Source of the DNA: Candidatus Macondimonas diazotrophica
Lineage (GTDB): Bacteria; Pseudomonadota; Gammaproteobacteria; UBA5335
DNA: 64,000 nt
Direction: 5' to 3'
NCBI RefSeq assembly: GCF_004684205.1
Contig: NZ_SRIO01000014.1
Coordinates: 1 to 64,000, forward strand
Part shown: piece by piece, positions 1 to 64,000 of the stretch
Layout of the letters: each line of letters starts with the position of its first letter
Numbering within the stretch: position 1 is the first letter of the stretch
Made by a program: the position numbers and the translations under genes
The notes under the pieces: generated by a model
What the model saw: the letters and a program-made list of their open reading frames with translations, nothing else
What the model was told of the DNA's origin: nothing
Database searches by the model: none

Positions 1-70
1 GGGCAAGATCGGTCGCCACCCGGGAGCCGAACCGGCCGAGCCCGATGACCACAAACGTTCGACGTGCCAT
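1..70 (-). CDS. TrkA-like NAD-binding potassium-uptake protein, N-terminus only
   Basis: Only the first 23 codons lie in the window; the gene runs leftward off the edge. The start is the ATG at 68-70 on the minus strand. The residues read MARRTFVVIGLGRFGSRVAT, a beta-strand followed by GLGRFG, the dinucleotide-binding Rossmann turn that opens TrkA/KtrA regulatory subunits of potassium uptake systems. This is the typical N-terminal sequence of KtrA-type proteins, but other TrkA-N proteins start similarly. The assignment is strong for the fold and moderate for the role. Confidence 0.6.
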   Translation of the reverse strand, partial: MARRTFVVIGLGRFGSRVATDLA

Positions 71-972
71 AGCGAATGCGCTCTCCCCGTCAGTGAAGGC
101 CTGGCCCCTGCCCGCGAGCCGTTTGGGTGCCGGATCCGGTCTGTTCGGCATGCGCCCGATTCACCGCCCAGCTTGGACGCATACCCCGGGCGGGGTATCG
201 GGCGCCGCTTCGGCAACCGATTCCGTCGCACGCCGATCGCGGATCGCGTCGGGTTGCGCACACCGCGGATGGTGGCTCGAAGCCTATGGGGAATGACCCG
301 CGAAAAGCAATAGGCCGCCGTGCGCTCTCCCCTGCCCGGCTCTGTCGGCGCGTGGTCGCCCCCAGGGGCCTTCGCTGCGGGTCGCAGACGGGGTTCACAA
401 TCTGCTCGGTGGTCGTGCCATTGGTGCGATCTTCGTTGTCGATCTGCGCGCCGGGATCGCGGCTTGGACCGCTGCCGCTTTACACGAGATCCCTCAGGAA
501 ATCGGCGACTTCGGGGCAATGCTCCATGCTGGCTATTCACGTCGGCAAGCGCTCTCTTTTGCCGGGAGGATTATCCATGGAAGCGTGAGTCTGCTTCGCT
601 CCTTGTCGGTCGAGCGTTCCGTCGTCACAAGGTAGGTATATGGGTTTGGTGTCTGACGCGTGAATCGGGGCTGCAGAACGAGGCGCCGGAACAGTGTGTC
701 TATTGACCAGAACGGCGGCGCCATTCGTTGCCAGGGTGGACGACTGCGAGATCTCGATGTCCGTGGTGCCCGAATACCCTCCCGACTACCGTTCGGTTCT
801 CCCGTCCGTGCCCGATCGCTTCCACGCGCATGCGCCAGGGGCTATCCGCCAGCCATGCATCGCCGGCACGATGGCCTTGATGGGTTAGTACGATCGGGGC
901 GCAACGATCCGGATTTCTTGGCGGTCGCGCATCGCGCACCGGCGGGGGTGTTGCACGAACAGGTCCGCGGCC
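71..972. other. about 900 bp without a recognisable gene
   Basis: Reading frames here are short, overlap in several frames on both strands and give Arg/Pro/Ser-rich translations typical of GC-rich noncoding DNA. I recognise no protein family, RNA gene or clear promoter. It must hold the promoter of the leftward TrkA-like gene near its left end, and the 3' flank of the DUF72 gene at its right end. It may be decayed sequence, but I cannot name a parent gene. Confidence 0.4.
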
Positions 973-1911
973 CTACGCATTGCGCTCGGAGCGGCGTGCG
1001 AGATGGGGGCCATCTGCCGGCTCCCACCGCAGGCCGAGCCGGGCCATCAGCGCCTGGGCGTCGAACGGGGCGCGCACTTTCACGTCGTTGTCGAAGTAGC
1101 AATAGATGTTCCGGGTCGCAGCGGCCGGGGCCGGCCGCGAACTCACGCGGGCGGCATCGGCGGGCTCCCCGCCCGTTGCCCAGGCGCGGATTCGCTCCGC
1201 CCAGCGGTCCAGCGCCGCATCGGTATAACCACTGGCGTAGAGCACCTTATCCCCATGCAGGCGCAGATACATGAAGTCCGCGGTCACGTCTTCCAGATAC
1301 GGCCAGCGCCCGGCGGTATCGGCCACGACCACGGCCACGTTGTGGCGCCGTGCGAGTTCGATGAACGCCGCGCAGGCGAAGCTGTCGTGCCGGACCTCGA
1401 TTGCATGGCGCAGCCGGCGATTGCGGTCCGGCTCAAGGGACGGCGGCTCCCCCATGCGTGCCAGGCGATCATCGTGGTGGCGGGCGAGCGTTGCGGCGCT
1501 CTGCGTATCGTGTGGCAGGCCGGCGAGGAAGGCGTCGAACAGCGCGTCGTCGAACGCCAGGCTCGGTGGAAACTGCCAGAGGATGGGCCCGAGCTTTTCC
1601 CGCAGCTCGAACAGGCCGGAGGCGAAGAAGTTGGCGGACGCCGCGGTCGCCTGGCGCAGGCGCAGGATATGGGTAATGTAGCGGGAGGCCTTTACCGCGA
1701 ACACGAAGTTCGGCGGGGTCTGCGCGTACCACTGCGCGTAGCGCGACGGGCGCTGCAGGCTGTAGAACGAGCCGTTGATCTCCAGGCTCGGCAGCCGGCT
1801 CGCGACATAGGCCAGCTCGGCCCGCTGCGGCAGCCCTTGCGGGTAGAACACACCGCGCCAGGGCGGATAGCGCCAGCCGGAGATGCCGATGTGAATCGGT
1901 ATATTGTCCAT
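973..1911 (-). CDS. DUF72 family (YecE-like) protein
   Basis: This 312-residue protein opens with IHIGISGWRYPPWRGVFYP, the signature start of DUF72/YecE proteins, a TIM-barrel family of unknown biochemical function found across bacteria. Further family hallmarks are an EINGSFYSL stretch near residue 45, FVFAVKASRYITH near residue 70, and a late YCYFDNDVKVRAP segment matching the usual 'YFNN(D)' region. Length is slightly above the usual 240-300 residues. It is a single gene, divergent from the permease to its right. Function cannot be stated beyond family membership. Confidence 0.9.
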   Translation of the reverse strand: MDNIPIHIGISGWRYPPWRGVFYPQGLPQRAELAYVASRLPSLEINGSFYSLQRPSRYAQWYAQTPPNFVFAVKASRYITHILRLRQATAASANFFASGLFELREKLGPILWQFPPSLAFDDALFDAFLAGLPHDTQSAATLARHHDDRLARMGEPPSLEPDRNRRLRHAIEVRHDSFACAAFIELARRHNVAVVVADTAGRWPYLEDVTADFMYLRLHGDKVLYASGYTDAALDRWAERIRAWATGGEPADAARVSSRPAPAAATRNIYCYFDNDVKVRAPFDAQALMARLGLRWEPADGPHLARRSERNA

Positions 1912-2278
1912 CGCCCTCTGCCGTCCCAGTCAGTCCAATCCCCGCGCGCCCGGATCAGTCCGCTTCGCGCAAGACATGGCGCGGCACTGTCCCGGCGATC
2001 ATGCGGTCCATTGCCGTTCGCCCCGGGCCGATGCGGAACCGAGCGTTCCGGTCATTGTCCCTTGACGATCGTGGCCGCCGATGGATCTGACGCCCGCGCA
2101 TCGGGGAAGGTCCGGCATCGAACCCGGGATGTAGACGACCGTGCCTTCGGCGGACCAAAGTACGTTGGCGCGCCGCACCGGCCGGCACAGCCGGGGCAAG
2201 CATGTCGCCATGGCCCTGACTCGAAGGCTCTGGCATCGAGCGCACCGCGATCCACCGCAACCGCAAGGCGTATCTTCC
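1912..2278. other. 367 bp divergent intergenic region
   Basis: This is the space between the divergent DUF72 and permease genes. Reading frames from both flanks enter it but show no family features. It must contain the promoters of both genes; I could not pick out convincing -35/-10 pairs. Confidence 0.4.
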
Positions 2279-3550
2279 ATGAGCGAATCTGCCGGAAAAC
2301 TGGGTTTCAATGCCACCTGGTCCATGGCCGTGGGCGGCATGATCGGTGGCGGAATCTTCTCCACGCTCGGGGTGGTGATCGCCATTGCCGGTGCATGGGC
2401 GTGGCTGAGCTTCGCGGCGGCCGGGTGCATTGCGCTTTGTGCCGGCTACAGCTACGTCAAGCTGGCCGAATACTACGGGGAAGGCGGCGGCGCCTTCACC
2501 TTTCTTCGGAAGAACCACGCACCGCAGTTCGCCGGCAGCCTGTCCTGGGTCCTGATCGTGGGCTATGTGCTCACCAACGCGGTCTACGCCTTCACATTCG
2601 GCCAGTATCTGGCACATGTGGTCGACCTGGGGCCCTGGTTCGCCCGGACGGCGGCGATTGCCATCATCGCGCTGTTCGTCGGGCTGAATCTGCGGGGCGC
2701 GGGCGAGGCTGGCGGGGTCGAGGTGTTTCTTGTGTGGTTCAAGCTGATCGTGCTGGTCGGGCTCGCGGGCTGGGGTTTGGCGGCGTGGAATCCGCCGCTG
2801 CTCTCGCAGGGCGTGCCCGAGGCAGGCATCGGCGCGGCGCTGTTCGGCGCTGCCTCGGTATTCATGGCCTACGAGGGCTTTCAGTTGCTCACCTATGACT
2901 ACGACGACATCGCCTCGCCGAATCAGACGCTCGCCCGCGCCGTGCTCTCGGCGATCGTCATCGTCACCGGTGTCTACATCCTCGTGGCGCTTGGCACGGC
3001 GATGCTGATCGGGGCCGATCAGGTCGTCGAACACAAGGAAATCGCATTGGCCGTCGCCGGTCGGGAGGCGCTCGGTACGGCCGGACTGGTGATCGTGACG
3101 GTCGCCGCGGCGTTCTCGACCGGTTCGGCAATCAACTCGACGCTGTTCGCCACCGCGCGTCTCGCGCACGAGGTCGCTTCGAACGGGGAGCTGCCGGCTG
3201 CGTTCGATCACACCAACCGAGCCGGGGTGCCGGACCGGGCCGTCCTTGGGTTGGGTGCATTCGCGGCCGTACTTGCCGTCGTCGGCACGCTGTCGATGCT
3301 GGTCGAGGCGGCCAGCCTGGCGTTCCTGTTCACCTTTGCGGTGGTGTGCGCGCTGGCCTGTGCCCGGCGCACGGGGAGCCGTTGGGTGACCGGTCTGGGT
3401 GCCCTCCTCGCAACCGCGGCAACGGTGGCCCTGATCGTTCGGCTTGCGCGCAACGAACCGCTTGCCCTGGCGTTTCTGGGTGTTCTGGTTGCGCTCGCCA
3501 TGTTCGCTCGGCCGGTGCTCTTGCGACACGTGAAAACCGAGCAACCCTGA
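2279..3550 (+). CDS. APC-superfamily amino acid permease
   Basis: The product is a 423-residue integral membrane protein of the amino acid-polyamine-organocation family. After a short N-terminus, residues 12-50 read as helix 1 with the family's unwound glycine motif (VGGMIGGGIFSTLG), followed by about eleven more hydrophobic segments. The FMAYEGFQLLTYDYDDI stretch matches the conserved helix 6/loop region of this family. I chose the ATG at 2279 because the permease homology starts directly there; the frame is open 46 codons further upstream, but that extension is Arg-rich and unlike a permease. Substrate cannot be told. It stands alone, convergent with the GGDEF/EAL gene. Confidence 0.85.
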   Translation: MSESAGKLGFNATWSMAVGGMIGGGIFSTLGVVIAIAGAWAWLSFAAAGCIALCAGYSYVKLAEYYGEGGGAFTFLRKNHAPQFAGSLSWVLIVGYVLTNAVYAFTFGQYLAHVVDLGPWFARTAAIAIIALFVGLNLRGAGEAGGVEVFLVWFKLIVLVGLAGWGLAAWNPPLLSQGVPEAGIGAALFGAASVFMAYEGFQLLTYDYDDIASPNQTLARAVLSAIVIVTGVYILVALGTAMLIGADQVVEHKEIALAVAGREALGTAGLVIVTVAAAFSTGSAINSTLFATARLAHEVASNGELPAAFDHTNRAGVPDRAVLGLGAFAAVLAVVGTLSMLVEAASLAFLFTFAVVCALACARRTGSRWVTGLGALLATAATVALIVRLARNEPLALAFLGVLVALAMFARPVLLRHVKTEQP

Positions 3551-3709
3551 CGGGCTGGCGGGCCCAGGGTTCGTCTGTCCGGCTCCGGCGGGCCATCGGG
3601 TCTGGGGCAGTGCGGCGGTCGCGTCCACGATCCGCCCAGGGGGACGGCACCGCCCTCTCCCGTCGTCCGATCGATCGGGACGGGCGCCGCGGGGCGTCCG
3701 GGGCGCCGA

Positions 3710-6022
3710 TCAGGCCGGTTCGACGGGTGGGTGCGGTGCTGGTCGCCCGAAATAGAAGCCTTGAACCTTGTCGCAATTGCGATCGCGCAGGAAGCGTGCC
3801 TGGGCTTCGGTTTCGACCCCTTCGGCGACGACGGTGAAGGCGAGATTCTTGCCCATGGCGATGGTGGCTTCCATCAGCTTCTGATCCTCCGGGCTATGCT
3901 CCGAGTTGCGGATCACGCTGCCGTCGATATTGACGGTATCGAAGCGGAAGCGATTGAGTGTGGACAGGGAGGAGTAACTGGCGCCGAAATTGTCGATGGC
4001 GATGCGAACGCCCAGCATGCGGATCTGCCCGAGAATCTTGATGGCCTCGCCCACATCCGCCAATAACGCGCTCTCGGCCACGCCCAGTTCGAGCAACTCC
4101 GGATCGATCCCCGTGACACGCACGATCCGCCCCAGGTCATGCGCGAGATTCGGATCCGTAAATTGCCGTGCAGACAGGTTGACGCACATGGTCAGCGGCT
4201 TGCCCGTCGCCTGTTGAATGGCCATGCATTCGCGGCACGCGGTTTCGATGACCCATTTGCCGATCGGGATGATGAGCCCGCTTTCCTCGGCGATCGGAAG
4301 GAACTGTCGGGGCAGGATTTCGCCCAGCTGGGGGTGGGTCCAGCGCAGCAAGGCTTCCATGCCAGTGATCTCACCGGTGGCCAAATCATGCTGCTCCTGG
4401 TAATGCAGGCTGAATTCCCCATGCTCCAGCGCCTGACGCAAGGCGACTTCCAGACTCATGCGCTCCAGGCTTAGCTGGCGGTCGGTCTGTTGGTAGAAGT
4501 GGAATTTGTTGCGACCTTTTTCCTTGGCGTGATACATGGCGACGTCGGCCGCCTTGAGCAGGGACTCCTCGTCTTCGGCGTTCTTGGGATAACGACTGAT
4601 GCCCACACTGACGGTCACGCGGAATTCCTGGCCGAGCAGGTCATAGGGCTTGCCGACGGCAGACAGGATGCGATTGGCCACGATCGTCAGGTCGCCCTCA
4701 TCACATTGCTCCGGCAGCAGGACCACAAACTCATCACCCGCCAGTCGGGCGACGATGTCGCTCTCACGCACCGATTCCTGCAGTCGTCGAGCGACCTCTT
4801 TCAGCAGGGCGTCGCCGGCGTCATGCCCCAGGGTGTCGTTGATCAGCTTGAAGTGATCCAGGTCCAGGAACAAGACCGCCAATGGGCGGTGATAACGCTT
4901 GGCCAGCGCCAGGAGCTTGGTCAGCATATGGCTGAAGAACGCACGATTGGGCAGCCCGGTCAGGATATCGTGCTGCGCCATGTACTCAATACGCTTGGCA
5001 TGGGCGACCTGTTCGCGTGCGGCGCGCTGACGGCTTTGCTGGAGCTGCCAGCTGAGATAGCCAAGCAGGGTCAGAAGCGCAATCAGGGCAACGCTGGCGA
5101 TGCTGCTGCGCGCGATATAGGTCCTGGCCTTTGCGGCTGCCGGGCTCAGCTGTTCGGCTTCGGAGAGGCCAGCCACGACCACCAGCGGAAACTCGTACAG
5201 CTTTCTGGCCGCCGTAAAGCGCTTGATGCCGTCCCAGGGGTTGATCATCGACGAAACCGGCGTCAATTCAAACTCCTCGTCCCCGGTCAGTGGACGGTAA
5301 TCGGTCGTTCCGCCAGCCGTGATCGTCTCGCCGCTGCGCGCGGCGCGAAAGATTCCGTCGGTACCCAGCAGGCCGATGAATCCGGCCTGGCCAAACTTGG
5401 CCGGGTCGTAGCCGCTGACGAAATAGGATGCGGTGACCGAGATCGTGACGATTCCCTCAAAGCGGTTGTCCGGGCCGGAAAGGCGCCGGGCGAACGTCAG
5501 AGTGGAATCATCACCGCCGGTCTCGGGTGCGGGCGGACTGATGACGAGGATGTCCTGGGTCCGCAGCAGGTCGATGGTGGCGGTGTCAGGAATGCGGTCC
5601 GGCGGCGCGGGGGCGGTGCTTGCCTCGATGCGGCCATCGGCATCGGCGATGTGGACCGTGAACAGAAACGTCGGCAGCAGCAGATTCTCGGCCGACAATC
5701 GGGACAACACGGCCTCGGCCTCGCCCGGCCGGTGGGCATAGACCACCAGCTTCAAGGTGCGGTCGATTTCCCGCATGGCGCGGACGACCTGCGCTTCGTA
5801 GGTATCGGTCAGTTCACGGGTGCTGAGCGTGGCCGCGGCATCAGCATTGGTGTGCTCCACGCGTGCCAGGCTGATCGTTGCCATCCAGAGCGCCCCGAGC
5901 AACAGGACGGCCAGGCCGGGAAAGAGGATCAGCGGTTCGGTGATCCGGCTCAACAGGTGGCGCAGGCGGGAGGTCGGTGTGAGCGAATCCGGCGTCGCCG
6001 TTTCTGCATCGTGCGTTTTCAT
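3710..6022 (-). CDS. membrane-bound diguanylate cyclase/phosphodiesterase (GGDEF-EAL) with degenerate EAL
   Basis: This 770-residue protein has a membrane helix (about 30-52), a periplasmic sensor region resembling a dCache/PDC fold (about 60-300), a second helix (about 304-326), then GGDEF (about 345-510) and EAL (about 520-765) domains. The cyclase motif is AGDEF (428-432), a variant seen in active enzymes, and an RxxD inhibitory site (419-422) precedes it. The EAL signature (556-558), NLS, the late glutamate (734) and glutamine (754) are present. However, the usual DDFG is DNFG (677-680) and the catalytic KID lysine is Asn698, so hydrolysis of c-di-GMP is probably lost. It overlaps the upstream phosphate-binding-like gene by 4 bp and is last in a three-gene operon. 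Confidence 0.93.
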   Translation of the reverse strand: MKTHDAETATPDSLTPTSRLRHLLSRITEPLILFPGLAVLLLGALWMATISLARVEHTNADAAATLSTRELTDTYEAQVVRAMREIDRTLKLVVYAHRPGEAEAVLSRLSAENLLLPTFLFTVHIADADGRIEASTAPAPPDRIPDTATIDLLRTQDILVISPPAPETGGDDSTLTFARRLSGPDNRFEGIVTISVTASYFVSGYDPAKFGQAGFIGLLGTDGIFRAARSGETITAGGTTDYRPLTGDEEFELTPVSSMINPWDGIKRFTAARKLYEFPLVVVAGLSEAEQLSPAAAKARTYIARSSIASVALIALLTLLGYLSWQLQQSRQRAAREQVAHAKRIEYMAQHDILTGLPNRAFFSHMLTKLLALAKRYHRPLAVLFLDLDHFKLINDTLGHDAGDALLKEVARRLQESVRESDIVARLAGDEFVVLLPEQCDEGDLTIVANRILSAVGKPYDLLGQEFRVTVSVGISRYPKNAEDEESLLKAADVAMYHAKEKGRNKFHFYQQTDRQLSLERMSLEVALRQALEHGEFSLHYQEQHDLATGEITGMEALLRWTHPQLGEILPRQFLPIAEESGLIIPIGKWVIETACRECMAIQQATGKPLTMCVNLSARQFTDPNLAHDLGRIVRVTGIDPELLELGVAESALLADVGEAIKILGQIRMLGVRIAIDNFGASYSSLSTLNRFRFDTVNIDGSVIRNSEHSPEDQKLMEATIAMGKNLAFTVVAEGVETEAQARFLRDRNCDKVQGFYFGRPAPHPPVEPA

Positions 6023-6453
6023 TGGATCTCCAGCACCTTGACGCGTGGATCGACGGATTTCCGGTCGATGTAGCCGATGGCCTGGGGTTTTCCGGCGAGA
6101 ATCTCCTTGACCGCCTCATCGTCAGGCGCGACACGCGGGGGCTGTCCCCGACCGGTGAAGATCATTTTCGACCAGTAGGCCTTGATGTCGGCAGGCCGCC
6201 GGTTGGCGATGCTCCGGTAGAAGCCCTCATGGGTCGATGAGGAATCGGGTTGATCGATGGGGATCGCCGCCTGACCGTCGGGGAACCGGTTCGTCTTGCC
6301 GAGAAAAATGTTGGTGATTTCGTTTCGGGAGATCGCGGTCAGCGGGTTTTGGGACGAAACCACGGTCACGACGTCGGCCGTGGCGGAGAGGCTGCTGGTG
6401 ATCAACAGCAGTGCCACAGCCCAACAGCGGTGGCGGATGTTCAGGATAGCCAT
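6019..6453 (-). CDS. periplasmic phosphate-binding-like protein (PBP-like)
   Basis: This 144-residue protein has a signal peptide (cleavage likely near Ala-Asp around residue 26) and a single PBP-like lobe. It starts with VVSSQNPLTAISRNEITNIFLGK and includes a WSKMIFTGRGQPPRV segment. This is the short family related to phosphate ABC-transporter binding proteins that commonly sits beside GGDEF/EAL genes. I chose the ATG at 6453 because GGCGGAG lies 7 bp upstream; a TTG at 6471 is possible. It is the middle gene of the operon, overlapping the next gene and almost touching the previous one. It probably senses or presents an anion to the downstream cyclase; that role is inferred from context. 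Confidence 0.8.
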   Translation of the reverse strand: MAILNIRHRCWAVALLLITSSLSATADVVTVVSSQNPLTAISRNEITNIFLGKTNRFPDGQAAIPIDQPDSSSTHEGFYRSIANRRPADIKAYWSKMIFTGRGQPPRVAPDDEAVKEILAGKPQAIGYIDRKSVDPRVKVLEIQ

Positions 6454-6467
6454 TGCAAATCTCCGCC

Positions 6468-7802
6468 TCAAAACACGAAGTCAAAGGTCACGGACAGCAG
6501 ATCCACCTCACCGCCTGGTTCGAACCCCGGCTGGATATTGCCGAGTCGGCCAGCGGATCGATCCCCGATGTCGATGTGCTGGTATTCGAACTTCAGTGCC
6601 GCCGAGTCCAGCACTTCCCAGCGCACACCCAGCGCGATGCTGTCCTGGGCCGGCGCTGATGCTTGCAAGGCAGCGGCCAGGGCCGCATTGAGTTCCGCGG
6701 CAGCCGGGCGCAGGTCGCCCGGCACGTCGGCCAGCGGAACGCCCGAGGGCGAACGTGCCTCGGAATCCAGCGTCGCGTAGGTGACATAGGGCATGACCTT
6801 GCGCATGCGGTAGCCCGCGGTGGCGTACCAGCCGGTCGTGCGCGGCAATAGTCCGGCATCGCTGATGCGTGCCCATTCGCCCAGAAACAGCCAGTTGCCC
6901 GGCGCGTAACGCGTGCCCAGGGAGATCATTTCGAGCCGCGTATCATCGACGGTGTAGCGGTCTGCAAGTGCGCTTGCGAGTTGGCCCGACGTGGTTGCGC
7001 CGGCGGTTGACAGGGTCGCACCCAGCGCGGAGAAGCCACCGAACAGGTGGTCCAGCTCCGTCGAGTCGAACGTCAGATCCACCGACAGGTACCCCAGACG
7101 CATCGCGAACGCGTCGTACTCGATGGTGTTGCTGAGTATCCAGAGCCGGTCGCCGGAAATCTCGGTGTCACCGACTGCATCGAAGGTATTGCCGCCAAAG
7201 CTGGCCTGAAAGGCATTGATCGCTCCGCCAAAGCCGGTGTTCCAAGTCAGGTCCACCCCATCGAGATAGGTAATGGGAACCATGCCGTAGATTTCCTGGG
7301 GACCTCGCACCCACGGATTGGCATAGCCGACATTGGCGGTATCCGAGAACATGAATGTGGGGCTCACGGTTCGCCCGGCGCGCAGCGCCAGACCGGGTTG
7401 GGGCACGTATTTCACGTTGGCCCACTCCACACCCGGCGTCCAGGAACCGTCATGACCCCGCTTCGATACGACCTGCACGACGCCGCTCAGGTCTGCGCTG
7501 ATTCGCGCATCAACCTGGGCGCCGAGCTTACTGTCCACCCCGGCAGACCAGGTGTCGGTGTGGCCGGCGCCGTCGGGCTGCAGATAGACATTGGACACCA
7601 CATCGGCCTGGTCCTCATTGGAGCCAACCACGCCCAGGGTGCCGAAGCCGTGCAATGAAAAAACCGAGGAAAGGGGTTCGGCGGCGCTGACCGGCGTGCA
7701 CAGCATCGCGCCGAACACCGAGAGCGCGAGCGGGTGGCAGATCGTGCCTGTTCGCTGATGACAGGCTGCCGGGTGCCTGCGCCGTTTGATTCTTCGACTC
7801 AT
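6468..7802 (-). CDS. outer-membrane beta-barrel (porin-like) protein
   Basis: The 444-residue product has a basic N-terminus, a hydrophobic segment ending in a PVSAAE-type cleavage site, then alternating amphipathic strands rich in Gly, Tyr and Asp. It ends in a C-terminal Phe (VTFDFVF), the signature recognised by the BAM machinery. This resembles porin-like proteins encoded beside a phosphate-binding-like protein and a GGDEF/EAL protein. It is the first gene of the operon; its stop lies 15 bp before the next start. Selectivity cannot be inferred. Confidence 0.8.
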   Translation of the reverse strand: MSRRIKRRRHPAACHQRTGTICHPLALSVFGAMLCTPVSAAEPLSSVFSLHGFGTLGVVGSNEDQADVVSNVYLQPDGAGHTDTWSAGVDSKLGAQVDARISADLSGVVQVVSKRGHDGSWTPGVEWANVKYVPQPGLALRAGRTVSPTFMFSDTANVGYANPWVRGPQEIYGMVPITYLDGVDLTWNTGFGGAINAFQASFGGNTFDAVGDTEISGDRLWILSNTIEYDAFAMRLGYLSVDLTFDSTELDHLFGGFSALGATLSTAGATTSGQLASALADRYTVDDTRLEMISLGTRYAPGNWLFLGEWARISDAGLLPRTTGWYATAGYRMRKVMPYVTYATLDSEARSPSGVPLADVPGDLRPAAAELNAALAAALQASAPAQDSIALGVRWEVLDSAALKFEYQHIDIGDRSAGRLGNIQPGFEPGGEVDLLSVTFDFVF

Positions 7803-8076
7803 CGTTTTCCCCCTGATCGGTTCGTGTGTTCCGGTCTGATCCGAACCGCTGGGCGCGCCGGGCGTCTCGTGTTCGGTGATCTTGACTTCGCAACGTCAAA
7901 TCCATCGGCAACACATTGAGTTGCTTTAACAAGCAGCCCGGGGATGTCAAGCGCACGATGTCGATTCAGGGATTGCGGGGAGGCGTCGATACAGCAAGAG
8001 TCCGATCCGTTGGGCATGGCTTACGAGACCATCGCCGAAACCGGTTCGATGCGCATCAAGGAGGCTCGGCGAGGCG

Positions 8077-9474
8077 ATGTCCAACGGAAAACTGTCACAC
8101 CTTCTTTCCGTGTCATGGATCTATGATCTCTATCGTCTGGGTCATGCGGCATTTGTCGACAGTTCGGGCGAGATTTATCAGAAGATCCTCGAGCACATCG
8201 TGAAGGGCTTTTCTGCTACCAGTGGCTCCCTGGCGCTGCGTGGCGATCCGGGAACCGATGAGCTGACCATCGTCGCCGGCATCGATCTGCCGAAACAGGC
8301 GATGGGCGCGACGGTGAAATTCGGCGAGGGTGTACTCGGCAAGGTGGCCCAGGAAGGCACGCCGCTGCTGCTCAATGGCGACATGTCCCGGGATACCCGC
8401 TTCAAGAACAAGCAGGCCCGAGCGGAAACGCGAACACCGCGGTCCGCGATGTGCTGGCCGTTGAAGGTGGACGAAGCGATCATCGGCGTGCTCAGCATCA
8501 ACAACAACACCGGCGTGGAGTTTCAGGCCGAGCAACTGCATCAGGGCAGTGTGATCACCAATCTGGTGAGTGTCGTCATCGAGAATGCGAACTTACATAA
8601 CGCGCAGAAGTCCTTGATCGCGCAGCTCAAGGAAGCCCAGGCGCAGCTCCTCCAGTCCGAAAAGATGGCGTCGGTCGGACAGTTGGCCGCCGGTATCGCG
8701 CATGAGATCAACAATCCGATCGGCTACATCAACTCCAACCTCGGCTCGTTGCAGCAGTATCTTCAGGATCTGCTGACGATCGTTGCGGCTTACCAGAAAC
8801 TGGAAGCTCGCCTGCCCGTGGACGAGGAAATCCGGGGATTGCAAAAGCTCCGGCAGGATCTCGATCTGGATTTTCTGAAAGAAGACAGTCTGGCGCTGCT
8901 GTCCGAATCCTGCGAAGGCGTTCAGCGCGTGCGCAATATCGTCCAGGATCTCAAGGACTTTTCGCATGTGGATTCGGCTGAATGGCAGATGGTCGACCTG
9001 CACAAGGGGCTCGACAGCACCCTGAACATCGCCCACAACGAAATCAAGTACAAGGCCGAGATCGTTCGAGAATACGGTGACGTGCCCCTTGTCGAGTGCC
9101 TCCCCTCGCAGCTCAATCAAGTATTCATGAATATGTTTATAAATGCAGCCCATGCAATTGAAGAAAAAGGAAAAATAACCATAAGAACCGGCCGGGAGGA
9201 CACCTCGGCCTGGATCGAGATCGCGGATACGGGCAAGGGGATCGCGCCCGAACATCTCAGTCGCATCTTCGATCCCTTCTTCACCACCAAGCCGGTCGGC
9301 AAGGGGACGGGGCTGGGGTTGTCCCTGTCCTACAGCATCATCCAGAAACACCAGGGACGCATCGCCGTCGACAGCTGTCCCGGCAAAGGCACGACCTTCC
9401 GCATCGTGATTCCACTCAAGCGCGTGTCCGAAACCGCGCCACAAGGAGGTCTTGAGGATGCAGAATCCACCTGA
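8077..9474 (+). CDS. GAF-domain sensor histidine kinase
   Basis: The protein has 465 residues with no membrane segment, so it is cytoplasmic. A GAF domain spans about 25-170. A coiled-coil linker leads to the phospho-acceptor helix with AGIAHEINNPIGYINSN, placing the phospho-histidine at residue 209. The HATPase domain follows with N-box NMFINAAHAIEEKG, G1 DTGKGI, F-box FDPFFTTKPVGKGTG and G2 GLGLSLS. The GAF-NtrB-like H-box arrangement fits kinases paired with one-domain receivers. The next gene, a receiver/HD-GYP protein, overlaps its 3' end by 17 bp and is almost certainly the partner. About 70 bp encoding the N-box are notably AT-rich compared with the rest of the gene. Confidence 0.92.
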   Translation: MSNGKLSHLLSVSWIYDLYRLGHAAFVDSSGEIYQKILEHIVKGFSATSGSLALRGDPGTDELTIVAGIDLPKQAMGATVKFGEGVLGKVAQEGTPLLLNGDMSRDTRFKNKQARAETRTPRSAMCWPLKVDEAIIGVLSINNNTGVEFQAEQLHQGSVITNLVSVVIENANLHNAQKSLIAQLKEAQAQLLQSEKMASVGQLAAGIAHEINNPIGYINSNLGSLQQYLQDLLTIVAAYQKLEARLPVDEEIRGLQKLRQDLDLDFLKEDSLALLSESCEGVQRVRNIVQDLKDFSHVDSAEWQMVDLHKGLDSTLNIAHNEIKYKAEIVREYGDVPLVECLPSQLNQVFMNMFINAAHAIEEKGKITIRTGREDTSAWIEIADTGKGIAPEHLSRIFDPFFTTKPVGKGTGLGLSLSYSIIQKHQGRIAVDSCPGKGTTFRIVIPLKRVSETAPQGGLEDAEST

Positions 9475-10786
9475 GCGTCCGGATGCGCCCGCTTCGATGC
9501 CGTGGACACTGCTGTTCGTAGATGACGAACAGAACATCCTTTCCGCGTTGAACCGCCTGTTTCGCAAGGCAGGCCACCGGATCCTGACGGCGACCAGCGG
9601 CGCGCGCGGACTGGAGATTCTCGAGCAGGAGCCGGTCGATCTGGTGATCTCGGATATGCGCATGCCGGAAATGGATGGCGCGGCGTTTCTCGAACAGGTC
9701 TACCGGCGCTGGCCCGACGTCACCCGGCTCCTGCTGACCGGCTATTCGGATATCGAGTCCACCATCGCCGCGGTGAACAAAGGCCAGATTTATCGATATC
9801 TGCAAAAGCCATGGGAGGAACACGATCTCCAGCTGACGGTTCATCATGCGCTCGAAGCCAAGCGGCTGGCGCGCGAACGGCAGAAGCTGGAGGCCTTGAT
9901 CCGCAAGCAGAATCTCGAGCTCAAGGAACTGAATCAATCGCTTGAAGCAAAAGTCGCGGCGCGTACACAGGATCTGCAGCGCGCGGCGGAAAGACTGCAG
10001 GAAGCGCACGACACGCTCAAGAAAAGCTATACGGCGACCGTCGAGGTGTTCGCGAACCTCATCGAGATGCGCAAGACCGGGATTGCCACGGATGCGCGCC
10101 GGGTCGCCTCGCAGGCGCATGCGCTCGCCCTGCGCCTCGGAATGAGCGAGCGCGAAGCCCAGCATGTGCTGTTTGCCGGCCTGCTGCATGACATTGGCAA
10201 GATCGGCTTGCCGGATCATCTGATTGACAAGCCCTACAATGCGCTGACCGCCCCGGAGCGCGCCCAGGTGGCCCAGCATCCGGCGCTGTCCGAAACCCTG
10301 CTGATGGCGATCGCGCCTTTGCAGGACGCGGCGCGGATCATTCGGGCGCATCGCGAACGCCCTGACGGCAAGGGTTATCCTGACGGTCTGCAGGGCGATC
10401 AGATTCCGCCGGGCGCCCGGATCCTGGGCGTCGTCAATGACTATTACGAACTGCAGCTGGGATTGATCGCCCCCGAACGCTATACCGCCTCGCAGGCCCA
10501 GCAGTTCCTGCGGGAAAATCGCCAACGGCGCTACGCTGGGCCGGTCGTGGACGCCTTTCTCGAGTGGCTGGAAACAACCGCCGATCAGACCGCCACAGCG
10601 ACCGAACAGTGTGTTCGAGTCACGGCGCTGCGGCCCGGGATGGTGCTGACGCGCGATGTGTATACCCGCGGCAAGCTGCTGTTGCTGGCCACGGGGCATA
10701 CCCTGGATGAACCCATCATCGCCAAACTGTCGGCCATGGAAAACCGCGGGGAAGAGTGGCGGTTCTACGTCCGCATGCCCCCATAA
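9458..10786 (+). CDS. response regulator with HD-GYP-type phosphodiesterase domain
   Basis: This 442-residue protein has a receiver domain (about 15-135, phospho-acceptor Asp66 in ISDMRMPEMDG), a coiled coil (about 145-190) and an HD-GYP domain (about 195-365). The metal motif HDIGK is intact. The second motif reads HRERPDGKGYP where HHExxDGxGYP is usual, so one histidine is Arg; activity on c-di-GMP is likely but not certain. I chose the ATG at 9458 because a perfect AAGGAGGT lies 7 bp upstream. It forms a two-gene operon with the overlapping histidine kinase. The short C-terminal domain (VRVTALRPGMVLTRDVYTR) is typical of this subfamily. Confidence 0.9.
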   Translation: MQNPPERPDAPASMPWTLLFVDDEQNILSALNRLFRKAGHRILTATSGARGLEILEQEPVDLVISDMRMPEMDGAAFLEQVYRRWPDVTRLLLTGYSDIESTIAAVNKGQIYRYLQKPWEEHDLQLTVHHALEAKRLARERQKLEALIRKQNLELKELNQSLEAKVAARTQDLQRAAERLQEAHDTLKKSYTATVEVFANLIEMRKTGIATDARRVASQAHALALRLGMSEREAQHVLFAGLLHDIGKIGLPDHLIDKPYNALTAPERAQVAQHPALSETLLMAIAPLQDAARIIRAHRERPDGKGYPDGLQGDQIPPGARILGVVNDYYELQLGLIAPERYTASQAQQFLRENRQRRYAGPVVDAFLEWLETTADQTATATEQCVRVTALRPGMVLTRDVYTRGKLLLLATGHTLDEPIIAKLSAMENRGEEWRFYVRMPP

Positions 10787-10831
10787 ACCGCGCGCGCTCA
10801 CGTGCGTTTGTTTCATGCCATTCTGTGATCA

Positions 10832-10863
10832 TTGTCGGGCCGGTGCGGGGTATTGGCTATAAT
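10832..10863 (+). promoter_or_regulatory. possible sigma-70 promoter of the BCCT transporter
   Basis: A perfect -10 box TATAAT lies at 10858-10863. The best -35-like hexamer, TTGTCG at 10832-10837, is 20 bp upstream, longer than optimal. It is placed about 150 bp before the BCCT start codon. Confidence 0.35.
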
Positions 10864-11013
10864 CCAGCGCTTCATCCCGCCATCAGGCAGGAGCGCCGGT
10901 TCGACGATTGGCTGGCCTGGCCGCTCGGGATGATCCGCATGCCTTGTCCCAGAACCGGATCCGGCGCTGCGCAATCAGGATGAAATGTCGAAGCAAATGC
11001 CGCGGAGGAAGGG

Positions 11014-12624
11014 ATGCTGGAGCGACTTGCGGATCGATTGGGGCTCAATGCCATTCCCCAAATCTTTTTTGTCTCGGCCGGACTGGCCATCGGATTCGTG
11101 GCCTGCGCGATTCCATTCAGTGCCCAGTTCGCCGGTTTTTTCGGCGCGCTCACCGAGGCCACCGTCGCCTATTTCGGCTGGTTCTACATCCTGAGCGTCA
11201 GCGGACTGCTCGGTTTTCTCATCTGGGTGGCCTTGTCCCGCTATGGACAGATCCGCCTCAGCGCGGATCATGAAACGCCCGAATACGGCACGCTGACCTG
11301 GTTCTGCATGCTGTTCGCGGCGGGTGTGGGGACCATCCTGATGTTTTGGGGTGTGGCCGAACCGATGTCGCACTTCGCCAATCCGCCGCTGCAGAGCGTT
11401 GATGCCGGGTCGGCCGAAGCGGCCAAGCTGGCGATTACCATCTCGCTGTATCATTTCGGTCTGCACACCTGGACCATCTTTACCCTGCCCGCTCTGGCGA
11501 TCGGCTACTTCACCTACCGGCAGGGACTGCCCATGCGCGTCAGCAGCGTGTTCTATACCGTGCTGGGCGAACGGATTCATGGTCCCCTGGGCTGGATCAT
11601 CGACATCATTGCCGTGCTCGGGACCCTGTTTGGCGTCGCCGTCTCGATTGGGCTGGGCACCTTGCAGCTCAGCAGCGGCCTGAGTTATCTCCTGCAGATC
11701 CCGGTCACTACCAGCCTGAAAATGACGATCGTCGCCTTGATCACCATCATTGCGACGCTCTCGGTGGCGCTCGGACTCGATCGCGGGATCAAGCGCCTGT
11801 CTCAGCTGAATATCGGTATGGCACTGATCATCCTGGCGTTCATCTGGCTGGCCGGACCCACGCTGTTCATTACCGCCGGCACGGTGCAGAACCTGGGTGA
11901 ATATCTGCAGAATCTGACCTGGCTGTCGTTCTGGACCGAAACCTATCAGGGTACCCATTGGCAGCGGCACTGGACGGTGTTCTATTGGGCCTGGACGATT
12001 TCATGGGCGCCGTTCGTCGGGATCTTCATCGCGCGCATTTCCCGGGGACGGACCATTCGGCAGTTCGTCGGCGGCGCGCTGGGCGTGCCGCTCCTGTTCA
12101 CCGTGGTGTGGTTTTCGGTATTCGGTCTGGCCGCCATCGATCTCGAAATGAACCACGGCGCCGGGCTGGCGCAACAGGTCCGGGACGATGTGCCGCTGGC
12201 GCTGTTTTCGTTTCTGTCGAACTATCCCTTTTCAAGCCTTACGGCCTTGTTGAGTGTCCTCATCATCGTGATCTTTCTGACCACATCCGCCGATTCCGCG
12301 GCGCTGGTGGTCGATCTCCTGTCACGCCGCGCCGACCGGGTCTCGCAGATGCGACAGCGCATCTTCTGGACGCTGCTGCTCGGTGCAATGGCCGCGGCGC
12401 TCCTGCTGGGCGGTGGACTCCCTGCGTTGCAGAACGTGATCACCACCTTGGGCTTTCCATTCTGCGTGCTCCTGGTGTTCATGGCCGTGTCCCTGACGCG
12501 CGCCCTGCACGCCGACTACCTCGGGTATTCGCTGGCGGATCTGGCCGCCGGTCGCACGCCACACCTCGATCCCATGGGGGCCGATCCGGGTGACCGCATC
12601 GATTCGGACCGGAATCGCCACTAA
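11014..12624 (+). CDS. BCCT-family betaine/choline/carnitine transporter
   Basis: This 536-residue membrane protein has about twelve helices and the family signature. Residues 106-119 read GVGTILMFWGVAEP, close to the canonical G-I-G-x-G-x3-FWGVAEP, and a later stretch near helix 8 (HWTVFYWAWTISWAPFVGIFIARISRGRTI) is highly conserved in BCCT proteins. Such carriers import quaternary ammonium osmolytes, usually with sodium, in response to osmotic stress. A GCGGAGGAAGG ribosome site precedes the ATG. The altered glycine motif (GVGTI instead of GIGxG) may reflect a different ion coupling, an inference only. No osmolyte enzyme genes are adjacent. Confidence 0.93.
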   Translation: MLERLADRLGLNAIPQIFFVSAGLAIGFVACAIPFSAQFAGFFGALTEATVAYFGWFYILSVSGLLGFLIWVALSRYGQIRLSADHETPEYGTLTWFCMLFAAGVGTILMFWGVAEPMSHFANPPLQSVDAGSAEAAKLAITISLYHFGLHTWTIFTLPALAIGYFTYRQGLPMRVSSVFYTVLGERIHGPLGWIIDIIAVLGTLFGVAVSIGLGTLQLSSGLSYLLQIPVTTSLKMTIVALITIIATLSVALGLDRGIKRLSQLNIGMALIILAFIWLAGPTLFITAGTVQNLGEYLQNLTWLSFWTETYQGTHWQRHWTVFYWAWTISWAPFVGIFIARISRGRTIRQFVGGALGVPLLFTVVWFSVFGLAAIDLEMNHGAGLAQQVRDDVPLALFSFLSNYPFSSLTALLSVLIIVIFLTTSADSAALVVDLLSRRADRVSQMRQRIFWTLLLGAMAAALLLGGGLPALQNVITTLGFPFCVLLVFMAVSLTRALHADYLGYSLADLAAGRTPHLDPMGADPGDRIDSDRNRH

Positions 12625-12786
12625 TGGCGAATGGCGTCGATCCTCGCGCCGCGATGGGGAGCGGCCCGACGCCCGATGAATGTCATGAGCCGTGTCATCG
12701 CTGCCGATAGGATAGGGACAACAACAATTTCAGGTGCCGCGCCAGCGATTCGCTGATCGGCCCCGTGCCGATCTTCCGGGACTGCC

Positions 12787-15700
12787 ATGAATTCACTCGA
12801 ATCGCCCTTCGGAATCCGCGGCCGGGACGAACCGCACATGCCGCTGCGCCGGCTTCGCTCGGCGGTGGCCTGGGTGCTCGCCACTGCCTGCATCGTCTGG
12901 TTGGGGCGCGGCGACCTGACCCACACCGGTTTTCTGTACCCCGCCCTGCTCGCCTGGGCGGCGTTCGCGCTTGCCGGGGATGAGGCGATCGGACGTTCCA
13001 ACCTCAGGCGCGCGCGCGACCGGTGGCGGGATGCAGCCATCGTGGCCGGTCTGGCTTGGGCGGCCGACCCGCAGGCCACACTCTGGGCCATGCCGAGCCG
13101 GCCGGCCGAGGTCTTTTCGCTCACGCAGGGCGCTGCGGCAACGCTCGCTGCGGCATTCGCACTGGCCAGCCTGCTGGCGCGCATGCGCCGCAACGCGCCG
13201 CTGCCCCCGGCAAGTGCCTTGGCGTTCCTGGCTGTACCGATCGGTTTCAACCTGCTGCTGTTGCTGGGTAACCGTCCGCTGCTGGCGTCCTGGGGGAGCA
13301 TCGTGCTGGGCAGCACCGCGGCCGAGCCGCTGCAGGCAGCAGTGGCGCGCAGCGTCCTGCTGGGCGGGCTCAATCTTGCGGCATTCTGGGGCATGGGATG
13401 GTTGCTCGACGGTCGGGCGACGCGCGATGTGCGTCTGCTGGTGGGCGTGGCGCTGTGCGGGCTCTGGGCGGCCTGGACGCCGGTGGTGGCCGACTGGGGC
13501 AGCGGCGAAACCCTGGCCGGATGGCATCCGGCCGTGGGCCTTGCCGGCGTGATCGGTCTGGCGGCCGTGGCCCAGGGCGGGCTGTGGGCGCAAACCTTCC
13601 TGTCGACCGGGCTGTTGATGCAGGGCTTGCGCGGTCAGCGTCCGCAGTGGACGACCTTGTGGCCACAGGCGCGGGAGGGTGCGGCCAAAGGCGCGATGTA
13701 TGGCGCCCTGTTCATGCTGATTCTGGGGCTGGCGGGTCTGGCTTACCGCAACCCGCTGCTGCGCCAATGGCTGGCGGCGGCGCCCGTGCTGGCCGGCGTC
13801 ATCCTGGGTCCGCTGCTGTTCGGTCTGGCGCGGACCCTGATCGAAAGTTTCGATGGCAGCGCGCCGTTTCTGTGGCGCTTGCGGAACAATCTCCGGATGC
13901 CGCGCAACTACGGCCGCGGCGTCGTGCTGGGGCTGGGGCTGGTGTGGATCGTGGAATACGATCTGGTGTCTGCATCTGGCGGGCAGCGCTTCGCAGCCGG
14001 GTTCCTGGTCGGCGCCGTGGTCGGTGCCGGGGTGGACTGGATGGCGCACCTCATTGCGCGTTTGCGCGGCCAGCGGCGATGCCTGGACACCGGCCGCGCC
14101 TACCTGTTTGCCGGGCTGATGGGCGGCGGCGTGGGCGGCATGCTGGCCTGGTACTTCGATGCCGCGCAGCTGCAGACCGTGGGCGACAAGCTGCTGCGCT
14201 ACGCGCTGATCCATGGCCCCGTCGTCGGCCAGCCGGTCTACGACTATGTCACCTATCCCCTGTTCAGCCGTTGGGGCGCCATTGATCTCGGCGCTGTATC
14301 CGGCGGTCTCAAACAGTTCTATTGCGACTCTCTGGCCGGGGTCATCAACTGGTCGATCGCCGCCCCGCTGTTCAGCATCAACCTGATCGTGCTGACGGCG
14401 ATCTTCAATCGCAGTCTCGAGCCGCTGCGCCATCTGTTCACCCGCGACGGGCTGGCCGGTGTGGTGACCCAGGCGGTGCGGGTGCAACGCTGGGGTCTGT
14501 GGATGGCGCCCATCATTCAGACCTTCCTCAAGATGGCGCCGACGCCAGCCTGGTACAACCAGGACGGCGCGCTGCGCACGGGCCTGGCCACCGTGCAGAG
14601 CCTGCGCCTGGATGAGGCCGCCTATCGGGAATGGAGCCTGCAGACCTTTCTGGGCCTGATGGCCTACGGCTGGCTGCGGATCCTGATCTGGTTCGATCAC
14701 ATGGGTCTGCGGGTCGCCACCTTGGTCAACCTGTCTTTCATTGGCGTGGACCGGCTCGAAACGCGCCTGTCGCGCTGGCTGGGCCATGCCGCGCCCACGC
14801 CGGTGATCCCCGAAGGCATTCGCCGCTTCGGCACCTGGGCCCCGCTGCTGCTGCCGTTCTATATCCCGCGCGGCGGCGAGTGGGATTTCGTCTGGCAGGA
14901 GTCCGAGCGTCTGGTCGCCCTGTCCGACGCCGCACTGCTGCCCGCCGCCGGGCTCCTGCGGGGCGTTTACGGGGGCGCGGCGATCGCGGCCCTCGCTGGT
15001 CTGGTCTGGATCTTCTGGCGGCTGCATCAGACCCGGGAGATCCATGCCCGCCGGCTGGTGGAGATGAACAGCGGGCGCTTTCACTTGGAGATGGATGCCG
15101 ACGGCAACAGCCGCTCGGCGGTCCACATGGCACAGGGCGCGATGCTCGATTTCTCGCGCCGGGCAGCGGATTGTGCGCTACCGCATGGACAGACGTTCTA
15201 TCTGCAGGACCTGGAGCCGGATGCGGCGTGTTCCAGTCCCCCGGTCGACCTGCTGCGGGCTGGATTACCGGCGCAGCGGCGCATCTGGCGCAGCCCCGAA
15301 GGAAACGCGATCCTCACCCACGAGCGGCCCGATGGCCTGGCTGTCCAGATCGACGTGCAACCCTGCCTGCACGCCGAGGCCATGCGCTGGCGCATCCAGT
15401 TGCACCACAGCGGATCGCAGACCCGGCGGCTACGGCTTACCGGCTATCTGGAGTGGGCACTCAATCGGCCGGATGTCTATCTGCGCCGACCCGATTTCAA
15501 TGCCATCCACGTCGGCGTGCGCTTTCTACGTGATCAGGCCGCCCTGCTGGCCCACAACCGCCTTTTCGACGGTGAAGGGCCCAAGCGGCATGTGCTGGGC
15601 TATGGTTTTCTGGCGGTCGCGCAGAACGACCGCGTCCGGTTGGTGGGGTATGAAGACGATCGCAGCCGCTTCCTGGGGCGCGGGACCGGCCAGGCGCCCG

Positions 15701-18252
15701 AGGCGCTCCTGACGGGCGAGTTGCGGAATCCGGACGACGAGGGGCTGCTCTACCCCTTCGATCCGGCTGCCGCCCTGCAGGTGGAGCTGGAACTCGCGCC
15801 GCAGGACACGCTGACCGTCTCATGGGTCCAGGGCTGGGCGGATACCGAATCGGCCGCGCTGGCCGCGATCGCCCCAGCATTGACCGGAAAGCCCGCTGCA
15901 TCGGTGCCGCCCGGCGCGCCGCCGTGGCGCCGCATTCGGCCCCGGCCGGGCCTTGATCCCGCGGCCCGCTTCGAGGCGCAAGGCCGCGCCTTCGAGATGA
16001 CGCCCGACACCCCCCGCCCGTGGACCCACATGCTGGCCAACCGCCAGGGGCACGGCGTGCTCATCGGCAACGACGGTGCCCAGTTCTCCTTTTCTGGTAA
16101 CTCACAGCAAAACGGCCTGACCCCCTTCGTTCTGGACACCCTCCCCGCCCAGTCCTGCGCCCAGGCGATCTATGTCACCGATCTGGATACCGGCGCCATC
16201 CTCAGCCCGGGCTACACCCCGCTGCGGCAGGCGGCGGCACACCGGGTCCGTTTCGAACCGGGTCAGGCCGTGCTCAGCGCCACCCACCCTGATTTCGCTC
16301 TGGCGCTCACCATTGCGGTGCTGCCCGATGAGCCGCTCGAAATCCGCCTGCTGCGGGTCGAGAACCGCAGCGCGCAGGCCCGTACCCTGCGCCTGACCGC
16401 CTTCGCTCACCTCGCCCTGGCTGAGTTGCCCGAAGACAGCCATGGACAGATCGAGACTCGCTTCGATGCCGCGCTCGGCGCCTGTCTGTTCACGCGTCCC
16501 GGACAGCGCTTCCATGCCGGGACCGGATTTCTGGCCATCGACCTGCCGATCGAAGCCCATACCTTCAACCGCCGCGCCTTCTGGGGGGCGCAAGGCGACG
16601 CCACCTGCCCCGTGCTCGCGCGTACCGGCTGCCCGGAACACGACCAGCTCTCGGACGGCGCAACAGTGGCCGCCCTGAGCGGTGTGTTCCGGCTCGAACC
16701 CTTTGCCGTGCGTGACGTGGCGGTGCTGATGGGACAGGCGTCCACGGCGGCACAGGCCGAGCACCTGATCCGCGCTCATGGCAAGCCGGCCGCGGCACGC
16801 GGAGCGCTGGATCGTACCCGCGGGTACTGGGACGGCATCCTGAACCAGCTGCGCATCGAAACCGACGATCCGGCATTCGACCGGCTGGTGAACGACTGGC
16901 TGCCCTATCAGGTCCTCACCGCCCGGCTCTGGGGCCGGCTGGGCCCGAATCAGCGCAGCGGCGCGTACGGCTTTCGCGATCAATTGCAGGATGTGCTCCC
17001 GCTGATCTGGACCTGGCCGGAGCTGGCGCGCGAGCAGATCCTGCGCCATGCCGGCGTGCAATTCCGCGAAGGCGACGTGCTCAAGTGGTGGCATGGCGCC
17101 GCCCCCGGTGGCATCGGCCTGGGGCAACGCAGCCGCGCCAGCGACCCGCATCTGTGGCTACCCTATCTGACGGCGCACTACGTGTCGGCGACCGGCGATT
17201 GGGCGCTACTGGACACGCAGGTGCCCTATCTCGAAGGCCGCACGATCCCCAAGGGCTGGCCGGATTTCGCCTTCGTGCCGCGCATCGCGCGCGATCAGGA
17301 CAGTCTCTACGTCCACTGCCGGCGCGCCATCGACCTGAGCCTCCGGCAACTCAGTCCGCGCGGCCTGCCGCTGATCGGTGCCGGGGACTGGAATGACGGC
17401 CTCGATCAGCTCGGCGTCCATGGGCGTGGGGAAAGCGTGTGGATGGCGCTGTTCCTGTTCGATGTCCTGCAGCGCTTCCTGCCCCTGACCGAGCGCATCG
17501 ACGGCACTGCGGCCGCGCAGCGTGATCAGGCAGCAGCGGCGCGGCTGCGCGAGGCGATCGCCGGCTGCTGGCTGGGCGACCGCTTCCTGCGCGCCACCAG
17601 CGATGCCGGCGAAGCGTTTGCGCCCTTGAGCGCCTTGATGGCGTCCTGGCCGGCGATTTCCGGAGCGACCAGCGCCGAGCGCGCCGAAACCGCCTTGCGC
17701 GCGGGACTGGCCGGCCTTGAAACCCCGGCGCTCATCCGTCTGCTCGATACCGCCTTCGATGGCAACAGCCGTCCCTATCCGGGCCGTATCGCGCTCTATC
17801 CGCCCGGTGTGCGGGAAAACGGCGGCCAGTACACCCACGGGACGACCTGGCTGATCGATGCCGCGCTCTGTCTGTGTCGGGACGCCGAGCGCGCCGGAGA
17901 TACCGCGCGGGCCGATCAGTGGCGCCGGCAGGCGTGGTCGATCTGGCGCAAGCTTTCGCCCCTGGACAAGGACCCGATGCCGTTCGGCCTGCCGCCCTAC
18001 CAACAGGCTGCGGATGTGTACTGGGGGGCAGGACACGACGGACGTGGCGGCTGGACCGGCTATACCGGTGCGGCAGCGCGCATGCTGTGGACCGCCTACG
18101 ACCTGCTTGGCCTGAGGCTGGAAAACGGCACGTTCCACGTCGATCCCGCTGCGTTCGTGCGCACCGGCGTTCCCCGGCTGAAGGCGGTGCATTATGGCGG
18201 GCGGTGCTACCGGCCGGGGGCGGATTCCGACGATCGGAGTGAGCCGTTGTGA
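12787..18252 (+). CDS. giant membrane protein with C-terminal GH94 phosphorylase-like domain
   Basis: The protein has 1,821 residues. The first 760 or so hold many hydrophobic helices. Two glycoside-phosphorylase beta-sandwich regions follow (about 770-1080 and 1090-1340), then a GH94 (alpha/alpha)6 catalytic domain (about 1345-1800). The catalytic region shows GAYGFRDQLQD, GAGDWNDGLDQLG with the acid Asp, and RENGGQYTHGTTW, as in the C-terminal part of cyclic beta-1,2-glucan synthase NdvB. I see no GT84 glycosyltransferase motifs in the N-terminal half, so this is not a full NdvB, which is about 2,800 residues. It may elongate or break down beta-glucan at the membrane. The start is uncertain, as the ribosome site is weak. 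Confidence 0.8.
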   Translation: MNSLESPFGIRGRDEPHMPLRRLRSAVAWVLATACIVWLGRGDLTHTGFLYPALLAWAAFALAGDEAIGRSNLRRARDRWRDAAIVAGLAWAADPQATLWAMPSRPAEVFSLTQGAAATLAAAFALASLLARMRRNAPLPPASALAFLAVPIGFNLLLLLGNRPLLASWGSIVLGSTAAEPLQAAVARSVLLGGLNLAAFWGMGWLLDGRATRDVRLLVGVALCGLWAAWTPVVADWGSGETLAGWHPAVGLAGVIGLAAVAQGGLWAQTFLSTGLLMQGLRGQRPQWTTLWPQAREGAAKGAMYGALFMLILGLAGLAYRNPLLRQWLAAAPVLAGVILGPLLFGLARTLIESFDGSAPFLWRLRNNLRMPRNYGRGVVLGLGLVWIVEYDLVSASGGQRFAAGFLVGAVVGAGVDWMAHLIARLRGQRRCLDTGRAYLFAGLMGGGVGGMLAWYFDAAQLQTVGDKLLRYALIHGPVVGQPVYDYVTYPLFSRWGAIDLGAVSGGLKQFYCDSLAGVINWSIAAPLFSINLIVLTAIFNRSLEPLRHLFTRDGLAGVVTQAVRVQRWGLWMAPIIQTFLKMAPTPAWYNQDGALRTGLATVQSLRLDEAAYREWSLQTFLGLMAYGWLRILIWFDHMGLRVATLVNLSFIGVDRLETRLSRWLGHAAPTPVIPEGIRRFGTWAPLLLPFYIPRGGEWDFVWQESERLVALSDAALLPAAGLLRGVYGGAAIAALAGLVWIFWRLHQTREIHARRLVEMNSGRFHLEMDADGNSRSAVHMAQGAMLDFSRRAADCALPHGQTFYLQDLEPDAACSSPPVDLLRAGLPAQRRIWRSPEGNAILTHERPDGLAVQIDVQPCLHAEAMRWRIQLHHSGSQTRRLRLTGYLEWALNRPDVYLRRPDFNAIHVGVRFLRDQAALLAHNRLFDGEGPKRHVLGYGFLAVAQNDRVRLVGYEDDRSRFLGRGTGQAPEALLTGELRNPDDEGLLYPFDPAAALQVELELAPQDTLTVSWVQGWADTESAALAAIAPALTGKPAASVPPGAPPWRRIRPRPGLDPAARFEAQGRAFEMTPDTPRPWTHMLANRQGHGVLIGNDGAQFSFSGNSQQNGLTPFVLDTLPAQSCAQAIYVTDLDTGAILSPGYTPLRQAAAHRVRFEPGQAVLSATHPDFALALTIAVLPDEPLEIRLLRVENRSAQARTLRLTAFAHLALAELPEDSHGQIETRFDAALGACLFTRPGQRFHAGTGFLAIDLPIEAHTFNRRAFWGAQGDATCPVLARTGCPEHDQLSDGATVAALSGVFRLEPFAVRDVAVLMGQASTAAQAEHLIRAHGKPAAARGALDRTRGYWDGILNQLRIETDDPAFDRLVNDWLPYQVLTARLWGRLGPNQRSGAYGFRDQLQDVLPLIWTWPELAREQILRHAGVQFREGDVLKWWHGAAPGGIGLGQRSRASDPHLWLPYLTAHYVSATGDWALLDTQVPYLEGRTIPKGWPDFAFVPRIARDQDSLYVHCRRAIDLSLRQLSPRGLPLIGAGDWNDGLDQLGVHGRGESVWMALFLFDVLQRFLPLTERIDGTAAAQRDQAAAARLREAIAGCWLGDRFLRATSDAGEAFAPLSALMASWPAISGATSAERAETALRAGLAGLETPALIRLLDTAFDGNSRPYPGRIALYPPGVRENGGQYTHGTTWLIDAALCLCRDAERAGDTARADQWRRQAWSIWRKLSPLDKDPMPFGLPPYQQAADVYWGAGHDGRGGWTGYTGAAARMLWTAYDLLGLRLENGTFHVDPAAFVRTGVPRLKAVHYGGRCYRPGADSDDRSEPL

Positions 18253-18468
18253 AGCGCATCCGATGTTCTGCATGGAGCAAAAAAATGGGGTGGGCGGGTC
18301 AGTAAACAAGGTTTCTGGATCGTGACCAGACGGTGTCGATCACGGAACCTTTTTCCTGTGTGATCGCTCTGAAGTGGACGGCATTTGAAAAGTTTTCTTG
18401 ATGCCGGCAATCGCGCCTTTTCATCAGGAAATTGAAACGTCCATCTTGGAGAACCAGGAGAAATCCTT

Positions 18469-19074
18469 ATGTCCGAAAAACTGAATACCGACCAACTCCA
18501 TGAACTGCTCTACCAGGCGCTGGAAACCGAAAATGGCGGCATCAAGATTTACGAAACAGCCATTTCTTGTGCCGTCAATTCGGATCTCAAAGAAGAATGG
18601 CAGGAGTATCTTGACGAGACCCGCCATCACCATCAGACCCTGCTGAATCTTTTCAAAAAAATCGGACTTGACCCAGAAAAGGAAACCCCCGGTCGCCAGG
18701 TGGTTTCCCACTTGGGTGATTCACTGGTCCATGCAATGGAAATGGCAAAGAAATCGGGAAATCCAGAGGCAGCGCAATTGGTTGCGGGAGAGTGTGTCAC
18801 CCTCGCCGAGACGAAGGATAATCTTAACTGGGATCTCATCGAACTGCTTTCTGAAAAGGCAAGCGGAAAAATCCGCGACCTTCTCAAGGAAGCGCATGAA
18901 GAAATCGATGATCAGGAAGCCCATCACCTTTATCACACCCGCGGCTGGACGCGTGAACTGTGGATTGAAAGTCTTGGACTTCCGGCCGCATTGCCGCCAC
19001 CCGAGGAAGCCAAGAGTGTAAAAACCGCCATTGGTGCTGAGCGGGCGAAGAATAAACGCGACGATATGACTTGA
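18469..19074 (+). CDS. ferritin-like domain protein
   Basis: This 201-residue, highly charged and mostly helical protein has the pattern of a ferritin-like four-helix bundle. It has an ETENGGIKIYETAI helix, then DETRHHHQTLLNLF with an E-x2-H-like metal-site pattern, and later EEIDDQEAHHLYHTRGWTRELW. Function is unknown; related proteins are suspected iron or oxidative-stress proteins. AGGAG precedes the ATG. Base composition is clearly lower in GC than the neighbours, with AT-ending codons, which suggests recent acquisition. It stands alone with about 215 bp of upstream DNA. Confidence 0.7.
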   Translation: MSEKLNTDQLHELLYQALETENGGIKIYETAISCAVNSDLKEEWQEYLDETRHHHQTLLNLFKKIGLDPEKETPGRQVVSHLGDSLVHAMEMAKKSGNPEAAQLVAGECVTLAETKDNLNWDLIELLSEKASGKIRDLLKEAHEEIDDQEAHHLYHTRGWTRELWIESLGLPAALPPPEEAKSVKTAIGAERAKNKRDDMT

Positions 19075-19181
19075 CTGGCGTTGAGTTTTGACGGGTCATG
19101 CGCGTCATCGGTGTGAGTTTTCCCTGATGAGACCGTGACACAATACAGCGAAGGAAATGGCACGCACACCGGCTAACTTGT

Positions 19182-19865
<684 letters not shown>

Positions 19866-20033
19866 CGACAGACTCCGAATCATCGGTTGGATTTCCGGTG
19901 CGATTCACCGCGCGACATGAACCGCGCTCGCTGCGAGTGTAGCGTGCTGCGCATTGCGGGACGCCGCTGCGTGCCGGCGATCCGGGCCGCTAACCGGCTT
20001 GTGCGGCCCATCCGACAAACCCCACAGTGCTTT

Positions 20034-20049
20034 TGTCGCAAACCCGCCA
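20034..20049. promoter_or_regulatory. NifA upstream activator site (near-consensus) of the nifE operon
   Basis: The sequence TGTCGCAAACCCGCCA matches the NifA site TGT-N10-ACA except for one base in the right half. It is identical at 15 of 16 positions to the perfect site upstream of nifV. It lies about 85 bp upstream of the -24 element, the usual distance for an enhancer. Confidence 0.65.
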
Positions 20050-20091
20050 ATTGTCGTTCGGCAAACCCGACCGGGAAACCCGGCGATTATT

Positions 20092-20103
20092 TAAGTTATT
20101 GAT
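20092..20103 (-). promoter_or_regulatory. probable IHF site between NifA site and sigma-54 promoter
   Basis: On the minus strand this reads ATCAATAACTTA, matching the core of the IHF consensus WATCAANNNNTTR except for the first W. It lies in an AT-rich stretch between the enhancer and the -24 element, where IHF bends DNA in nif promoters. Confidence 0.5.
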
Positions 20104-20134
20104 CAGGAGATATAAAACATCGCTATCCGGGCTT

Positions 20135-20150
20135 TGGCCCGCTTCCTGCT
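20135..20150 (+). promoter_or_regulatory. sigma-54 (-24/-12) promoter of the nifE operon
   Basis: The sequence TGGCCCGCTTCCTGCT fits TGGCACG-N4-TTGCW with the invariant GG and GC exactly ten bases apart. It lies 70 bp before the nifE start codon and downstream of a NifA site and an IHF site, a complete NifA-dependent promoter layout. Confidence 0.75.
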
Positions 20151-20219
20151 GAGTAGCTGACAGACCCGCATGGCCGGTGCCCAGCATCCGGCCCCGCCAC
20201 CGACCCCGGGAGGCCCGCG

Positions 20220-21668
20220 ATGAGCAGTTTGTCCAGCACCGTCCAGGATGTCTTCAACGAGCCCGGTTGCGGCAAGAACCAGGGCAAGTCGGACAAGGCG
20301 CGCAAGAAGGGCTGCACCAAGCAGCTCCAGCCCGGCGCGGCGGCCGGCGGCTGCGCCTTTGACGGCGCCAAGATCGCCTTGCAGCCGGTCACGGACGTGG
20401 CGCACCTGGTGCACGGGCCGATCGCCTGCGAGGGCAATTCCTGGGACAACCGCGGCGCCAAGTCCTCGGGCTCGCTGCTCTACCGCACCGGCTTTACCAC
20501 CGACATCAACGAGACCGACGTGGTGTTCGGCGGCGAGAAGCGGCTGTTCAAGGCCATCCGCGAGGTGATCGACAAGTACGACCCGCCGGCGGTGTTCGTC
20601 TACCAGACCTGCATTCCGGCACTGACCGGCGACGACATCGACGCGGTGTGCAAGGCGGCGCGCGAGAAGTTCGGCAAGCCGGTGATCCCCATCAACGCGC
20701 CGGGCTTCGTCGGCAGCAAGAACCTCGGCAACAAGCTGGCCGGCGAGGCGCTGCTGGAGCACGTGATCGGCACGGAAGAACCCGAATACACCACGCCCTA
20801 CGACATCAACATCATCGGTGAGTACAACCTCTCGGGCGAGCTGTGGCAGGTGAGGCCGCTGCTGGACGAACTCGGCATCCGCATCCTGGCCTGCATCTCG
20901 GGCGATGCGAAGTACCGCGAGGTCGCCCAGTCGCACCGCGCGCGGGCGGCGATGATGGTCTGTTCCAAGGCCATGATCAACGTGACGCGCAAGATGGAAG
21001 AGCGCTACGGCATCCCGTTCTTCGAGGGCTCGTTCTACGGCATCGGCGACATGAGCGAGTCGCTGCGCGAGATCGCCCGCCTGCTCATCGAGCGCGGCGC
21101 GGACGCCGAGCTGATGGCGCGCACCGAAGCGCTGATCGCCCGCGAGGAGGCGCGCGCCTGGGCGGCCATCGCGCCCTACAAGGCATCGCTCGCCGGCAAG
21201 CGGGTGCTGCTGGTCACCGGCGGCGTCAAGTCCTGGTCGGTGGTGGCGGCGCTGCAGGAGATCGGCATGGAGGTGGTCGGCACCTCCACCAAGAAATCCA
21301 CCGCCGAGGACAAGCAGCGCATCAAGGAGATCATGGGCGAGGAAGCGCACATGTTCGACGAGCTCTCCCCGCGCGAGATGTTCAGGATCCTGAAGGGCGC
21401 CCAGGCCGACATCATGCTCTCCGGCGGCCGCTCCCAGTTCGTGGCGCTGAAGGCCAAGATGCCCTGGATGGACGTGAACCAGGAAAAGCACCACGCCTAC
21501 GCGGGTTACGTGGGCATGGTGGAGATGGTCAGGCAGCTGCATCTGGCGCTGACCAACCCCATCTGGGCGCAGGTGCGGCAACTTGCTCCCTGGGAAACCA
21601 GCACGCTGACGCTGGATTCGCCCGTCGCGGCCGACGCGGCATCCACCGCGCAGGTGGAGGCGGCCTGA
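20220..21668 (+). CDS. nifE: nitrogenase MoFe-cofactor scaffold subunit NifE
   Basis: The product has 482 residues and is one half of the NifEN scaffold on which the NifB-cofactor is matured to FeMo-cofactor. Diagnostic features are a Cys-rich N-terminus ([25 protein letters not shown]), the ligand region [15 protein letters not shown], and [16 protein letters not shown], with downstream blocks characteristic of NifE ([43 protein letters not shown]). GGGAGG precedes the ATG. It is the first gene of the NifA-dependent operon and its stop overlaps the nifN start (TGATG). Unusually, nifK is not upstream; an unrelated FAH-family gene is. Confidence 0.97.
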
Positions 21669-23029
21669 TGGCCACGGTGCGCCACGCCAAGAAGGCCTGC
21701 GCGGTCAACCCGCTCAAGATGAGCCAGCCCATCGGCGGCGCGCTGGCCTTCATGGGACTGGCCGACACCATGCCGATCCTGCACGGCTCGCAGGGCTGCA
21801 CGGCGTTCGGCATGGTGCTGTTCGTGCGCCACTTCAAGGAATCGATTCCGCTGCAGACCACCGCCATGAGCGAGGTTGCCACCGTGCTGGGCGGCTTCGA
21901 GAACGTCGAGCAGGCGGTGATGAACATCTACACCAAGTCGCGCCCGGCCATCATCGGCATGTGCTCGACCGGACTCACCGAGACCAAGGGCGACGATGTG
22001 GAGGGCTATCTCAAGCTCACCCGCCAGCGCCACCCGGAGCTTGCAGACACCGCGCTGATCTACGTCTCGACGCCCGACTTCAAGGGCGCTTTCCAGGACG
22101 GTTGGGCGGCCACCGTGCTGCGCATCCTGCAGGTGCTGGTGGAAAAACCCGCCGCGCCGCGCGAGCCGGCCACGGTGGCGGTGCTGCCCGGCTGCCATCT
22201 GACCGTGGCGGACCTGGAGGAGCTGCGGGAAATCCTGGAAGCCTTCGGGCTCGATCCGGTGTTGGTGCCGGACCTGTCCGGCTCGCTCGACGGCCACGTG
22301 CCGGAGGATTTCAGCCCCACCACCATCGGCGGCACCCGGCGCGAGGCGATCGCCGCGCTTGGCACGGCGGGTCTGGTGCTCGCCGTCGGGGAGCAGATGC
22401 GCACGGCGGCTGAGTGGCTCGGCCAGCACATCGAGGCGCCGGTACAAATCTTCGACCGGCTGCTGGGCCTCGGCGCCACCGATCGGCTCATGGCCTTTCT
22501 CGCCGACTACAGCGGCCGGCCGGTGCCGGCCAAGTACCGCCGTCAGCGCAGCCAGCTGGTGGACGCCATGCTGGACGGCCACTTCTACACCGGCGGCTGC
22601 AAGGTCGCCATCGGCGCCGAGCCGGATCTTCTGCACGGCGTGGGCCGGTTCCTGGCCGAGCTCGGCTGCGAACTTGCCGCCACCGTCACCACCACCGACT
22701 CGCCCGTGCTGGCGCATCTGCCGGTCGAGGAAGTGTTGATCGGCGATCTCGAAGACCTGGAGGCGCGCGCGGCCGGCTGCGACCTGCTGATCACCCACGC
22801 CCACGGCCGGCAGATGGCGCAGCGGCTGGAGATTCCGTTTTTGCGCATGGGTCTGCCCATCTTCGACCGGCTCGGCGCCGCGCATCGCCTCGCGCTCGGC
22901 TACCGCGGCAGCCGGGATTTCATCTTCGAGGTGGCCAACGCACTGATTGCCCACGGCCACGAACCGCATCCCGACGAATGGAGTGTGAGCGATGCGCCCG
23001 AAGCCGGTGCGGCGGCTGCGTTTGCCTAG
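21668..23029 (+). CDS. nifN: nitrogenase MoFe-cofactor scaffold subunit NifN
   Basis: The protein has 453 residues. The N-terminus KACAVNPLKMSQPIGGALAFMG and the HGSQGCTAFGMVLFVRHFKE block identify NifN, the NifK-like subunit of the NifEN scaffold. Later blocks STGLTETKGDDVEGYL and VAVLPGCHLTVADLEELREI agree. The start overlaps the nifE stop by one base, so translation is probably coupled. The length is normal for a stand-alone NifN, with no NifB or NifX fusion. Confidence 0.96.
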   Translation: MATVRHAKKACAVNPLKMSQPIGGALAFMGLADTMPILHGSQGCTAFGMVLFVRHFKESIPLQTTAMSEVATVLGGFENVEQAVMNIYTKSRPAIIGMCSTGLTETKGDDVEGYLKLTRQRHPELADTALIYVSTPDFKGAFQDGWAATVLRILQVLVEKPAAPREPATVAVLPGCHLTVADLEELREILEAFGLDPVLVPDLSGSLDGHVPEDFSPTTIGGTRREAIAALGTAGLVLAVGEQMRTAAEWLGQHIEAPVQIFDRLLGLGATDRLMAFLADYSGRPVPAKYRRQRSQLVDAMLDGHFYTGGCKVAIGAEPDLLHGVGRFLAELGCELAATVTTTDSPVLAHLPVEEVLIGDLEDLEARAAGCDLLITHAHGRQMAQRLEIPFLRMGLPIFDRLGAAHRLALGYRGSRDFIFEVANALIAHGHEPHPDEWSVSDAPEAGAAAAFA

Positions 23030-23069
23030 AAACCCGAATCACCAGCGTGCCAGCGCCCAAGGAGGCGTC

Positions 23070-23486
23070 ATGAAAATCGCGTTTTGCACCCAGGACCTGC
23101 AGCGGGTCGACGCCCACTTCGGCTGGGCCAAGAACATCGCCATCTACGAGGTCAGCCCCACCAGCCACCAGTTCGTCGAGGCGATCCAGTTCGACGGTGA
23201 CCTTCAGGAAGACGGCAACGAGGACAAGCTGGCCCCCAAGATCGAGGCGATCAGGGACTGCGCCATCCTGTATGTGGCCGCGATCGGGGGTTCCGGCGCG
23301 GCGCGGGTGGTGGCCAACAACATCCATCCGATCAAGGTGAACCAGCCCGAATCCATCGCCGAGATCCTGGACAAGCTGAAAGATGTGCTGAACGGCAATC
23401 CGCCGCCCTGGCTGCGCAAGGTCATGCGCAAGGGCCAGGAACAACGCTTCGATTTCGATGATGAGGAGGAACTGGAACATGGCTGA
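23070..23486 (+). CDS. nifX: FeMo-cofactor carrier protein NifX
   Basis: The product has 138 residues: [28 protein letters not shown], then [21 protein letters not shown] and NNIHPIKV, all diagnostic of NifX. This small protein holds NifB-cofactor and other FeMo-co intermediates near NifEN. The ATG at 23070 was chosen over longer readings because AAGGAGG lies 5 bp upstream and the family starts exactly there. It overlaps the next gene by 8 bp. Confidence 0.95.
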
Positions 23487-23958
23487 AACCGAGACCGCAC
23501 CGGCAGCAACCGAAGCTGCCGGAATCGACGCGCCCTTCGCGATGGAGCTGATCAAGCAGCTGCGCGCCCACGACTCCTTTGGCACCTGGGACAACAAGAG
23601 CAACGTGCAGCTGCTCGATCCCTACATCCTGACCAAGGAAAAGCGGGCCGAGATTCCCATCATCGGCGATCCCGATCCCGAAATCCTGTGGCGGCTGGAG
23701 TTGTTCTACAACGCCATCGGGCTCGCCATCGAGCGCGCCACCGGCGTCATGGTGTCGCCCATGATGAAGATGTCGCACGAAGGCTTCGGCCGCATGGTGC
23801 TCATCGCCGGACGGCTGATCGCCGTGAACAAGCAGCTGCGCGACGTGCATCGCTTCGGCTTTCCCAGCATCGAAAAGCTGGCCGAGGAAGGTCAGAAGCT
23901 GGTCGATGCCGGCGTGGCCATGGTCGAACGTTTCCCGGAAGTCGCGAGGTACGGGTGA
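23479..23958 (+). CDS. NifX-associated nitrogen fixation protein (DUF269)
   Basis: This 159-residue protein follows nifX in most nif clusters and matches the DUF269 family: [45 protein letters not shown] and [20 protein letters not shown]. The biochemical role is not established; conservation beside NifENX suggests a part in cofactor maturation. GAGGAGG precedes the ATG at 23479. A short Ala/Thr-rich N-terminal tail precedes the conserved domain. Confidence 0.93.
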
Positions 23959-24155
23959 TGGCACTACATATCAAACGCGGCGCGCTGAGCGCCGAACAGG
24001 CCCGATGGGTGTGGGCCGCCGCCGCCGGGCAGCGCGCCCATGTCGAAACAATGAAACACCGGATGGAAGGCAAGCATGGAAAACACAGACGACCTGAAAG
24101 CGGAAATCAAGCGACTGAACTCCAGGGCCACGGCCCTGAAGATGGATCTGCATGA
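23958..24155 (+). CDS. possible small protein overlapping the next nif gene
   Basis: A 65-codon frame starts at the ATG that overlaps the stop of the DUF269 gene (GTGATG), the coupling used throughout this operon. Its first 37 residues ([20 protein letters not shown] and on) fall in an otherwise empty 117 bp gap and read like a helical peptide. The last third runs out of frame through the start of the following gene. No family is recognised. It may be a real 40-65 residue peptide or a chance frame. Confidence 0.35.
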   Translation: MALHIKRGALSAEQARWVWAAAAGQRAHVETMKHRMEGKHGKHRRPESGNQATELQGHGPEDGSA

Positions 24156-24270
24156 TCTGGCTGAAGATCTGCCCACGGGCTGGGAGCGCATCATGGAGGT
24201 GGCCGGACAGACCTTCACCACCTATGAGCAGCTCGCAGCCGCGAAATCCCGCCTCGCGCAGGCGGAGTGA
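24076..24270 (+). CDS. nif-associated small coiled-coil protein (DUF683/CCE_0567 type)
   Basis: The 64-residue helical product has LKAEIKRLNSRATALKMDLHDLAEDLPTGWE, a near-invariant stretch of the small family that follows the DUF269 gene in many nif operons. A Rop-like helical hairpin is the family's known fold. Its function is unknown. GGAAGG lies upstream of the ATG, and the ferredoxin gene follows after 15 bp. Confidence 0.88.
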   Translation: MENTDDLKAEIKRLNSRATALKMDLHDLAEDLPTGWERIMEVAGQTFTTYEQLAAAKSRLAQAE

Positions 24271-24285
24271 ACAGGAGAACGCATC

Positions 24286-24603
24286 ATGAGCGGCGTGGTC
24301 ACCGTTACGCTTCCCGATGGGCGCAGCTGGACGCCCAAGTTCGTCGCCGACATCAATGACGCAACCTGCATTGGCTGTGGCCGTTGCTTCCGCGTCTGCG
24401 GGCGCGACGTGCTGCAGATGGTCGGTGTGACCGAGGACGGCGAACAGATCGCCGTGGGCTCCGCCGGCGATGAGGACGACGACGAAGAATACGAACGCAA
24501 GATCATGACCATCGCCAACCAGATGAACTGCGTGGGCTGCGAGGCCTGCGCCAAGATCTGCCCCAAGAAGTGCTACACGCACGCACCGATGGAGGCGCCC
24601 TGA
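24286..24603 (+). CDS. fdxB: nif-specific 2[4Fe-4S] ferredoxin III
   Basis: The protein has 105 residues with two cluster motifs, CIGCGRCFRVC (about 27-37) and CVGCEACAKICPKKC (about 83-97). They are separated by an acidic insert (DEDDDEEYERK), the hallmark of the nif-specific ferredoxin III family. It probably donates electrons to nitrogenase or to cofactor assembly. Its stop overlaps the nifQ start (TGATG). Confidence 0.92.
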   Translation: MSGVVTVTLPDGRSWTPKFVADINDATCIGCGRCFRVCGRDVLQMVGVTEDGEQIAVGSAGDEDDDEEYERKIMTIANQMNCVGCEACAKICPKKCYTHAPMEAP

Positions 24604-25232
24604 TGGACGGCTTCGCGACCAACGGCACCCCCTTGTCCAGCGGCGGGCTGCATTTCCTGCTGCTTGGGTGTGCGTCCAACCCCGACCTGTCGGAAACCCG
24701 CGCCCTGGCCCGCGCCATCGCGCTGACCTGGGGTTGGCCGCTGGGCCCGTCCAGTGGCGTGCTGGGACTGGACGAAGCCGACAGCCGCCGCCTGTTCGAC
24801 CGCTACTTTCCCGGTGCCCTCGCGCTGTTGACGGGTGTGCATGCCCTGGGCGCACCGGTGGCCAGCGATCCGCGCATCGACGAATTCGCCGATCTGGTCG
24901 ATCTGCTCATGGGCTATCGCAAGGACCAGGATCCGGGCGGGGAATGGATCGCGCGCGCCGTGGCCGGCGGCTGCATGGGAGACAGTCACCTCTGGGAAGA
25001 CCTGGGTTTGCTCAGCCGCGCCAGCCTCTCGGCCCTGCTCACGGACTACTTCCCGGCGCTGGTCGCCCACAACACGCACAACCTGCGCTGGAAGCGGTTC
25101 TTCTACCGCCAGCTCTGCCAGCGCGCCGAGATCAGTCTGTGCAAGGCACCCAGCTGCGGCGTGTGCAGCGATTACGCCGCCTGCTTCGGCGGCCACGACG
25201 ACCATCTCTCCACATTCCGCAGCCTCGCCTGA
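24603..25232 (+). CDS. nifQ: molybdenum donor protein NifQ
   Basis: The product has 209 residues. NifQ carries a Mo-Fe-S cluster and supplies molybdenum for FeMo-cofactor. The C-terminal signature C-x4-C-x2-C-x5-C is intact (CKAPSCGVCSDYAAC), preceded by the helical region LLTDYFPALVAHNTHNLRWKRFFYRQLCQ typical of NifQ. It is the last gene of the nifE operon; the recognisable nif cluster ends here and integron remnants begin about 320 bp downstream. Confidence 0.95.
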   Translation: MDGFATNGTPLSSGGLHFLLLGCASNPDLSETRALARAIALTWGWPLGPSSGVLGLDEADSRRLFDRYFPGALALLTGVHALGAPVASDPRIDEFADLVDLLMGYRKDQDPGGEWIARAVAGGCMGDSHLWEDLGLLSRASLSALLTDYFPALVAHNTHNLRWKRFFYRQLCQRAEISLCKAPSCGVCSDYAACFGGHDDHLSTFRSLA

Positions 25233-25554
25233 CGCGCTCGGCACGGGCTGCCCTCGCCTTGGGGCTTTCCCCGAACTATTTACGGCCTGCGGTGTACTTT
25301 GCAAACCCGGCCGGGGGCGAGAAATGTTTCGATCCGATGGTATTCTTCGAGCTCTTCCGGCGTCCGATAAATTGGATGAAGGGGGCACCCGCGACCGGCT
25401 TATCCGCTCGCATCGCGTCCGACGCTAGTTGACGTCGACCCCCATCATCCGCCGCCCCTCCTACCCCGCTTCGTCTGCCCTCTCCAGCGCCATCAGCGAC
25501 TGTCGCCCGGTACCGCCCGATAACAGGACCAACAGTGTCGCCCGGCCCGTGCCA

Positions 25555-25761
25555 TGTTGATTCCGGCACCCGCAGCTCGGTGGAAAAATTCAAGAATGCA
25601 CCGCTTCCGCCGAAACCTATCTGCGGGATGTTGTCTTCTCAATCGACGCGCCAGGTCGAGCACGGTTCTTCGGTTCGATAGTGAAAATGCCGCTCCCGCA
25701 GCACCGCGCGCATACGGTCGAGGAGCTGCTTTGTCGGTGTGACAGAAGCAGCGTTATTCAT
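25555..25761 (-). pseudogene. intI: broken integron integrase (intI remnant)
   Basis: On the minus strand from ATG 25759-25761 the frame reads MNNAASVTPTKQLLDRMRAV followed by LRERHFHYRTEE, the N-terminal arm-binding sequence of integron tyrosine recombinases (compare LLDxxRxxxRxxHYSxRTEQ). The frame stops at 25639. Further scraps resembling the family (RQHPA; then AFLNFSTELRVPEST in another frame) continue to about 25555. The catalytic domain is missing, so the integrase is dead. It points away from the cassettes, as intI does in integrons. Confidence 0.7.
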
Positions 25762-25876
25762 CCCGATAGCTCTAGGTTATGCAGATCAGATGGCGAATTT
25801 TAACTAATTGTTTTAGAAGATATATCTTCTGATTTGGGCGCGCCCATAGGGCATGGTCAGGGTCGTCTAGTTAGGC
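25762..25876 (+). mobile_element. probable attI / integron platform region
   Basis: This AT-rich segment lies between the intI start and the first cassette, where attI and the cassette promoter sit. It ends in the recombination core GTTAGGC (25870-25876). It contains a perfect 16 bp palindrome AGAAGATATATCTTCT at 25815-25830 of unknown role. The attI identity rests on position and core site only. Confidence 0.55.
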
Positions 25877-25931
25877 TGCACCACAAGCAGTAGCGTTCCG
25901 CCACCTGCGAGTTGAACTCGCCGAGAATGCC

Positions 25932-26009
25932 GCCTAACCCTTCGCTACAGCCGACCTACTACGGCCGGCTTCGCCAGCCTCCGCAGGTGGTTGAGCTTGA
26001 ACGTTAGAG
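25932..26009 (+). mobile_element. integron attC recombination site 1
   Basis: The site starts with the inverse core GCCTAAC (25932-25938) and ends with a core-like GTTAGAG (26003-26009), 78 bp in all. The two ends pair as imperfect arms (CTAACCCTTCGCTACAGCCG against GGTTGAGCTTGAACGTTAG) with unpaired bases, as folded attC sites require. The preceding cassette, from 25871, is only about 130 bp and carries no gene. Confidence 0.7.
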
Positions 26010-26051
26010 CGCGCCTCCACATGGCACCACCGCAATTCTCCGCGAGGCCCA

Positions 26052-26972
26052 ATGAACTGCTCCATCTGCAAGGTCGAATCTGAGCATGTGTCAGCCCAGT
26101 CGCTCGGCGGCACGCTAGAAGAAGTAGTCTGCCCGCGCTGCGGCAAGTATCAGATCACGTTCACTGCAAAGGCAGTCGCCAATGCTCGCGACGCAGACTT
26201 CAAGCTCTCTGCCTGGTTACGTTCTCGATCGGCAACATCGGCGATCCCGAAATTGGACATTACCAACCTCGAAGAAGTCTCCAAGAGCCTTCCGACATAT
26301 CGCGTTGCCGAGAAGCAGCTGCTCTTCATGCGCGCACTTGAGGAAGCAACCAACTACGCTGGAAGGAAGGTGCACATAGTCCAAGACTTGGACTTTCCGC
26401 TGGCATGGTGTTCGTCGAGCGATGAACTGAACTACGTCATACGTGCGCTGATGGGACGCGACCTCATCGCGCTGGACACGTTTCCCGACCCCCAGGATTC
26501 GTTTTCCATAGAGCTGACGATAACGCCACGTGGATGGGATTACCTCGACGCCGCCGACAAGTCACCAAAGATCCGGGACCAAGTGTTTGTCGCCATGGCA
26601 TTCGCTCCAGAGCTTCGGTCAGCGTGGGACGATGGCATCAAGCTTGCGCTATCGAATTCGAGATACAGGCCCTATCGCGTTGATGCAGAAGAGCACCTTG
26701 ACCGAATTGACGCGAAGATCATTACTGAGATCCGTAACTCACGCTTCTTGGTCGCAGACGTGACCCTGCAGCGTCCAGGTGTTTACTTCGAGGCCGGATT
26801 TGCAATAGGCCTGGGTCTACCGGTGGTCTGGTGTGTTCGCAAAGATGACTTGAAGAATGTTCACTTCGACACTCGCCAGTACAACCATGTCGTCTGGGAA
26901 ACCGAGGCCGAGCTTGCCAAGGAACTCTACCATAGGGTCGTGGCTACGCTTGGCCATGGAACTGCGGCCTAA
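26052..26972 (+). CDS. integron cassette protein: zinc ribbon plus nucleoside-deoxyribosyltransferase/TIR-like domain
   Basis: The product has 306 residues. Cys3/Cys6 and Cys27/Cys30 form a zinc ribbon. A middle region (about 35-165) is helical and unrecognised. Residues 175-260 match the nucleoside 2-deoxyribosyltransferase-like fold: QVFVAMAF, then IDAKIITEIRNSRFLVADVT and PGVYFEAGFAIGLGLPVVW, with Glu247 in the place of the catalytic glutamate. Similar folds act as nucleotide or NAD-cleaving effectors in bacterial immunity. The gene sits between two attC sites and its TAA stop lies inside the second, the standard form of an integron cassette. Lower GC than its neighbours agrees with transfer. 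Function is inferred only from fold and context. Confidence 0.8.
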   Translation: MNCSICKVESEHVSAQSLGGTLEEVVCPRCGKYQITFTAKAVANARDADFKLSAWLRSRSATSAIPKLDITNLEEVSKSLPTYRVAEKQLLFMRALEEATNYAGRKVHIVQDLDFPLAWCSSSDELNYVIRALMGRDLIALDTFPDPQDSFSIELTITPRGWDYLDAADKSPKIRDQVFVAMAFAPELRSAWDDGIKLALSNSRYRPYRVDAEEHLDRIDAKIITEIRNSRFLVADVTLQRPGVYFEAGFAIGLGLPVVWCVRKDDLKNVHFDTRQYNHVVWETEAELAKELYHRVVATLGHGTAA

Positions 26973-27033
26973 CAAGTCGTTCAACCGGAGCGTCGACGGC
27001 TGGCCACCTTGCCCGGTTAACTCTGCGTTAGCG
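26967..27033 (+). mobile_element. integron attC recombination site 2
   Basis: The site begins with the inverse core GCCTAAC (26967-26973), which includes the cassette gene's stop codon, and ends with GTTAGCG (27027-27033), 67 bp. The arms pair well (TAACAAGTCGTTCAACCGG against CCGGTTAACTCTGCGTTA) with an unpaired base. The start GCCTAACAAGTCGTTCAA is a common attC opening in chromosomal integrons. No further cassette is seen to the right. Confidence 0.8.
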
Positions 27034-27205
27034 CGCATGCGCACCCGTCGATCAGGGCTCGGATGACCTCGATCGGCACGGATCGTCCGGGGTCCGATTC
27101 GCCATGCCGCCCGCCCGGCGCTTAAAGTGATGGGAAACCCGGTTCACCACACCGGCGGCGCCAGGCAAGAATACGGACGTGAAGGAATACAGGAGGGAGC
27201 CAGTC

Positions 27206-28126
27206 TTGCGTCAGACGATGTCCGGGCCTTGGGATGCGGCCCTGAAGCGCGCTTCGACCCGATCCGGGCCCCTGGCCTATTACGAATTCGGCGCCGGGGA
27301 CCGTGTGCTCCTGCTGCTCCATGGTTTTCCCGACACGCCGCGCACCTTCGAAAGTCTGGTCGAGGCGGCATCGCAGGCCGGTTATCGCTGCCTTGTGCCG
27401 TACATGCCGGGTTACGGGGATTCCGCCCTGCCGGATCCGGGCGGCGGTTCGATCCTGGCGGTCGGCCGCATGCTGAGTGATTTTCTGGATCAGGCGGCCG
27501 CACATCGGCGGGTCTGTATCGTCGGCCACGACTGGGGTTCCATCCTGGCTCAAATGCTCTGCGGCTTGCAGCAGGAAGTGCCCCCACCGACCTATCGCAT
27601 CGACCGCGTCGTCCTGGCGTCGGTGCCGCCGCTGCGCACCTTTCTGCGGCGCATCAATCCGCGTCAGATGGTGCGATCGCGTTACATGGGCTATTTCCAG
27701 ATTCCCGGTGTTTGCGAGCGGATCCGGCGGGACGATTTCGCCTACATCCGCACGCTGTGGCGTCGCTGGTCGCCGAGCCTCGACCCGCATCATCCGCAGC
27801 TGGACCGGGTCATCGACTGCCTGCGCCGACCCCACGGGCTGGAACAGGCAACCGACTATTACCGCGCCCTGATCAATCCGCTGCGACTGTTCGGTGCGCC
27901 CGAAGCCCTGCGCCAGTTGCGGCTGATGTTTTCCGCCAAACCCTGGCCGGCGCTCATCCTGGTCGGGAGCGAGGACGACTGCATCGGGCCGGGGATGTAT
28001 CGCGGCGGGCCGCATGCGTTTCCCCATCCGGACAGCGCTCAGGAGGTATTGCCCGAGGCGGGTCACTTCCTGCATCTGGAACGGCCCGAAGTGTTCAATC
28101 GGCGGGTGCTGGCGTTTCTCGGCTGA
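27206..28126 (+). CDS. alpha/beta hydrolase (epoxide hydrolase / dehalogenase type)
   Basis: The product is about 306 residues with the alpha/beta-hydrolase fold: VLLLLHGFPDTPRTFESLV (oxyanion HGFP), nucleophile elbow VGHDWGSILAQ with Asp as nucleophile, and the late ILVGSEDDCIGP and EAGHFLHLERPEVFN with the catalytic His. An Asp nucleophile in GHDWG points to the epoxide hydrolase or haloalkane/haloacetate dehalogenase group rather than an esterase. The start is uncertain: AGGAGG lies 9 bp before TTG 27206; GTG 27179 and ATG 27218 are alternatives. It follows the integron remnant and is convergent with the flavin reductase gene. Confidence 0.85.
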   Translation: MRQTMSGPWDAALKRASTRSGPLAYYEFGAGDRVLLLLHGFPDTPRTFESLVEAASQAGYRCLVPYMPGYGDSALPDPGGGSILAVGRMLSDFLDQAAAHRRVCIVGHDWGSILAQMLCGLQQEVPPPTYRIDRVVLASVPPLRTFLRRINPRQMVRSRYMGYFQIPGVCERIRRDDFAYIRTLWRRWSPSLDPHHPQLDRVIDCLRRPHGLEQATDYYRALINPLRLFGAPEALRQLRLMFSAKPWPALILVGSEDDCIGPGMYRGGPHAFPHPDSAQEVLPEAGHFLHLERPEVFNRRVLAFLG

Positions 28127-28383
28127 GGCCGGTGTGGCGGCCTTTGGCGTGCTCGTGCGGTCGTCTTTCGGTGCTTGAACGCTCCGGTGCGGGGCCATCC
28201 GGTTGCGTCGCGCTCACCTCGGCCCGGCACCGTCCCCCCTCTCCCGCTCAGGCGCCGGTGCTCCGCGATCGGCGCGAATGTCTGCCCTCGTGTGCGGGCC
28301 TGGAAGGGACATGAAACGGTCTGCCGCTGCACCGATGGCGGGTGTGCCACACGGCGATGCTCATTCATGGCCGAGGTGGTCAG

Positions 28384-28869
28384 TCAGGCGGAGAGTTTAT
28401 GAAACCGGCCGCTGAAGAAAGCCAGGGGCATGGTTGGAAGCGCGCCGTCGTTATGAAGCATCAGCCCCCGACCGACCAGGATATAGTGATCAGCCACTTC
28501 ATAGGACTCGACCAGCTCCACCTCGACGCTTGCAATGCAACCATCCAGGATGGGCATGCCGAAGGTCCCCATGTGATAGGGCACATCAAGAAACTTGTCT
28601 GCGGTTTTGGATGCAAACGTTCGTGCCAGAAGATCCTGTTCTTCGCAGAGGATGTTTACACAGAACCGCTTGGTTCCCAGCAGGCTCTTGAGCGTTTCCG
28701 ACTTGCGGTCGGCACAGATCAGCAACAGCGGCGGCTCAAGAGAGACCGAAGAAAAGGCATTCGCCGTGAGCCCAACTGGATTGCCATTTTTGTCCACGGT
28801 TGTGACAACATTGACGCCCGTAACGAATCGTCCCATGATGCTGCGCCATTGATCGACTTCGATGGTCAT
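28384..28869 (-). CDS. FMN-dependent flavin reductase (HpaC/RutF-like)
   Basis: The 161-residue protein is of the flavin reductase-like, FMN-binding family: FRSIMGRFVTGVNVVTT-type start (here WRSIMGRFVTGVNVVTT), GLTANAFSSVSLEPPLLLICADRKSET, and FCVNILCEEQDLLARTF. Such enzymes use NAD(P)H to supply reduced FMN to separate monooxygenases. ATG 28869 has GGAGGT upstream. It is the last gene of the leftward block and would serve the luciferase-like monooxygenase and the acyl-CoA-dehydrogenase-like flavoprotein encoded upstream. Confidence 0.9.
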   Translation of the reverse strand: MTIEVDQWRSIMGRFVTGVNVVTTVDKNGNPVGLTANAFSSVSLEPPLLLICADRKSETLKSLLGTKRFCVNILCEEQDLLARTFASKTADKFLDVPYHMGTFGMPILDGCIASVEVELVESYEVADHYILVGRGLMLHNDGALPTMPLAFFSGRFHKLSA

Positions 28870-28903
28870 GTGCGGTATACCTCCGGCATGAGTTGTCGCG
28901 AAC

Positions 28904-28944
28904 ATCATGTCCCTTCTTATCCGAAGGACAAAAAGGGACATGAT
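28904..28944. repeat. perfect 12 bp inverted repeat with 17 nt loop
   Basis: ATCATGTCCCTT (28904-28915) and AAGGGACATGAT (28933-28944) form a perfect stem in the gap between the DUF1329 gene and the flavin reductase gene. It has no U-tract in either direction, so it is not a classic terminator. It could be an operator or an mRNA-processing hairpin between two parts of the operon. Confidence 0.6.
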
Positions 28945-28966
28945 TCGACCTGTCGTTCCGCTGCTT

Positions 28967-30280
28967 CTATTGCGGCCGTACCGGCTCGCCTTTTCGAAGC
29001 ACCTCAACATTGATGTGATTGCCGTTGATCCCCGGCGTGTTCATCATCTTGTTGTCGGGCTTGCCTGTGACATAGTTCGTCGCGTGCATCCGCTTGTAGT
29101 CGGCAATGACGCCCAACGATGGAAAGGCCAGATTCAGGTCCATTGCCGGATCGGCGTAGACCATCACCGGATGCATGCTTCCTTTCCAGTATTCATTCCG
29201 CTTGTCATAGATCTCACCCATGGGAATGGTATGGGTGGCCGCATCCATGTAGATGATTCGGCGTCCATACGGATGGTAAGACGGTGGCACGCCCTCGATG
29301 ACGTAGGTTTCCCGCGGCTGCCAGACCACGAAGTCCGGATTCGGGTGCCAATAAGGCGCGGCACTCAGATCCATTGCGGGATACTCGTTCTTCTGGCTGC
29401 CGGCATCGGGCTTCCAGGTGAACAGTTCCATATCGGGATGAATGGGCAGAAGGATTTTCTTCTTTCCGAGCAGCTTCCAGGATGCATAGTTGGACGGCTT
29501 CGTCTGGAACCCGATGTCGTCTTCCTGAAGCAGGTCCGTACCCGGAATGGGTTCGCTCCAGCTGTTTCCGCTGATTCGCCGAATGCGTCGGAAACTACGG
29601 ATGTAGGCCCACGCTTCATCAGGCCGCTCGTCAACGTATTCGTTGATGAAGGTTCCCACACCGCGGACGTCGTCCGGGTAGGTCGCGAACAGCAGCTTCC
29701 GATTCAGCAACTTGCTGTCCCCGATGATCGGCTCATCGCTCCAGGTGCGTCCCCACATCTTGTAGTACTGCAGCGCCCAGATCTGTTCCCGTTCGATGCC
29801 CGATTTCCCGTCAATGAACACGAACGCGAATTTCTCGAGATTCAAGAAGTCAAAACTTGAAGCATCTCCGGCAACATAGAAATTCCACATCAACTTGCTC
29901 GCCGCATCGGGCGCAGTCAGGTCGACGTTTGGAAACGGCATGCCCGCGGTCCAGTTGATGAGATGGCCATTCTCATTCAGTGAGACCGTGTTTTCATTGT
30001 CGTACTTCTTCGCCAGTTCCAGTGGCTTTTTCACGACCGGCATCGGCTTGCTCGCGGCCAGCTTGATGCGCAGGTTATGGTCCGTGATCAGCCATTGTGT
30101 TTTCTCGGGAATCATGTCCTTTACGGGTGTTCCCTCGAATGTTGCATCATCCAGCGACGAAAGATTGCTTTTGTCGATGATGAATCCCGGTTTTAGTTCT
30201 TCGCCGAAAACCGAAATGGATGTAATGAACAAGATGGCCCCAGTTAGCAAGGTCGTATGCTTTTTTGATGCAAACCGCAT
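28967..30280 (-). CDS. DUF1329 outer-membrane-associated protein
   Basis: The product has 437 residues with a clear signal peptide (hydrophobic 9-24, then VFGEELKPG). Most of the body matches DUF1329, a LolB-like-fold family: KYDNENTVSLNENGHLINWTAGMPFP near residue 90, then RRIRRISGNSW and a long tail ending in a basic motif. DUF1329 and DUF1302 proteins are usually encoded together with an RND transporter and a YCF48-like protein, as here, often beside catabolic genes for hydrophobic compounds. Molecular function is unknown. AGGAG precedes the start. Confidence 0.88.
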   Translation of the reverse strand: MRFASKKHTTLLTGAILFITSISVFGEELKPGFIIDKSNLSSLDDATFEGTPVKDMIPEKTQWLITDHNLRIKLAASKPMPVVKKPLELAKKYDNENTVSLNENGHLINWTAGMPFPNVDLTAPDAASKLMWNFYVAGDASSFDFLNLEKFAFVFIDGKSGIEREQIWALQYYKMWGRTWSDEPIIGDSKLLNRKLLFATYPDDVRGVGTFINEYVDERPDEAWAYIRSFRRIRRISGNSWSEPIPGTDLLQEDDIGFQTKPSNYASWKLLGKKKILLPIHPDMELFTWKPDAGSQKNEYPAMDLSAAPYWHPNPDFVVWQPRETYVIEGVPPSYHPYGRRIIYMDAATHTIPMGEIYDKRNEYWKGSMHPVMVYADPAMDLNLAFPSLGVIADYKRMHATNYVTGKPDNKMMNTPGINGNHINVEVLRKGEPVRPQ

Positions 30281-30322
30281 TTCAGCTCTCCTGAATTAGA
30301 GATGGCTACCAAAGTACCCGCT

Positions 30323-31927
30323 TCAGTACTGATAACTGACCCGGAGGTAGAGTTGATCCGAGTTGTTGAGTGTTCCGAACAGGTGCGTGTTGTTCAATTC
30401 ATCGCCGTTTGGATAGAACAGATCCGCTTCTGCCCTGATCCGCCAGTGATCCCCATAAGCGAATGTGATGCTCGGAAGCAGGAAGTAGCCGCCGTAGGTA
30501 ACGTCAAATCCCGAAGCAAGACCGACATTGATCCGGTCCAGGTCATAGTTGAGAAAAAGGCCTGCGGTGACGATTGTCGAGTGCTCGTCTTTTGTAGCCG
30601 AATAGGCCGGAAGGTCGACGATATCGTCGGATTCATCGAAGTCCATGATCCAGGTATCGAAAACCTGGACCGAGAACAGTGAAGGACGATTCGTCTTCAG
30701 ATACTTCATCAGGTCAATGGTTGTTTCACCCCGGACCATGGTCCGCAACGTGTCCTTCTCGACCACGCCGTTGTAGCCGCCCAGAAGATAAAGATCGCGT
30801 GGCTGAAAGCTGTTGACGCTCAGGTCCAGCACATTGAGAAGCGGGCTCGATCCCGCGTTGTAGGGCTTGTCCGGTGTATAGGCGATTTCCGTTGCCCAGA
30901 CGATGTCACCGAGGGGAACGTACCCATTGGCCGAGAGACCGAAGGTATCCACGATGGGATAGATCGCCTCGGCAATCGGCGATTCCGGTGCGGTCTTATA
31001 GGGCGCGAACCGGCTGTTGATGACGACTTCGGGCTGAAACTGGTGAAGCCACATCAGCTGATAGTTGATACTGCCCAGTGTGCTGCTCCAGCGCAGCGCA
31101 CCGGTGAGGTCATCCTTGTCCCCTTCCGGGTGTTCGAGGTTGTAGGGTGCGCCAATGGTCTGGGACCCGAACACGTCGAAGGTCCGCAGTCCGTCCGGTG
31201 CCCATCGACCGCCGTTCAATCCGATTCGGGTACCGATGTCGTCCGCGTCATCAAGTCCAGGGCGGAGAACGACCTGAAGGGTGCCGTCGAGTGCCGGAAC
31301 GTAGGTTTCCGAATTGAACAGGATCAGCGGCTGATAGAGTTCCTCGGGTTCCTCGAGAAAGTTTCTCCATCGCAGGTCCATCCCATGAAAGACGTCCAGC
31401 GCCTGGAAAAAGTCGGTCTCGCCGAAGGTCACGATCTGCTTGCCAACCCGGACCTTGGTGTTTTTCAGGGCCTGGAAGTCAAAGTATGCTTCCCGGATCT
31501 CGGCGTCTTCGTCGTAAATCGCGCTGAGATCCCCCTCTCGTGGCGAGCCGATCCCGAACTCGGAAATGATGGTGGAAAGCATGGCCTCGTTCCCTGCCCC
31601 ACCTTCCTCCAGGCGAGAGAGGTAATCGGTCATCATCTCTCGGCTGAACCGGCCGACGACCGTGAAATCGACGTCGCTGATACGACCCGTGACATCCGCT
31701 CGGATGCTGGTCCGCGCCATGGATACATCGTACTTGTCATCTTTATCGTCACTGGGGCTGATCTTGGGATCGGCAAGATTGACGGAGATGCCTTCGCGAA
31801 TGTAGCCACTGACACTCAGGTCCTCAATCAAGCCTGCATGGCCCGTTTGAGAAGAGGTCATGCCCAGGACGAGTGAGGCAGTCACTTTCGGCCAATTTGC
31901 CTTAACGGAGTGTTTAACATGTGCCAT
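30323..31927 (-). CDS. DUF1302 outer-membrane protein
   Basis: The 534-residue product has an N-terminal export signal and DUF1302 features: LIEDLSVSGYIREGISVNL at the mature start, RVGKQIVTFGETDFFQALDVFHGMDLRW (the conserved 'GxQxxxWGExD' region), and alternating beta-strands ending in LYLRVSYQY with a C-terminal aromatic residue. It is a likely beta-barrel channel. It is encoded directly before the DUF1329 gene and after the RND transporter. AAGGAAG precedes the ATG. The substrate is unknown. Confidence 0.88.
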   Translation of the reverse strand: MAHVKHSVKANWPKVTASLVLGMTSSQTGHAGLIEDLSVSGYIREGISVNLADPKISPSDDKDDKYDVSMARTSIRADVTGRISDVDFTVVGRFSREMMTDYLSRLEEGGAGNEAMLSTIISEFGIGSPREGDLSAIYDEDAEIREAYFDFQALKNTKVRVGKQIVTFGETDFFQALDVFHGMDLRWRNFLEEPEELYQPLILFNSETYVPALDGTLQVVLRPGLDDADDIGTRIGLNGGRWAPDGLRTFDVFGSQTIGAPYNLEHPEGDKDDLTGALRWSSTLGSINYQLMWLHQFQPEVVINSRFAPYKTAPESPIAEAIYPIVDTFGLSANGYVPLGDIVWATEIAYTPDKPYNAGSSPLLNVLDLSVNSFQPRDLYLLGGYNGVVEKDTLRTMVRGETTIDLMKYLKTNRPSLFSVQVFDTWIMDFDESDDIVDLPAYSATKDEHSTIVTAGLFLNYDLDRINVGLASGFDVTYGGYFLLPSITFAYGDHWRIRAEADLFYPNGDELNNTHLFGTLNNSDQLYLRVSYQY

Positions 31928-31979
31928 TACGAGTTCTTCCTTCTAAGAATGGACATTCCACGACACCCATCTCAATTCA

Positions 31980-32000
31980 GTTTCTAATTGATTAGTAAAC
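31980..32000. promoter_or_regulatory. palindrome upstream of DUF1302, similar to the TetR-operator candidates
   Basis: A 21 bp imperfect palindrome with core CTAATTGATTAG overlaps the last codons of the RND gene, 53 bp before the DUF1302 start. It shares AATTGAT-Y-AGT with the operator-like repeats at 38496 and 40248. It may be a third operator; overlap with coding sequence makes this uncertain. Confidence 0.3.
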
Positions 32001-34332
32001 TGCCTTCGAAAATTTCATTGTTTCTTTCTGTGAAGACGAATCGCGGCTTGAAGATATAGATCATGGCTGGTGTAAGAAGCAGTGCCGAAGATGCGGACAC
32101 CACCATCCATAAGCCCATCAGTTGTCCCATCTCGGCCTGGAACCGTAGCGAGGAAAACTGCCAGAGAAGAACGCTGACGATCAGTACTGTGGCTGTAATG
32201 AGCACGCCCTGGCCCGCACTGGCCATCGCATCGATCATTGCCTTTTTTACGGTGCTTCCTGCTTCCCATTCCTCCTTGACGCGATCGGCGATATAGATCG
32301 CGTAATCGACACCCAGTCCGATACCGATTGCCGCTACCGGAACGGTGTTGACGGTCATGCCGATCCCTTGATAGGCCATGTAGCCGAAGGTGACCGTGTT
32401 CGACAGTGCAACCGGCGCCAGAAAGAACAGACCGGCGTGGGATGAGCGATAGACCATCGTGCACACCAGCATCAGGATCAGCAGCGCAACACCGATCGAT
32501 TCGATCTGATCATCCAGGATCACTTCATTGACCGCTGCGAGCATTCCGATCACGCCGCCACCGATCTCCAGCGAAGCTGTTTTGATGTCGTGCGCCAGAG
32601 CGAATTCATTGAACCGGGCCAACGCGGTTCGAATGACGTCGCCTTCGCGGCTGTTCATGACGAACTGCACCGCGCTGTTTTCAAACATCGAATCGATAAC
32701 GCTTTCCAGCTGTCCCGGCTGTGAATTTGCCCGAAGCTGATACATCAGCTCGCCATTGACGAATCGGTCGTCGGCCAGTTCCTGGAAGTGGGGATTGTCG
32801 TCATGCAGCAATCGGTTGATGGACACCATCATGTCTGCAACCGAAAAGCTCCGGACGATTTCGGGCTGCATCTCCATATAGCGCTGCAGTGCATGAACGG
32901 TTTCCAGTACCTCGGGATCCTTCTGCGCATCCGGCCCGTCGCCGCGTGCGACCACCATCAAGGTGTCGGTGCCGCCGAACTTCGAGTTGATCGCAGCCAG
33001 ATCCTCATTGAATCGGGAGTCTTCGCGAAAGATCGGTGACCCGGCGCTCGAATCGCCGATCTGGAGGTTCATTGCCGAAAAAGAGGAGATGGCGAAAAGC
33101 GTCAGCGCCAGGCCCACCACCACATACCGTCCCGGCGACATCGCCAGATGACCCAGTGCAGCGAGCGCGGCGGTGATCCGTTGGCGAATCCAGTTCGGAC
33201 GGGTATCCACATTCCGGTATCCCGCCAGGAACACCGGAGTGAGAACGCTTGCACTGATCGCGATCGTGCTGACCCAGATGACCGCGATGAGCGCGAGTTT
33301 CTGAAGAAATGGAATGCTGCTCAAACCCACCGCAGCGGCACAGAGCCCGTCGGTCGCAATGCCGAGCATCCCCGGGCGAAATAACTCGGCAAGGGTCCGG
33401 GTGGCACCCTCCGGGATGGTGACCCCGTCCTTGGACACTTCTTCATCGAAGCGAAGCACCATCTGCAACGAGTGGGATACGCCTCGGGCGAACAGCAGGA
33501 TGATCACTGGTAACAACAGCGGATCAAGATTGATTCCGAAGGCTGCGCAGATGCCCAGTGTCCAGATACAGCTGAGGAAGCCGCTGAGAAGTGGAAAGAC
33601 CACGGCCCGGACGGTTCCGACCATCAGATAGAGCAGAATCGCAATGGACCCCAGGACGCCCAGGACGATCAGGATCGTTTCGTTCAGCAGCGAGGCGACG
33701 TAGCCATAGATGATGGGTTCGCCGACCATGCGAAAAACGTGATTGGCGTCCTCCACTTGCGCTTGCAGCGCTGAAAGCTGGGCAAACAGCACATCGTAAT
33801 CGCTGAAGTTTTCATAGAGATCGGCCGTGATCAGTGCCGATTTCAAGTCACCGGAGACGTAGCGTCCATAGGCCAATGGCGTTTGGATCACCGTGTCCTT
33901 CAAGGCGCGTGCGCCGGCTTCATCCGTGGGGATATCCGGCCACATGAGCGCTTCGGAGCGAATGCCTTCGGCCGATGCACTGATTCGCGCCATCTTGCTG
34001 GTGGCCAGCGAGGTGATCGTCAGTGAATCCACGCCGGCGGTCTGTTCGAGTGCACGGGTGATGTCGTGGATCTTCTCAAGCGTCGGCAGGGAAAAAATAT
34101 CCCGATCGTCCGACACTTCTAATGCCAAGGCGATCTTGTTGGCGCCGCCGAACGACTCGGCAAATTCGCTTTGAAGTGCCGTGTAGGGATGGCCTTTGGG
34201 CAGGAAGTCGGTCTGGACGGTCGTGATGTCCAGCCGGGAAACCGCGAACAGGCAGAGCGCAGAAACAACCCAGACAGCGGCGGTAAAGGAACGCCGATAT
34301 CGAACCGCCAGATATGCGATTTTATGTTCCAT
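31984..34332 (-). CDS. RND/MMPL-family transporter
   Basis: This 782-residue polytopic protein has the RND layout: helix 1 at about 12-32, a large periplasmic loop starting TDFLPKGHPY, helices 2-6 in a block at about 210-390, helix 7 near 410, a second large loop, then a final helix block. Segment PVAAIGIGLGVDYAIYIADR carries the conserved acidic residue of helix 10 in this family. It resembles HpnN/MmpL-like lipid or hydrophobic-substrate exporters rather than AcrB, which is about 1,050 residues. I chose ATG 34332 because the family starts there and AGGA lies upstream. It forms a module with the YCF48-like, DUF1302 and DUF1329 genes. Confidence 0.88.
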   Translation of the reverse strand: MEHKIAYLAVRYRRSFTAAVWVVSALCLFAVSRLDITTVQTDFLPKGHPYTALQSEFAESFGGANKIALALEVSDDRDIFSLPTLEKIHDITRALEQTAGVDSLTITSLATSKMARISASAEGIRSEALMWPDIPTDEAGARALKDTVIQTPLAYGRYVSGDLKSALITADLYENFSDYDVLFAQLSALQAQVEDANHVFRMVGEPIIYGYVASLLNETILIVLGVLGSIAILLYLMVGTVRAVVFPLLSGFLSCIWTLGICAAFGINLDPLLLPVIILLFARGVSHSLQMVLRFDEEVSKDGVTIPEGATRTLAELFRPGMLGIATDGLCAAAVGLSSIPFLQKLALIAVIWVSTIAISASVLTPVFLAGYRNVDTRPNWIRQRITAALAALGHLAMSPGRYVVVGLALTLFAISSFSAMNLQIGDSSAGSPIFREDSRFNEDLAAINSKFGGTDTLMVVARGDGPDAQKDPEVLETVHALQRYMEMQPEIVRSFSVADMMVSINRLLHDDNPHFQELADDRFVNGELMYQLRANSQPGQLESVIDSMFENSAVQFVMNSREGDVIRTALARFNEFALAHDIKTASLEIGGGVIGMLAAVNEVILDDQIESIGVALLILMLVCTMVYRSSHAGLFFLAPVALSNTVTFGYMAYQGIGMTVNTVPVAAIGIGLGVDYAIYIADRVKEEWEAGSTVKKAMIDAMASAGQGVLITATVLIVSVLLWQFSSLRFQAEMGQLMGLWMVVSASSALLLTPAMIYIFKPRFVFTERNNEIFEGSLLIN

Positions 34333-34343
34333 ATCGAGATTTC

Positions 34344-35471
34344 CTATTGGAGGGATTGCTTCTGGAATGGCAGGAAGCTGCCGTCCTGGATGATCCCGGT
34401 GTCGCGACCGGAGACGTAAATCGCGCCATCTCGCAATGCGAGACCGGTGTGCCAGGACAGGTTCCGGTCGTCGATTCGTGATGTCGTCCAACTGGTCCAA
34501 TCGCCATTGACGGTCCGGCTGATCACGCCCATGTTGCCGACGGCAATCCACTCATCCAGGCCGGCGTCCCACTCAACATCGAAAAGATGCTCGGTCGTTA
34601 CAGCGGGCAGTTCACGCCAGTTCACGCCAGCGTCATCGGAGATGAGCACGGTGCCATTCTGTCCAACGATCACGGCCCGGCCATCGGCGGAAAACGCGAC
34701 ATCAAGCAATGTCAGCTCCGTCAGGTCGGGGAGATCCTGCCAGCTCGCGCCCCCGTCGCTGGTTCGTGCGATGGTTCCGAATTCGCCAACGACGATCCCG
34801 ATTCGCTCATCCAGAAAATCGACGCTGTTGAAAATGATGTCTTTTACGGGTGAGGCTCGATTCCACGACACGCCGTAATCGGTGCTGTGAAAAATCGCGC
34901 CCATGTCGCCGACGGCCCAGGCCTCGCCTTGGCCCTGGACGGTGAGCCCGAGAAGTTTCGTCTTCTCACCGATGGTCGATTCACGAAGCGCCCATTGATC
35001 ATTGGTCCGGGTACCCGTCACCACGGCGCCGTCGTTGCCGATGGCCAGAATATGGTCGTTGTCCCATGCCGCAATATCCTGAAGCGCAGCGCGGAGTTCG
35101 GCATCCAGCGGTGTCCAGCGCTGCCCGTTATCGTTCGAGGTCAGAATCTGTCCGTTCTGACCCGCGACGAACATCTCTCCGGCGGGCGTGATCGCGATCC
35201 CGAAAAAGTGATCGCGGGGCATGAAGATTTTTGGCTGGACCTGATCTTTCACGGGCGGCAGCTTGAGGGTCACCGATGCCAGTGCAAGCGCGCCGATCAC
35301 AAGCCACGGGAGCATGGAGCCAGCCAAACGTACCAGTTGCGACAGCACTCGGCCGGATCCATGGGCGATGTCACCCAGGACATTGCTGGAATTCCAGCCC
35401 CTGAAGGTCTCACGATGAGACGCACGATTGAGATGGTCTGGTGATGTTTGAACTCGGTTGAGGTTCTGCAT
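34344..35471 (-). CDS. YCF48/BNR-repeat beta-propeller protein, membrane anchored
   Basis: The product has 375 residues: a cytoplasmic N-terminus, one helix at about 54-70 (MLPWLVIGALALASVTL), then repeating blades of the photosystem-II stability factor type (YCF48/HCF136). Repeats have the pattern G-x-I-x-x-S-x-D-x-G-x-x-W, e.g. NGQILTSNDNGQRW, MGAIFHSTDYGVSW, FGTIARTSDGGASW and NGTVLISDDAGVNW. The family occurs in non-photosynthetic bacteria next to RND transporters with DUF1302/DUF1329, as here, where it may act as a periplasmic adaptor. It is separated by 11 bp from the RND gene. A tandem 10 bp repeat (CAGTTCACGC twice) lies within the gene at about 34606-34625. Confidence 0.85.
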   Translation of the reverse strand: MQNLNRVQTSPDHLNRASHRETFRGWNSSNVLGDIAHGSGRVLSQLVRLAGSMLPWLVIGALALASVTLKLPPVKDQVQPKIFMPRDHFFGIAITPAGEMFVAGQNGQILTSNDNGQRWTPLDAELRAALQDIAAWDNDHILAIGNDGAVVTGTRTNDQWALRESTIGEKTKLLGLTVQGQGEAWAVGDMGAIFHSTDYGVSWNRASPVKDIIFNSVDFLDERIGIVVGEFGTIARTSDGGASWQDLPDLTELTLLDVAFSADGRAVIVGQNGTVLISDDAGVNWRELPAVTTEHLFDVEWDAGLDEWIAVGNMGVISRTVNGDWTSWTTSRIDDRNLSWHTGLALRDGAIYVSGRDTGIIQDGSFLPFQKQSLQ

Positions 35472-35527
35472 GGCGCGTACCGAATAGATGTGTTTGTTGA
35501 ACTGGGATTACCATGGCCAAAGGTTTC

Positions 35528-36283
35528 CTAGATGCAGGAAGCCAGCGCCTTTTCCATGTATCGCGAATATGAAATCAGCGGATTTGCGTTCGTGAGATCG
35601 GGCATGAGATCACGGCCAAGCAGCGCCGAATCATGAGCCGCGCGATAGCGGATGAGCTGTTGAATGGTCAGCCGGAGAAGCCCGAATCGTGCTGCGAACC
35701 GGGCGACGCTCCTGCCTGTAATCGGGTTACCGTCCTGTCCGAGAATTTCGCAGATCACACCGGCCGCCGGCGCGTCGGCCAGGCGTGCCAGGTCAGTCGC
35801 GGCCTCCGTGTGCCCGGCACGACCCAGGACCCCGGCTGGATGGGCGATCAAGGGAAAGACATGGCCAGGACGGGTGAAGTCGCCGGCCGTGGCGTGCAAA
35901 TCGGCCAAAGCCCGCAAGGTCCGGGCCCGCTCGGTCGCAGAGATGCCGGTTCGACACGATGCGGCGTCGACCGAGACCGTAAATTGCGTGCGATGGGGAT
36001 CGGAATTGCCTTTCACCATGGGATCCAGGCGTAGACGTTCGGCAATTTCCCGGCTCACTGGCGCACACACCAGGCCTCGACCGTGGGTGATCATGAAATT
36101 GACGACATCCGGCGACACGCGATCTGCCAGTGCCACCAGATCGGCTTCATTTTCCCGGTCTTCTGCGTCCTGGACGATGATCGCCTTTCCGGCTCGAAGC
36201 TGCGTGATCGCACGAAGGACCGGTTCATCCGATTGTTCGGATGACGGGGACGGAGAATGCCAATCGGAAAGCTTCGTAATCAT
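35528..36283 (-). CDS. ribB: 3,4-dihydroxy-2-butanone 4-phosphate synthase RibB
   Basis: This 251-residue protein makes the four-carbon precursor of riboflavin from ribulose 5-phosphate. Motifs are complete: IIVQDAEDRENEADLVALA (metal-binding DREN), FMITHGRGLVCAP, RTGISATERARTLRAL and RAGHTEAATDLARLA. There is no GTP cyclohydrolase II domain, so it is RibB, not RibBA. ATG 36283 has GAGAGGT 5 bp upstream. It lies inside a block of flavin-dependent enzymes, suggesting a dedicated copy that raises FMN supply; the genome's main riboflavin genes are not in the window. Confidence 0.93.
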   Translation of the reverse strand: MITKLSDWHSPSPSSEQSDEPVLRAITQLRAGKAIIVQDAEDRENEADLVALADRVSPDVVNFMITHGRGLVCAPVSREIAERLRLDPMVKGNSDPHRTQFTVSVDAASCRTGISATERARTLRALADLHATAGDFTRPGHVFPLIAHPAGVLGRAGHTEAATDLARLADAPAAGVICEILGQDGNPITGRSVARFAARFGLLRLTIQQLIRYRAAHDSALLGRDLMPDLTNANPLISYSRYMEKALASCI

Positions 36284-36370
36284 CACATACCTCTCACATG
36301 ATGGAATCACGCACCAGCGACCGGAAAGAGAGGCGGCTTGGGTCGGTCCCCAAGCGCGCCGGTCGGTGAC

Positions 36371-36715
36371 TCACGCGTCCAGGGCGAAGCCCATTTCCTG
36401 TGCCAGATCAAGTTGCCGTGATTCGTGATACCGAACGATTCGCCAGCTCTCGCCGCGCTTGATCAGTCCGTGCGTTGCACGAAGCTCACCTTCGAAAGGC
36501 TCGGGAAGCAGCTTGGACAGGAGCGCAGTCTGAAGCTTCGTGTAACCGAAGGCGGAACCACCGATCACCCGCGGACCGCCGTTTCCCTCGGACTGATCGG
36601 CCCGATCACCAGCCTCCGGATTGAACAACGACAGCATCAGTTCGATAGCCACGGTTCGCCGTGCGGTGCACCACGTTTCGTAGAGATCCTGAACGGATGA
36701 AAGGGCTTGGGTCAT
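36371..36715 (-). CDS. small hypothetical protein of the flavoenzyme block
   Basis: The product has 114 residues. ATG 36715 has GGAG 8 bp upstream. The composition is soluble and mixed alpha/beta (e.g. RVIGGSAFGYTKLQTALLSKLL, LRATHGLIKRGESWRIVRYHE). The last part loosely resembles small NTF2/SnoaL-like enzymes, but I cannot confirm a family. It lies 67 bp after the acyl-CoA-dehydrogenase-like gene and 87 bp before ribB, so it is probably co-transcribed and may act on the same substrate. Confidence 0.7.
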   Translation of the reverse strand: MTQALSSVQDLYETWCTARRTVAIELMLSLFNPEAGDRADQSEGNGGPRVIGGSAFGYTKLQTALLSKLLPEPFEGELRATHGLIKRGESWRIVRYHESRQLDLAQEMGFALDA

Positions 36716-36782
36716 CGATGTTCTCCGGATGATCGTCTTGCGCATCGTTGCTGCCTGCGACCAGGCAGCCGGTCGGACTGGA

Positions 36783-37994
36783 TCAGCCCAGGGGCGGCTG
36801 AATCTTTGTCATATCGAGATCCATGGCCCCGATGGCGGCCAGCTCTCGCTCTTGCCACATATGTGGGGGCATGACGGTCGCGACCATGGCATCCCGCATC
36901 AATCGTGGGAGCGGATTCTTGTTGTAAAGCGAGTTGGCCCCGCATGCGCTCGGAAGCGTTCTGACGGCTTCCATGAGCGCGTTGGTAATCGCCAGCTTTG
37001 CCTTGGCAAAGCCGTAGAAGGATTCCGGGATGTTTCCATGGGTGTCATAAGTCAATGACACCTGGCGGACGATCAGTCGTGCTTGGTCGAGGCGATCAAT
37101 CAGCGCGCCGATCGTCTGCAAGCTTGAGGGGTGGTAAGCCATGGGCTGGGTGTAGCCGCGTGGAACCCGTGAAAGCAGATACTGCTGCGCCCAATCCAGC
37201 ATTGCCGTCAGAATGCCCAGGTATACCGAAGAAAACGTGTGGTAGAACTCGGCGCTTGAGGTCTGGAGCAAGCTTTGAAAGAAGTCGCTTCCACGCAACA
37301 GGGTTTGCTCTTCGGGAATGAACAGCCCATCAAAGAACACGCTGTTGCTGCGGGTGGCGCGAAGACCCAGCGTATCCCAGGTATCTTCGACATTGACGCC
37401 CGGCATCTTGGTGTCGATCAGCAGGAACACGCTTTCGGTGGCATCCGGCGAATCCTTGATGTGAAACATCACCATCGAATAGCGCGATGCTTCAAAGTTC
37501 GTGCCGAACTGTTTGCGGCCGTAGAGCTTGTATCCGCCCTCCACGACCTCAACGTATGAGGTCGGGTTCAGCGTTGCATAGATCAGGGAGTTTCCACCGG
37601 GCTCCGAGGCGACGGCGGACATGAGGTTGTTGACCGTGAGATCGCACAGATACGCGAACTTGTCCTTGTTGACGGACTCGAGGCCGGCCCCCTTCATCAG
37701 ACTCATGGACATCTGATGCATGTTGAAGGCCATGGACGTGCCGGAGCAGCCCTGCCCCAGCTGTTCCAGGATCAGACTGTACTCGAACATCCCCAGTCCC
37801 AGGCCTCCATATGCCTTCGGAACCAGTGCGCCGTAGAATCCGGCAGATTTGATGGCGTCCCAGTTCTCGGATGGAACCCACCGTTCACGGTCGGCCTGGT
37901 CAGCATTTTTCTTCAATACCTGTGCGACTTCCCGGGCGGATTCTTGAAGTTTCTTCTGTTCCGGGCTGAGATCCAGTAATCCAGTCGGCTTCAT
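36783..37994 (-). CDS. acyl-CoA dehydrogenase-like flavoprotein (possible flavin-dependent monooxygenase)
   Basis: The 403-residue protein has the acyl-CoA dehydrogenase fold: LVPKAYGGLGLGMFEYSLILEQLG, the flavin region SEPGGNSLIYAT, and LGLRATRSNSVFFDGLFIPEEQ. The C-terminal part (SLYNKNPLPRLMRDAMVATVMPPHMW) resembles the Acyl-CoA_dh_2 type of DszC/HsaA-like two-component monooxygenases more than classic dehydrogenases. With a flavin reductase and RibB nearby, an FMNH2-using oxygenase is likely; a true dehydrogenase remains possible. ATG 37994 has GGAG 7 bp upstream; the adjacent ATG at 37997 is an alternative. Confidence 0.85.
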   Translation of the reverse strand: MKPTGLLDLSPEQKKLQESAREVAQVLKKNADQADRERWVPSENWDAIKSAGFYGALVPKAYGGLGLGMFEYSLILEQLGQGCSGTSMAFNMHQMSMSLMKGAGLESVNKDKFAYLCDLTVNNLMSAVASEPGGNSLIYATLNPTSYVEVVEGGYKLYGRKQFGTNFEASRYSMVMFHIKDSPDATESVFLLIDTKMPGVNVEDTWDTLGLRATRSNSVFFDGLFIPEEQTLLRGSDFFQSLLQTSSAEFYHTFSSVYLGILTAMLDWAQQYLLSRVPRGYTQPMAYHPSSLQTIGALIDRLDQARLIVRQVSLTYDTHGNIPESFYGFAKAKLAITNALMEAVRTLPSACGANSLYNKNPLPRLMRDAMVATVMPPHMWQERELAAIGAMDLDMTKIQPPLG

Positions 37995-38031
37995 CATTGT
38001 TCTCCAGATGACGTGAGGTATGGGTCCGCGT

Positions 38032-38460
38032 TCAGGCGCTGACGACCGCTTCAACCTGGATTTCGAGCATGAGGCCGGGCAAGGCAAGATGCGTGACGCC
38101 CATGGCGCTACCGGTCGGGATCGCGTCAGGAAGCAGTTCCCGCTTGATCTCGAAAATCTTCATCACCTTGTCCGCAAAGGGAATGTCTGGCGCCTCGCTG
38201 TGAACGATGAATTGCTCGATCTGAACGATGTCTTTGGGTGCACCGCCGGCCGCTTCCAGCACGTTCTTGATGTTCAACCACGTCTGGCGCACCTGTTCCT
38301 CGTAGGTGGGCAACACCTCGAAGTCTTCCATGGTTTGCCCCCATTTCACGCCGACCTGCCCTGAAATGAAGATGTGATTACCAACCCGCTTCGCGTCGCA
38401 GGCGTGAATCGCCTTGCAGAAATCCCCGCTTCCCGGCACATAGATATTGGTTGCGTTCAT
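38032..38460 (-). CDS. RidA/YjgF family protein, copy 1
   Basis: The product has 142 residues of the RidA (YjgF/YER057c/UK114) family, enamine/imine deaminases or related hydrolases. It starts NIYVPGSGDFCKAIHACDAKRVGNHIFISGQVGV and includes TWLNIKNVLEAAGGAPKDIVQIEQFIV and a C-terminal LALPGLMLEIQVEAV. The N-terminal half is close in sequence to the second RidA of the block, so the two are paralogues. ATG 38460 has AGGAG 8 bp upstream. RutC of the pyrimidine-degradation Rut pathway belongs to this family, but the substrate here is unknown. Confidence 0.9.
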   Translation of the reverse strand: MNATNIYVPGSGDFCKAIHACDAKRVGNHIFISGQVGVKWGQTMEDFEVLPTYEEQVRQTWLNIKNVLEAAGGAPKDIVQIEQFIVHSEAPDIPFADKVMKIFEIKRELLPDAIPTGSAMGVTHLALPGLMLEIQVEAVVSA

Positions 38461-38495
38461 TGTTCGGCTCCTGATGTTGGAACGGTGGGTGATAT

Positions 38496-38512
38496 ACTGA
38501 TCAATTAATAAG
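38496..38512. promoter_or_regulatory. operator-like repeat A (candidate TetR site)
   Basis: ACTGATCAATTAATAAG lies between the luciferase-like and first RidA genes, about 36 bp before the RidA start. It matches the repeat upstream of the second RidA gene at 15 of 17 positions and has inverted-repeat ends (ACTGAT and ATAAG). A TetR gene is divergent from this block. Confidence 0.5.
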
Positions 38513-38527
38513 TCGACAGGTAAAAAT

Positions 38528-39643
38528 TTAGGGCAGGAATTTAGTCCCCTCGGCAAATGGGCTTCCGGTGACGACATTGCGTGGGGACGCAAAGTGTGGA
38601 ATGACGTGATTTCCAATCAGATCCACCGCTTCCATGATCTGGCGGTGGGTCATGTCCCCGTCGACACGGAGAATGACTTCGTCATATCCCGCTTCCTTGA
38701 GGCGTGAAATCTGCTCAACGAAATACTCCGGCGTTCCGCAGAGCACCCCGGGCGTGTGCTCAAGCAGTACTTCAATATCGTCAAGCATCGCATTGATCAT
38801 CTTCGACTCCGCCATGTAGGCATAGTCGGGTGAAGCTTCGGCGAGCTGGTCGTATGCCTGAACGACAATACGAAGGAAATTGATGACGGTCGGTCCGCCT
38901 TCCGCGATCGCTCTTTCGTGCGTCTTGGCACAATAGGCGGGCAGCACCAGGAAGGAGAGCGTATCGTTGACAACCTTTCCGACCTGCTGCGATGGATGGG
39001 TGATGGCATTCTTATAGAGCTTGGCGGCATCTTCTACGCGGCCCCAACCCAGATAGTTGTCGAAGCCCATGCAGCCGATTCCTTTCTCGCCCGCGATCTG
39101 ATGCATTTCCATGCTTGAGGCCGCGACGGAGAGCGGGGGGTGCGGTTCCTGCAGAGGCTTGGGCGTCAGGAAACACGGCGGTATCTCCCAGTACTTCCCT
39201 TTGTGTTCTACCCAGTCCTCGGAAATCGCCTTGGCGATGATGTCCAGCGATTCGTTCCACTGCGCGCGTGTTTCGGTGGGACTGACCCCAAAGGCATTCA
39301 GAGCGATCAGGGAATTCGATCGTCCTGTCCCCAGTTCGGCCCTGCCGTTGGAGATGAGGTCGAGGGTCGCCAGCTGTTCCGCGATGCGCAACGGATGATT
39401 GAACTTCAACAGCAGACGGATCATGTGCCGCAAGCGAATGCGGGTGGTCTTTGCTGCGACCGCCGCGTACATCACTTCAGTGGCGGACATGCCAATGTTC
39501 CCCATGAAGTGCTGCTCGGATGCACCCCAGAAGTCGAATCCCGCTTCTTCTGCGTACACTGCTTCACTGATCATCTGCTGATACCGGCGGTGTTGGGTCA
39601 ACCCAACCGGAACATTTGCTTCAACGATAAGGCCGAATTTCAT
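38528..39643 (-). CDS. luciferase-like FMN-dependent monooxygenase (LLM class)
   Basis: This 371-residue TIM-barrel flavoprotein is of the bacterial luciferase family: AEEAGFDFWGASEQHFMGNIGMS, the RIRLRHMIRLLLKFNHPLRIAEQLATLDLISNGRAELGTGR block, and IGCMGFDNYLGWG. Members use FMNH2 and O2 to oxidise or cleave their substrate (bacterial luciferase, RutA, alkanesulfonate monooxygenase). A flavin reductase and RibB are encoded in the same block. AGGAG precedes the ATG. The substrate cannot be predicted; the neighbouring RidA paralogues suggest an imine or enamine-producing reaction. Confidence 0.93.
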   Translation of the reverse strand: MKFGLIVEANVPVGLTQHRRYQQMISEAVYAEEAGFDFWGASEQHFMGNIGMSATEVMYAAVAAKTTRIRLRHMIRLLLKFNHPLRIAEQLATLDLISNGRAELGTGRSNSLIALNAFGVSPTETRAQWNESLDIIAKAISEDWVEHKGKYWEIPPCFLTPKPLQEPHPPLSVAASSMEMHQIAGEKGIGCMGFDNYLGWGRVEDAAKLYKNAITHPSQQVGKVVNDTLSFLVLPAYCAKTHERAIAEGGPTVINFLRIVVQAYDQLAEASPDYAYMAESKMINAMLDDIEVLLEHTPGVLCGTPEYFVEQISRLKEAGYDEVILRVDGDMTHRQIMEAVDLIGNHVIPHFASPRNVVTGSPFAEGTKFLP

Positions 39644-39822
39644 GTCGTTCTCCTGTCGTTCCCTGAAGCGGGCATATTGAGGATCTGAATCGTTCTTTCG
39701 GGATTACACATCGCGTTGTGTTCGACGGTGTATGGGCTTCCGCGGAATCTTTCACCTTGAGACGCTTTGGAAGTCATCGGAAGTTTCTCTTCCGGGTCGT
39801 TCAGTCGCGATGTCAAACTTGG

Positions 39823-40236
39823 CTATTTCATGGCAACGACCTGAATCTCGACCTGGAGATCCGGCAGCGCCAGATCACTCACGCCGATGGTTGTTCCGGT
39901 TGGTGTCGAATCGGGGAGTATTTCGTTCTTGATTTCAAAGATCTTCATGGTTTTTTCGCTGAAGGTTCCTTCAGAATCATCAGCGTGTACAATCATCATG
40001 AGGATTTGTACGATGTGTTCGCTCTCATAGCCCGCTGCATCGAGTGCAGTCTTGATATTGACCCAGGTTTTTCGGGTCTGGGCTTCGAAGGTCGGAAGCA
40101 ATGTCATGTTGTCGGTCCAATCGACACCGCCTTGCCCGGAGATGAAAAGCTTTTCTCCGACCACGGTGGCATCACAAGCGCCGATGTCTCTACAGAACTC
40201 GCCGCTTCCGGGTAAAAAAAGATCACGCTTGGTCAT
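39823..40236 (-). CDS. RidA/YjgF family protein, copy 2
   Basis: The 137-residue RidA-family protein runs RDLFLPGSGEFCRDIGACDATVVGEKLFISGQGGVDWTD at the start and LALPDLQVEIQVVAMK at the end. It parallels copy 1 through nearly its whole length (GSGxFCxxIxACDA, FISGQxGV, TWxNIKxxLxAAG, FEIKxEILPDxxPTG). Keeping two diverged copies in one block suggests either two steps or a mixed trimer. It is the first gene of the leftward block, just behind an operator-like repeat. Confidence 0.9.
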   Translation of the reverse strand: MTKRDLFLPGSGEFCRDIGACDATVVGEKLFISGQGGVDWTDNMTLLPTFEAQTRKTWVNIKTALDAAGYESEHIVQILMMIVHADDSEGTFSEKTMKIFEIKNEILPDSTPTGTTIGVSDLALPDLQVEIQVVAMK

Positions 40237-40992
40237 GTCGGACGCCCCTTATCAATCGATCAGTTACCACCGAGCAGAGAGCGTGCCAATTTTTTGTTTT
40301 CCCAAGGAATGAACTCGTAAGTCATTGTCGGATCAGTGAATAATCGAAGCGTAATGTATGAGGGTCCGGCCTGATCCGGTATCGAATGGTTGCGGCGCGC
40401 CGCGCATGATCCGCACTACGATGGGGCTTCTCGCAGGGGACTGCACTACCGTGACGCGCGGGAAGGATGCTTGGGGATCGAAATCCGTCGTGTCTGCACG
40501 CTGGATGTCTGCATCTCTCCGATGCGCCTGATCGAATGGGGCTCGCCTGCTGACAGGATGCGGTGAGCCCGGGATGGGATTGCGTGAGGGGTGACGCCCC
40601 CTCATCTGGCCGATCCGATCACGGCGTCGCGCCATGAGTGGATCGCTGTCTGCTGGAATAAAGCGCGCTTCGGAATGATGCCACTGTCGGGCGGAATCCT
40701 GCGGCGTGCTTCTTCGCAGCCGGTCTTGTCACCCTTAAGGTCAGCGGTACGGGCGTTCCGCAGTTTCGGGCGGGAGTCTCGTCGAGAACTGGCGCTGTCC
40801 CGGACAGTTGACTGGCCGATCAGTAAGGGATGGCGCTTTCGCAAGGTCCACGGTAAACTTCAGTAACGGACCAAGCGGCCTTTTGCCCGGCAACTGAGCG
40901 GATTGGCTCGTGTCGAGTGAGCCACCCGGCCGGACGGCGTTCGGTGTCCTTCGAGCAAGGTTCTGCTGGAAATGTAACAGGATGTTTAGGCA
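40237..40992. other. 756 bp divergent intergenic region between the RidA/LLM block and tetR
   Basis: This region holds the promoters of the leftward catabolic block and of tetR. The only structure I can support is the operator-like repeat near its left end. Another GATCAGT half-site lies near 40816-40822. Open frames (e.g. 40602-40844 minus) look like chance frames, with no family features. Confidence 0.5.
40248..40264. promoter_or_regulatory. operator-like repeat B (candidate TetR site)
   Basis: CTTATCAATCGATCAGT lies 12 bp upstream of the start of the second RidA gene. Its reverse complement matches repeat A at 38496 in 15 of 17 positions. Binding here would block the promoter or ribosome-binding region of the leftward block. 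Confidence 0.5.
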
Positions 40993-41643
40993 GTGAACGT
41001 GGATAGAAAAAAAAGTGCACAGTTTGATAAGAAAACGGAAATTCTGGCGGTTTCGGTGCCAATGTTTGCCGCCTATGGGTATAACAAGGTTACCATTCGG
41101 GACATCGGTGCAGCGGCTGGAATGACTTCCGCGGCGCTTTATTACCATTTTCAGGACAAGCAGACGCTGTATCGCGAAGCGCTGAAATTCTCGTTTCAGT
41201 CCAAGGCCGAAATCACGCACGCGATCCTCTCATCGCAAGGAACGCCGGAAGAGCGTCTGGCCGCCTTCATCGAACGGTACACCCAGCTGCTCGCCGATGA
41301 TCCGGATTTTCGGCGTGTGATGCAGCGGGAACTGCTGGACGGAGATGAAGAAAGCGTGGGAATGCTCAGCGAGCTGTTCCAACAACCGTTTGACGAGCTC
41401 GCGGCAATCGTCGAGGTGCTCGCGCCCGCCACCGACATTCACATGGTCATCATGTCCATCATCGCCATGATTCTCTACCACTACGAAGTCGGACCCTTGC
41501 GGCGGCTGCTGCCCGGCGCGAAGCCCGAACACGAGGATTACCGGACCCTGGCAACGCATATCAAACGGCTCATTTTCTCCATGCTGGAGAAAGAGGTACC
41601 GGCCGACTTGCCGCCGACCACGGTGCCCACTGCGCTGGGGTGA
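40993..41643 (+). CDS. TetR-family transcriptional regulator
   Basis: The 216-residue protein has an N-terminal helix-turn-helix: FAAYGYNKVTIRDIGAAAGMTSAALYYHFQDKQTLYREAL, the TetR signature, at about 24-63. The rest is the helical ligand-binding and dimer domain. The start is a GTG at 40993. It is divergent from the RidA/LLM block, the usual place for a local repressor released by a pathway substrate. The operator-like repeats at 40248 and 38496 are candidates for its sites. Confidence 0.93.
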   Translation: MNVDRKKSAQFDKKTEILAVSVPMFAAYGYNKVTIRDIGAAAGMTSAALYYHFQDKQTLYREALKFSFQSKAEITHAILSSQGTPEERLAAFIERYTQLLADDPDFRRVMQRELLDGDEESVGMLSELFQQPFDELAAIVEVLAPATDIHMVIMSIIAMILYHYEVGPLRRLLPGAKPEHEDYRTLATHIKRLIFSMLEKEVPADLPPTTVPTALG

Positions 41644-41814
41644 CGGACACCCCGGTATCCATCACGTCTTGCCTGGGCGGTCTGTGCCACTCCAGGTGGC
41701 CGGGCCGCCCTCTCCCTTCACGATGTCGACATTTGTGATGTCGGCGCTGAGCGCTCCGTTTCTGGAGCGCCCGGGCGGCGCTCCGGTGGGGTACGCCGAC
41801 CTTTGCTGCGGATG

Positions 41815-42684
41815 TCAGGCGGTGCGTGACAACGCCTCGGTCCGGCCGGCGGTGAGCTGCGCCTGCAGGGCATCGGCGAACGCCGCGAGCGGCAGTTCCA
41901 GCCGGGTGATGCCGTGCTGTTCCAGGAAACGGGCTTCGTTGCGCGTCGGTTCGGCGGCGAGCACGGCGTAGTGCGTTTCCGAGGAGCGTTTGCTGATCTG
42001 GTGGGCAAAGATGCGTTCGGTCTGGCTGGTGAAACGGCAGCCGAGAAACAGGAACGCGCGGTCGCGGCGGCGTTCCTGCACCAGCGGCGGAATCGGCGTC
42101 TGGATGTCGATCTCGGTCAGCACCTCGACGAAATCGGCATCGGACACGAGGAAATTCGGCCGCGGCTCGACCGCGCCCCACGGCTGGTAGAGCACCAGCG
42201 TCCGCTCGGCGAGCGCGGTGAGCTCGAGATCGGTGCCGTCCGCCGCCATGGCCTGGTACCAGGTGCCGAAATGCTCGGACTGGCTCAACCCCTGGATCAG
42301 CCCGAAGTCGGGCCAACCGGCCAGCGCGGTGCGCATGACATCGTCGTACCAGAGCTGGACGATGAGCGGAATGGACGGCAGCGCCGCCAGCGTCCGGTGC
42401 AACGGTGAGGGGGTGAGCGTCGGCGCAAACGCTTGACGCATCAGGTCCACCAGCGTCTTGCGGTGCTTGAAGTTCTCGATGTACTGGGCGCTGGCACCAA
42501 GATTTCCCCGAGCGCGGCCCGGCACGGTGACCTTGCTGCCCAGAAAAATGGCCAGCGCTTCCAGGGAGGCGGGAACGGTGCCTGCTTCGGGGCACAGATC
42601 CACCATGCCGGGACCCAGATAGGGAATCATGCGACCGGCGCTCAGGCCGCTGGCGATGACTTCCAGATGATTCGTATCGTTCAT
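41815..42684 (-). CDS. SIR2-like domain protein of the nif operon
   Basis: The product has 289 residues. The start RMIPYLGPGMVDLCPEAG corresponds to the nucleotide-binding loop of SIR2-like proteins (usually GAGxS, here GPGMV). The C-terminal part, DRAFLFLGCRFTSQTERIFAHQISKRS followed by HYAVLAAEP, is the typical SIR2_2-type ending. Such domains bind or cleave NAD. It is the last gene of the nifB operon, overlapping the gene before it by 4 bp, so it is probably expressed with nitrogenase genes. The role in nitrogen fixation is unknown; NAD-linked control is a guess. Confidence 0.75.
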   Translation of the reverse strand: MNDTNHLEVIASGLSAGRMIPYLGPGMVDLCPEAGTVPASLEALAIFLGSKVTVPGRARGNLGASAQYIENFKHRKTLVDLMRQAFAPTLTPSPLHRTLAALPSIPLIVQLWYDDVMRTALAGWPDFGLIQGLSQSEHFGTWYQAMAADGTDLELTALAERTLVLYQPWGAVEPRPNFLVSDADFVEVLTEIDIQTPIPPLVQERRRDRAFLFLGCRFTSQTERIFAHQISKRSSETHYAVLAAEPTRNEARFLEQHGITRLELPLAAFADALQAQLTAGRTEALSRTA

Positions 42685-42905
42685 GCTGCGACCTCGGCAA
42701 CGGCTTGTTCGTGCAGCCCGCCCATGGCGTCGGGTGCGATGCGAAACACAGCCCGCCCGCCGGAGAGCGTGAGATAGGACAGGCCGCTCTGGCGGGTCAG
42801 GAAGTTGAACCACTGCTGCGCGGTGCAGCCCGCTGGCCGCTCGCCGATTTCCATCACGGTGCCATCGGGGGCGAAACGGACGTGGATCATGACATCGGTA
42901 CTCAT
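42681..42905 (-). CDS. small nif-operon protein of unknown function
   Basis: This 74-residue protein reads MSTDVMIHVRFAPDGTVMEI, then ERPAGCTAQQWFNFLTRQSG and YLTLSGGRAVFRIAP, giving a likely beta-hairpin plus helix fold. I do not recognise a named family. It overlaps the SIR2-like gene by 4 bp and follows the DegT-like gene after 30 bp, so translation is probably coupled within the nifB operon. Confidence 0.75.
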   Translation of the reverse strand: MSTDVMIHVRFAPDGTVMEIGERPAGCTAQQWFNFLTRQSGLSYLTLSGGRAVFRIAPDAMGGLHEQAVAEVAA

Positions 42906-42935
42906 GGCGCTCTCCTCGGCGATGGCAATCGCCGG

Positions 42936-44093
42936 TTACAGATAGATGGCGGACCCCGCCCCCACGTTGATGGAAGCGTCCTTGGCGGTCTGGACGATGA
43001 AGCTGACTTCCTCGGCGTCGAGACGGCTGTGAAACGGCAGCGCCAGTGCGCGATCGGCCAGCTTGTCGGTCACCCACAAGTCCTGGCGCGGGCGCTGCTT
43101 GTCGAAATAGCGCGCCTGGCGATGCAGCGGCAGGCAATAGGCCGCCGCCTCCACCCCGGCGGTGGCCAGATCGTCGACGATGTCGTCGCGGCTGCTGCGG
43201 CTGAAACGGGTGCCCAGGTGTACCAGTGACAGGAACCAATGCACCTCGTCCACATCCGGCGCCGCATAGGGTGGCTTGATCCCCTCGAAGGACTGGATGA
43301 CATCGAGGTAATGGGCCTCGATGGTCTTGCGTTGACTCAAGACTTCATCGAGCCGGGTCCACTGTGCCAAGCCGAGCCCCGCGTTGAGCTCGCCCATCGC
43401 GAGACCCGCAACCGGCAATCCCCCCGCCACCACCGAGCCGCGATCGGACAGGCGCCGATCGCGCAGCAGCCGCAACCGACTGGCCAGATCGATGTCGTCG
43501 GTCACGATCACCGCGCCCGCGCCGCAGGCGATGGCCCCCGGCTGGGTGAAATCGAAAATGGCGCAGTCGCCGAAGCTGCCGACGGCCCGGCCCTGGTAGA
43601 CCGAACCGACCGCCTCGGTGGAATCCTCGATCAGCAGCAATCCATGAACGCTCGCCAGTTCCCGCAGCTCGGCCCACGGGGCCGGATGGCCGTTGGCATT
43701 GGCTACCACGAGTGCGCGGGTCTGGGGAGTCAGGCGCGCCGCAATTTTTTCCGCGGTCAGACAGCCCGACCAGTAGTCGACATCGGCAAACACGACGCCG
43801 ACCCCGGCGAAGACTGCGCCATCGGCGAGCTGGCGCCACCCATACGAGGGCGCCACCACGTCGCTGCCCGGTCCGATGCCGGCGGCCCGCAGGATCAGCC
43901 ACAGCGCCAGGGTGGAACTGCTCAGGCACAGCGCGTGGCGACGTCCGAGACGTTCCGCCACCGCCGCTTCCAGGCGTTCGGTGAGCGGGCCGGCAGTGAT
44001 GTACGGCGAACCCATCACCGCGGCCACCATCTGCCGCTCCAGGTCGCTGAAGTCCGGCTCGCTGAGCAGGATGTCGTAGTCGGCGGGTTTCAC
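42936..44093 (-). CDS. DegT/DnrJ/EryC1-like fold protein lacking the PLP lysine
   Basis: The product has 385 residues and matches the DegT/DnrJ/EryC1/StrS aminotransferase family across its length: GPLTERLEAAVAERLGRRHALCLSSSTLALWLILRAAGIGPGSDVV, then IEDSTEAVGSVYQGRAVGSFGDCAIFDF. At the usual FSFHxxK the sequence is FDFTQPG (180-186), so Gly186 replaces the PLP-binding lysine. The enzyme therefore cannot form the normal Schiff base and may be a pseudoenzyme or a structural or regulatory protein. The start is the GTG at 44093, overlapping the preceding stop (GTGA). It belongs to the nifB operon. Confidence 0.82.
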   Translation of the reverse strand: MKPADYDILLSEPDFSDLERQMVAAVMGSPYITAGPLTERLEAAVAERLGRRHALCLSSSTLALWLILRAAGIGPGSDVVAPSYGWRQLADGAVFAGVGVVFADVDYWSGCLTAEKIAARLTPQTRALVVANANGHPAPWAELRELASVHGLLLIEDSTEAVGSVYQGRAVGSFGDCAIFDFTQPGAIACGAGAVIVTDDIDLASRLRLLRDRRLSDRGSVVAGGLPVAGLAMGELNAGLGLAQWTRLDEVLSQRKTIEAHYLDVIQSFEGIKPPYAAPDVDEVHWFLSLVHLGTRFSRSSRDDIVDDLATAGVEAAAYCLPLHRQARYFDKQRPRQDLWVTDKLADRALALPFHSRLDAEEVSFIVQTAKDASINVGAGSAIYL

Positions 44094-44365
44094 GATGCGG
44101 CCCTGCGACGACGCTGGGCGACCACCAGCGCGGTGGCCACCGCCGGATCCTGTGTGAGCTGCCAGCAATGCCCCGAGCCGTCCACCAGATAGACCTCGAA
44201 TTCCGGGTACGCCCGATAGGGTCGGCCCTCGGTCATGTCGGCGGCATCGCAGACCGTGATCGACCGGCCGGGCAGCTCGCGACGCAGCCGCGCCAGCCAA
44301 TCCGGCGGCGCCTCGGTGCTGAACACGTCTTCCAGACAGGCGAGATCGGCGGCATCCATGGTCAT
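44090..44365 (-). CDS. small hypothetical nif-operon protein
   Basis: The 91-residue protein contains LACLEDVFSTEAPPDWLARLRRELPGRSITVCDAADMTEGRPYRAYPEFEVYLVDGSGHCWQLTQDP. It looks like a compact alpha/beta domain with a basic tail. I cannot assign a family. It overlaps nifT by 4 bp upstream and the DegT-like gene by 4 bp downstream, so it is firmly part of the operon. Confidence 0.75.
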   Translation of the reverse strand: MTMDAADLACLEDVFSTEAPPDWLARLRRELPGRSITVCDAADMTEGRPYRAYPEFEVYLVDGSGHCWQLTQDPAVATALVVAQRRRRAAS

Positions 44366-44571
44366 TCCCCCAGCCGGCGTGCGTCGACCGTCAACGGCAG
44401 CCGCGTGTCAGCGGCCATCGCCGGCAACTCGAGCCGCCAGCCGTTGGCCAGGGTGACCACCCCGCCCCACATATCGGGGTTGTCCATGGAGACGATGGGC
44501 TCTTCAAGGTCTTTCTTGGGCACATAGGCCGACAGCGCACCGGCGGCATCGCGGCGAATCATGACTTTCAT
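44362..44571 (-). CDS. nifT: nitrogen fixation protein NifT/FixU
   Basis: The product has 69 residues. MKVMIRRDAAGALSAYVPKKDLEEPIVSM is the conserved NifT/FixU start, followed by WGGVVTLANGWRLELP. NifT is a small conserved protein of nif clusters with no settled function; in several species it is dispensable. AGGGGA lies upstream of the ATG. Confidence 0.92.
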   Translation of the reverse strand: MKVMIRRDAAGALSAYVPKKDLEEPIVSMDNPDMWGGVVTLANGWRLELPAMAADTRLPLTVDARRLGE

Positions 44572-44593
44572 GCGGCATTCCCCTGTTGAATGT

Positions 44594-45751
44594 TCAGCCG
44601 CCCTGGGCAGCGGCGGCCTCGGGGGCCAGGGTGGAAAGAACCGTCGCCAGTGCGGCGAGCGCCTGTTCCACCTCGGCCATGGTGTTGTAGCGTGAGAAGG
44701 AAAAACGCACCGCGCTGTTGGCCAGCGCTTCGTCCTTGTGCATGGCCATCAGCACATGCGAGGCCTGGCTGCCGCCGGCGACGCAGGCGGCGCCGTTGGC
44801 TGTGGCAATGCCGGCCCGGTCCAGCCGCTGCACGATGGCCTCGCCGTCATAACCGGGAAAGCTGATGTTGCTGGTGCCGGCCAGGCGCTCGGCCGCGGCG
44901 CCGTTGATCCGGGCCGCGGGATACAGCGCGCGTACCCCGGCTTCGAGCCGGTCGCGCAGTCCGGCGATCGTGTTCGACGGCGCCTTCAGGGCCTCGCCCG
45001 CCAGGCGGCAGGCCTCGCCCAGCCCGGCGATGGCCGGCACGTTCAGGCTGCCGCCGCGCCGGCCGCGTTCCTGGGTGCCGAAGAACAGGGGGGGCAGGTT
45101 GATCTCGCTGCGAATGTAGAGCGCGCCGATGCCTTTGGGCGCGTGCAGCTTGTGTCCCGAAAACGACAGCAGGTCGATCGGAACGCGCGAAAGGTCCAAC
45201 GGCTGCTTGCCGGCGGTCTGCGCGGCATCGACATGCAGCAGCACCGCGCGCGCGCGGGTCAGCGCCGCGATTTCCTCGACCGGGAACAACACGCCGGTTT
45301 CGTTGTTGGCGGCCATCAGCGAGACCAGCGCCGTGTCGGGCCGCAGCGCCGCTTCCAGATAGTGGACGCGCAGCCGTCCCTCACGGTCGACCGGCAGATA
45401 GGTGACCGCCACGCCCTGCTGTTCCAGATGGCGACACAGCTTCAGCACCGCCGGATGTTCCACGGCGCTGGTGATGAGGTGACGGCGCTCAGGATGCAGG
45501 GCGAGCGCACCCTGGATCGCCCAATGGATGCTTTCCGTGGCCCCGCTGGTGAAATGGATCGTTTTGGCCGGCACATTGAACAGTGCGGCGACCTGCGCCC
45601 GCGCGCTGCGCACCGCCGTGGCGGGTGCCTCGGCCAGTTGGTGCGGGCTCGAGGGATTCCCGAACGCCTCACGCAGATAGGGCAACATGACGTCCAGAGC
45701 TTCGGGCGCCAGCGGTGTGGTTGCGTTGTGGTCAAAGTAGATCAGCGACAT
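44594..45751 (-). CDS. nifS: cysteine desulfurase NifS
   Basis: This 385-residue PLP enzyme releases sulfur from cysteine for nitrogenase Fe-S clusters. Features are YFDHNATTPLAPEAL at the start, FTSGATESIHWAIQG, the PLP lysine in SFSGHKLHAPKGIGALY, RRGGSLNVPAIAGLG, and the persulfide-forming cysteine in GAACVAGGSQASHVL. The region GSACxSGxxxPSHVL of standard NifS is slightly altered here but keeps the Cys. It lies 8 bp after the DUF3024-like gene in the nifB operon. Confidence 0.96.
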   Translation of the reverse strand: MSLIYFDHNATTPLAPEALDVMLPYLREAFGNPSSPHQLAEAPATAVRSARAQVAALFNVPAKTIHFTSGATESIHWAIQGALALHPERRHLITSAVEHPAVLKLCRHLEQQGVAVTYLPVDREGRLRVHYLEAALRPDTALVSLMAANNETGVLFPVEEIAALTRARAVLLHVDAAQTAGKQPLDLSRVPIDLLSFSGHKLHAPKGIGALYIRSEINLPPLFFGTQERGRRGGSLNVPAIAGLGEACRLAGEALKAPSNTIAGLRDRLEAGVRALYPAARINGAAAERLAGTSNISFPGYDGEAIVQRLDRAGIATANGAACVAGGSQASHVLMAMHKDEALANSAVRFSFSRYNTMAEVEQALAALATVLSTLAPEAAAAQGG

Positions 45752-45759
45752 GGCACACC

Positions 45760-46302
45760 TCAGGGCCAGAACAGCCGATCGGGATCCTCACCCAGCACCG
45801 CCAGCGCGGCGCCGAGCGAAGGAAAGAATCCGTGCGTGACCCAGCACTGCTGCGCGTGATCCCGATACTGCAGCAGCCATTGCCCGTTATGGGGCGCTTG
45901 CAGCAGCCGGGCGATGTCGATCAGGCCGCCGGCGGGATCGATGTTGCGTGAGCAACACGGGCTTTCGATGCGGTAGCCGCCCGCGATGCCGATCACCTGC
46001 GGCTCGACGTAGCGGTAGCGGCGCCGATTTTCCAGCGTGCGGCGGATGCGGCGCACATCCAGTTCGTTGGGATGCGCGCTGACCGGCTGCGCGGGGCTGG
46101 GCGGGACGATTGTGCTGGACATGCCTGGTTCTCCCATCCGCCATTGGCTGCATGCATCCACGCAGGCGGCCATCCAGACAGCCAGGGTTCGCATCAACCT
46201 TGCGCGCCAGCCGGACTCTGCGGTGCGGGCCGCATTGCCGCCCATCGGGACCTCCGGCGCAGAGGTGCGGTCGGCCTCGGGCCGCGCGTGGACACGATTC
46301 AT
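45760..46302 (-). CDS. DUF3024-like nif-associated protein
   Basis: The product has up to 180 residues. The conserved part is NELDVRRIRRTLENRRRYRYVEPQVIGIAGGYRIESPCCSRNIDPAGGLIDIARL, with a CC pair, resembling the DUF3024 family. The ATG at 46302 overlaps the nifZ stop by 4 bp, in the style of this operon. However, the first 60 residues are poorly conserved in character, and the ATG at 46122 with GGGAG upstream may be the real start, giving 120 residues. Function is unknown. Confidence 0.72.
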   Translation of the reverse strand: MNRVHARPEADRTSAPEVPMGGNAARTAESGWRARLMRTLAVWMAACVDACSQWRMGEPGMSSTIVPPSPAQPVSAHPNELDVRRIRRTLENRRRYRYVEPQVIGIAGGYRIESPCCSRNIDPAGGLIDIARLLQAPHNGQWLLQYRDHAQQCWVTHGFFPSLGAALAVLGEDPDRLFWP

Positions 46303-46610
46303 CGTCCGTTCTCGTCGGCGGGCGCGAGCTTGGCATCGGCTTCGGGCAACCGGTCCAGCGACACGAGCTCCTTGGCTTTCATGCCGACCCGATGACCGGT
46401 TTCCAGGAAGTCCACACCGTAGATGTAGAACTGCTGAAGAAAGGTGCCGATGTGGCTGACGTAGCCGAGATCACCCTTGCGCACCAGGATTTCGCCGATC
46501 TCCTTGCCGACGTAGGTGCCGTCGTTGCGGATGGTCTTGCGCGAGCGCACTTTCTCGCCAAAGCGGAAGACGGGTTCGTCGTCCAGTTCACTGGGTACGC
46601 CATCACTCAT
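46299..46610 (-). CDS. nifZ: nitrogenase maturation protein NifZ
   Basis: The product has 103 residues. FRFGEKVRSRKTIRNDGTYVGKEIGEILVRKGDLGYVSHIGTFLQQFYIYGVDF is the full NifZ signature. NifZ helps form the second P-cluster of the MoFe protein. It is preceded by an AAGGAGG ribosome site and lies 24 bp after the LRV-FeS gene. Confidence 0.95.
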   Translation of the reverse strand: MSDGVPSELDDEPVFRFGEKVRSRKTIRNDGTYVGKEIGEILVRKGDLGYVSHIGTFLQQFYIYGVDFLETGHRVGMKAKELVSLDRLPEADAKLAPADENGR

Positions 46611-46634
46611 GGGAACCTCCTTCGGGAAGTGTGC

Positions 46635-47432
46635 TCATGAAACACAGCGGGACGGACCCGCTTCATCAAGGGCCGCGTCGCAGCGCAGCTGCGCCATGCG
46701 GCGCACCTCGGCGTCGTCGTCGCTGAGCAGCGCGCCGAGCGCATCGACTGGAATCCGGCGGGCAATTTCGTAGCGGACCCGCCAATCCGGATCGCTGCGC
46801 AGCGCAACCAGCTGGGCCGGGGGCAGGCGCTCGATCGTCACCAGGCGCACGGCCGGATCGGGGTCACGGGCCATGCGCGGCAGCAGCGTGGAATCGGCCC
46901 GATGGGCCACCACCTTGCGCACTTCGGCTTCCGGATCCGCGGCCATCAGGGGCAGCAGGCCCGGCGCCAATCGTTTGGCCACGATCTGGCGCACGTAGTA
47001 ATCGGGGTCATGGATCATCGCGAACAGATCCCCCGCACGGATGCGCGAGGCAACCCGGATGCGAACCTCGCGGTCCGGGTCGTGGCTGAGCTTGTGCAGC
47101 TGGGTGATGGGCAGACGCTGCGCCACGCTCCAGCGCACGGTCTCGTCCGGGTCGCTCAGAAGACGGGCGAGATGGAACAAGTCCGCATGCCGGGCGGCCA
47201 CCGCCCGCACCTCGAAATAGGAATGTGTCAGGGCGTCGTTCGCGCATTCCGGATTCAGGGCAAAGAAGCGATCGATGCGGGGCGCATAGCGATCCTGCAT
47301 GCACGACCAGCTCGGGCCGCAGCGTTGCGATGCCAGTCGTTCCCGATGAGGACAGGCCGCGCAGTCGATGGGTCGCCCGGTCCAGTCCAGGGTCTCGGTG
47401 ATCACGCCTGTGGAGGCTTGCGGCTCAGTCAT
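46635..47432 (-). CDS. LRV protein with 4Fe-4S cluster domain
   Basis: The product has 265 residues. The N-terminal part carries four cysteines in the pattern C-x2-C near 26-29, then C about 11 and 17 residues later (CAACPHRERLASQRCGPSWSC), the cluster-binding domain of the leucine-rich-repeat-variant (LRV) protein first known from the Azotobacter nif region. About eight repeats of some 24 residues follow, each like DPDxxVRxxVAxRLxxxxLxxLxx. The concave helical repeat probably binds a partner protein. ATG 47432 has a strong GGGAGGGAGG and overlaps the upstream gene by 8 bp. Confidence 0.88.
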   Translation of the reverse strand: MTEPQASTGVITETLDWTGRPIDCAACPHRERLASQRCGPSWSCMQDRYAPRIDRFFALNPECANDALTHSYFEVRAVAARHADLFHLARLLSDPDETVRWSVAQRLPITQLHKLSHDPDREVRIRVASRIRAGDLFAMIHDPDYYVRQIVAKRLAPGLLPLMAADPEAEVRKVVAHRADSTLLPRMARDPDPAVRLVTIERLPPAQLVALRSDPDWRVRYEIARRIPVDALGALLSDDDAEVRRMAQLRCDAALDEAGPSRCVS

Positions 47433-47985
47433 CGTCCTCCCTCCCCTGCCGGTCCAGAACCTGGAGCAGGACACGGCCGCCCAGCCGATCATCGGGATCG
47501 AGCTGACCCAGTTTTTCCAGCATCGGCCGCCCAGCTTCGGGCTCGCCGAGGCGCAGATGCAGATAGCCGCAGCCCTTGAGACAAAACAGATAGAAACGCG
47601 GCAGCGCCGCGGCGTAATCGCCGAACCGCGCATCGCCGGCCTGCACCGATCGCCAGTCCGCAGCCAGGCCTGCCATGGCGGCGGCCCACGCCAGACAGCG
47701 CATGCCGACGGCGAGGCTCTCGCGCAGCCGACCGCCGTAGAAGTGGAAGCGGTAAAAGCCGATCAGTACGGCCGGATGGTCCGGTGCCAGACGCTGGGCT
47801 TCGGTCAGATGGGCCCGACAGGCCGCCTCGTCACTGTAGTCGCGCCCGGCCGCCTCGAGGGCGATGCGCGCACGGTCGGGCAGTCCGGCGGCGCAGCAGA
47901 TCACGGCGGTCGGATCGAGCGTGTCCAGCCATGCCCCTGTCGATTCAGAGGCCTCGTGCGCGATGCGCCGGCTGCGGATGTTCAT
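47425..47985 (-). CDS. TPR-like nif-associated protein, copy 1
   Basis: The 186-residue helical protein has tetratricopeptide-like repeats: HLTEAQRLAPDHPAVLIGFYRFHFYGGRLRESLAVGMRCL and LPRFYLFCLKGCGYLHLRLGEPEAGRPMLEKLGQLDPDDRLGGRVLLQVL. It is paralogous to the protein at 58499-58999 after fixX, sharing HFY-x-x-L, ADWRS and RFYLF-LK-x-x-x-x-LRLG. It probably mediates protein contacts during Fe-S or nitrogenase assembly; this is inference. It lies 16 bp after the IscA-like gene. Confidence 0.8.
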   Translation of the reverse strand: MNIRSRRIAHEASESTGAWLDTLDPTAVICCAAGLPDRARIALEAAGRDYSDEAACRAHLTEAQRLAPDHPAVLIGFYRFHFYGGRLRESLAVGMRCLAWAAAMAGLAADWRSVQAGDARFGDYAAALPRFYLFCLKGCGYLHLRLGEPEAGRPMLEKLGQLDPDDRLGGRVLLQVLDRQGREDDD

Positions 47986-48001
47986 GGCAATCGCCTGCCG
48001 C

Positions 48002-48385
48002 TCAGGCTTCGCCGGACGGCGGAGTGCGCCGCTCGATGGAACTCACCGATACCGTTGCCGGGCCCATGGTGCTGGCACTGCTGCAGGCACACGGACCTTT
48101 GCCGGCAGTCTGGAAAACCAGCCCGCTGGTGGTGGCCGTGTCGACGAAATCCATGGTGGCCCCGTCGAGCAGCTCGGCGCTCGGAGCCGGCAGGAACAGC
48201 CGCAGTCCCCCGTGTTCGAAGACGACTTCGCCGTTCTGCGGCGCCGGCTCGACGCTGAATTCGCTGCTCAGGCCGGAGCATCCACCCGGCGTCACCACCA
48301 GGCGGAAGCCGCATTGCTCACCACCGCCGAAGCGCACCATGCGCCGGATGAATTTTTCCGCGGCCGGCAGAATGGAAAGTTCCAT
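48002..48385 (-). CDS. HesB/IscA-like iron-sulfur carrier
   Basis: This 127-residue A-type carrier has the three expected cysteines: FRLVVTPGGCSGLSSEF and, near residue 98, GPCACSS (C-x-C rather than the more usual GxGCGC). It is expected to pass Fe-S clusters to nitrogenase-related targets. It corresponds to the IscA homologue often found between nifU or nifB and nifS. AGGAG lies upstream. It is 15 bp after the fdxN gene. Confidence 0.88.
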   Translation of the reverse strand: MELSILPAAEKFIRRMVRFGGGEQCGFRLVVTPGGCSGLSSEFSVEPAPQNGEVVFEHGGLRLFLPAPSAELLDGATMDFVDTATTSGLVFQTAGKGPCACSSASTMGPATVSVSSIERRTPPSGEA

Positions 48386-48399
48386 GAGCGGGATCTCCT

Positions 48400-48624
48400 T
48401 CAGGCCTGCGGCTGGTAGCGTGGCTGGGCGGGATCGATGATGCAGGTCTTGTCCACGGGGCAGACCGCCTCACATTGCGCCTCATCGAAATACCCGATGC
48501 ATTCGGTGCATTTCTTCGGGTTGATGGCGAAGATCCCGTCTTTTTCGTAGATCGCCACATTGGGGCATACGGGTTCGCAGGCCGAGCAGCCCGTGCATTG
48601 GGAACCAACGATTTTGTAGGACAT
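48400..48624 (-). CDS. fdxN: 2[4Fe-4S] ferredoxin FdxN
   Basis: The product has 74 residues. [13 protein letters not shown] provides one cluster motif. The second, [18 protein letters not shown], has the loop insertion typical of nif-linked FdxN ferredoxins, which are encoded directly after nifB. FdxN supplies electrons for NifB or nitrogenase. AGGAGG lies upstream of ATG 48624. A hairpin terminator separates it from nifB. Confidence 0.92.
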
Positions 48625-48643
48625 GACAACCTCCTGGGGTCTC

Positions 48644-48690
48644 AAAAAAATGGGGGCGGGATACGCCGAGGCTGACCGCCCCGCCCCCAT
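48644..48690 (-). terminator. Rho-independent terminator or attenuator between nifB and fdxN
   Basis: Read leftward, just after the nifB stop, ATGGGGGCGGG pairs perfectly with CCCGCCCCCAT (11 bp stem, 19 nt loop) and is followed by seven T residues. It lies inside the operon, so it probably lets nifB be made in excess of the genes downstream. Confidence 0.8.
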
Positions 48691-48710
48691 CACGTGTCGA
48701 CCGCCTCCGA

Positions 48711-50285
48711 TCAAGCGGCGACATACGCTCCCTGGCGAATGGCGGCATCACCCTTGGGTTGATGCACGATGGCGCCGCTCTCGACTTGTTCGAGATAGTT
48801 CTTGAAATAGGCGATCACCGAGCGCTCGATGAACTCCTGGGCATACGCGTCCACAGGCTCGATGCCGGCCTGCTTGAGCGTGTCCTTGGGACAGCCGCCG
48901 ATCTTGGCGACGAAGACGGCGTGGCAGTCGTTGATGGCCCGGATGACGGTGTCGAGCGCGTCCTCTTCGCCATAGCCGCCCTGGCAGTACAGATCGACGC
49001 GGCGATGGCCGACGAACTTGGCGCCGTCCACACTGGTTTCGTAGATCTGGAACTCCGATGCGTGGCCGAAGTGCTCGTTGATCTTGCCGCCGCCCTTGGT
49101 GGCCACGGCGACCAGCATCTTGATGTCGCTGTGCAGCCCGGCCAGCTCGGACAGCTCGTCGCGCTTGGCGGCGACCTGCTCCTGGCGCTTGCGCTCCACT
49201 TCCGCCTGATAGGCCTTGCGGGTGTCGCCGTCGTAGTTCACCTCCATGGCCATGATCTTGTCGGTGGTGAATTCGGCCGAGCGGTCCTCGCCGAGCAGGC
49301 CCACGGCGTCGGCGCGGCACTGGCGGCAGTGACGCATCATGTTCATTTCGCCCGAGCAGGCATCCTGAAGGGCCTTGAGCTCCTGCGCGGTGGGACCGCG
49401 CTGGCCGTTCAGGCCGAATACGGTGCCGTGCTCCGGGGAGGAGATGAGCGGCATGATGTTGTGCAGGAAGGCCCCGCGCGACTTCACGGCCCGGTTCACG
49501 TCCACCAGATGCTTGTCGTTGATGCCGGGAATCATCACCGAGTTGATCTTGGTGAGGATGCCACGGGCGGTGAGCATCTCCAGACCCTGGAGCTGGCGAT
49601 CGGTGAGGATCTGCGCGGCATCACGGCCCTTGTAGCGCTTGTTGTTGTAGTAGATCCACGGATAGATCTCGGCGCCCACATCGGCATCGATCATGTTGAT
49701 GGTGATGGTCACGTGATCGACGTTGAAATTGGCGATGGTGTCGATGTGATCCGGCAAGGCCAGACCATTGGTCGACAGGCACAGCTTGATGTCCGGCGCG
49801 GTTTTCGCGATGAGCTCGAAGGTCTTGAAGGTCTTCTCGGGATTGGCGAGCGGATCACCGGGGCCGGCGATGCCGAGCACCGTCATCTGGGGGATGGTCG
49901 AGGCCACCGCCAGTACCTTCTTGGCGGCCTGTTCGGGGGTCAGCTTTTCGCTCACCACGCCGGGGCGGGACTCGTTCGCGCAGTCGTACTTGCGGTTGCA
50001 GTAGTTGCACTGGATGTTGCAGGCCGGGGCCACCGCCACGTGCATGCGCGCGTAGTGATGGTGTGCCTCTTCGCTGTAGCAGGGATGGTTCTTGACCTTC
50101 TCCCAGATCTCCGGTGCCAGATCGCCGGCACCGGCCCCCGAGCCGCAGCTCGACTTGCCGCTGCCGCCCGAGGTGCCGCAGCCGTTGTGATCCTCTGCAA
50201 TCTTTGCGGCGATCTCGCTGGCCGAGCCGGCCACCGCAACGCTGATCTGACCCAGCTTGTCATTGATCCCGATTCGTTCTTGCAT
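48711..50285 (-). CDS. nifB: FeMo-cofactor biosynthesis radical SAM protein NifB
   Basis: The 524-residue product builds NifB-co, the 8Fe-9S-C core of FeMo-cofactor. The radical SAM motif is C-x3-C-x2-C in [14 protein letters not shown] (about 89-102). [32 protein letters not shown] and [12 protein letters not shown] are NifB blocks. Residues from about 385 ([27 protein letters not shown]) form the C-terminal NifX-like domain. A Ser/Gly-rich stretch with extra cysteines lies near 36-52. ATG 50285 has GGAGGG upstream. It is transcribed from a sigma-54 promoter with a perfect NifA site. Confidence 0.97.
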
Positions 50286-50351
50286 GACGCCCTCCGGCAT
50301 GTGTCCTTTTCGCATCGGGACGGCGCGTCCCAACGCTGGCCATCACTTCCC

Positions 50352-50367
50352 AGCAACAGCTATGCCA
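50352..50367 (-). promoter_or_regulatory. sigma-54 promoter of nifB
   Basis: On the minus strand TGGCATAGCTGTTGCT matches TGGCAC-N5-TTGCW, with GG and GC ten bases apart. It lies about 67 bp before the nifB start. Confidence 0.85.
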
Positions 50368-50418
50368 TTTGACAACTCACTGAAAATGAAGGAGTTTCTT
50401 TTGGGTCGTCGGCGTGGA

Positions 50419-50434
50419 TGTCGCGCACCCGACA
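50419..50434. promoter_or_regulatory. NifA upstream activator site of nifB
   Basis: TGTCGCGCACCCGACA is a perfect TGT-N10-ACA palindrome, about 50 bp upstream of the nifB -24 element and shortly after the nifA stop codon region. Confidence 0.8.
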
Positions 50435-50558
50435 TGCCGGGAGCAGGTGGGGAATCAAATGTTCGGTATGCGACACGGGGCCCGGCGTCGAGGGGCGCCG
50501 GGTGCGTGGACGGGGGATGGGGAGAAATCGGTTCGGGGAGGCGCCGGCGGGCGGGGTG

Positions 50559-52190
<1,632 letters not shown>

Positions 52191-52301
52191 GGGGCATACC
52201 TTAAGCTCGGTAGCGGCTGATCTTTGCCAGAGTCAATAACATTCACCTCCTTCCCGTCGGGTTTGTCAATGCCTCTGGGCCGCAAATCGCGCTGACGGCC
52301 A

Positions 52302-52317
52302 TGTCGCAAACCCGACA
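52302..52317. promoter_or_regulatory. NifA upstream activator site of the nifV operon
   Basis: TGTCGCAAACCCGACA is a perfect TGT-N10-ACA site about 130 bp upstream of the nifV -24 element, in the nifA-nifV divergent region. It could also influence nifA itself. Confidence 0.82.
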
Positions 52318-52328
52318 TGTTCGGCCGA

Positions 52329-52344
52329 TGTCGGGTTTGCACCG
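52329..52344. promoter_or_regulatory. partial second NifA-site copy
   Basis: TGTCGGGTTTGCACCG is an inverted copy of most of the perfect site just upstream (TGTCGGGTTTGC complements GCAAACCCGACA). Its right half lacks ACA, so binding would be weaker. Confidence 0.4.
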
Positions 52345-52433
52345 GCATCCGGCGCCGTCCTCTTCCCGCCCGCTGCACTCGTTTCCACATAAATTCGCTG
52401 ACGGATCAGATGGATAGGCGTTTTTTCGGGCTC

Positions 52434-52449
52434 TGGCATCAAAGTTGCG
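52434..52449 (+). promoter_or_regulatory. sigma-54 promoter of nifV-cysE-nifW-fixABCX
   Basis: TGGCATCAAAGTTGCG matches the -24/-12 consensus with GG and GC exactly ten bases apart, 46 bp before the nifV start. Confidence 0.8.
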
Positions 52450-52494
52450 CTAGTTCGCACAAGCGAGCCTTTTCGCTGTGTGAGGACGTGAGCC

Positions 52495-53628
52495 ATGGCT
52501 GCTCTGACCATTCAGGACACCACATTGCGTGACGGTGAACAGACCGCGGGGGTGGCGTTCACCCTCGAGGAAAAACTCGCCATCGCCCAGGCCCTGGTCC
52601 GCATGGGAGTGCCGGAGCTGGAGATCGGGATCCCGGTGATGGGCAGCGAGGAACAGGAGGTGGTTCGCGCCCTGTTGGCGCTGCAGCTGCCCGCGCGCCT
52701 GGTGGTCTGGGGACGCGCCCACGGCGACGATCTCGCAGCGGCCCATCGCTGTGGGGCGCCCTGCCTGCATCTGTCGATTCCGGCCTCGGATCTGCAGATC
52801 CAACGCAAGCTGGGCCGCGACCGGGCGTTCGTGCTGACGGCCATCCACCGGCATGTGTGCGCCGCGCGCGATCTCGGCATGGAGGTGAGCGTGGGCGCCG
52901 AGGATGCCTCACGCGCCGATCCCGATTTTCTGCTGCGCCTGGCCGAACAGGCCCAGGCCAGCGGCGCACGGCGTCTGCGCTACGCCGACACGCTCGGGGT
53001 GATGGACCCCTTCACCACCCGCGAGTCCATCGCGAGCCTGCGCCGCCATGTCGATCTGGAACTGGAGATGCACGCCCACAACGATCTGGGTCTGGCCACG
53101 GCCAACACGCTGGCAGCGGTGCTGGCCGGCGCCACCCACGTCAACACCACGGTCAACGGCCTGGGTGAACGGGCCGGCAACGCGCCGCTGGAAGAGGTGG
53201 TCATGGCGTTGCGGCATCTGTGCAATCGCGAAACCGGCATCGACACCCGCCAGCTGCCCGCCGTTTCCCGTCTGGTCGTCGCCGCTTCCGGCCGGGCGGT
53301 GGCCGACAACAAGTGCGTGGTCGGCGACGGCGTGTTCACGCACGAATCGGGCATCCACGTCGACGGCCTGCTCAAGAATCCGCTCAATTACCAGGGCTTC
53401 GATCCGGCCGAAGTCGGCCGCGCGCATCGTCTGGTGCTGGGGAAACACTCTGGCGCGCATGGGGTGAGTGCCGCCTACCGCGCTCTGGGCATCGAGCTCA
53501 GTCCGCTGGAGGCCCAGCAGATCCTGGCGCGCATACGCCAGCACGCCGTGAGCGAGAAACGGGCGCCGCAGGATGACGAGCTCAAGCGCTTTCATGAGGA
53601 GATCGGGCAATGGCCAGTCGCGTGCTGA
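52495..53628 (+). CDS. nifV: homocitrate synthase NifV
   Basis: The 377-residue enzyme makes homocitrate, the organic ligand of FeMo-cofactor, from acetyl-CoA and 2-oxoglutarate. Features are [18 protein letters not shown] (the DRE catalytic motif of the HMGL-like family), [37 protein letters not shown] (metal-binding HxH), and [28 protein letters not shown]. It is the first gene of a sigma-54 operon and overlaps cysE by 19 bp. Confidence 0.97.
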
Positions 53629-54416
53629 GCGGGACATCGCGCCCAGGCGGTTCCACCGGCCTGTGGGGTCGAATCCGCGGCGATGTGGATTGCGTGTTCC
53701 AGCGCGATCCGGCCGCACGGACCCGCTTCGAGGTGATCACGGCCTATCCGGGCGTGCACGCGGTCATCGGTCATCGGCTGGCCCACGCCCTGTGGCAGCA
53801 TGGCTGGCGCTATCCGGCACGGCTGCTGAGCCATCTGTGCCGCATGGTGACCCACATCGACATCCACCCCGGCGCCCGCATCGGTGCGCGCTTTTTCATC
53901 GATCACGGCTGCGGCGTGGTGATCGGGGAAACCGCCGAGATCGGCGATGACGTCACCCTCTACCACGGCGTCACGCTGGGGGGCACGTCCTGGAATCCCG
54001 GCAAGCGTCACCCCACCGTCGGCGATGGCGTCGTCATCGGTGCCGGCGCCAAGATCCTGGGTCCGATCCGCATCGGTGCCGGCGTCCGCATCGGCGCCAA
54101 CTCGGTGGTCATCCAGGATGTGGCACCCGACATGACGGTCGTCGGCATTCCCGGCCGCGAAGTGCTGCCTCTGAATCAGCGCCGCATCACGCCGCAAGGC
54201 ATCGATCTGGATCACCACCTGATGCCCGACCCGGTCGGCAAGGCGCTGGCCTGCCTGTTGGATCGCGTCCATACCCTGGAGGCGCGCCTGGAAATGGCCT
54301 CGCCGTCCCCCGGCGAAGACCCCGAATGCCGGTCGTGTGTCGACGAGTGCGTCAGTCTGCAGGGCAGCGACATGGCGCCGGGACGTGCACCGGACCTGCA
54401 GAAAACGACTCACTGA
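53610..54416 (+). CDS. cysE: serine O-acetyltransferase CysE
   Basis: The 268-residue product makes O-acetylserine for cysteine synthesis, supporting NifS with substrate. The hexapeptide-repeat beta-helix is clear: [44 protein letters not shown], then [25 protein letters not shown]. The start (53610) overlaps nifV. A longer C-terminal tail with cysteines ([15 protein letters not shown]) extends beyond standard CysE and could be oxygen- or metal-sensitive; this is inference. A nif-linked cysE is a known arrangement in several diazotrophs. Confidence 0.95.
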
Positions 54417-54431
54417 ACAAGAGAGCGTGTC

Positions 54432-54761
54432 ATGAGCAAGCTACTGGATCAACTGGGAAAATTTTCCGACGCCGAGGAATTTCTGGTGTTTCTGGACGTA
54501 CCGTTCGAACCGGCCGTGGTGCAGGTCAACCGCCTGCACATCCTCAAACGCTTCAGCCAGTATCTGGCGCGCGCGCGCCTCGACGAGCTGGACGAAGCGG
54601 CGCAGCGGGACAGCTGCCGGGCCTTGATGATCCAGGCCTACGAGGATTTCGTCCATTCCACTGCGGCGCAGGAAAAGGTGTTCAAGGTGTTCCAGGATGC
54701 CGACGGCCAACGCGTCAGCCTGGACAGCCTGCGCGCCAGCCTCCCCTCGCAACGGACCTGA
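54432..54761 (+). CDS. nifW: nitrogenase-stabilizing/protective protein NifW
   Basis: The product has 109 residues. [38 protein letters not shown] is the NifW signature. NifW binds the MoFe protein during maturation and protects it from oxygen damage. It follows cysE after 15 bp and precedes fixA by 10 bp. Confidence 0.95.
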
Positions 54762-54771
54762 GGACTCAGCC

Positions 54772-55617
54772 ATGCATATCGTCGTCTGTATCAAACAGGT
54801 CCCGGACAGCTCGCAGATTCGCGTTCATCCGGTCACCAACACCATCATGCGCCAGGGTGTCCCGGCAGTCGTCAATCCCTACGACCTGTTCGCCCTGGAA
54901 GAAGCCCTGCGTCTGAAGGACCTGCATGGCGCCCACGTCACGGTGCTGTGCATGGGTCCGCCCCAGGCCGAGGCGGCGCTGCGCAAGGCGATTTCCTTCG
55001 GCGCTGATGACGCCATTCTGGTCACCGACCGCGCCTTCGCCGGTTCCGACACTCTGGCGACCAGCTTCGCGCTGGGCAGCGCCATTCGTCAGATTGACCG
55101 CAACATGGCGGTGGACGTGGTGTTCTGCGGCAAGCAGACCATCGACGGCGACACCGCTCAGGTCGGCCCCGGCATTGCCAAGCGTCTCGACCTGCAGTTG
55201 CTCACCTATGTTGCCCAAGTCGACAGCGTCGATCCGGAGCAGCGCCAGATCGTCGTTCAGCGCCGCGCCGAAGGCGGCGTTCAGGTGCTGCAGACCCGCC
55301 TGCCCTGCCTGATCACCATGCTCGAGGGCACCAATGAGATGCGCTTCGCCAGTCAGGCCGGCATCTTCCGCGCTGCCCGGCACCCCTTGAAGGTGTGGGA
55401 CAAGACCGCCGCCGGGATCGAGGATCCCGCCAAGGTCGGCCTCAAGGGCTCACCCACCGTGGTCAGCAAGGTGTTCGCGCCCAAGCCCAAGACGGCGAAG
55501 GCCGAGATCGTCACCTGCGAGAGCAATACCCCCAAGGATCTGGCCGTGACCCTGATCGCCAAGCTGATGACGCAGAACCCACAGCTCGAAAGCGCGATCG
55601 GCCAGAGTGCCCGCTAG
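54772..55617 (+). CDS. fixA: electron-transfer flavoprotein beta subunit FixA
   Basis: The product has 281 residues: [36 protein letters not shown] and [22 protein letters not shown] mark the ETF beta/FixA family. With FixB, FixC and FixX it forms a membrane-linked electron-bifurcating complex that uses NADH to reduce quinone and a low-potential ferredoxin or flavodoxin for nitrogenase. It was trimmed to the ATG at 54772. Confidence 0.95.
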
Positions 55618-55627
55618 GAGATTCGTC

Positions 55628-56719
55628 ATGAGTGAAAGCAACACCCCCGCCAAACGCCCGGCCGGCCGCAAGGTCGAACTGGATCCGCGTCTGGCAGACT
55701 ACAAGGGCGTCTGGGTCTTCGTCGAGCACGAGCGCGGCCATGCGCACACCGTGTCCTGGGAGCTGATGGGCGAAGGCCGCAAGCTCGCCGATGGACTGGG
55801 TGTGCCGCTCTCCGGTGTGGTGATGGGCGCCCCGGGCGAGGACACCCGCCGCTTCTGCGCCGAGGCGTTCCGCTACGGCGCCGATCGCTGCTATCTGATG
55901 GAAGACCCGGTGCTGGCCGATTACCGCAACCAGTCCTTCACCAAGGGGCTGACCGATCTGGTCAACGCCTATCAGCCGGAAATCCTCCTGCTGGGCGCGA
56001 CCACGCTCGGCCGCGACCTCGCCGGTTCGGTGGCCACCACGCTGCAGACCGGACTCACCGCCGACTGCACCGAGCTCAACATCGACCCGGAAAATCGCAG
56101 TCTGGCTGCCTCACGCCCGACCTTCGGTGGCAGCCTGTTGTGCACCATCCTGACCCTGAACTATCGCCCGCAGATGGCCACGGTGCGGCCGCGCGTGATG
56201 CCCATGGCCGGCTACGACGAGACCCGCAGCGGACCGATCATCGAGCACCCCCTGAATCTGGTGGAAACCGACATCGTCACCAAGGTGCTCGACTACATCC
56301 CCGACAACTGCCAGGACAAGCCGCAGCTGCCTTTCGCCGACATCATCGTCTCTGGCGGCCGCGGCCTGAAACAGCCGGAGAACTTCCAGCTGGTGTGGGA
56401 TCTGGCGCGCGTGCTCGGCGCCGAGGTCGGCGCTTCGCGTCCGGTGGTCCAGGCCGGCTGGGTGGATCTGGAACGCCAGGTCGGCCAGTCCGGCAAGACG
56501 GTCCGGCCCAAGCTCTACATCGCCGCCGGTATTTCGGGGGCGGTCCAGCATCGGGTGGGCATGGAAGGATCGGATGTGATCATCGCGATCAACAACGATC
56601 CGAACGCGCCCATTTTCGATTTCGCCACCTACGGCATCGTGGGCAATGCCCTGCAGGTCTTGCCGGCACTTACCGAAGCCTTCCGCCAGCATCTGGCCGT
56701 GGCTCAGAAAGCGGGATAA
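55628..56719 (+). CDS. fixB: electron-transfer flavoprotein alpha subunit FixB
   Basis: The product has 363 residues. The C-terminal FAD domain is typical: [41 protein letters not shown], then [27 protein letters not shown] and [27 protein letters not shown] precedes ATG 55628. It is the partner of FixA in the operon. Confidence 0.96.
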
Positions 56720-56731
56720 AGGAGAAACGCC

Positions 56732-58030
56732 ATGCGCGAAAAATTCGATGCCATCGTGGTGGGCGCAGGTCCTGCCGGCAATGCCGCCGCCTACACCATG
56801 GCGAGCGCCGGCTTGTCGGTGCTGCAGATCGAGCGCGGCGAGACGCCGGGCTCCAAGAATGTCCAGGGTGCAATCCTCTACGCCGATGCCCTGGAACGCA
56901 TCATCCCGGACTTTCGCGACGACGCGCCGCTGGAGCGTTACCTCATCGAGCAGCGCTTCTGGATGCTGAGCGAGGACGCCTATGTCGGCAGCAACTACCG
57001 CTCCGAGGCTTTCAACCGTCCGCCCTACAACCGTTACACCATTGTCCGCGCTCAGTTCGACAAGTGGTTTTCGAAGAAAGTGCAGGATGCCGGCGGCCTC
57101 GTCATCTGCGAGACCACGGTGCGTGAGTTGATCTTCGACGACGAGCGGGTGGCCGGCGTGATGACCGACCGCGAAGGTGGCGCCATCTATGCCGATCTGG
57201 TGGTGCTGGCCGACGGCGTGAATTCCACCCTGGCGCGCAAGGCGGGCTTCCACCCCGAACTCAAGCCCAAGGATGTCGCGCTGGCGGTCAAGGAAACCCT
57301 GTTTCTGGCCCCCGAGATCATCGATCAGCGCTTCAACCTCAAGGGCGAGGAAGGCGTGGCCATCGAAATGGGCGGTGCCATCACGCATGGCATGGTCGGG
57401 ACCGGTTTCCTTTATACCAACAAGGAAACCCTCACCATCGGCGTGGGCTGCCTGCTGTCCGATTTCACGCGCGAGAAGATCCCGCCCTATGTCCTGCTCG
57501 AGCGCATGAAGGCCCATCCGGCCATTGCGCCCCTGATCGAAGGGGCCGAGCTCAAGGAGTACGTCGCCCACCTCATTCCCGAGGGCGGCTACAACGCTGT
57601 TCCCAAGCTCTACGGCAACGGCTGGATGATCGTCGGCGACTCGGCCGGACTGGTCAATTCGGTGCATCGCGAAGGTTCCAACCTCGCCATGACCTCGGGC
57701 CGGCTGGCCGGCGAGACCGCCATCGAGCTGCGCGCGGCCGGCAAGCCGCTGAGCGCCGCGAATCTCGCCCTGTACAAGCGCAAGATGGATGACAGCTTCG
57801 TGATGAAGGATCTGAAGAAATACCGGCGCTTGCCGGATGTGCTGCACAAGAACCCGCAGTTCTTCAACGCCTATCCCGAACTGCTCACCGGCGCCATGCA
57901 CCAGATGATTCAGGTGGATGGCGAGGACAAGAAATCGAAAGAACGGGCGGTCCGGCGCAGCTTCGGCCAGCGTCGCGGCCTTTTTGGCCTCATGGGGGAT
58001 GCCTTCAGACTGTGGAGAGCGTTCGAATGA
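56732..58030 (+). CDS. fixC: FixC, ETF-quinone oxidoreductase-like flavoprotein
   Basis: The product has 432 residues. The N-terminal FAD motif is FDAIVVGAGPAGNAAAYTMA, followed by RGETPGSKNVQGAILYADALE and, later, GNGWMIVGDSAGLVNSVHREGSNLAMTSGRLAGE. FixC passes electrons to the quinone pool within the FixABCX complex. Its stop overlaps the fixX start (ATGA). Confidence 0.96.
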   Translation: MREKFDAIVVGAGPAGNAAAYTMASAGLSVLQIERGETPGSKNVQGAILYADALERIIPDFRDDAPLERYLIEQRFWMLSEDAYVGSNYRSEAFNRPPYNRYTIVRAQFDKWFSKKVQDAGGLVICETTVRELIFDDERVAGVMTDREGGAIYADLVVLADGVNSTLARKAGFHPELKPKDVALAVKETLFLAPEIIDQRFNLKGEEGVAIEMGGAITHGMVGTGFLYTNKETLTIGVGCLLSDFTREKIPPYVLLERMKAHPAIAPLIEGAELKEYVAHLIPEGGYNAVPKLYGNGWMIVGDSAGLVNSVHREGSNLAMTSGRLAGETAIELRAAGKPLSAANLALYKRKMDDSFVMKDLKKYRRLPDVLHKNPQFFNAYPELLTGAMHQMIQVDGEDKKSKERAVRRSFGQRRGLFGLMGDAFRLWRAFE

Positions 58031-58320
58031 CACACATCAACGTGGAAGAAAAGCTGTTCCAGAACCGCTACAAGGTCGATGCGGGCCGCCCGCACATCCA
58101 GATCAAGGACGCGGATGTCTGTCGCAGCCAGTGCAAGTCCCAGCAATGCACCACCTGCTGCCCCGCCGGCTGCTACACCGCTGAGGGCAATGGCGCGGTC
58201 ACGCTGATCACCGACGGCTGCCTGGAATGCGGCACCTGCCGCGTCATCTGCACCGACTACCGCAACGTGGAGTGGGAATATCCCCGCGGCGGTTTCGGGA
58301 TTCTGTTCAAGTTCGGGTGA
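58027..58320 (+). CDS. fixX: FixX, ferredoxin-like protein of FixABCX
   Basis: The product has 97 residues with cysteine groups CRSQCKSQQCTTCCPAGCY and CLECGTCRVIC, and the ending NVEWEYPRGGFGILFKFG typical of FixX. It carries the Fe-S clusters of the FixABCX complex. Start and stop coupling to fixC is clear. Confidence 0.95.
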   Translation: MTHINVEEKLFQNRYKVDAGRPHIQIKDADVCRSQCKSQQCTTCCPAGCYTAEGNGAVTLITDGCLECGTCRVICTDYRNVEWEYPRGGFGILFKFG

Positions 58321-58498
58321 ACCGGACGGGCACGTGCAAGCGGCCGGGGTGTTCGCCCAATGACAGCGGCTGCATCCGCCGCGCCGCCCTGCCCGTGTGA
58401 TCGTCCTCCCGGCGGATCGAACCCGGGGCGACCCGGGCCGGGCGGGCGGATGCCGGACGACGCGGTCCCGGCCGCGCCCCAGTGAAGGAGAGTGAAGG

Positions 58499-58999
58499 AT
58501 GGATGAGCGCGACGATTTGACGGCGCGCCCGGCCTATGGGGGCGCCGTCCATGGCCGGGTGCGTGAATCGCTGGAGCGGGCGGTCGCGAACTATTACGAC
58601 GATCGCGAGGCGGCCAGCCACTGGCTCGAACAGGCGGCGGCGGCCGATCCGAATGCTCTGGCCGTCTATTTCGCGCGCTACAAGTTTCACTTCTATCGCA
58701 AGCAGCTGGCCCAGGCCGAAACGGCAGCCCGTGAAGGCCTGGCCGCGGCGGCTGCCCAGGGCAGCTTTCCCGCCGACTGGCGCAGCCTCACGGCGCAAAG
58801 CGCGGTCTGGTCGCCGGCGGTGGGGCCCGAGCGGTTCTATCTGTTCAGTCTCAAGGCGCTGGCTTTCATCCGTCTGCGTCGCGGCGATCCTGAGGAAAGT
58901 CTGGCGCTGCTGGCCAAGCTGGCGGAGATCGATCCGGCCGATCAGGTCGGCGCCGAGGTGATCCGGGCGCTGCATCAGGGGGCAGCCGATGCCGCCTGA
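58499..58999 (+). CDS. TPR-like nif-associated protein, copy 2
   Basis: The 166-residue helical protein is paralogous to the one at 47425-47985: it shares the YFARYKFHFYRKQLAQAETAAREGL, ADWRSL and ERFYLFSLKALAFIRLRRGDPEESLALLAKLAEIDPADQVGAEVI pattern. It starts the gene group after fixX, following a 178 bp gap in which I see no clear promoter. It overlaps the next gene by 11 bp. A role as an assembly adaptor is inferred. Confidence 0.8.
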   Translation: MDERDDLTARPAYGGAVHGRVRESLERAVANYYDDREAASHWLEQAAAADPNALAVYFARYKFHFYRKQLAQAETAAREGLAAAAAQGSFPADWRSLTAQSAVWSPAVGPERFYLFSLKALAFIRLRRGDPEESLALLAKLAEIDPADQVGAEVIRALHQGAADAA

Positions 59000-59402
59000 A
59001 ACCCGGTCCGTCCATGCGGCTGCCGGCGACGATCTGGCCGCCGTCGCCGCAGCCGCGGCACCCATGGGCGAAGCGCTGCTGGCCGCTGCCCGCAATCAGC
59101 TGGCCCGATGGCAGCTCGATACGCGGGTGCGCATCCCGCCCTGGACGGACGGGCGCTACACGCGGCACACCGATCCGGCCAGCGGACTGCCCAGCCTGCG
59201 CGCGGATTTTTTCTCCGCCGGCGGCCAGCGCAAGGGTCATCTGCTGAGGCATGGGGATGGCAGCTGGTATGGCGAGTTCGAGGTGTGTCTGTCGCATCCG
59301 GCACGCAGCGGATGGTGGATCGAGGTGGTGGAGGTCTGGGGCAGCGGCGAGACCGTGAAAAGTGAGCTGCGCCTGCTGGCCCTGCCCGACGATGCGTCAT
59401 GA
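58989..59402 (+). CDS. hypothetical protein of the fix-downstream group
   Basis: The product has 137 residues, with an Ala-rich helical start, then an aromatic beta-rich segment: WYGEFEVCLSHPARSGWWIEVVEVWGSGETVKSELRLLALP. I do not recognise a family. It overlaps the TPR gene by 11 bp and the following gene by 4 bp, so it is probably translated with them. Confidence 0.75.
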   Translation: MPPETRSVHAAAGDDLAAVAAAAAPMGEALLAAARNQLARWQLDTRVRIPPWTDGRYTRHTDPASGLPSLRADFFSAGGQRKGHLLRHGDGSWYGEFEVCLSHPARSGWWIEVVEVWGSGETVKSELRLLALPDDAS

Positions 59403-60214
59403 GCACGCCCTGGGCCGTCTACGACCTGCTGGCGGATCAGGTTCCGCCGCGCGCCGTGGCCGAGGCGGTCCAGCTGGGACTCATCTGGACGCTCTGCCGT
59501 GGCCCGGACGGCACGGGTCTGGCGATGACGCCGCCCGCATCCCCGCGCACCCTGTCCTGGGCCGGCACACTGAGCGGCCGGCCTCTCGCTGAACTGGCCG
59601 GCTGGCTGCGCCGCTTCGATCCCCACGAGGCCGTCATCGGGCTGGCGGCGGTGAATGCGGCGATCAACACATCCGCCAATCATGTGCTGGCCGGCGCCAC
59701 GCCGGTGCGCGGTGCGGCGCCGGGTAATCTCGCCGTCTTCGACCACTTCAGGCCGCAGCTGTGCGGGCGCCGGGTGGTGGTGATCGGGCGCTATCCGGGC
59801 CTCGATGCGCTGCTGGAGGGGCTGGATGTGACGGTGCTCGAGCGCCAGCCCGGTCCGGGCGACCTGCCCGATCCGGCCTGTGAATTCCTGCTGCCCGAGG
59901 CCGACTGGGTATTTCTCACCGCCAGCAGCCTCGCCAACAAGACCTTCCCCCGGCTGGCCGAGCTCAGCCGCCAGGCCACCACGGTGCTGATGGGTCCGGG
60001 AACGCCGTGGCTGCCCGCATTCGCCGCGTTCGGCATCGACTATCTCGCCGGGGTGGCGATCGACGATGCCGCTCAGCTGCGACGCACCCTTGCCGAAGGC
60101 GGCGGCACCCGCCTGTTCGACGGCCCGGTGGCCTACCGTGTCGCCGATCTGCACCGGCTGCGCGGGGTGCCCGCCGCGCCGCAATCCCACGCCCCCTCCC
60201 TGCCATCTGTTTGA
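59399..60214 (+). CDS. DUF364/DUF4213-like protein
   Basis: The product has 271 residues. The N-terminal half contains LGLIWTLCRG and EAVIGLAAVNAAINT, the second half VFDHFRPQLCGRRVVVIGRYPGL and ADWVFLTASSLANKTFPRLAELS followed by TVLMGPGTPWLPAFAAFGIDYLAGV. This pattern matches the DUF4213-DUF364 pair, a Rossmann-like fold proposed to bind heavy metals. Next to FixABCX and nif genes it may handle molybdenum or iron; this is inference. It overlaps the previous gene by 4 bp. Confidence 0.78.
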   Translation: MSTPWAVYDLLADQVPPRAVAEAVQLGLIWTLCRGPDGTGLAMTPPASPRTLSWAGTLSGRPLAELAGWLRRFDPHEAVIGLAAVNAAINTSANHVLAGATPVRGAAPGNLAVFDHFRPQLCGRRVVVIGRYPGLDALLEGLDVTVLERQPGPGDLPDPACEFLLPEADWVFLTASSLANKTFPRLAELSRQATTVLMGPGTPWLPAFAAFGIDYLAGVAIDDAAQLRRTLAEGGGTRLFDGPVAYRVADLHRLRGVPAAPQSHAPSLPSV

Positions 60215-60226
60215 GGAGTTCCGCTC

Positions 60227-60439
60227 ATGGCCATTGCCTACGATCAACTCAAAGCCGATTCCGCTCTGTGCGCCGGAACCCGCAAGGCCGGCCAGAAATG
60301 TAACGGCACCGTCCACGTCTGTGGCGCGTGCGGCGCGCGTGGCTGCAAGCAGAACCAGGGCAGCTGCACCGGACAGGCCTTCGATGTGCTCGATCGCTGC
60401 ATCCAGTGCGGCGCGCTCGCCATGCAACCCGCCGGCTGA
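60227..60439 (+). CDS. small Cys-rich zinc-ribbon-like protein
   Basis: The product has 70 residues with seven cysteines, including C-x2-C pairs in HVCGACGARGCKQNQGSC and RCIQCGAL. It probably binds zinc or an Fe-S cluster. It follows the DUF364-like gene after 12 bp, with GAGGAG upstream. No family name can be given. Confidence 0.75.
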   Translation: MAIAYDQLKADSALCAGTRKAGQKCNGTVHVCGACGARGCKQNQGSCTGQAFDVLDRCIQCGALAMQPAG

Positions 60440-60557
60440 CGCGCGCATGCGGTGATGCGCATCGCCCGCTCATGCTGCCCCCGGCGACGGGCGCCTGCCG
60501 CGCCGCAATCGCACCCTGACGCTGCCGCGTTTCATCGATCCGACAAGGAGCACGATC

Positions 60558-60887
60558 ATGTTCACCAAAGCCTGCGATCTGAGCGAGCTGAAAGAGGGCA
60601 AGACCGACGTGGCCGCCGTCGAGCGCACGCTGGTGCTGCTGGTCTGGCCGACCGGCGGCAAGCCCATGGCCTTCCAGGGCATGTGCCCGCACGCCAACGA
60701 ACCACTCATGGATGCTTTCTTCAATGGCAAGGTGATCGCCTGCCGCCATCATGACTGGGAATTCGACGGCACGACGGGCGCCTGCATCCGCGGCAAGCCT
60801 TGCCGCCTCGCCGAATATCCCCTCGAGATCCGGGGCGAGGAGATTCTGGTCGACGTGGCGGGCGTGACGCCCAACCGCGCCGCCTAG
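60558..60887 (+). CDS. Rieske [2Fe-2S] protein, nif-linked, copy 1
   Basis: The 109-residue soluble Rieske protein has cluster motifs CPHAN (about 43-47) and CRHHDWEFD (about 62-70), giving C-x-H and C-x2-H. It is closely related to the truncated gene at the right end of the window (WPTGGKPMAF and CRHHDW against WPTGGELKAY and CPHHQW). It could donate electrons or serve as a redox sensor in the nif system. AAGGAG precedes the ATG. Confidence 0.9.
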   Translation: MFTKACDLSELKEGKTDVAAVERTLVLLVWPTGGKPMAFQGMCPHANEPLMDAFFNGKVIACRHHDWEFDGTTGACIRGKPCRLAEYPLEIRGEEILVDVAGVTPNRAA

Positions 60888-60975
60888 GACCGTGCATCCG
60901 GCCTGTGCCGGGGGTGATGGCGCTGGGTGATACGCGGCCCCACGCGTCGTCCGTCAACCCATGAGGAGTTCGTTC

Positions 60976-61221
60976 ATGTCTGTCGCAGAAGGTTATTTCG
61001 TCGATTGGGACGGCAACGCACGCAGCACCCTCGCGCCCGGTGGCGGCTATGCCTGCGAGACCGACGTGCCCGCCCGCTATGTCGCCATCACCACGCAAAG
61101 CGGCACGCTGGTGCATGAATCGAGCTTCTACAAGAGCCTGGACGATCTCGCGAAAGCCGGCATCAAGGCCACGCTGGTGCCCGGCTCGCATCCGTGGGGA
61201 AGCCGCCGGGACGGCTTTTGA
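60976..61221 (+). CDS. small hypothetical protein of the fix-downstream group
   Basis: The product has 81 residues: MSVAEGYFVDWDGNARSTLA at the start, then ETDVPARYVAITTQSGTLVHESSFYKSLDDLAKAGIKATLVPGSHPWG. It looks like a small beta-rich domain. GAGGAG precedes ATG 60976. The family is unknown. Confidence 0.72.
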   Translation: MSVAEGYFVDWDGNARSTLAPGGGYACETDVPARYVAITTQSGTLVHESSFYKSLDDLAKAGIKATLVPGSHPWGSRRDGF

Positions 61222-61250
61222 GTTCATCCGGCCCTGAGGGAGATGCGGTC

Positions 61251-61490
61251 ATGCTGCCCACCACCATTCTGGTCGATGAAGCGCCGCGCTGCGTGGTGCG
61301 ACCCACCGACGCCAAGGCGCTCAACCGCTTCATTCGCAACGCCAAGGTGCTTCTGCTCGGGGACAACACCGGCGGCGCCATTACCCACCGGCCGGCCGAC
61401 GCGCCCGAGCTGGCGCGCTGGCGGGACGCCCTGGCCCTGCACGAGGCCTGCGGCGGCTCCGAGGACGAGTTCTTCGGCGTTCCGTTGTAG
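61251..61490 (+). CDS. small hypothetical protein ending the fix-downstream group
   Basis: The product has 79 residues, e.g. MLPTTILVDEAPRCVVRPTD and NAKVLLLGDNTGGAITHRPADAPELARWRDALALHEACGG. GGGAG lies upstream of ATG 61251. It ends the rightward gene series begun at nifV. No family is recognised. Confidence 0.72.
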   Translation: MLPTTILVDEAPRCVVRPTDAKALNRFIRNAKVLLLGDNTGGAITHRPADAPELARWRDALALHEACGGSEDEFFGVPL

Positions 61491-61701
61491 CAAAGCGCGC
61501 CCGGGGCGTCGTCACCGATCGGCGAAGATGGCCGGTCCGTGTTTCGGGGCAGGTAATCGTCCCGCAGGAACGGTGCGAATCTGGCTACCCGGCGTGCGCC
61601 CGAATCGGTTCCCTGCATCCCGGTCTCGAAATCGCCGTGCAACGCCCCGGATGTCGGTCGCGATGGTCCGCAACGGCGGCGAGCCGGGCTGCGGCGATGA
61701 T

Positions 61702-62085
61702 TCACTGCAGGATGTTCGGCACCATCAGCCGAAACGGCGCGATGCGGGCATCGAACGCATTGCCTTGGGCTTCCACCATCTGAAAGCTGCCGTGCAGGGT
61801 GCCGACCGGTGTGTCGAGCGGGCAGCCGCTGACATACTGAAACGATTCGCCGGGCGCGATGATCGGCTGGTAGCCCACCACGCCGGGGCCGCGCACTTCC
61901 TCGACGGCGCCCTCCCCGTTGGTGATGATCCAGTGGCGCGAGCGGAGCTGGACCGGAGTCTCGCCCTCGTTGCGGATGATGATGTGATAGCCGAAGACGA
62001 ACAGGCCGCTGTCGGGATCGGACTGCTCTGGCACGAAGCGGGGCTCGGCGATGATGCGGACGCCGCGGGTCAGGGTATTGCTCAC
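61702..62085 (-). CDS. apaG: ApaG family protein
   Basis: The 127-residue product is the normal ApaG length. EPRFVPEQSDPDSGLFVFGYHIIIRNEGETPVQLRSRHWIITNGEG, then VRGPGVVGYQPIIAPGESFQYVSGCPLDTPVGTLHGSFQMV are typical of ApaG, a fibronectin-like fold of unknown precise function linked to Ap4A metabolism and magnesium in other bacteria. I chose the GTG at 62085, with GGAG upstream, because the family starts there. Confidence 0.92.
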   Translation of the reverse strand: MSNTLTRGVRIIAEPRFVPEQSDPDSGLFVFGYHIIIRNEGETPVQLRSRHWIITNGEGAVEEVRGPGVVGYQPIIAPGESFQYVSGCPLDTPVGTLHGSFQMVEAQGNAFDARIAPFRLMVPNILQ

Positions 62086-62164
62086 GGTTGGCTCTCCGGA
62101 TGACAAAAAGACGCGGGCTGCGCCGTGTTGAGTCTTTGAGCGCACGCAGACCACACTGCCGGGT

Positions 62165-62797
62165 TCACGACCGATACCCCTCCTCGGCCAGCACCTGGCG
62201 CACCACCGGCAGCGCGCGCAGGCGCCGGTAGTAGGCCGCCACGCGCGGCGGCAGCGGGATTTCCGTCCTGTCGGCCCAGAATGCGTTGTAGAACAGTGCG
62301 GCGTCGGCGATGGTGAAGCGCTCGCCGGCCGCGTAGCCCTCGTCCGGCAGGCGCTTTTCGAGTGCCCCGAAGGCCTGCATGACGATCTCGCGCCCGTGCG
62401 CCGTCACGTCCTCGCGCGCCCGCGTGCCGGGTTCGGCGAGGTAGCGTTCGGCGGTGAAGATGCGCGTGAAGCCCTCGCCGTGCAGCTGGCCGAGCGCGAA
62501 GTCGAGCAGCTCCACCGCCCGCGCCGCGAGCGGTGGATCGTCCGGCAGCAGCCGGGCACGCGGGTAGCGTGCGGCGAGCCACAGCGCGATCGAGCGAAAG
62601 TCGGTGAGCGGCGGGCCGTCGTCCGGCACCAGCGTCGGGATGGTGCCGCGCGGGTTGATGGCGAGGTACTCGGGCTTCAGATGATCGCCGGCCGGCAGGT
62701 TCAGCACCCACGCCTCGAACGGCAGCTCCAGTGTTTCCAGCAGGATGTGGATGCCGGTCGAGCAGGAACCGGGCGTCATGTAGAACTTCATGGCCAT
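62165..62797 (-). CDS. glutathione S-transferase family protein
   Basis: The product has 210 residues with a thioredoxin-fold N-terminal domain (MKFYMTPGSCSTGIHILLETLELPFEAWVL, then NPRGTIPTLVPDDGPPLTDFRSIALWLAARYP) and a helical C-terminal domain with GERFTIADAALFYNAFWAD. The Ser/Cys near residue 12 fits the beta-class GSTs. GST genes occur in several nif regions, perhaps for oxidative protection. Start 62797 or the Met two codons later is possible. Confidence 0.9.
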   Translation of the reverse strand: MAMKFYMTPGSCSTGIHILLETLELPFEAWVLNLPAGDHLKPEYLAINPRGTIPTLVPDDGPPLTDFRSIALWLAARYPRARLLPDDPPLAARAVELLDFALGQLHGEGFTRIFTAERYLAEPGTRAREDVTAHGREIVMQAFGALEKRLPDEGYAAGERFTIADAALFYNAFWADRTEIPLPPRVAAYYRRLRALPVVRQVLAEEGYRS

Positions 62798-62818
62798 GGC
62801 AGCGCTCGCGGTGTGGAT

Positions 62819-63664
62819 TCAGGCATGGCCGGCCGCCGACCAGCGCTGCGATCCCAGCGCCGTCGCAATCGCCTGCGCCCGCGCCAGCTCGGGGTCCTCG
62901 GCATCGACGGCGACGTCCCGGCAGGCGCGCAGCGCCGCGTGCAGCAGCGCGGCCTTGGGATAGACCGGGCCGAAGCCCTCGCCATGGGCGCGGTAGTCAC
63001 AGGCACACACCTGCAGCAGCGCCGCGAAGCGGTCCGGCTGGTCGAACGCGCCCAGGCGCGCCAGCATGGCCGCCACCGGCCCGGCGCGCACCTCCGACAC
63101 GCGGTGCACGCGCTCGCATTCGGCGAGCGCCAGCAGCGCCAGCTCCCGGCAGGCCGCCGGCACGCCGAATCGCGCGCAGATCGCCTCGATGCGCGGCCCG
63201 CCGCGCTCGACGTGACGGTAGTGGACCGGCAGGTGCTCGGGCGGCGAATCGGACTTGCCGACGTTCATCACCAGCAGCGCAAAGCGCACCGCGAGCGGCG
63301 CCTCGCCACGCGCAGCCTCGGCCAGCGCGTTCAGGGTGTGCAGGCCGATGTCGACGCTGCGCTGATCGGCGCCGAGCTGCGGCACGCCGAACAGCGCCGC
63401 GACTTCCGGCAGCACCGCACCGAGCGCGCCCGACAGGCGCAGCGCCGCCAGCATGCGCGACGGCCCGCGTGCCATGAGCCCACGCCGCAGCTCCGGCCAC
63501 ATGGCCGGGCCGGGCGTGCCCCGCAGTGCCCCGCGCGCGGCGTGTTCGGCCATGGCGTCCAGCAGTTCCTCGTCGAGCGCGCCGTCGTCCTCGGCCAGCA
63601 GCGCCGCCATGCGCAGCACCGCCAGCCCGGGCTCGGTCTGGACCAGATCACGGGGTCTGGGCAT
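62819..63664 (-). CDS. CCA-enzyme C-terminal-like protein with degenerate HD motif
   Basis: The product has 281 residues. It resembles the RNA-binding and HD part of bacterial CCA tRNA nucleotidyltransferase: LLDAMAEHAARGALRG, SVDIGLHTLNALAEAARGEAPLAVRFALLVMNVGKSDSPPEHLPVHYRHVERG, then CARFGVPAACRELALLALAECERVH. The nucleotidyltransferase N-terminal domain is absent, and the usual HDLGK reads MNVGK, so neither synthesis nor HD hydrolase activity is expected. It lies 5 bp after the Rieske gene and is probably co-transcribed. Confidence 0.75.
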   Translation of the reverse strand: MPRPRDLVQTEPGLAVLRMAALLAEDDGALDEELLDAMAEHAARGALRGTPGPAMWPELRRGLMARGPSRMLAALRLSGALGAVLPEVAALFGVPQLGADQRSVDIGLHTLNALAEAARGEAPLAVRFALLVMNVGKSDSPPEHLPVHYRHVERGGPRIEAICARFGVPAACRELALLALAECERVHRVSEVRAGPVAAMLARLGAFDQPDRFAALLQVCACDYRAHGEGFGPVYPKAALLHAALRACRDVAVDAEDPELARAQAIATALGSQRWSAAGHA

Positions 63665-63669
63665 GGGCG

Positions 63670-64000
63670 TCAGGCCGGCTGGCGCGGCGGCTTCACCGGG
63701 CCGACGTCGACCTGGATCGCCTCGCCCTCGATGCGCAGCGGATAGGCATGCAGCACGTTGCGTACGGCGTGTGTCACACACTTGCCGCTGGCCGCATCGA
63801 AACCCCACTGGTGATGCGGGCAACGCACCGCCCGGCCGTCGAAGGTGGCGCCGGTGAGCGGCATGTCCGCATGCGGGCAGCGGCCACGGTAGGCCTTGAG
63901 CTCGCCGCCGGTCGGCCACAGCAGCAGCACGCTTTTCCGGCCGACCTGGAACAGGCCCATGGCGCCCTCGCGCACGGCGTCGGTGGTGCAGATGGTGGTG
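63670..64000 (-). CDS. Rieske [2Fe-2S] protein, copy 2, 5' end cut by the window
   Basis: The gene is open at the right edge; about 110 residues are visible. Cluster motifs CPHAD and CPHHQWGFD are intact. The frame continues upstream through TTICTTDAVREGAMGLFQVG, which lines up with residues 3 onward of the copy at 60558, so probably only a few residues are missing. It is followed closely by the CCA-like, GST and apaG genes. Confidence 0.88.
   Translation of the reverse strand, partial: TTICTTDAVREGAMGLFQVGRKSVLLLWPTGGELKAYRGRCPHADMPLTGATFDGRAVRCPHHQWGFDAASGKCVTHAVRNVLHAYPLRIEGEAIQVDVGPVKPPRQPA

Follow-up and report, generated by a model that had tools for sequence, protein, structure and literature searches.

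Gene content of the locus

The window (the whole stretch of DNA analysed here, i.e., 64,000 nucleotides of a contig from Candidatus Macondimonas diazotrophica) contains an operon of 11 genes, all on the minus strand, that extends from 40236 (RidA1) to 28384 (flavin reductase) with intergenic gaps of 11–179 bp. Divergent from it is a gene for a TetR/AcrR-family regulator (40993..41643, plus strand; PF00440, 52.9 bits; CecR_C, 27 bits), for whose product no close NCBIfam equivalog was found. The operon begins with RidA1, a Rid-family protein (39823..40236; PF01042, 52.8 bits), followed by an LLM flavin-dependent monooxygenase (38528..39643; PF00296, Bac_luciferase, 157 bits), a second Rid-family protein, RidA2 (38032..38460; PF01042, 49 bits), an ACAD-fold flavoprotein with ACAD N, M and C domains (36783..37994), a SnoaL/NTF2-like protein (36371..36715) and RibB, the 3,4-dihydroxy-2-butanone 4-phosphate synthase (35528..36283; PF00926, DHBP_synthase, 247 bits; TIGR00506 above its cut-off). 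It continues with four genes for envelope proteins: a YCF48-like protein (34344..35471; PF14870, 66 bits), an HAE3-type RND/MMPL transporter (31984..34332; PF03176, 72 bits; best family TIGR00921, HAE3, at 145 bits, which is under the cut-off), a DUF1302 protein presumed to form an outer-membrane barrel (30323..31927; PF06980, 51.3 bits) and a DUF1329/LolA-like periplasmic protein (28967..30280; PF07044, 162.5 bits; PF17131, 37 bits). A flavin reductase (28384..28869; PF01613, Flavin_Reduct, 131.7 bits) comes last. Homology and ribosome-binding sites led to revised starts for RidA2 (38460), the ACAD-fold protein (37994), the RND transporter (34332) and the flavin reductase (28869).

The co-directional block with its divergent TetR gene, as described in the initial annotation, is real, and every enzyme class named there is matched by Pfam and NCBIfam families; the SnoaL/NTF2-like protein (114–124 aa, slightly below the Pfam cut-off) had gone unnamed. 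The GC content of the operon is 56%, against 64% in the left flank and 67% in the right flank, and the operon was probably acquired horizontally by this gammaproteobacterium. The assignment to that class is based on RpoB, which shares 72% identity with its E. coli counterpart; a search of the assembly with the bacterial 16S model gave no match.

Related copies and distribution

An independent MAG contig, filed as 'Anaerolineaceae' (L027), carries the genes in the order RidA1, ACAD', LLM, RidA2, ACAD, GST, SnoaL, RibBA, YCF48, RND, DUF1302, DUF1329 and flavin reductase, which is identical to the order in the window save for the two additional genes, ACAD' and GST. The genome to which the window belongs contains the enzyme core a second time (L021: RidA1, ACAD', LLM, RidA2, ACAD, GST and SnoaL), here without transporter and reductase, and the LLM of this copy is 85% identical to that of the window. 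Between these two copies, dN is 0.11–0.15 and dS 1.2–4.1 for RidA1, LLM, RidA2 and ACAD, and by this measure all four genes are under purifying selection. Because the gene order is shared with L027 and every measurable pair has a dN much lower than its dS, the block is not a chance array.

Relative to both of these loci, the window copy is reduced: ACAD' and GST are missing, and its SnoaL protein has an in-frame deletion of 31 internal residues. Alignment with the L027 RibBA also shows that the GTP cyclohydrolase II part has no counterpart in the window RibB. A search of the intergenic gaps of the window for remnants of ACAD' or GST returned nothing above noise. In total, two whole genes and portions of two more are gone from the window copy, whose core enzymes are conserved. 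These same losses would be expected of a decaying paralogue that contributes little while the L021 copy supplies the working enzymes, a reading that we consider very unlikely: the reading frames of all 11 genes are open, the four genes named above have a dN much lower than their dS, and it is the window copy that has the linked transporter as well as the closest flavin reductase, for which reason the two copies look complementary.

The operon is rare among bacteria. At the threshold used, the LLM was found in none of the eight other genomes of the order (nine genomes in the set). Searches with LLM, ACAD and SnoaL covered 369 genomes from the class; those with LLM also covered 9 genomes from the order and 399 from the phylum. 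The only notable additional matches were the LLMs of two loci, L022 (54% identity) and L042 (38%); the remaining LLM matches in the class were 29–36% identical, and the viral contigs searched gave no match. At L022, which belongs to a different genome within the class, the LLM is encoded together with a StyA-like protein, a Rieske oxygenase and a Rid protein. Each of the individual parts has known relatives, and no description of their combination, or of the operon in this lineage, was found in the literature searched.

The control region

A near-palindrome (ATCRATCGRTTGATAAGG-like; 40247..40264, minus strand) adjoins the ribosome-binding site of RidA1 and is a candidate TetR operator. It is common to the window, L021 and L027, and its pattern matches once in the window against 0.06 matches expected. 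About 10 bp beyond it lies a putative sigma-54 (-24/-12) promoter, TTGGCACG-CTCT-CTGCT (40273..40289, minus strand), at the one site within the 64 kb that matches YTGGCAYGN5TGCW exactly. As matches with up to one mismatch occur at the chance level (4 observed, 3.8 expected), we treat this promoter call as suggestive only. Its GG-N10-GC element is kept at the same place upstream of RidA1 in L021 and L027, and of the sigma-54 activators of the genome, which number at least eight, one is encoded in the window at 51087–51584. From these sequence elements we infer that the operon may be under the control of both TetR and sigma-54.

The LLM monooxygenase and its NTF2-like neighbor

The best relatives of the window LLM on plasmids share 37–44% identity with it, a low figure that counts against an N-heteroaromatic substrate. 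Among them are the LLM of plasmid p2MP and the LLM encoded immediately upstream of tpdB in Rhodococcus opacus 1CP, together with the R. pyridinivorans counterpart of the latter. In the tetramethylpyrazine operon, tpdA is the gene that putatively encodes the flavin monooxygenase (PMC6099782). In a maximum-likelihood tree, the LLMs of the window, L021, L027 and L022 form one group (96/91); a seven-row subclade (95/91) adds those of p2MP, A. crystallopoietes and pYKAM101, and a 13-row clade (98/100) adds the tpd LLMs, leaving RutA, SsuD and the other LLMs of the class outside. By its position in this tree, the window LLM is a member of a TpdA/PyrA-like clade. Plasmid p2MP is said, in a paper from 2020, to encode a pyridine pathway, and we take its LLM to be PyrA.

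The plasmid neighborhoods of LLMs within the clade contain a flavin reductase in 10 of 11 cases, a riboflavin/FMN gene in 4 and a RidA gene in 3, whereas the corresponding numbers for LLMs outside the clade are three, zero and zero of six, in what are small samples with unequal flanks of 6–10 kb. Counting against an N-heteroaromatic substrate, the clade also contains LLMs that adjoin genes for CoA ligase, enoyl-CoA hydratase or creatininase.

The full-length SnoaL protein of L021 has a single homologue among 72,556 plasmids: the NTF2-like protein of p2MP (41% identical), whose gene is about 4 kb from the p2MP LLM. The alignment of the two scores 266, i.e., 48 standard deviations above 500 shuffles, the highest of which reached 58. 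L021 SnoaL and TpdB both match TIGR02246, a weak match at the level of the family. SnoaL was dropped as a direct homologue of TpdB, and the likeness is kept as an analogy, because the direct alignment of the two is at the chance level. An AlphaFold model of the SnoaL protein had a mean pLDDT of 41.8 and was discarded.

The initial annotation had proposed a substrate that is probably nitrogen-containing or cyclic, and both the LLM phylogeny and the neighbors shared with p2MP lend this independent support.

Atypical Rid and ACAD-fold proteins

In both Rid proteins of the window, as in their counterparts in L021 and L027, glycine occupies the column of the arginine of RutC and E. coli RidA (R105), such that, judged by sequence, the window proteins are not canonical deaminases.

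The alignment of the ACAD-fold protein with pig MCAD stops at residue 374, and the next residues of the query are Met-Pro. The position of the catalytic Glu376 of MCAD is thereby taken by a proline within an MPPHM motif, which is kept in both ACAD copies of L021 and in both of L027. The protein thus lacks the catalytic glutamate of an acyl-CoA dehydrogenase. It scores 76, 59 and 75 bits against the models of HsaA, DszC and HpaH, all far below the equivalog cut-offs; an AlphaFold model (mean pLDDT 39.5) was discarded. With the missing glutamate and a flavin reductase in the operon, the protein fits a flavin-dependent (group D) monooxygenase, a probable assignment from residues and gene context. 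The flavin reductase itself matches HsaB best among NCBIfam families (126 bits, cut-off 230), followed by FerA (106 bits, cut-off 260) and RutF (73 bits, cut-off 255).

LLM, Rid and flavin reductase classes, together with a divergent TetR gene, also make up part of the E. coli rut region, and the initial annotation had drawn the parallel for the three enzyme classes. It is not borne out. A TIGR03612 profile search of the genome for RutA found no match, the LLM is far from RutA in the tree, the Rid proteins are without the arginine, the reductase falls well short of the RutF cut-off, and none of the other Rut enzymes is encoded in the operon. We rejected Rut-like pyrimidine degradation, which is hardly credible as the function of this operon.

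An Ame-type envelope cassette

The four adjacent envelope genes between 35471 and 28967 correspond to AmeABCD of Castellaniella defragrans, in which DUF1302, DUF1329, COG4447 (YCF48-like) and HAE3 RND proteins are encoded together (PMC6394551); the DUF1302, DUF1329, YCF48-like and RND proteins of the window are thus AmeA-, AmeB-, AmeC- and AmeD-like. The block had been called undescribed, and it is not so throughout, because its envelope module is this described cassette. The initial annotation had made its reading depend on enzyme and envelope genes occurring together elsewhere, as they do: the full set is found in L027, and Rid and Ame-type genes occur together in L025, L080 and L082. Plasmids that bear both Rid and Ame-type genes come from Caballeronia NK8, where a TetR gene accompanies them, and from Cupriavidus KK10. 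L025, a third cluster in the same genome as the window, comprises the four Ame-type genes alongside genes for a flavin reductase, Rid proteins and two each of StyA-like proteins and Rieske oxygenases. In L080, Ame-type genes accompany a phytanoyl-CoA dioxygenase. The closest cassette on a plasmid is that of EbN1, with the same four genes in the same order (YCF48-RND-DUF1302-DUF1329) and an RND protein 43% identical to that of the window; it lies among genes for acyl-CoA beta-oxidation.

AmeABCD has been assigned to monoterpene export and increases monoterpene tolerance (PMC6394551), and the P. putida counterparts PP_0765/0766 and PP_2018/2019 are required for metabolism of and growth on Tween 20, with a suggested function in substrate transport (PMC10866462). 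The former favors a detoxification operon, in which the Ame-type proteins would export a toxic hydrophobic compound that the flavoenzymes merely modify, as does the fact that TetR regulators often govern efflux systems. However, two oxygenases, a reductase and a gene for flavin synthesis exceed what export needs, and L021 has the enzyme core without any transporter; we judge an efflux operon improbable.

The main alternative retains the same architecture and supposes a nitrogen-free hydrophobic substrate, alicyclic or aromatic (e.g., a terpenoid, steroid, hydrocarbon or ketone), which the ACAD-fold protein would hydroxylate and the LLM would either hydroxylate or convert in a Baeyer-Villiger reaction. 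The monoterpenes and Tween 20 of the studies just cited are in keeping with such a substrate, as are the beta-oxidation genes around the EbN1 cassette, HsaB as the top match of the flavin reductase, and the StyA-like and Rieske oxygenases found beside the Ame-type genes of L025 in the same genome. It is set against the LLM clade and the NTF2 homologue specific to p2MP, which both indicate N-heterocycles, and against the Rid proteins, which usually act on nitrogenous intermediates. We regard a nitrogen-free substrate as possible, if on the unlikely side.

Proposed function

Since its LLM has relatives in pyridine and pyrazine degradation loci and its transporter is of a type known for oily compounds, the operon most likely specifies an undescribed pathway of import and breakdown. 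Our preferred reading, to which we assign a probability of roughly 0.48, is that of an inducible catabolic operon, probably horizontally acquired, whose Ame-type proteins import a hydrophobic substrate (in all likelihood an N-heteroaromatic one) for oxidation with FMNH2 and O2. The inducible, flavin-dependent catabolic block with an envelope module that had been proposed from the initial annotation is supported as a reading. Substrate class, chemistry, direction of transport and regulation are what we infer here, and the first and third of these are its weakest points; the exporter role of Ame in Castellaniella (PMC6394551) counts against import. Against the reading as a whole stand the genes and gene parts missing from the window copy and the chance-level alignment of SnoaL with TpdB.

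Under the preferred reading, the DUF1302 barrel and the DUF1329, YCF48 and RND proteins would move the substrate across the envelope, and the flavin reductase would supply reduced flavin, the pool of which RibB would raise. The LLM, perhaps aided by the NTF2-like protein, would oxygenate and open the ring, as is said of TpdA and PyrA, and the ACAD-fold flavoprotein would serve as the second monooxygenase of the pathway. The Rid proteins would process reactive enamine, imine or carbonyl intermediates without the canonical RidA arginine. TetR would repress the operon at the operator near the RidA1 start, possibly acting on a sigma-54 promoter.

More tentatively, these parts may represent an undescribed aerobic pathway of a little-known gammaproteobacterial order. 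In it, a TpdA/PyrA-type LLM and its NTF2-like partner would open a hydrophobic N-heteroaromatic, one or two ACAD-fold flavoproteins would be additional monooxygenases, and two Rid proteins lacking the arginine would process the products, with import by a dedicated Ame-type cassette and a gene for flavin supply coupled to them. To our knowledge, the LLM enzymes tied to the breakdown of heteroaromatic rings are a small set, mainly from Actinomycetota; if the proposal is true, this set would come to include a Gram-negative lineage that has an envelope transporter to match, and Rid proteins without the catalytic arginine, as well as the LLM-associated NTF2-like protein, would gain a testable role.

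Comparison with known systems

With E. coli Rut the operon differs in having no RutB, RutD or RutE and in that its LLM, Rid and reductase proteins are non-orthologous. With AmeABCD it shares the same four protein types encoded together, but the window cassette is linked to LLM, ACAD-fold and Rid genes and AmeABCD to monoterpene genes. The L025 cluster shares its transport cassette with the operon and likewise has Rid and flavin reductase genes, but its oxygenases are of the StyA-like and Rieske types where the operon has the LLM and ACAD-fold enzymes. A mix-and-match scheme for degrading hydrophobic compounds is suggested by the different oxygenases that accompany Ame-type cassettes, namely the LLM in the window, StyA-like and Rieske enzymes in L025 and a phytanoyl-CoA dioxygenase in L080.

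The two loci from which the substrate is proposed resemble the operon in different respects. The TpdAB locus of Rhodococcus (PMC6099782) likewise has an LLM of the same clade, a small NTF2-like protein and a flavin reductase nearby; the LLM identity is 40–44%, however, and the operon lacks the amidase, the LuxR-type regulator and the SDR gene. An amidase or amidohydrolase adjoins the LLM in both the tpd and p2MP loci, and the operon is without either, which counts against an N-heteroaromatic substrate. The p2MP locus of Arthrobacter sp. 68b carries this amidohydrolase together with a succinate-semialdehyde dehydrogenase, its LLM is 37% identical to that of the window, and the part of p2MP covered by the analysis has no annotated ACAD-fold protein or Ame cassette. 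Yet p2MP and the operon have in common an LLM of the same subclade, a flavin reductase, a Rid protein and a flavin-supply gene near the LLM (riboflavin kinase in p2MP), and p2MP encodes the sole plasmid homologue of the SnoaL/NTF2-like protein.

Related gene clusters and the surroundings of the operon

Immediately downstream of the operon, and convergent to it, lies an alpha/beta hydrolase gene (window 27179-28126), and a sigma-54 activator domain (window 51087-51584; 253 bits) is encoded on the same contig, approximately 11 kb from the operon promoter. Elsewhere in this genome, a third cluster (G000:C8, L025:2680-17844) contains Ame-type genes, i.e., those of the DUF1302, DUF1329, YCF48 and HAE3 RND envelope cassette, together with two genes each for StyA-like monooxygenases, Rieske oxygenases and Rid-like proteins, a flavin reductase gene and a cytochrome c-like gene. 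On inspection by eye, its RND transporter (L025:13938-16760) is extended at the C-terminus by a region in which a CTH...CPWHG motif of the Rieske type can be read, and the protein is, judging from its sequence, an apparent RND-ferredoxin fusion.

Contig WOZA01000085.1 (L027) is assigned to a metagenome-assembled genome of Anaerolineaceae (Chloroflexota), yet it encodes DUF1302/DUF1329 envelope proteins. Its LLM, the flavin-dependent monooxygenase, is 84% identical to the gammaproteobacterial copy, and the contig has probably been either misbinned or recently transferred. Plasmid p2MP of Arthrobacter sp. 68b carries two LLM genes (L040:8503-9654 and L040:17827-18978) that share one protein accession and flank catabolic genes in opposite orientations.

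On plasmid pNK84 of Caballeronia NK8 (L080:8788-19263), genes for RidA and a phytanoyl-CoA dioxygenase occur alongside YCF48, RND and DUF1329 genes, with a divergent TetR. The logic of this cassette is identical to that of the window operon, but the oxygenase differs, being the phytanoyl-CoA dioxygenase.

What the first reader, a model, noticed from the sequence alone, without database searches (positions are those of the whole stretch)
41815..42684. SIR2-like NAD-binding protein at the end of the nifB operon
Seen: a SIR2-type fold pattern with GPGM replacing the usual GAGxS loop, and 4 bp overlap with its operon neighbour. Known: SIR2-like domains consume or bind NAD and often act in stress or immunity. 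Inference: it could tie nitrogenase expression or assembly to NAD state, for example in place of the NAD-dependent ADP-ribosylation control used by other diazotrophs.
Basis: partly seen in the sequence, partly recalled or inferred. Interest (0 to 1): 0.55.

Follow-up and report, generated by a model that had tools for sequence, protein, structure and literature searches.

The report
Catalytically dead SIR2-fold nitrogenase accessory protein
The last gene of this nitrogen-fixation operon makes a protein with the shape of an NAD-cutting SIR2 enzyme but without its cutting residues; close relatives sit in the nitrogen-fixation genes of many bacteria, so it is probably an overlooked helper of nitrogenase and not an NAD-consuming switch.

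Summary
Observation confirmed. Window 41815-42684 (-) encodes a 289-aa SIR2_2 protein, last gene of a nifB operon, overlapping a 74-aa ORF by 4 bp. AlphaFold2 gives a confident ThsA-like SIR2 fold.

The link to nitrogen fixation is strong: 75 of 80 related loci carry core nif genes; the other five lack upstream sequence. In 397 Pseudomonadota genomes the family is in 19 of 42 with nifH and 3 of 355 without.

NAD consumption is not supported. Of 113 distinct members none keeps both catalytic residues: 100 have Trp for Asn, 13 keep Asn but lose His. Of 23 other SIR2_2 proteins, 19 keep both. It does not generally replace DraT: 8 of 19 nifH-bearing carriers have DraT, although this genome has none.

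Gene order identifies Pseudomonas stutzeri PST1325 as a divergent member; its mutant kept 23% of nitrogenase activity (PMC2820453). Best reading: a NifA-driven pseudoenzyme that assists nitrogenase maturation. SIR2-annotated nif genes are in print, one guessed to be a deacetylase (PMC8600466); my searches found no report of the dead active site.

The parts
41815..42684 (-). nif-associated SIR2-fold protein, 289 aa, type I (W112, W169), last gene of the operon
42681..42905 (-). 74-aa protein of unknown function, 4-bp overlap with the SIR2 gene; a homologue lies just upstream of it in 43 of 86 loci
   Evidence: predicted beta-beta-alpha-beta-beta-alpha fold, pLDDT 92, no significant PDB match
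42936..44300 (-). DegT/DnrJ/EryC1-type PLP aminotransferase (start uncertain)
   Evidence: Pfam PF01041 5e-70; same neighbourhood in 51 of 80 loci
44090..44365 (-). small DUF6129-like protein
   Evidence: below the Pfam cut-off here; homologue L007 above it
44362..44571 (-). nifT
   Evidence: PF06988 3e-31
44594..45751 (-). NifS-like cysteine desulfurase
   Evidence: TIGR03402 best match 452 bits, below its cut-off of 531
45760..46302 (-). DUF3024 protein
   Evidence: PF11225 1e-17
46299..46610 (-). nifZ
   Evidence: PF04319 2e-31
46635..47633 (-). LRV protein with 4Fe-4S domain (start uncertain)
   Evidence: PF01816, PF05484
47425..47985 (-). TPR-like protein
   Evidence: weak TPR matches; conserved in the operon
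48002..48385 (-). IscA/HesB-type protein
   Evidence: TIGR00049 4e-15, just below its cut-off
48400..48714 (-). 4Fe-4S ferredoxin (fdxN-like; start uncertain)
   Evidence: conserved neighbour; named 4Fe-4S binding protein in annotated relatives
48711..50333 (-). nifB, first gene of the operon
   Evidence: TIGR01290 688 bits
50352..50367 (-). sigma-54-like -24/-12 element TGGCATAGCTGTTGCT (1 mismatch to the pattern searched)
50419..50475 (.). two NifA-type upstream sites TGT-N10-ACA (50419-50434, 50460-50475)
50559..52190 (-). NifA-like activator gene upstream of nifB
   Evidence: ORF; member of a cluster labelled NifA; label recalled, supported by annotated relatives with nifA before nifB

Best explanation
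The gene encodes a nitrogenase accessory protein: a ThsA-like SIR2 domain recruited into nif operons and no longer able to cleave NAD by the known mechanism. Shown here: fold, family, operon position, nif-linked distribution, and loss of the catalytic pair in every member examined. Shown by others in relatives: NifA dependence (R. capsulatus), induction under nitrogen fixation (P. stutzeri, Z. mobilis), and loss of most nitrogenase activity in a P. stutzeri mutant. Inferred: under NifA/sigma-54 control it is made together with NifB, NifZ, NifT and iron-sulphur proteins and acts by binding, not catalysis, most likely as an assembly or maturation factor for the nitrogenase proteins or their clusters. 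Whether the old nucleotide pocket still holds a ligand is open.
For: AlphaFold2 pLDDT 94.8; best structural matches are the SIR2 NADases ThsA, DSR2 and KomC (Foldseek E 1.9e-11; VIA Z 21.0, rmsd 3.2, 255 residues). Profile alignment places WYD on the TTNYD of ThsA and KomC. 0 of 113 distinct members have both N and H; 19 of 23 other SIR2_2 proteins do. The nif members form one clade apart from 22 controls (support 100/99). 75 of 80 loci carry core nif genes; genome co-occurrence Fisher p 4.5e-18. NifA/sigma-54-like sites before nifB. R. capsulatus Rcc03262 is in the operon nifB1-rcc03265-nifZT-rcc03262 and was not found in the nifA double mutant (PMC6925177, passages). PST1325 non-polar mutant: 23% activity, the lowest of nine tested (PMC2820453 section 8); its gene order is matched by type II loci.
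Against: No binding partner, ligand or biochemical step is known. The mutant phenotype is for type II, about 24% identical to type I, in one strain, by plasmid integration; PST1325 was identified by gene order and annotation, not by aligning its sequence. 23 of 42 nifH-bearing genomes lack the family, so it is not essential to nitrogenase in general. Thirteen type I members keep His (7, 6 more), so the pocket is not uniformly eroded. The Azoarcus Tn-Seq passages I read name nifZ, nifW, nifU and others but not this gene (PMC9769520).
Confidence: 0.6

Rival explanations
1. Ligand sensor: the protein still binds NAD(H), ADP-ribose or another nucleotide without cleaving it and reports the cell's redox or energy state to nitrogenase or its assembly line.
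For: SIR2 fold kept; the first Gly of the loop is in 113 of 113 and the second in 93 of 113 members; other conserved polar residues: E70 and R75 in 113 of 113, D182 and D184 in 112 of 113.
Against: The loop Ser of GAGxS is Leu in most members; the second Gly is Asp, Glu, Ala, Arg or Gln in 20 of 113; ThsA N112A did not bind NAD+ (PMC7272460).
Confidence: 0.2
2. Partner in or substitute for the DraT/DraG system, for example a reader of ADP-ribosylated Fe protein or a replacement where DraT is absent.
For: DraG in 16 and DraT in 10 of 80 loci (identities confirmed on sample members); this genome lacks DraT; carriers tend to have DraT less often (8/19 against 17/23, p 0.059).
Against: 8 of 19 carriers have DraT, 11 do not, so neither strict partnership nor strict replacement holds; the trend is weak and not corrected for ancestry.
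Confidence: 0.1
3. Active NAD-dependent deacetylase of nif proteins, as suggested for ZMO1821 in Zymomonas (PMC8600466, passages).
For: SIR2 fold; ZMO1821 was reported up under nitrogen fixation and acetylated nif proteins were found there.
Against: Four Zymomonas-like genomes (genus g256; gene order as described for ZMO1821 in the two laid out) all have Trp for the catalytic Asn. The window protein has only two Cys, too few for the four-Cys zinc site of sirtuin deacetylases (recalled).
Confidence: 0.05
4. Anti-phage SIR2 NADase parked in a nif island.
For: Nearest solved structures are defence NADases.
Against: No PADLOC match, no effector or sensor domain in 289 aa, catalytic residues lost, tight operon linkage and co-occurrence with nifH.
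Confidence: 0.02

Closest known systems
SIR2_2 (Pfam PF13289) defence NADases: ThsA of Thoeris, DSR2, KomC
   Same: Same fold (VIA Z about 17-21) and above the Pfam cut-off
   Different: Never both catalytic Asn and His; no further partner domain in the chain; encoded in nif operons
SIR2-annotated genes in nif clusters: Rcc03262, PST1325, ZMO1821, gene 5 of the Rhodovulum 'slow' operon
   Same: Same kind of place in nif clusters; NifA-dependent or induced under nitrogen fixation where measured; this window's gene is one more of these
   Different: In the passages read they are only named SIR2-like or, for ZMO1821, guessed to be a deacetylase
Nitrogenase assembly factors NafH, NifW, NifZ, NafY/NifY (PMC6016461, passages)
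   Same: Works-like comparison only: nif-regulated, not strictly essential, encoded beside nif genes
   Different: No sequence relation tested; no MoFe-protein binding shown for the SIR2 protein
DraT/DraG control of Fe protein
   Same: Also involves NAD chemistry (recalled) and nif genes
   Different: Different families; both are present in 8 of 19 nifH-bearing carriers

Membership tests
SIR2_2 domain family (PF13289) | Sequence score above the curated cut-off | tested here: met
   62.2 bits against 24.5; type II L122 28.5 bits
SIR2_2 domain family (PF13289) | SIR2 Rossmann-like fold | tested here: met
   pLDDT 94.8, Foldseek and VIA matches
SIR2-type NADase | Catalytic Asn and His pair | tested here: not met
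   W112 and W169 in the window protein; 0 of 113 distinct members have both
SIR2-type NADase | GAGxS-type nucleotide loop | tested here: not met
   GPGMV here; Ser is not among the residues listed at position 28 (top five per type); pattern G[AS]GxS or close found in 16 of 22 controls
SIR2-type NADase | NAD+ hydrolysis | not testable with these tools
   needs an assay
Sirtuin deacetylase | Four-Cys zinc module (recalled) | tested here: not met
   only C31 and C216 in 289 aa
Thoeris ThsA | C-terminal SLOG domain | tested here: not met
   289 aa; a single SIR2 domain spans the model
Nitrogenase accessory factor (works like) | NifA/sigma-54-dependent expression | tested here: inconclusive
   consensus sites before nifB; protein-level NifA dependence only in R. 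capsulatus (PMC6925177)
Nitrogenase accessory factor (works like) | Loss lowers nitrogenase activity | not testable with these tools
   published for PST1325 only: 23% of wild type (PMC2820453)
Nitrogenase accessory factor (works like) | Found in genomes and loci with nif genes | tested here: met
   75 of 80 loci; 19 of 22 clear carriers have nifH, two of the other three have nifB-linked loci

The most novel reading that the evidence does not exclude
A SIR2 NADase was captured by nitrogen-fixation operons, lost its catalytic pair by two different routes (Asn to Trp in type I, His to Leu/Met in type II), and became a nitrogenase maturation factor carried by 19 of 42 sampled nifH-bearing proteobacteria: a pseudo-sirtuin that binds a nitrogenase or cofactor-assembly intermediate, a function not described for the SIR2 fold in the papers I found.
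Probability: 0.45. Interest if true: 0.72.

Novelty: new variant of a known kind. Interest (0 to 1): 0.55.

Why it matters
Moving nitrogenase into new hosts depends on knowing every helper gene. This one is present in 19 of 42 sampled nifH-bearing Pseudomonadota genomes, has a published loss-of-activity phenotype in one relative, and carries a label (SIR2, deacetylase) that points experiments the wrong way. A dead active site makes simple tests possible: binding partners and nucleotide binding instead of enzyme assays.

Tried and rejected
PADLOC and NCBIfam gave no match for the protein. phmmer of the single sequence against PDB chains gave nothing significant; the alignment profile did. My label 'DraT?' for one neighbour cluster was wrong: it is NifQ by Pfam; the true DraT was cluster 26, and counts of DraT in this report use cluster 26 and PF07357. 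NafH was considered as the A. vinelandii counterpart and dropped: its deletion (residues 4-73) implies a much smaller protein. A GxS motif regex was not informative in controls (7 of 22) and is not used. The 74-aa neighbour's fold search gave no match with E below 0.26. The sigma-54 and UAS patterns are each no more frequent in the window than in shuffles; only their placement before nifB is suggestive. Rows dropped before counts: G338 (E 6e-4, match to 122 positions, no nif genes recognised near it) was left out of the carriers; with it 19 of 23 carriers have nifH. G374 was kept although its copy is a remnant. Of 28 control matches 5 nif-family ones were set aside. Control L171 could not be aligned. 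Positions were read on MAFFT additions to A2, so single-cell errors are possible. A first count of 76 of 80 loci with nif genes leaned on a NifA-cluster member in L021; without that cluster it is 75.

Full report
Check of the observation. The ORF at 41815-42684 on the minus strand is 289 aa. Its start overlaps the stop of a 74-aa ORF by four bases. Pfam finds SIR2_2 at 7e-17. On the same strand upstream lie, in order from nifB: a 4Fe-4S ferredoxin, an IscA-type protein, a TPR-like protein, an LRV iron-sulphur protein, nifZ, a DUF3024 protein, a NifS-like desulfurase, nifT, a DUF6129-like protein, a DegT-type aminotransferase, the 74-aa ORF and the SIR2 gene. The genes are closely spaced or overlapping; several starts are uncertain. 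A sigma-54-like element precedes nifB, with two NifA-type sites 52-108 bases further upstream. Each pattern alone is not enriched in the window; their joint position is what a NifA promoter looks like. dN/dS is 0.18-0.21 (NG86) against three relatives.

Fold. AlphaFold2 with an alignment of 48 sequences gave mean pLDDT 94.8. Foldseek's best PDB matches are ThsA, DSR2 and KomC, SIR2 NADases of phage defence, and VIA-align gives Z 21.0 with 255 residues at 3.2 A for BcThsA.

Relatives and setting. A scan of genome contigs gave 80 loci at 47-86% identity. Clustering their ORFs shows core nif genes (nifB, T, Z, H, D, K, E, X or NifX-associated) in 75 of 80; in the other five the gene begins within 2-2078 bases of the end of the stored sequence. 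Hosts by record title include methanotrophs, Acidithiobacillus, Rhodopseudomonas, Thiobacillus, Azoarcus/Aromatoleum, Zoogloea, and two MAGs labelled Bryobacterales and Binataceae. On plasmids the family is in 75 of 72,556 records, 55 of them Rhizobium; the four that I opened (R. etli p42d, Paraburkholderia pBN1, Methylococcus sp. EFPC2, Bradyrhizobium sp. BWA-3-5) have it within a few genes of nifT and nifB.

Genome-wide test. In 397 Pseudomonadota genomes (at least 90% complete) the profile matched 23; one (G338) is marginal and was dropped. Of the 22, 19 have nifH over the curated cut-off; 42 of 397 have such a nifH. Fisher p is 4.5e-18 (genomes are related, so this is not a clean probability). 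Of the three without nifH, G048 and G214 carry nifA, nifB, fdxN, nifZ and nifT directly beside the gene, so nifH is probably missing from the assemblies; G073 shows no nif gene in the 13.5 kb available. One of the 19, G374, holds only a remnant.

Active site. The profile aligns WYD of the family with TTNYD of SeThsA and KomC, so residue 112 is the place of the Asn needed for NAD+ cleavage in ThsA (N112; PMC7272460, passages) and DSR2 (N133; PMC10981675, passages). Position 169 precedes the invariant Gly where other SIR2_2 proteins have the catalytic HG. Among 113 distinct sequences, 100 have Trp at 112 and 13 have Asn; His at 169 is in 7 of the 100 and none of the 13; none has both. Six more from a later search are Trp plus His. 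In 23 non-nif SIR2_2 matches from 60 genomes, 14 have both by a strict pattern and 5 more by alignment to the profile of those 14; the other four are L160 and L175 (Asn only), L173 (cut short) and L171 (not alignable). A tree puts the nif members in one clade (100/99) with two branches, type I (93/91) and type II (100/100), apart from 22 controls; many control branches are long, so deeper joins are unsure.

Type II and the published phenotype. Type II members were found next to or near nifH or nifB in five of the six loci laid out from the phylum sample and family (L118-L122; L115 is the exception). In one genus (g9, names not given), 7 of 56 genomes have one. In two of them (L148, L149) the order is NafY/NifX-type gene, a gap of about 2 kb, SIR2, nifH, nifD, nifK, nifT, NifY-type, DUF6129-like, LRV, nifE (the first gene by Pfam PF02579). 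This is the order of P. stutzeri A1501 PST1322-PST1333 (PMC2820453, passages), in which PST1325 is called a SIR2 family protein elsewhere (PMC11332353, passage). So PST1325 is very probably type II. Its non-polar mutant had 23% of wild-type nitrogenase activity, the lowest of nine genes tested (PMC2820453 section 8). The authors list it only as a conserved hypothetical protein.

Type I in the literature. R. capsulatus Rcc03262 ends the operon nifB1-rcc03265-nifZT-rcc03262 and was not found in the nifA1-nifA2 mutant proteome (PMC6925177, passages). ZMO1821 of Zymomonas was up under nitrogen fixation and proposed as a likely deacetylase (PMC8600466, passages). Four 1.9-2.1 Mb genomes of one genus, very probably Zymomonas by size and by the nifA-nifB-fdxN-nifZ-nifT-SIR2-nifHDK order in the two laid out, have Trp at 112, so a classical deacetylase is unlikely. 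The searches listed no paper whose title or opening abstract reports the dead active site or a function; I did not read every listed paper, and most subscription journals are not held.

ADP-ribosylation control. DraT (PF07357) is in 28 of 397 genomes: 8 of the 19 nifH-bearing carriers and 17 of the 23 nifH-bearing non-carriers (p 0.059). This genome has none. In the 80 loci, 16 have DraG and 10 DraT nearby. The family is therefore neither tied to nor a general substitute for DraT.

Mechanism. I think the protein acts by binding. Invariant or nearly invariant in 113 members are G24, E70, R75, P168, G170, D182, D184, V186, P199, R206, G215 and R224; R75 has a counterpart in ThsA, so part of this is fold maintenance and does not name a ligand. 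Co-transcription with cofactor-assembly genes and the PST1325 phenotype favour maturation; this step is inference. In half of the loci the 74-aa protein is encoded just before it (43 of 86) and may be its partner; its predicted fold has no significant match.

Noticed in passing
window 42681-42905: 74-aa conserved protein without Pfam, NCBIfam or PDB-fold match, directly upstream of the SIR2 gene in 43 of 86 loci; predicted as a compact beta-beta-alpha-beta-beta-alpha domain.
   Followed up: partly
window 42936-44300: A DegT/DnrJ/EryC1 sugar-type aminotransferase is a steady member of this nif operon (51 of 80 loci) with no obvious role in nitrogen fixation.
   Followed up: no
window 45760-46302: DUF3024 protein inside the nif operon, in 17 of 87 loci.
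   Followed up: no
window 59237-62797: Several 150-400 aa ORFs on the minus strand; the four tested had no NCBIfam match.
   Followed up: no
L108, L110-L114: Some genomes carry extra, broken fragments of the nif SIR2 gene besides or instead of an intact copy.
   Followed up: partly
window 52302-52317: A NifA-type TGT-N10-ACA site lies upstream of nifV (52495, +).
   Followed up: no
L146:9773-10342: 189-aa protein without Pfam match next to the type II SIR2 gene and nifH; may match the PST1324 position.
   Followed up: partly
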